From NCBI GenBank assembly GCA_040757115.1, contig JBFLYA010000108.1:1-13360 (forward strand): a stretch of DNA of 13,360 nt, read 5' to 3'. The position numbers were made by a program, and so were the translations under genes. The first letter of the stretch is position 1; every line of letters starts with the position of its first letter. Origin of the DNA: a bacterium (GTDB taxonomy: Bacteria; UBA9089; CG2-30-40-21; SBAY01). The notes beneath the pieces are model-generated. The model was given only the letters and a program-made list of their open reading frames with translations, was not told the DNA's origin and did not search any database. Of this stretch, positions 1-13,360 are shown one piece after another.

Positions 1-64
1 TGTCCACAACTTACCCACAATTGCTTGGATAACTCCTTTGGAGTTACCCACACTCTCCACATCA
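1..64. other. Cluster of DnaA-box-like CCACA motifs around a 7-bp hairpin
   Basis: Four CCACA/CCCACA motifs occur in 64 bases. Two are TTACCCACA (11-19 and 44-52), one base from the DnaA-box consensus TTWTNCACA; the others are GTCCACAA near base 2 and CTCCACATC near base 55. Between them is a perfect 7-bp hairpin, TAACTCC (30-36) and GGAGTTA (40-46). A very A/T-rich tract follows (about 72-102). This resembles a small replication-origin-like or DnaA-regulated region, but no exact consensus box is present and the window starts here, so the call is weak. Confidence 0.25.
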
Positions 65-103
65 CTACCAGTACTAATAATTAATTTTTTAATTTTATTT
101 TCA

Positions 104-127
104 ACCCCCAACCCCCAATCTTGGGGG
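104..127 (+). terminator. C/G-rich hairpin, possible terminator of an upstream gene
   Basis: Two 7-base words of the type AACCCCC are followed by a stem pairing CCCCCAA (112-118) with TTGGGGG (121-127) and then CTTTAA. The loop is only 2-4 bases and the T-run is short, so it may equally be a hairpin-forming heptamer array like others in this window. Confidence 0.3.
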
Positions 128-274
128 CTTTAATAAGGAATTAGGATTGTGGCATTCAAAATGACCAACAATATATATTATACGAGGACGATGAAAATGT
201 AGTTTTATGATTCGATGGTTTTATAGTTTAAGAAGATAAGCATGGACGCAGGATACAAGTCTGGAGATACTATA
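128..274. other. Spacer with no recognisable gene
   Basis: Between the hairpin and the word array before livF there is no reading frame with recognisable protein similarity and no clear promoter. A TATACT hexamer near 271 could be a -10 box but lacks a convincing -35 partner. Confidence 0.4.
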
Positions 275-318
275 CTAATTCACTAATCTCTAATTCACTA
301 ATTCGCTATTTTCAGGAG
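275..318 (+). repeat. 7/8-base word array (CTAATTCA type) ending in TTTTCAGGAG
   Basis: The words CTAATTCA, CTAATCT, CTAATTCA and CTAATTCG follow each other and end in TATTTTCAGGAG. The terminal AGGAG is the Shine-Dalgarno sequence of livF. The same words, on both strands, recur at about 5160-5235 downstream of guaB3. Confidence 0.7.
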
Positions 319-323
319 AAGAA

Positions 324-1019
324 ATGCTGAAGGTAGAAAATCTTGAGGTTTATTATCATCATATCCATGCCCTTGCAGGGATTTCATTCGAGGTAAATGA
401 GGGAGAGATTGTTGCCCTCTTAGGGGCTAATGGTGCGGGTAAAACAACAACTCTTGCCGCTATCTCAGGATTGGTAAAGATATGTAATGGGGCAATTAGA
501 TTTTTAGACCAGGACATTACCCCTTTAAAACCACATCAGATTGTTCAACTTGGAATTACACAGGTGCCTGAAGGAAGAGGGATATTTGAACCATTAACCG
601 TGATGGAAAATCTCCAACTTGGGGGTTGGACAAAAAAGAACTCAAAAAAACAAATAGCCTATGTTTTTGAGATATTTCCACTTCTTTATGAGCGTCGGGC
701 ACAAGTCGCCGGCACATTAAGTGGTGGGGAACAACAAATGTTAGCCATTGGCAGGGCTTTGGTTAGCAATCCTAAACTTTTACTCTTAGATGAACCATCT
801 TTAGGATTAGCCCCTAAACTTATCGAGAGGATATTTAAAACAATTGCACGGATTAATCAAGAAGGAACATCTATTCTCCTTGTAGAACAAAATGCTTATA
901 TGTCACTTAATATTGCTCATCGCGGGTATATTTTTGAAACAGGGAAAATAATATTGGCGGGGAAAAGTGATGAACTTGTCCAAAATGAATTAGTGAAAAA
1001 GGCCTATTTAGGTCATTAA
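324..1019 (+). CDS. livF: Branched-chain amino acid ABC transporter ATP-binding protein LivF
   Basis: This is the cytoplasmic ATPase of a LIV-type (leucine/isoleucine/valine or related amino acid) ABC importer; it would pair with LivG on the LivHM membrane permease. The 231-residue protein has the usual LivF length. It shows Walker A GANGAGKT (34-41), the Q-loop at Q80 in ITQVPEGRGIF, the ABC signature LSGGEQQ (132-138), Walker B LLLLDEP (152-158) with the LivF-typical SLGLAP that follows, and the H-loop-region motif LVEQNA (186-191) characteristic of LivF rather than LivG. The ATG is preceded by AGGAG at 315-319, supplied by the end of a word array. The other LIV components would be expected upstream, outside the window. 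Its stop codon overlaps that of the convergent flgM-like gene by two bases. Confidence 0.93.
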   Translation: MLKVENLEVYYHHIHALAGISFEVNEGEIVALLGANGAGKTTTLAAISGLVKICNGAIRFLDQDITPLKPHQIVQLGITQVPEGRGIFEPLTVMENLQLGGWTKKNSKKQIAYVFEIFPLLYERRAQVAGTLSGGEQQMLAIGRALVSNPKLLLLDEPSLGLAPKLIERIFKTIARINQEGTSILLVEQNAYMSLNIAHRGYIFETGKIILAGKSDELVQNELVKKAYLGH

Positions 1020-1324
1020 CTTAAGCCGATGCCTATCATCCGTGCCATTCTCTCGGCAACCCCCTCTATTATCTCTTCTTTTGTGAGAGAATGACTATTC
1101 AGTCGTTCGATGACCTCTGAGATTTTTTCCTGACGAATATCAGGGATGGCAACCATTATCTTTTTTGCTAATTCTTTTGCTTCAACCCTCTCCTGTTGAA
1201 TTCCTCTTGCCTGAGAAGAAATAGATACTTTATCTGCAAGTGCCGGATCATTCTCTATTCCTTTGGGTTTGACCCCATTTACCTCAGTTACTTTTGGTGT
1301 TAATGTAATTGGATTTACTACCAT
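1016..1324 (-). CDS. flgM: FlgM-like negative regulator of flagellin synthesis (anti-sigma-28)
   Basis: FlgM binds and inhibits the flagellar sigma factor FliA (sigma-28) until it is exported through the finished hook-basal body. The 102-residue protein has the family layout: a disordered, polar N-terminus, the short motif DKVSISSQAR (31-40) resembling the family's D-x-V-x-[LI]-S-x-x-A stretch, and a C-terminal helical segment (about 62-98) containing IPDIRQEKISEVIERL, matching the family pattern of P-x-[IV]-R-x-x-K-[IV] and the sigma-binding helices. The start has a strong Shine-Dalgarno, GGAGGGGAG, on the minus strand at about 1332-1340. No other flagellar gene is in the window. The upstream sequence contains a sigma-28-like promoter (separate entry). 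The family assignment is from motif recognition in a short divergent protein, so it is probable rather than certain. Confidence 0.75.
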   Translation of the reverse strand: MVVNPITLTPKVTEVNGVKPKGIENDPALADKVSISSQARGIQQERVEAKELAKKIMVAIPDIRQEKISEVIERLNSHSLTKEEIIEGVAERMARMIGIGLS

Positions 1325-1346
1325 AATTTTATCTCCCCTCCTTTTT

Positions 1347-1374
1347 TAATCGACATTTATTTAAAAAAACTTTA
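1347..1374 (-). promoter_or_regulatory. Candidate sigma-28 (flagellar) promoter of the flgM-like gene
   Basis: On the minus strand TAAAGTTT (1374-1367) is followed after 12 bases by GTCGATTA (1354-1347). The sigma-28 consensus is TAAAGTTT, 11 bases, GCCGATAA. The -35 is exact, the -10 differs at two positions, and the spacer is one base long. The predicted start of transcription falls just at the Shine-Dalgarno, which is tight, and the region is A/T-rich. Confidence 0.35.
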
Positions 1375-1428
1375 GTAAAATTTAAAAAAAAATTAACTTT
1401 TCTGTAACTATTCAGCATACCAAGCAAG

Positions 1429-1450
1429 TAGGAAGTAGGAAGTAGGAAAG
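1429..1450. repeat. Heptamer array GTAGGAA x3
   Basis: Three tandem GTAGGAA units lie just inside the left end of the 1404-1949 element. The complementary words (TCCTACT, TTCCTAC) recur at 1593-1615 and 1904-1935, so the element interior can fold on itself. Confidence 0.8.
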
Positions 1451-1462
1451 GGGGAAAATACT

Positions 1463-1892
1463 TCATACTATTTTACTCTTAATTGATTTGATTAAACCTA
1501 TAAGCATCCTACTCACTTCTTCAGATATATCCCAAATGGATTGAAAATCTGGCAGATAATTAAGATCTTTAGATAGAATTAGATAATACCTTTCCTACTC
1601 TCCTACTTCCTACTTTCAGGGAAATCTCCCCCATTTCACTGACGCATTACCTTAGTTCTTCAAGAGAGCCCTGGCTTATATTATAGGCATTTAACTTATT
1701 CTTTATGCCTTGTTTCTTAAAACCTTCTGCAATATTTGCTGGAATAGAAACAGCCGCTTTGCACATCTGTTGCACCAATCCATATTTTTCTTCAGTGGGG
1801 AAGTTTTTGGTTATTTCGTATATTCTTATCACTAAATGATGGCTTTTTTGCCATACTACAAGTTGTCTAAAATCATCTAACTTCTCATTCAT
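1463..1892 (-). pseudogene. Four-helix-bundle protein gene (23S rRNA intervening-sequence protein family), interrupted
   Basis: The start (ATG at 1892, with Shine-Dalgarno GGGGAAG) gives MNEKLDDFRQLVVWQKSH and then the family-typical segment AAVSIPANIAEGF, ending after 81 residues at SLEELR plus TAA. Family members run to about 115-120 residues and continue with YYLILAKDLGY-like sequence. That missing part is present further along the minus strand (1463-1592), reading YYLILSKDLNYLP and ending at TGA after 41 codons. The two halves are separated by a 61-bp insertion; removing it restores one 122-residue frame. The family is known from open reading frames in intervening sequences of 23S rRNA genes and as stand-alone genes; its biochemical role is unclear. 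Here it is the sole cargo of a TIR element. The truncated 81-residue product might still be made. Confidence 0.85.
1593..1653. mobile_element. 61-bp insertion interrupting the four-helix-bundle gene
   Basis: The insertion lies between two copies of TACCTT (1587-1592 and 1648-1653), consistent with a short target duplication. It consists of heptamer words (TCCTACT type), then CTTTCAGGG, then a 38-bp end (1613-1650) that matches 30 of 38 positions of the right end of the element at 3484-3661 (3624-3661), including CCCCCATTTCACTGAC and the terminal CATTAC. It introduces an immediate stop codon into the gene. It is a minimal derivative of the GTAATG-ended repeat family. Confidence 0.75.
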
Positions 1893-1903
1893 TTTCTTCC
1901 CCT

Positions 1904-1935
1904 TTCCTACTTCCCTACTCTCCTACTTTCCTACA
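1904..1935 (+). repeat. Heptamer array (CCTACTT type) ending in CTACAGG
   Basis: Words TTCCTAC, TTCCCTA and CTCTCCTAC, with a period of seven, precede CTACAGG at the right end of the 1404-1949 element. Read on the minus strand the array lies just upstream of the four-helix-bundle gene and borders its Shine-Dalgarno. Confidence 0.7.
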
Positions 1936-2013
1936 GGGTGAATAGTTACACTTTTCTTACCATTTCAAATATATCATAGAATTATATAGATGTCAATTCT
2001 AAACATAGCCTGG

Positions 2014-2046
2014 ATTATCCAATTAGCGTTACGCCAGTTGGATAAT
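2014..2046 (-). terminator. Hairpin directly after the AAA ATPase gene
   Basis: ATTATCCAA (2014-2022) pairs with TTGGATAAT (2038-2046), a perfect 9-bp stem with a 15-base loop, touching the stop codon of the ATPase gene. It lacks a T-run on the minus strand, so it could be a weak terminator or simply a transcript-end hairpin. Confidence 0.4.
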
Positions 2047-3236
2047 TAACGCTTTGCTTGCTCTAATATCCAGCGTTTGAAAAAGATATCACAAATTATG
2101 TATTGGCCATTTTCCTTTTCTATTAGTTCTTTTTCCATTAGTCCCTTGAGTGCCTTTTGAACACTTGAAGGTGCTCCCAGATTATATCTTCTTAAGAAAT
2201 CAGTTGAGAATACTTCTGCCTTTTCTTGTTGACTTAAACCTGCCAGAACCTGTTTTTGTTTTAGAGTCAAGGTATCCCAAATAGTGGCAAAAAGGGTTGA
2301 TTCTTTCTTAAGCAATCCCAAAAGAGCCAGAGCAACACTCTTTTCTTCTACTTTTACCTGGTCGCTATATTCATCCCATAAAATATGGCAGAGATATTGA
2401 GTATAATAAGGATGGCATTCAGAGATTTCTACAATTTTTTCTATGGTTTTGTCTTCTATCTGAATCTGGCTTCTTTTGAAGTGGTATTTAATAAACGAAA
2501 TAAGATTACCTTTTTCTATTTTTCCCAATGGGAAGTGCTTGCCACTTTTATAAAAAGGCCTGTTGAGATTGTAAAACATATCAAACATTAGATGGTGTTT
2601 ACTTCCCATAAAGATGTAACTTACATTTCGATGAGATTGAAATACAGAGCGCATCTTTTTCTCTATTTCATCATCCCCATAATTAGCAATCTCTTGAAAT
2701 TCATCAAAAACCACCACACCATTCATTCCTCTTCTATCCGCTTCTTTCTTAACCGCGGTGAGTAAATCATCTAATATTGGGCTAATATTGGTAGTTTTAT
2801 CATATTCAAATTCAACCTCTGGCAGATTATCAGGTCGAATTACTATCTTAGGAAGCAAACGGGGTAATAGTTCTTTTATCCTTTCCATAACTACTTCAAT
2901 TTTACCCTTAATACTCTGACTTAAAGCTCGAGCATAAACTTCTATAAACTTTTCTTTTGTGATAGCCGGATACAAATCAATATAGGCAATGAGAAAAGGT
3001 CTATTCTGAAGATTTCTAATCACTTCCTTAATAAGAGAAGTTTTTCCATATCGTCTGGGAGAGAAAATAATTATATTTTCTCCATTTTCGATATCTTTTA
3101 CCAGTTCAGCGATTTCATCTTTTCGGTTACAAAAGGCGTTTCCAGAAACCTCTTCTCCATAAATAAAAGGATTCTTCATCTGTTTTACTGCTACGGATAC
3201 GAATTTGCTTTCTGAGCGTTTTGTGTATTTATTCAT
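2046..3236 (-). CDS. AAA-type ATPase of the archaeal ATPase_2 family with C-terminal winged helix
   Basis: A cytoplasmic P-loop ATPase of the group often labelled 'archaeal ATPase' or 'ATP-binding protein' (Pfam ATPase_2), whose cellular role is not established. With the start used here (396 residues) it has the family lead-in NPFIYGEEVSG (22-32) and NRKDE, Walker A SPRRYGKTS (59-67), Walker B VVVFDEFQEI (174-183), a sensor-like segment FMGSKHHLM, and from about residue 318 a C-terminal winged-helix region ending in the typical FFKRW. A frame extension to an ATG at 3257 exists, but that codon lies inside the -10 box of a consensus promoter, so the ATG at 3236 (after AGAAG, 8 bases away) is the better start. 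It is monocistronic and isolated from neighbours of related function. Such genes are often patchily distributed and may be accessory. Confidence 0.85.
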   Translation of the reverse strand: MNKYTKRSESKFVSVAVKQMKNPFIYGEEVSGNAFCNRKDEIAELVKDIENGENIIIFSPRRYGKTSLIKEVIRNLQNRPFLIAYIDLYPAITKEKFIEVYARALSQSIKGKIEVVMERIKELLPRLLPKIVIRPDNLPEVEFEYDKTTNISPILDDLLTAVKKEADRRGMNGVVVFDEFQEIANYGDDEIEKKMRSVFQSHRNVSYIFMGSKHHLMFDMFYNLNRPFYKSGKHFPLGKIEKGNLISFIKYHFKRSQIQIEDKTIEKIVEISECHPYYTQYLCHILWDEYSDQVKVEEKSVALALLGLLKKESTLFATIWDTLTLKQKQVLAGLSQQEKAEVFSTDFLRRYNLGAPSSVQKALKGLMEKELIEKENGQYIICDIFFKRWILEQAKR

Positions 3237-3255
3237 TTTTGCATCTTCTGATGAC

Positions 3256-3284
3256 ATTTTAGCAGAAATTTTGTCCTATGTCAA
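3256..3284 (-). promoter_or_regulatory. Sigma-70 promoter of the AAA ATPase gene
   Basis: On the minus strand TTGACA (3284-3279), a 17-base spacer, and TAAAAT (3261-3256): an exact -35 and a 5-of-6 -10 at ideal spacing. The -10 overlaps the upstream in-frame ATG at 3257, so transcription should begin near 3249, leaving a leader of about 13 bases before the ATG at 3236. Confidence 0.75.
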
Positions 3285-3483
3285 CAAAAACTTTCAACCT
3301 GTATGGTTAGAAATTAGGAGATAATATTTTGGGGACGCTGTCCCCAATCCCCCCGTAGGCGTTAACTTAAGAGACAAAATATAACATGGAATATTCTGGC
3401 ATACCTTTTAAATCCTTGTTAAGGTAGTAGAGCGTAGGAGAGCAAATATCTTCTATCAGTTTGTAATTCTGTGATAGAACTGT
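3285..3483. other. Gene-free spacer with two hairpins
   Basis: No coding frame is recognised. A perfect palindrome TTGGGGAC / GTCCCCAA lies at 3329-3347 (8-bp stem, 3-base loop). A second hairpin pairs TTCTATCA (3451-3458) with TGATAGAA (3472-3479). Confidence 0.5.
3329..3347. repeat. Short perfect palindrome (GGGGAC-GCT-GTCCCC)
   Basis: An 8-bp G/C-rich stem with loop GCT lies between the minus-strand ATPase gene and the plus-strand guaB3. It resembles dispersed extragenic palindromes; no T-run follows, so a terminator role is not supported. Confidence 0.5.
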
Positions 3484-3661
3484 GTAATGTCAGTCGTCAG
3501 TGGCGTGGGGGGATTAACCTGACTTTTAGAAGAAATCACGGAAACACAGAAATGATGAAACACGGAAAATTGATTTTTACTCTGTGTTTCTGTCCTTCCG
3601 TGTTTCTGTGGTAACAACTCTCATTTTCAAGAGAACGCCCCCCATTTCACTGACCCATTAC
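3484..3661. mobile_element. Candidate non-autonomous palindromic element with GTAATG ends
   Basis: The left end GTAATG-TCAGTCG-TCAGTG-GCG-TGGGGGG (3484-3512) and the right end, read on the other strand as GTAATG-GG-TCAGTG-AAA-TGGGGGG (3661-3638), are imperfect inverted repeats. The interior is one long imperfect palindrome (3537-3610). The flanks share only AACTGT/AACTAT, so no clear target duplication is seen. The right end is duplicated inside the four-helix-bundle gene (1613-1650), which shows it belongs to a dispersed family. Confidence 0.55.
3537..3610. repeat. Octamer-word palindrome (CACGGAAA/CACAGAAA and complement)
   Basis: The left arm reads CACGGAAA CACAGAAA TGATGAAA CACGGAAA. The right arm reads the complementary words TCTGTGTT TCTGTCCT TCCGTGTT TCTGTGG. 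Together they form an imperfect hairpin of about 30-bp arms. The element at 7908-8200 is bordered internally by an analogous pair built from CGCAGAGA words. Confidence 0.75.
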
Positions 3662-3714
3662 AACTATACTTCATTTCCTCATAAATTATACTTAATTAGG
3701 CAGAGATCTGAAAA

Positions 3715-3761
3715 CAGAAGATAGACTTCTATCTTCTGACCTCTGTTCTCTGTCTATAGTT
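3715..3761. repeat. Hairpin plus heptamer word array
   Basis: A perfect 10-bp stem CAGAAGATAG (3715-3724) and CTATCTTCTG (3729-3738) with a 4-base loop runs into pyrimidine-rich words with a seven-base period (TATCTTC, TGACCTC, TGTTCTC, TGTCTAT). Confidence 0.6.
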
Positions 3762-3820
3762 ATAAACTAAAGGAATCACCAGGAACTTTTAAGAAATCAC
3801 AATAATTGTTAAAATTTTTC

Positions 3821-3849
3821 TTGACGAATAACAATAAATCTTGTATACT
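3821..3849 (+). promoter_or_regulatory. Sigma-70 promoter of guaB3
   Basis: TTGACG (3821-3826), a 17-base spacer, and TATACT (3844-3849) lie 33 bases before the guaB3 ATG; transcription should start near 3856, just ahead of the Shine-Dalgarno AAAGGAGG (3865-3872). Confidence 0.8.
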
Positions 3850-3881
3850 TAAAATAATAAATTTAAAGGAGGTTGTTTAGA

Positions 3882-5042
3882 ATGGGTTTATGGATAGGAA
3901 GAGGTCGTAAGGCGCGAAGATGCTATGGATTTGATGAAATCGCTATAGCACCTGGCGTTGTAACTATTGACCCGGATGATGTTGATATTCATTTTAGATT
4001 AGGAAATTTAAAATTTGAGATTCCGATTATTGCCGCGGCAATGGATGGAGTTGTAGATGTAGAATTTGCTATTGAAATGAGTAAATTAGGTGGTTTGGCA
4101 GTTTTAAACTTAGAAGGTATTCAAACTCGATATGGGAATCCGAAAAGTGTTATTGATAAAATTGTCTCTGTCCCTCCAGAAGAAGCAACTAATATCCTTC
4201 AACAGATATATGAAGAACCTATTAAAGAAGAGTTGATTGAAAAGAGGATAAAAGAAATTAAATCGGCAAACGCTATCGCCGCCGTGTCCTCAATTCCACA
4301 ACGAGCAGAAAGATTCGCTCAAATTGCTCAAGATGCAGGAGCAGATATATTTGTTGTTCAATCAACTGTAACCACAGCAAAATATATCTCAAAAGATAAA
4401 CCTTTTTTAAACTTTAAAGAATTAAAAAAGAAATTATCCATTCCATTAATCGTGGGTAATTGTGTTACTTACGAAGCCAGTCTTGAGATTCTGAGAACAG
4501 GCATTGATGGTTTATTAGTTGGAGTAGGCCCTGGAACCGCCTGCACAACTCGTGGAGTATTAGGCATAGGAGTTCCCCAGGTTAGTGCCACGGTTGATTG
4601 TGCCGCGGCAAGAGATTTCTATTATAAACAAACAGGAAGATATATTCCGATTATCACTGATGGGGGGATGTCGGTAGGTGGGGATGTATGTAAGGCATTT
4701 GCGGCTGGTGCAGATGCGGTAATGATTGGCTCATCATTTGCTAAGGCTAAAGAATCACCTGGAAAAGGCTACCATTGGGGAATGGCAATGCCTCACCGTA
4801 ATCTACCACGAGGCACTCGAATTTATGTCGGGACTGCCTCGAAATTAGAAGAAATACTCTACGGGCCTGCTCATTTAGATGATGGCTCACAAAATCTCGT
4901 CGGCGCTCTTAGAACCGCAATGGGTATGTGTGGAGCGAAAAATATAAGAGAAATGCAGTTGGTCGAATTGATTATCGCCCCGGCAATCAAAACCGAAGGT
5001 AAAATATTCCAAAAAGCCCAAAGAATAGGAATGGGAAAATAA
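3882..5042 (+). CDS. guaB3: GuaB3-type IMP dehydrogenase family protein (no CBS domains)
   Basis: The expected reaction is NAD-dependent oxidation of IMP to XMP, the step that commits purines to guanine nucleotides. The 386-residue protein starts GLWIGRGRKARRCYGFDEI, the lead-in typical of the GuaB3 subgroup, and is a single TIM-barrel without the CBS pair of canonical GuaB (about 490 residues). It keeps the catalytic loop GVGPGTACTTRG (214-225, Cys221), as in IMP dehydrogenases, and the IMP phosphate-binding segment ITDGGMSVGGD (258-268) followed by KAFAAGADAVMIGSSFA. The C-terminus RIGMGK is also GuaB3-like, as in cyanobacteria. The ATG at 3882 has an ideal Shine-Dalgarno; a TTG nine bases upstream would overlap it. 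It has its own strong promoter and appears monocistronic. A GMP reductase role is possible but the active-site cysteine context favours IMP dehydrogenase. Confidence 0.88.
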   Translation: MGLWIGRGRKARRCYGFDEIAIAPGVVTIDPDDVDIHFRLGNLKFEIPIIAAAMDGVVDVEFAIEMSKLGGLAVLNLEGIQTRYGNPKSVIDKIVSVPPEEATNILQQIYEEPIKEELIEKRIKEIKSANAIAAVSSIPQRAERFAQIAQDAGADIFVVQSTVTTAKYISKDKPFLNFKELKKKLSIPLIVGNCVTYEASLEILRTGIDGLLVGVGPGTACTTRGVLGIGVPQVSATVDCAAARDFYYKQTGRYIPIITDGGMSVGGDVCKAFAAGADAVMIGSSFAKAKESPGKGYHWGMAMPHRNLPRGTRIYVGTASKLEEILYGPAHLDDGSQNLVGALRTAMGMCGAKNIREMQLVELIIAPAIKTEGKIFQKAQRIGMGK

Positions 5043-5055
5043 GAGAGAAAGTTTA

Positions 5056-5297
5056 TATAGCAGTTATTAGTCAAAATTTTATTCAGGGTGGATAAGTAAA
5101 AAATCCCAAATCCCAAGCACCAAATCCCAAATAAGCACCAAATTCCACATACCAAAAAGCGAATTAGAGATTAGTGAATTAGAGATTAGATTTTACTAAT
5201 TCGCTAATTCGCTTAATTCACTAATTCACTAAATGGAATTTGTGATTTGGAATTTCATAGCCATATCTGGGTCAAATTCCGATTAATAAGTGCTATA
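5056..5297. mobile_element. Candidate palindromic TIR element (TATAGCA ends) between guaB3 and the epimerase gene
   Basis: The left end TATAGCAGTTATTAGTC continuing to AATTT (5056-5079) and the complement of the right end (5297-5274) agree at 20 of 24 positions. The interior is built of heptamer and octamer words that pair across the element: AAATCCC and AAGCACC words at 5101-5150 with the complementary GGAATTTG/GATTTGG words at 5235-5258, and GAATTAG/AGATTAG with CTAATTC words at 5160-5230. No unambiguous target duplication is visible, partly because the right flank is itself a word array. No protein is encoded. Confidence 0.5.
5101..5235. repeat. Heptamer word arrays (AAATCCC and GAATTAG/CTAATTC)
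   Basis: AAATCCC, AAATCCC, AAGCACC, AAATCCC follow each other from about 5103. From 5160, GAATTAG, AGATTAG, TGAATTAG, AGATTAG are followed by the complementary CTAATTCG, CTAATTCG, CTTAATTCA, CTAATTCA. The second pair forms an imperfect hairpin. The same CTAATTCA words precede livF. Confidence 0.75.
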
Positions 5298-5351
5298 GTA
5301 GATAGTTTATAGTTGATGATAGATAGTATAGCAACTATCAACTAATTTTCA
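5298..5351 (+). repeat. Heptamer array (GTAGATA/GTTTATA) ending in TTTTCAG
   Basis: Words GTAGATA, GTTTATA, GTTGATG, ATAGATA, GTATAGC are followed by ACTAATTTTCAGAAGGA. TAGTTGAT (5310-5317) pairs with ATCAACTA (5337-5344). The first two words are the same as the 14-bp unit repeated five times at 10110-10179. Confidence 0.65.
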
Positions 5352-5396
5352 GAAGGACATTTATACCGATAAGGTTCGGTACAAGGGAGGGAAAAT

Positions 5397-6335
5397 ATGA
5401 CAACTTACTTAATTACTGGGGGGGCAGGTTTTATTGGCTCAAATATTGCTGCCAGATTAATTAAAGAAGACGGAAGTAAGGTTAAAATCTTAGATAATTT
5501 TTCTACTGGTAAGATGGAAAACATTAACCAGTTTTTAGACAAAATAGAAGTAATTGAAGGAGATATAACCAACTTAAAAACAGTCAAAAAGGCGTTAGAA
5601 GGGGTAAATTACTGCTTTCATCAAGCCGCATTACCATCAGTCGAGCGTTCTGTTAAAGACCCGTTTACCTCAAATGAGGTAAATATTACAGGCACTTTAA
5701 ATGTTTTAATTGCGGCAAGAGATGCAGGCGTTCAACGAGTAATTTACGCCTCATCCTCATCTGTTTATGGAGATACACCTGTTTTACCTAAACGGGAAGA
5801 TATGAAGCCTTCTCCACTTTCTCCTTATGCCGTAACAAAACTTACCGCAGAAGAATACTGCCAGTTATTTTATTCCATCTATGGATTAGAAACTATTTCC
5901 TTAAGATACTTTAATGTCTTTGGTCCTAATCAAGACCCAACATCTCCTTATGCCGCGGTTATATCAAAGTTTGTGACAGCAATGCTGACAGGAAAAGAGG
6001 TTTTAATTTATGGCGATGGAGGGCAATCAAGAGATTTTACCTATATCGATAATGTCGTTTCTGCTAATGTCTTAGCCACTAAGACGACTGAAGGACTTGG
6101 CGAAATATTTAATATTGCCTGTGGACAAAGGGTGACGGTTAATGAATTAGCCAGACATATCGCCAGAATACTCAATGTCGAGATTAAACCACAACATGTT
6201 GACCCAAGACCTGGAGATGTTAGACATTCTCTGGCTGATATATCAAAGGCACAGGCTTTTCTCGAATATGAACCTGAAGTTGGCTTTGAAGAAGGCTTAC
6301 GCTTGACAATAGAATGGTATAAAAATAGGGTTTAG
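5397..6335 (+). CDS. NAD-dependent UDP-sugar 4-epimerase (extended SDR; WbpP/GalE-like)
   Basis: An extended short-chain dehydrogenase acting on a nucleotide sugar in the cytoplasm, most likely 4-epimerisation of UDP-GlcNAc or UDP-Glc for surface polysaccharide. The 312-residue protein has the NAD-binding GGAGFIGS (8-15), SSSSVYG (119-125), catalytic Y144-x3-K148 (YAVTK) and the substrate-loop segment RYFNVFGPNQDPTSPYAAV (170-188), which resembles the UDP-GlcNAc 4-epimerase group (WbpP-like) more than classical GalE. GDGGQSRDFTYIDN (206-219) is the usual C-domain motif. The ATG follows a strong Shine-Dalgarno, AGGGAGGG (5384-5391). It is the first gene of the sugar-nucleotide block. The exact substrate (UDP-GlcNAc, UDP-Glc or UDP-uronate) cannot be set from sequence alone. 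Confidence 0.85.
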   Translation: MTTYLITGGAGFIGSNIAARLIKEDGSKVKILDNFSTGKMENINQFLDKIEVIEGDITNLKTVKKALEGVNYCFHQAALPSVERSVKDPFTSNEVNITGTLNVLIAARDAGVQRVIYASSSSVYGDTPVLPKREDMKPSPLSPYAVTKLTAEEYCQLFYSIYGLETISLRYFNVFGPNQDPTSPYAAVISKFVTAMLTGKEVLIYGDGGQSRDFTYIDNVVSANVLATKTTEGLGEIFNIACGQRVTVNELARHIARILNVEIKPQHVDPRPGDVRHSLADISKAQAFLEYEPEVGFEEGLRLTIEWYKNRV

Positions 6336-6365
6336 GAATAAGTTATGGCGAAACGCAGAAATAAA

Positions 6366-6397
6366 GGGACTCGGGACTCGGGACTCGGGACTCGGGA
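6366..6397. repeat. Perfect heptamer repeat GGACTCG x4
   Basis: Four exact GGACTCG units (6367-6394) plus GGA lie 31 bases after the epimerase stop. It is the most regular of the heptamer arrays in the window and should be prone to length variation. Confidence 0.9.
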
Positions 6398-6407
6398 ATA
6401 AAAGAAT

Positions 6408-6459
6408 CCCCTAACCCCGAAATCCAAATCCCGAACCCCGATTTTCAGGGGAGAAGGCT
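6408..6459 (+). repeat. Heptamer-like array (AAATCCC/GAACCCC) ending in TTTTCAGGGGAG
   Basis: Words built on AAATCC, AAATCCC, GAACCCC lead into GATTTTCAGGGGAGAAGG. This is the same word type and cap as at 275-318 and 1593-1625. Confidence 0.6.
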
Positions 6460-6523
6460 CATGAACCGTGGATTCACAACAGGAGAATGAAAATAGGGAA
6501 AAAAACAGGTGGAGGAAAGATTT

Positions 6524-6570
6524 TCTCTCTACTATCTACTTTCTACTCTCTACTTCCTATTTTTAGGAGA
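6524..6570 (+). repeat. Heptamer array (TACTNTC x4) ending in TTTTTAGGAG
   Basis: TACTATC, TACTTTC, TACTCTC, TACTTCC in strict seven-base register are followed by TATTTTTAGGAG. The array is in the same frame as the downstream gmhB and extends its open frame upstream to an ATG at 6509, but that extension encodes only the repeat and is unlikely to be translated. Confidence 0.75.
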
Positions 6571-6601
6571 AATAAGTCATTTAACTATTTTCTTGAAAAA
6601 T

Positions 6602-7120
6602 ATGAGGGGTGAAATAAAAATTAATAAAAACAAAGCCGTTTTCCTGGACCGCGATGGTGTGATTAATAAAAAAATAATTGGCGATTATGTAAAATGCTGG
6701 GAGGAATTTGAATTTCTACCAGGTGTTAAACAAGCAATAAAATTGTTGAATCAATCTCAATTTAAGGTGATTGTAGTTACCAACCAGGCATGTATTGGTA
6801 AAGGAATCATCAAAGAAGAACAACTACAACAAATTCATCAACAGATGCTCAATGAACTAAAGGATTATGGCTCTTCTATAGACGCAATTTATTACTGCCC
6901 ACATCTTACTGAAGATAATTGTAATTGTAGAAAACCCAAACATGGAATGTTAGAATTGGCAGATAGAGACTTTCAGATAGATTTTAAAAACTCATGGTTG
7001 ATTGGAGATGAAGATAAAGATATAGAAGCAGGCAAAAGGGTAGGTTGTAAAACTTGCTATGTAACTCATGAGAAAGGATTACTTCAAATCGTAAAAGAGA
7101 TTATAGGAGAGAGAAGTTAA
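6602..7120 (+). CDS. gmhB: HAD-family phosphatase, D-glycero-D-manno-heptose 1,7-bisphosphate 7-phosphatase-like
   Basis: GmhB removes the 7-phosphate of heptose 1,7-bisphosphate in the route to ADP- or GDP-heptose for lipopolysaccharide core or other glycans. The 172-residue protein has HAD motif I FLDRDGVIN (nucleophile D16, acid D18), motif II VVTNQ (T60), the GmhB-specific zinc knuckle YCPH...CNC (C99, H101, C107, C109) followed by RKPKHGM with motif III lysine, and motif IV GDEDKDIEAG (D136, D140). Length is close to the usual 175-190. The start ATG at 6602 gives a standard N-terminus but has no strong Shine-Dalgarno nearby; AGGAG at 6565-6569 is too far. An ATG at 6509 would add residues coded by a repeat. 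No other heptose gene is nearby; a histidinol-phosphatase role is less likely given the neighbours. Confidence 0.82.
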   Translation: MRGEIKINKNKAVFLDRDGVINKKIIGDYVKCWEEFEFLPGVKQAIKLLNQSQFKVIVVTNQACIGKGIIKEEQLQQIHQQMLNELKDYGSSIDAIYYCPHLTEDNCNCRKPKHGMLELADRDFQIDFKNSWLIGDEDKDIEAGKRVGCKTCYVTHEKGLLQIVKEIIGERS

Positions 7121-7137
7121 AAGGAGGACAGAGGGAA

Positions 7138-7374
7138 ATGAACTTATGGGAATCATTAGCCCTGGTAGGCACAGCGGCGACAATATTAGGGGTATTTTTG
7201 ACTGTCTATGGGGTAGTGAATAATAAAACACTAAAGAATGAAACCAAATTAACACGAGAAACAATAGAAGAAGAGGGTAAGTTGACACGAGAGATGATTA
7301 AAGAAACTACTGAATATTTAGGTAGGCTAATTGTGGCTGACGGAGATAGAACCCGTCTGGCTATGAGTAAGTAG
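7138..7374 (+). CDS. Small membrane-anchored coiled-coil protein, copy 1 (unrecognised family)
   Basis: I do not recognise this 78-residue protein. It has a five-residue N-terminus, one predicted transmembrane helix (about 6-27, SLALVGTAATILGVFLTVYG), then a charged amphipathic helix (about 30-62; LTRETIEEEGKLTREMIKET) likely to form a coiled coil, and a conserved tail LIVADGDRTRLAMSK. With no signal cleavage site and positive charge after the helix, the coiled coil is probably cytoplasmic. The ATG follows AAAAGGAGG at 10 bases. It starts 17 bases after gmhB, so it is probably co-transcribed with it. Two further copies follow in tandem. The high expression signal and strict conservation of the N-terminal half suggest a real product, perhaps a scaffold or anchor; this is inference. 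Confidence 0.75.
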   Translation: MNLWESLALVGTAATILGVFLTVYGVVNNKTLKNETKLTRETIEEEGKLTREMIKETTEYLGRLIVADGDRTRLAMSK

Positions 7375-7403
7375 AAAAGTTATCATACAGCAAATATAGA
7401 GAG

Positions 7404-7422
7404 AAGAAAGGTTATCTTTCTT
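7404..7422 (+). other. Small A/T-rich hairpin in the spacer after copy 1
   Basis: AAGAAAG (7404-7410) pairs with CTTTCTT (7416-7422) around loop GTTAT. The same hairpin is retained after copy 2 and lost after copy 3. It could cause weak termination or protect a 3' end; the stem is too A/U-rich to be sure. Confidence 0.35.
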
Positions 7423-7543
7423 TGAACCTGAAATTTGAAATTTATTCGGGATTTGGTGTCTGGAATTTGGAATTTCTGGGTGAATACCACCATCCGTCCA
7501 GTTAAAGATGTAGGTAAAGATTAGAAAAGGAGGATACAGGGAA

Positions 7544-7846
7544 ATGAACTTATGGGAATCATTAGCCCTGGTAGGCACAGCGGCGACAATATTAGGGGTA
7601 TTTTTGACTGTCTATGGGGTAGTGAATAATAAAACACTAAAGCATGAAACCAAATTAACACGAGAAACAATAGAAGAAGAGGGTAAGTTGACACGAGAGA
7701 TGATTAAAGAAACTACTGAATATTTAAGCAGGTTGAGTAAAGAAACTACTGAATATTTAAGCAGGTTGAGTAAAGAAACTACTGAATATTTAGGTAGGCT
7801 AATTGTGGCTGACGGAGATAGAACCCGTCTGACTATGAGTAAGTAG
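7544..7846 (+). CDS. Small membrane-anchored coiled-coil protein, copy 2 (expanded coiled coil)
   Basis: This 100-residue paralogue is identical to copy 1 through the transmembrane helix, apart from N-to-H in KTLKHETK, but has 22 extra residues in the coiled coil. The unit KETTEYLSRLS is present twice, followed by KETTEYLGRL. Eleven-residue (hendecad) units keep a coiled-coil register, so the expansion lengthens the stalk by two units without breaking it. The tail is LIVADGDRTRLTMSK. Shine-Dalgarno AAAAGGAGG lies 10 bases before the ATG. Its 3' spacer carries the 293-bp GTAAC element. Function unknown. Confidence 0.75.
   Translation: MNLWESLALVGTAATILGVFLTVYGVVNNKTLKHETKLTRETIEEEGKLTREMIKETTEYLSRLSKETTEYLSRLSKETTEYLGRLIVADGDRTRLTMSK
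7706..7800 (+). repeat. 33-bp tandem repeat (two full copies plus 29 bases) coding for hendecads
   Basis: Two exact 33-base units (7706-7738 and 7739-7771) and a partial third (7772-7800) encode KETTEYLSRLS repeats in copy 2. Copies 1 and 3 have a single unit. The perfect identity indicates a recent in-frame expansion. Confidence 0.93.
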
Positions 7847-8016
7847 AAAAGTTATCATACAGCAAATATAGAGAGAAGAAAGGTTATCTTTCTTTGAACC
7901 TGGAATTGTAACCGTTCAGGGGGTAATTTACCGCAGAGACGCAGAGGAACAGAGAAGATATGGAAATAAATCAGATAACAGAAAAGATTATTGGTGCAGC
8001 CATTGAAATACTTATG

Positions 8017-8051
8017 ATCTGCTTGCCGAATGTTCAGCCGGCAAGCCAGAT
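8017..8051. repeat. REP-like hairpin inside the GxxExxY remnant
   Basis: ATCT-GCTTGCCG (8017-8028) pairs with CGGCAAGCCAGAT (8039-8051), one bulge, 10-base loop. It sits where the middle of the gene has been lost. Confidence 0.7.
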
Positions 8052-8060
8052 TTGTTAATC

Positions 8061-8133
8061 CATCCCTGATTTTCATCAGGGCAAGTTTAATGTTGTTGTA
8101 CTCAAGAGCTTGCACTGATGAAAATCAGGGATG
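8061..8133. repeat. Long inverted repeat inside the GxxExxY remnant
   Basis: A perfect 19-bp inverted repeat (8061-8079 and 8115-8133) extends inward with one mismatch to 25 bp (8061-8085 with 8109-8133), leaving a 23-base loop. The right arm overlaps the remnant C-terminal codons. Confidence 0.85.
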
Positions 8134-8314
8134 TTAAGCGTATCGTAAATAAATTTTAATTTTTTCTCTGCGTCTCTGTGTCTCTGCGGTGAACGGTTAC
8201 CTGAAATTTGAAATTTATTCGGGATTTGGTGCCTGGAATTTGGAATTTCTGCGTGAATACCACCATCCGTCCAGTTAAAGATGTAGGTAAAGATTAGAAA
8301 AGGAGGATAGGGAA

Positions 8315-8563
8315 ATGAACTTATGGGAATCATTAGCCCTGGTAGGCACAGCGGCGACAATATTAGGGGTATTTTTGACTGTCTATGGGGTAGTGAATAA
8401 TAAAACACTAAAGCATGAAACCAAATTAACACGAGAAACAATAGAAGAAGAGAGTAAGTTGACACGAGAGATGATTAAAGAAACTACTGAATATTTAGCT
8501 AAATATTTAGGTGATCTAATTGTGGCCGACGGGGGTAGAACTCGTTTAGCTATGAGCAAGTAG
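8315..8563 (+). CDS. Small membrane-anchored coiled-coil protein, copy 3
   Basis: This 82-residue paralogue has the same N-terminal transmembrane helix (about 6-27) and coiled-coil start, with G-to-S in EEESKLT, a short altered stalk KETTEYLAKYLGDL, and the tail LIVADGGRTRLAMSK. In the last 13 codons it differs from copy 1 at six codons, five of them synonymous (D-to-G is the exception). So the tail has been under protein-level constraint, while the first ~180 bases are almost identical, consistent with recent duplication or gene conversion of the 5' part. Shine-Dalgarno AAAAGGAGG lies 8 bases upstream. The next gene (ugd) is about 107 bases downstream. Function unknown. Confidence 0.75.
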   Translation: MNLWESLALVGTAATILGVFLTVYGVVNNKTLKHETKLTRETIEEESKLTREMIKETTEYLAKYLGDLIVADGGRTRLAMSK

Positions 8564-8670
8564 AAAAGTTATCATCCAGAGAGAAGAAAGATTATCTCGA
8601 TGAATTCTCTATTGGCAAATTCCAAAGGTAGAATCAAAAGTCTTTGACTACAAAGAGAGGAGAAAATTCA

Positions 8671-9960
8671 ATGAAGATTTGTATGATTGGCACCGGCTAT
8701 GTGGGGTTAGTTACTGGCACTTGCTTTGCAGACTTAGGAAACAATGTTATTTGTGTAGATAATAATGAAGAAAAGATTAATATCTTAAAAAGTGGTGGAG
8801 TGCCTATTTATGAACCAGGGTTAAATGAAATGGTAGAAAGAAATGTTAAGAAAAATAGACTTTCATTCACCACTTCAATCGTTGAAGGGGTTGAGGTATC
8901 AGATATTATCTTCATTGCGGTAAGCACACCACCTTTACCTGATGGAGAGGCAGACCTATCTTTTGTTGAAAATGTATCTAAAGAAATTGCTCAAACAATG
9001 AAAAGTTATAAATTAATCGTGGAAAAAAGCACTGTTCCGGTGCAAACAGGCGAATGGGTTAAACGCACGGTCAAATTAAATAATAAGCATCAGGTTGAAT
9101 TTGATGTTGCCTCAAATCCTGAGTTTTTACGAGAAGGCTCGGCGGTATATGACATTATGCAGCCAGACCGAATAGTTATTGGCGTAGAATCTGAACGGGC
9201 AGAAAAACTCTTAAAGGAACTTTATGCCCCATTTAATGCCCCAATTGTTGTTACAGATATCAAAAGTGCTGAATTAATTAAACACGCCTCTAATTCCTTC
9301 TTAGCCCTCAAAATCTCATTTATTAATGCCGTGGCAAATATATGCGAACTCTCCGGAGCAGATGTTCTAAAGGTTGCCGAAGGAATGGGTTATGATGAAC
9401 GGATAGGAAGAAGTTTCTTAAATGCTGGTCTTGGTTTTGGTGGCTCATGTTTTCCAAAAGACCTCTCTGCTTTTATCCGCCTCGCTCACAAACTTGGCTA
9501 TGATTTTCAACTCCTGAAAGAGGTTGAGAATATAAACAGAGAACAACGAAAACTTATTGTGACAAAGATAAAAAACGCTGTCTGGATATTAAAGGATAAA
9601 AAGATAGGTATTTTAGGACTGGCTTTTAAACCTAATACAGATGATATGCGCTCTGCCCCTTCGGTTGAGGTAATTGAAATGTTACAAGGTCAAGGGGCAT
9701 TTATCAAGGCATTTGACCCGGTGGCTATGGAGAAGGCAAAACCATTGTTAAAAAATGTTACTTTCTGCAAAGACTCTTACGAAGTCGCTGAAGAAAGTGA
9801 TTGCCTGGTAATTATGACCGAATGGAATGAATTTAAAGAATTAGACTTAATTAAAATTAAGGAGAAAATGTCTAACCCGGTCATTATTGATGGAAGAAAC
9901 ATCTACGACCCGGCGAAAATGAAAGAATTAGGATTTGTGTATCATGGTATTGGGAGATAA
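8671..9960 (+). CDS. ugd: UDP-glucose 6-dehydrogenase
   Basis: It oxidises UDP-glucose to UDP-glucuronate with two NAD+, in the cytoplasm, supplying precursors of acidic polysaccharides and UDP-xylose. The 429-residue protein begins MKICMIGTGYVGLVTG with the NAD-binding GTGYVG (7-12). It has NPEFLREGSA (149-158), the substrate lysine in LIKHASNSFLALK (K204), the catalytic cysteine in GFGGSCFPKD (C260) and the C-terminal NAD/UDP-binding block ILGLAFKPNTDDMRSAPS. Length and motif positions match the bacterial enzyme closely. The ATG at 8671 has Shine-Dalgarno GAGAGGAGA; an ATG 27 bases upstream would add nine non-homologous residues. Its stop codon is part of a 12-bp direct repeat bordering the 9961-10361 element. 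It works with the UXS gene downstream. Confidence 0.96.
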   Translation: MKICMIGTGYVGLVTGTCFADLGNNVICVDNNEEKINILKSGGVPIYEPGLNEMVERNVKKNRLSFTTSIVEGVEVSDIIFIAVSTPPLPDGEADLSFVENVSKEIAQTMKSYKLIVEKSTVPVQTGEWVKRTVKLNNKHQVEFDVASNPEFLREGSAVYDIMQPDRIVIGVESERAEKLLKELYAPFNAPIVVTDIKSAELIKHASNSFLALKISFINAVANICELSGADVLKVAEGMGYDERIGRSFLNAGLGFGGSCFPKDLSAFIRLAHKLGYDFQLLKEVENINREQRKLIVTKIKNAVWILKDKKIGILGLAFKPNTDDMRSAPSVEVIEMLQGQGAFIKAFDPVAMEKAKPLLKNVTFCKDSYEVAEESDCLVIMTEWNEFKELDLIKIKEKMSNPVIIDGRNIYDPAKMKELGFVYHGIGR

Positions 9961-9998
9961 TAAGGTTCTGCAAAATAGGATTTGGGGGAGACAACAAA

Positions 9999-10040
9999 TA
10001 AATATCAAATATCAAATATTAAATATCAAATATAAATATC
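9999..10040. repeat. Heptamer array (AATATCA)
   Basis: Words AATATCA, AATATCA, AATATTA, AATATCA, AATATAA follow each other near the left end of the 9961-10361 element. Confidence 0.75.
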
Positions 10041-10102
10041 AAAATGCAAAATTACAAATCAAATTCCAAAAAGGACTTCAAGTATTTTAATGCTGAAATG
10101 TA

Positions 10103-10266
10103 GTAGATAGTAGATAGTTTATAGTAGATAGTTTATAGTAGATAGTTTATAGTAGATAGTTTATAGTAGATAGTTTATAGTTGAAGGACTATAAACCATA
10201 AACTATAAACCATAAACTATAAACTATACACTATAAACTATACACTATAAACCCTAAACTATAAAC
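10103..10266. repeat. Long heptamer hairpin: GTAGATA/GTTTATA x5 and ACTATAA/ACCATAA array
   Basis: Five exact 14-base units GTAGATAGTTTATA occupy 10110-10179. From 10189 to 10266 come eleven heptamers of type ACTATAA, ACCATAA, ACTATAC. TTATAGT of the left array is the complement of ACTATAA of the right, so the region can form a large imperfect hairpin with a loop of about nine bases. Confidence 0.9.
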
Positions 10267-10441
10267 GAGTTTTGCATTTTGCTCTTTGGAGGAAATTGAT
10301 AAAAATAAAGGCTTTAAATACCCGCTTAAAAACTACAGTTTCCTGGTTTTGCAGAACTCTAATTGGGAGATAAAGAAAAAAAACTATTTACCCAATAAAA
10401 TCATTTTCTGTGGCTGAACGATTACAAAAAGGTTAATGGTG

Positions 10442-10897
10442 ATGATTGAAGGAATTAAAATTATTAAATTAATACCTCATGTAGATGAGCGAGGATTTTT
10501 AATGGAAATTCTGCGTAAAGATGCCCCACATTTTAAGCAATTTGGGCAAATCTATCTGACTACCTGTAATCCTGGTGTTATCAAAGCCTGGCATTCACAT
10601 AAAAAACAGACGGATAACCTCTTTTTAGTTAAAGGAAGTCTTAAACTTGGTCTATACGATGGCCGAACTGACTCGCCAACATATAAACAGACCGGGACAA
10701 TTATCATCACTGAATTAAATCGTCAATTAGTGCAAATTCCACCTTTTATCTGGCACGGATTTTTGGCATTAGGGAATGAACCCGCTTATGTCCTTAATAT
10801 TCCAACAGAATTATACAATTATGATGAGCCAGATGAAATGAGGGTTGACCCGTTTGATAATGATTTTAATTTTGATTGGAAGGTAAAATCAGGATGA
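10442..10897 (+). CDS. RmlC-like cupin (dTDP-4-dehydrorhamnose 3,5-epimerase family)
   Basis: A cupin of the RmlC superfamily, predicted to act on a nucleotide-sugar keto intermediate or a related sugar. The 151-residue protein has [13 protein letters not shown] (near residue 13) as in RmlC, the cupin strand with histidines [15 protein letters not shown], and [12 protein letters not shown], typical of the second half of RmlC proteins, ending with DEMRVDPFD. It is shorter than canonical RmlC (about 180) and has WHSH where RmlC has R-x-LH, so the standard dTDP-rhamnose reaction is not assured; no rmlA, rmlB or rmlD is in the window. The ATG at 10442 has AAAAAGG nine bases away; an ATG at 10436 would be only three bases from it. 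The stop overlaps the next start as ATGA, indicating translational coupling to UXS. Confidence 0.75.
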
Positions 10898-11826
10898 GAA
10901 TTTTAATTACTGGTGGTGCTGGATTTTTAGGTTCACATTTATGTGATTATCTACTCAATATAGGACATGAGGTTATCGCTATGGATAATCTCATCACCGG
11001 CAACATAGATAATATCAGCCATATCCGGAGTGAGAAATTTCAATTTTATAGACATGATGTCACAGAATTTATTTATGTAGATGGGCATTTAGACTTTATT
11101 CTTCATTTTGCCTCCCCTGCCAGTCCAATGGATTATGTAAAATATCCGATTCAAACATTGAAAGTAGGTGCGTTAGGAACGCATAAAACATTAGGATTAG
11201 CCAAATACAAAAAAGCCTCTTATTTACTTGCCTCGACATCAGAGGTCTATGGTGACCCATTAATTAGTCCGCAACCAGAAGATTACTGGGGTAATGTTAA
11301 TCCTATTGGACCACGGGGGGTATATGATGAAGCAAAACGATTTGCCGAGGCATTGGTTATGGCATATCATTCCATTCACGGCATAGAGACCCGTATTGCC
11401 AGAATATTCAACACTTATGGTGAACGAATGCGATTAGAGGATGGACGAGTAGTGCCAGCATTTATCCCGCAAGCATTAAAAAATGAACCAATAACAGTCT
11501 TTGGTGATGGAAGTCAAACTCGAAGCTTTTGTTATGTCGCTGACCTGGTTGAAGGAATTTATAAGTTGATGTGTTCAAATTGTCATACTCCAGTTAATCT
11601 TGGCAATCCACAGGAAATGACGATTTTAGAATTCGCACAAAAGATAATTGAAATTACCAACAGTAAAAGTGAGATAATTTATAAACCATTACCTACCGAT
11701 GACCCGAAACAACGAAGACCGGATATTACTAAGGCTAAAACATTACTCGGTTGGGAACCAAAGATAAATTTTGACGAAGGAATGATAAAAACTATTAATT
11801 GGTTCAAAAAACGGTTAAGTGTCTAA
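10894..11826 (+). CDS. uxs: UDP-glucuronate decarboxylase (UDP-xylose synthase)
   Basis: An extended SDR that converts UDP-glucuronate to UDP-xylose with bound NAD. The 310-residue protein has GGAGFLGS (7-14), the UXS-typical [11 protein letters not shown] (71-81) and [21 protein letters not shown] (114-122), [19 protein letters not shown] (131-149) with catalytic Y144-x3-K148, and [11 protein letters not shown] followed by DGRVVPAF. These hallmarks separate it from 4,6-dehydratases and 4-epimerases. The ATG at 10894 overlaps the preceding stop (ATGA); an ATG at 10876 would add six residues lying inside the previous gene. Together with ugd it gives a complete UDP-glucose to UDP-xylose route. 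It is convergent with argC, whose stop lies 39 bases away. Confidence 0.92.
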
Positions 11827-11864
11827 TAAAAACAGGTGAAAAAATGGATAGTGTCCTATCATAG

Positions 11865-12959
11865 CTAATTTACCATCACGGTTTTCTTTAGGGCATTTGA
11901 AAAAGGCAGACCCTCTGTCTCATCCAGCCCAAACATAATATTCATATTTTGAACAGCCTGTCCAGCCGCCCCCTTAATAATGTTATCTATACACCCCATT
12001 ACTATGTAAGTACTTGTTCTTTCATCAACTTGAATACCAATATCACAAAAATTAGTCCCTTCTACATTCTGGATTTCTGGATATTCTCCTTGCTTGCAAA
12101 TTCTAATAAATGGTTTATCTTTATAAAATTCTTGATATTTTTCAACGAGAGATTCAAATGTCATCCTTTTCTGTAGTTTAATATAAGTTGTTGTAAGCAT
12201 TCCATATTTAAAACTGGCTACATGTGGAGCAAAAAGAACTTTAACTTTATCCTGGATTAAATCTCCTAATTCTTGCTCTATCTCTGGTATATGAGGATGG
12301 ATACCTATTTTATAGGGTTTAATATTTCCTTCGACTTCGATAGCTAAATTCCGGTCATTTGGCTTTCTCCCGGCACCAGAAACACCGCATATTGCCTCAA
12401 TAATAATTATTTCCTTTTTCTCTATGAGTTTATTAATAAATAAAGGGGCTACTGAAAGAATAGTGCAGGTTGGATAACAGCCTGGATTTGCTATAAAAAA
12501 TGCATCTTTTATCTTTTGAGAGTATATCTCGGGTAATCCATAGACTGCTTCATTAAGAAGTTGTCTATTATTTTGCTTGAAACCATACCACTTATATAAA
12601 TCAGCATCTTTCAATCTAAAATTTGCACTTAAATCAATAAATTTAATATTTGATTTTGTCTTTTGTGCTTTTTTAACTAAATTTGATGTTTCTGTTAAAA
12701 ATTCACCGTGAGGTTTTGAAAGAAATACCACATCGCACTTTTCTATTACTTTATCCGCATTGTATTCACTACTTTTTAGCTCGAAAATACCTTCTAAAAA
12801 TTTATGAATATCACTTATTTTTTCTCCTCCTTTGGTTTCTGATACTAATAAAGTTATAGTTGCATACTTATGGTTAGCTAATAACTTTAATAATACACCA
12901 GAGGATATACTGGCGGCACCTATTATTCCAATCCTGATTTTCTCTTTGTTTTTTTTCAT
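11865..12959 (-). CDS. argC: N-acetyl-gamma-glutamyl-phosphate reductase (divergent ArgC)
   Basis: ArgC reduces N-acetylglutamyl 5-phosphate to the semialdehyde with NADPH in arginine (ornithine) synthesis. From the ATG at 12959 the protein has 364 residues, slightly over the usual ~345. It shows the Rossmann start IRIGIIGA, FIDLSANFRLKD, the catalytic cysteine in NPGCYPT, and GVSGAGRK. It also has HPHIPEIEQEL, where the common form is H-R-H-T-PEIEQEL. The nucleotide-binding loop reads GAASISSG rather than GATGYTG, and the segment PHVASFKYGMLTT replaces the usual PHL-x-P-x-x-RG, so it is a divergent member; a LysY-type role cannot be excluded. A GTG at 13016 would add 19 residues without homology, but it has AGGTGA only a few bases away. 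No other arg gene is in the window. Confidence 0.85.
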   Translation of the reverse strand: MKKNKEKIRIGIIGAASISSGVLLKLLANHKYATITLLVSETKGGEKISDIHKFLEGIFELKSSEYNADKVIEKCDVVFLSKPHGEFLTETSNLVKKAQKTKSNIKFIDLSANFRLKDADLYKWYGFKQNNRQLLNEAVYGLPEIYSQKIKDAFFIANPGCYPTCTILSVAPLFINKLIEKKEIIIIEAICGVSGAGRKPNDRNLAIEVEGNIKPYKIGIHPHIPEIEQELGDLIQDKVKVLFAPHVASFKYGMLTTTYIKLQKRMTFESLVEKYQEFYKDKPFIRICKQGEYPEIQNVEGTNFCDIGIQVDERTSTYIVMGCIDNIIKGAAGQAVQNMNIMFGLDETEGLPFSNALKKTVMVN

Positions 12960-12984
12960 AACTATTTTTCTTTCTAATATTTTC

Positions 12985-13020
12985 TGAAGTGAAGCACCAG
13001 ACAATGGTTGTTTCACTTCA
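12985..13020 (-). promoter_or_regulatory. Inverted repeat in the argC leader
   Basis: TGAAGTGAA (12985-12993) pairs with TTCACTTCA (13012-13020), 9 bp perfect with an 18-base loop, between the argC promoter and the ATG at 12959. It could be an operator or an RNA hairpin. It does not match the ARG-box consensus. Confidence 0.4.
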
Positions 13021-13043
13021 CCTGGGTAAATAATTACAATAAT

Positions 13044-13073
13044 ATTATATTATAATTATATATTTTTTGTCAA
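13044..13073 (-). promoter_or_regulatory. Sigma-70 promoter of argC
   Basis: On the minus strand TTGACA (13073-13068), an 18-base A/T-rich spacer and TATAAT (13049-13044): both boxes match consensus exactly. Transcription should begin near 13037. Confidence 0.82.
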
Positions 13074-13360
13074 GTCTTTTAAAAAAGAGGCAGAAGTTCT
13101 CGGTGAATTTTTAGAGACTGAATTTACCTATGTTTAGGAGAGATAGAAAAAATTTTTTCGTAAACATTTTGAGAGAAAAATAAGGAATAATGAGCCTCTA
13201 TCTAATTTTTCACCGAGAATTCTTGCGGTTCAACAGCAATTCTCGGTGAAAATAAGAAATGGGTATTTATGAGGGTTTTTCGGGATTATGAAATATATTT
13301 TTCGTAAAGATTTTTGTTTTTTGAAAAAAAGATATAGACTTTTTATCTTAAATGTGGTAT
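13074..13360. other. Gene-free end of the window with repeated TTCTCGGTGAA and TTTTTCGTAAA words
   Basis: No coding frame is recognised. TTCTCGGTGAA occurs at 13097-13107 and 13240-13250 and inverted at 13210-13220. TTTTTCGTAAA occurs near 13154-13164 and 13299-13309. The pattern suggests a regulatory region or a palindromic element for something beyond the window edge. Confidence 0.45.
13207..13252. repeat. Perfect 15-bp inverted repeat containing TTCTCGGTGAA
   Basis: TTTTCACCGAGAATT (13207-13221) and AATTCTCGGTGAAAA (13238-13252) form a perfect 15-bp stem with a 16-base loop. Confidence 0.85.

Follow-up and report, generated by a model that had tools for sequence, protein, structure and literature searches.

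The window, by which we mean the whole 13,360-nt stretch analysed, carries a small membrane-protein-like gene three times in tandem (starts at 7138, 7544 and 8315); two spacers of 169 and 468 bp separate the copies. Three 33-bp repeats lie inside copy 2 of this array (7138-8563), and a weak Spore_YhaL match falls below the cut-off. Alignment of the spacers showed that they are nearly identical apart from a 293-bp block at 7908-8200 in spacer 2. The ends of the block, GTAACCGTTCA ... TGAACGGTTAC, are inverted at 11/11 positions. It is framed by 8-bp direct repeats identical at seven of eight bases (CTGGAATT on the left, CTGAAATT on the right), and spacer 1 reads an unbroken CCTGAAATTTGAAATTT at 7428-7435. 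The first-pass annotation had described such a block with perfect 11-bp inverted ends and an empty target site preserved next door, and direct reading bears out both points. Its arithmetic was also correct: the difference in spacer length, 299, equals 293 + 8 - 2, and the alignment displays the insertion together with the 2-base difference (GGATACAGGG versus GGATAGGG). The features are as follows, TSD standing for target-site duplication.

1404-1949, minus strand: a further element of the block's class, bounded by GTAACTATTCA, with a perfect 8-bp TSD ACTTTTCT at 1396-1403 and 1950-1957.
7428-7435, plus strand: uninterrupted target site CTGAAATT in spacer 1 (direct reading and spacer alignment).
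7900-7907, plus strand: left TSD CTGGAATT, 7/8 to the right copy (direct reading).
7908-8200, plus strand: 293-bp element, very probably non-autonomous and of IS66 type (about 30 near-complete source-genome copies; perfect 8-bp TSD in other copies).
7908-7918, plus strand: left terminal inverted repeat GTAACCGTTCA (553 exact genome copies, control 8).
7930-7954, plus strand: left inner word array ACCGCAGAGACGCAGAGGAACAGAG, corresponding to a GxxExxY-cassette end (alignment with 459- and 472-bp elements; the words flank GxxExxY genes across phyla).
7960-8010, plus strand: GxxExxY N-terminal remnant MEINQITEKIIGAAIEI (alignment to the GxxExxY genes of loci L066 and L070).
8021-8046, no strand: small palindrome GCTTGCCGAATGTTCAGCCGGCAAGC in place of gene sequence (direct reading; absent from L070 and L066).
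8061-8133, no strand: 25-nt inverted-repeat pair in the decayed gene, 8061-8085 and 8109-8133 (inverted repeat I13; alignment).
8134-8159, plus strand: GxxExxY C-terminal remnant, ..KRIVNKF-stop (alignment with relatives).
8166-8190, minus strand: right inner word array CTCTGCGTCTCTGTGTCTCTGCGGT, the left array inverted (inverted repeat I8; alignment).
8190-8200, minus strand: right terminal inverted repeat TGAACGGTTAC (direct reading).
8201-8208, plus strand: right TSD CTGAAATT (direct reading).

The element occupies the same site in the genome of a congeneric sister species (G001), and the insertion is therefore older than the species split, not recent. The earlier proposal that the block moved as a unit after the duplication fits the simplest history, with the refinement of this minimum age. 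In that history the gene was duplicated, the block inserted into spacer 2, the species separated, and G001 lost copy 1 together with spacer 1. A single gene copy precedes the element in G001, a mosaic of copy-1 leader and copy-2 body, as expected if recombination removed copy 1 and spacer 1. To the right of the element, outside the TSD, two substitutions and a 2-base indel distinguish spacer 1 from spacer 2 of the source genome (G000) and of G001. At the positions specific to spacer 1 the two spacers 2 agree with each other, which places the separation of spacer 1 before that of the two species. A rival history, in which spacer 1 once held the element as well and then lost it by precise deletion, for instance through slippage of one 8-bp repeat on the other, is improbable. 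In its favour, G001 has one gene copy before the element; if G000 duplicated that copy later and then lost the element, the same arrangement would result, and CTGAAATT is indeed common to spacer 1 and the right TSD of G000. However, precise excision requires one more event, and both the spacer 1 differences and the mosaic copy speak against it.

Exact matches to the 11-bp end GTAACCGTTCA number 553 across the 4.3 Mb of the source genome, compared to 8 for the reversed pattern used as a control in the same genome, which excludes chance. The 293-bp block itself recurs in about 30 near-complete copies, 75-98% identical, and many element copies are surrounded by perfect 8-bp TSDs at unrelated sites. 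Elements with a perfect 8-bp TSD number 41. Among 52 adjacent end pairs in a sample (115-541 bp), 19 had an 8/8 TSD. A de novo scan of 385 kb, with neither end sequence nor duplication length preset, returned 29 inverted-repeat pairs with an 8-bp TSD, 6 with 7 bp and 1 with 9 bp; 19 of the 29 start with GTAA. At least two CACAGAG-type words lie just inside 75 of 135 sampled ends, and just outside in 1. Nested insertions (L004, L011) and several size classes were seen among the copies. Exact ends are plentiful only in some members of the phylum (G000, 553; G001, 559; G008, 485; G013, 127; G003, 84), few or absent in others, and almost absent outside it. In the window, the element at 1404-1949 carries a truncated four-helix-bundle gene (TIGR02436/PF05635) at 1647-1892, flanked by AGTAGGAA-type words. 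A lone worn end, GTAATCGTTCAGCCACAGA, on the minus strand at 10407-10425 of the window is likely a relic of a related element. The motif TTTCACTGACNCATTAC, present twice in the window (1614-1650 and 3625-3661), may represent yet another type of end (GTAATGxGTCAGTGAAATGGGG); at locus L045, comparable GTAATG/GTAAGGCGTCAGT ends come with an 8-bp TSD.

The GTAA ends and the 8-bp TSD, features of the IS66 family, pointed to that family, and the assignment held when it was tested. In the source genome, one IS66 transposase gene, interrupted by two in-frame stops, lies in a 1563-bp copy (L061) between ends matching at 14/14 bp, with no TSD. Intact IS66 transposase ORFs were found in genome G065 at two loci (L119 and L143), between ends GTAAC[T/C]ATTCAGGG with an 8/8 TSD, and in a related genome (L120); a further copy is truncated (L122). 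The 11-bp end is identical in L061 and L120 and occurs in a related form in L119, L143 and L122. These transposase-bearing elements measure 1493-1563 bp and are nearly filled by one ORF, with no room for tnpA/tnpB; the domains of the transposase are PF03050, zf-IS66 and DUF6444. The fragmented source assembly yielded no intact IS66 transposase, its sole near-complete copy being the broken L061. Two divergent PF03050 loci (L131, L140) were set aside, their ends not matching.

ISDge4, a member of the ISBst12 group of IS66 observed transposing, has the ends GTGACTACTCAGCA/GTAACTGCTCAGCA, a single ORF of 449 aa and an 8-bp repeat (PMC12898284). The window element resembles this group in its GTAAC..TCAG-type terminal repeats, its 8-bp duplication and its single-ORF autonomous relatives; it differs in lacking a transposase and in having a decayed GxxExxY cassette as its interior. 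Because ends of this kind enclose IS66 transposases, and because of the resemblance to ISDge4, the block is best assigned to the non-autonomous IS66-type elements. We consider it very probable that it is a single-ORF, ISBst12-like IS66 derivative of the MITE or mobile-insertion-cassette type enclosing a decayed GxxExxY cassette. Against this stand the state of L061 and the TSDs of the block, which differ by one base in the window copy and by more in the sister genome. The description of the block as a non-autonomous transposon is supported by recurrent ends, TSDs and IS66 transposases in matching ends; the check that the first-pass annotation had suggested, for recurring ends and for a transposase between them, was positive on both counts. 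An IS66 transposase from elsewhere in the cell would act in trans on the GTAAC..TTCA ends, and would move or copy the block, presumably by a copying mechanism, duplicating 8 bp of target.

The interior of the window element aligns with relatives of 459 and 472 bp as a GxxExxY (TIGR04256) gene whose start and end are kept and whose middle is deleted. What is left amounts to about 17 N-terminal codons and short C-terminal pieces around two inserted palindromes. No GxxExxY ORF was found among the open reading frames of the window element, and no intact coding sequence for TIGR04256 or PF13366. An intact relative, L066, scored 162.6 bits against TIGR04256 (E=4e-48), and L076 scored 129.3 bits, the cut-off being 35 bits. 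L076, in the source genome, holds an intact GxxExxY gene between ends like those of the window element, flanked by a perfect 8-bp TSD, and L080 a GxxExxY gene with one stop, again in such ends and with a perfect TSD. The suggested search for other GxxExxY genes bounded in this way was therefore successful, and the earlier statement that GxxExxY is, or was, cargo can be made precise: since the gene is dead in the window copy it was cargo there, and in L076 the cargo is intact. GxxExxY genes are also found in another type of end (CRACCTGTG..) at L069 and at L075 (472-1020), the latter with a perfect 8-bp repeat AATTTTTT, which suggests that a second transposon family captured the GxxExxY cassette.

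The window element is short and transposase-free, with terminal inverted repeats and a high copy number, as are MITEs. However, its interior aligns to GxxExxY cassettes instead of deriving from a parental IS. From its sequence, it looks to work in a MITE-like manner, yet the interior seems captured and not produced by internal deletion of an IS. Bacterial MITEs such as MITECca01, derived from IS982 (PMC9769881), are likewise below 300 bp, without transposase, in high copy number and equipped with IS-family ends. They belong to another IS family and are internally deleted ISs, whereas the window interior comes from an unrelated gene cassette, and there are more ends per genome here. Behind the outer left end lies GGTAATTTACC, which looks like an older, worn end when set beside GTAACTATTCACC in L066; the cassette may have been re-capped. 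The outer end of the cassette (..TTCACCRCAGAG) and the IS66 end have TTCA in common, and a small exchange or fusion could have taken place there. In mobile insertion cassettes, the IS ends enclose a passenger gene and no transposase. The intact L076 element is alike in this respect; unlike them, its class has a GxxExxY or four-helix-bundle passenger with inverted word arrays of its own inside the IS ends.

Across phyla, GxxExxY genes lie between inverted word arrays without IS66 ends, so that the cassette may have its own spreading route. It might then be argued that the GxxExxY protein, of a PDDEXK_3 nuclease-like family, itself moved these units, the IS66-like ends being incidental. We regard this as very unlikely. 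In the source genome the 8-bp TSDs adjoin the GTAAC..TTCA ends and not the word arrays, and IS66 transposase and four-helix-bundle genes occur in the same kind of ends with TSDs of equal length. Least credible of all is that selection kept the copies for a function, as intergenic regulatory or structural elements such as a terminator or an RNA processing stem: the block is intergenic and its ends can pair as a long stem (I8, 41 nt, 78%), but perfect TSDs, nested insertions, the variety of size classes and the gene remnants in decay are marks of mobile DNA.

The word arrays around GxxExxY genes were analysed in 80 loci picked by protein similarity alone from many phyla, including archaea; these are the closest relatives of one subfamily, which the result covers best, and 75 were usable. 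On each side of the gene stands an array of about three words, ACC[A/G]C[A/G][A/G]AG and variants (CRCRRAG), the two arrays being inverted relative to each other. An inverted-repeat score of at least 13 was obtained for 48/75 loci compared to 1/274 controls at shifted positions in the same loci, and at least four words were present in 60/75 compared to 3/274. A null made of cross-locus pairs was rejected as too strict, having the same words, and was replaced by the shifted controls. None of the 75 usable loci showed an IS66-type end pair. GxxExxY genes within such pairs were found in G000, G001 and G008, and were not seen at the examined loci of G002-G007. Four-helix-bundle genes in diverse genomes follow the same plan with words that vary by cassette (21/28 compared to 1/110 controls). 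Several of them in the source genome, including that at 1404-1949 of the window, lie in IS66-type ends with perfect TSDs.

A GxxExxY cassette with clean inverted word arrays is found in Bacteroides finegoldii (L317, NZ_OY725952.1) between radA and the next gene, encoding a FAD-protein. In G001, three CACGAATT-word units surround the site corresponding to L077 of the source genome, and an aspartyl-protease-like ORF separates two of these units (L319). Tracts of inverted short words with no gene between them, at 5101-5340, 6362-6440 and 10096-10273 of the window, may be what is left of cassettes built on this plan. GxxExxY genes were rare in a plasmid collection (8 records) and absent from a phage collection at the search sensitivity used; neither collection supplied an empty site to pair with a cassette lacking IS66 ends. 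No empty sites for two source-genome cassettes were found in G001-G003. A literature search, thin on subscription journals, returned no published account of this architecture for GxxExxY, and its novelty is provisional.

A similar layout is known from 23S rRNA intervening sequences. In Coxiella, one report describes an S23-type ORF with inverted repeats and three tandem heptamers upstream (PMC4990558). The likeness lies in a four-helix-bundle ORF between inverted repeats with heptamers just upstream; unlike the elements studied here, the intervening sequences lie inside rRNA, and the description consulted mentions no IS66 ends (PMC4990558). It is quite conceivable, if a little short of probable, that widespread, so far unnamed mobile cassettes of bacteria and archaea are built around GxxExxY and four-helix-bundle (S23/IVS-type) genes. 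Each would consist of one small gene with an array of about three cassette-specific words of 7-9 nt on either side, one array inverted relative to the other, and the IS66 ends would be a secondary cap enabling hundreds of copies in this phylum.

The window thus preserves both an insertion and its empty site and gives the event a minimum age, and the transposase family can be named. One type of IS66 end fills the genome with hundreds of ends, more than half of the sampled ones around the cassette remains of one gene family. The element itself is known in kind; the word-array anatomy shared by the two gene families is the more surprising lead. It ties these elements to the old puzzle of the 23S rRNA intervening sequences. 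Given the inverted arrays across phyla, the role of GxxExxY may relate to mobility, and the function of both common families, GxxExxY and four-helix-bundle, can be posed as a testable question of mobility.
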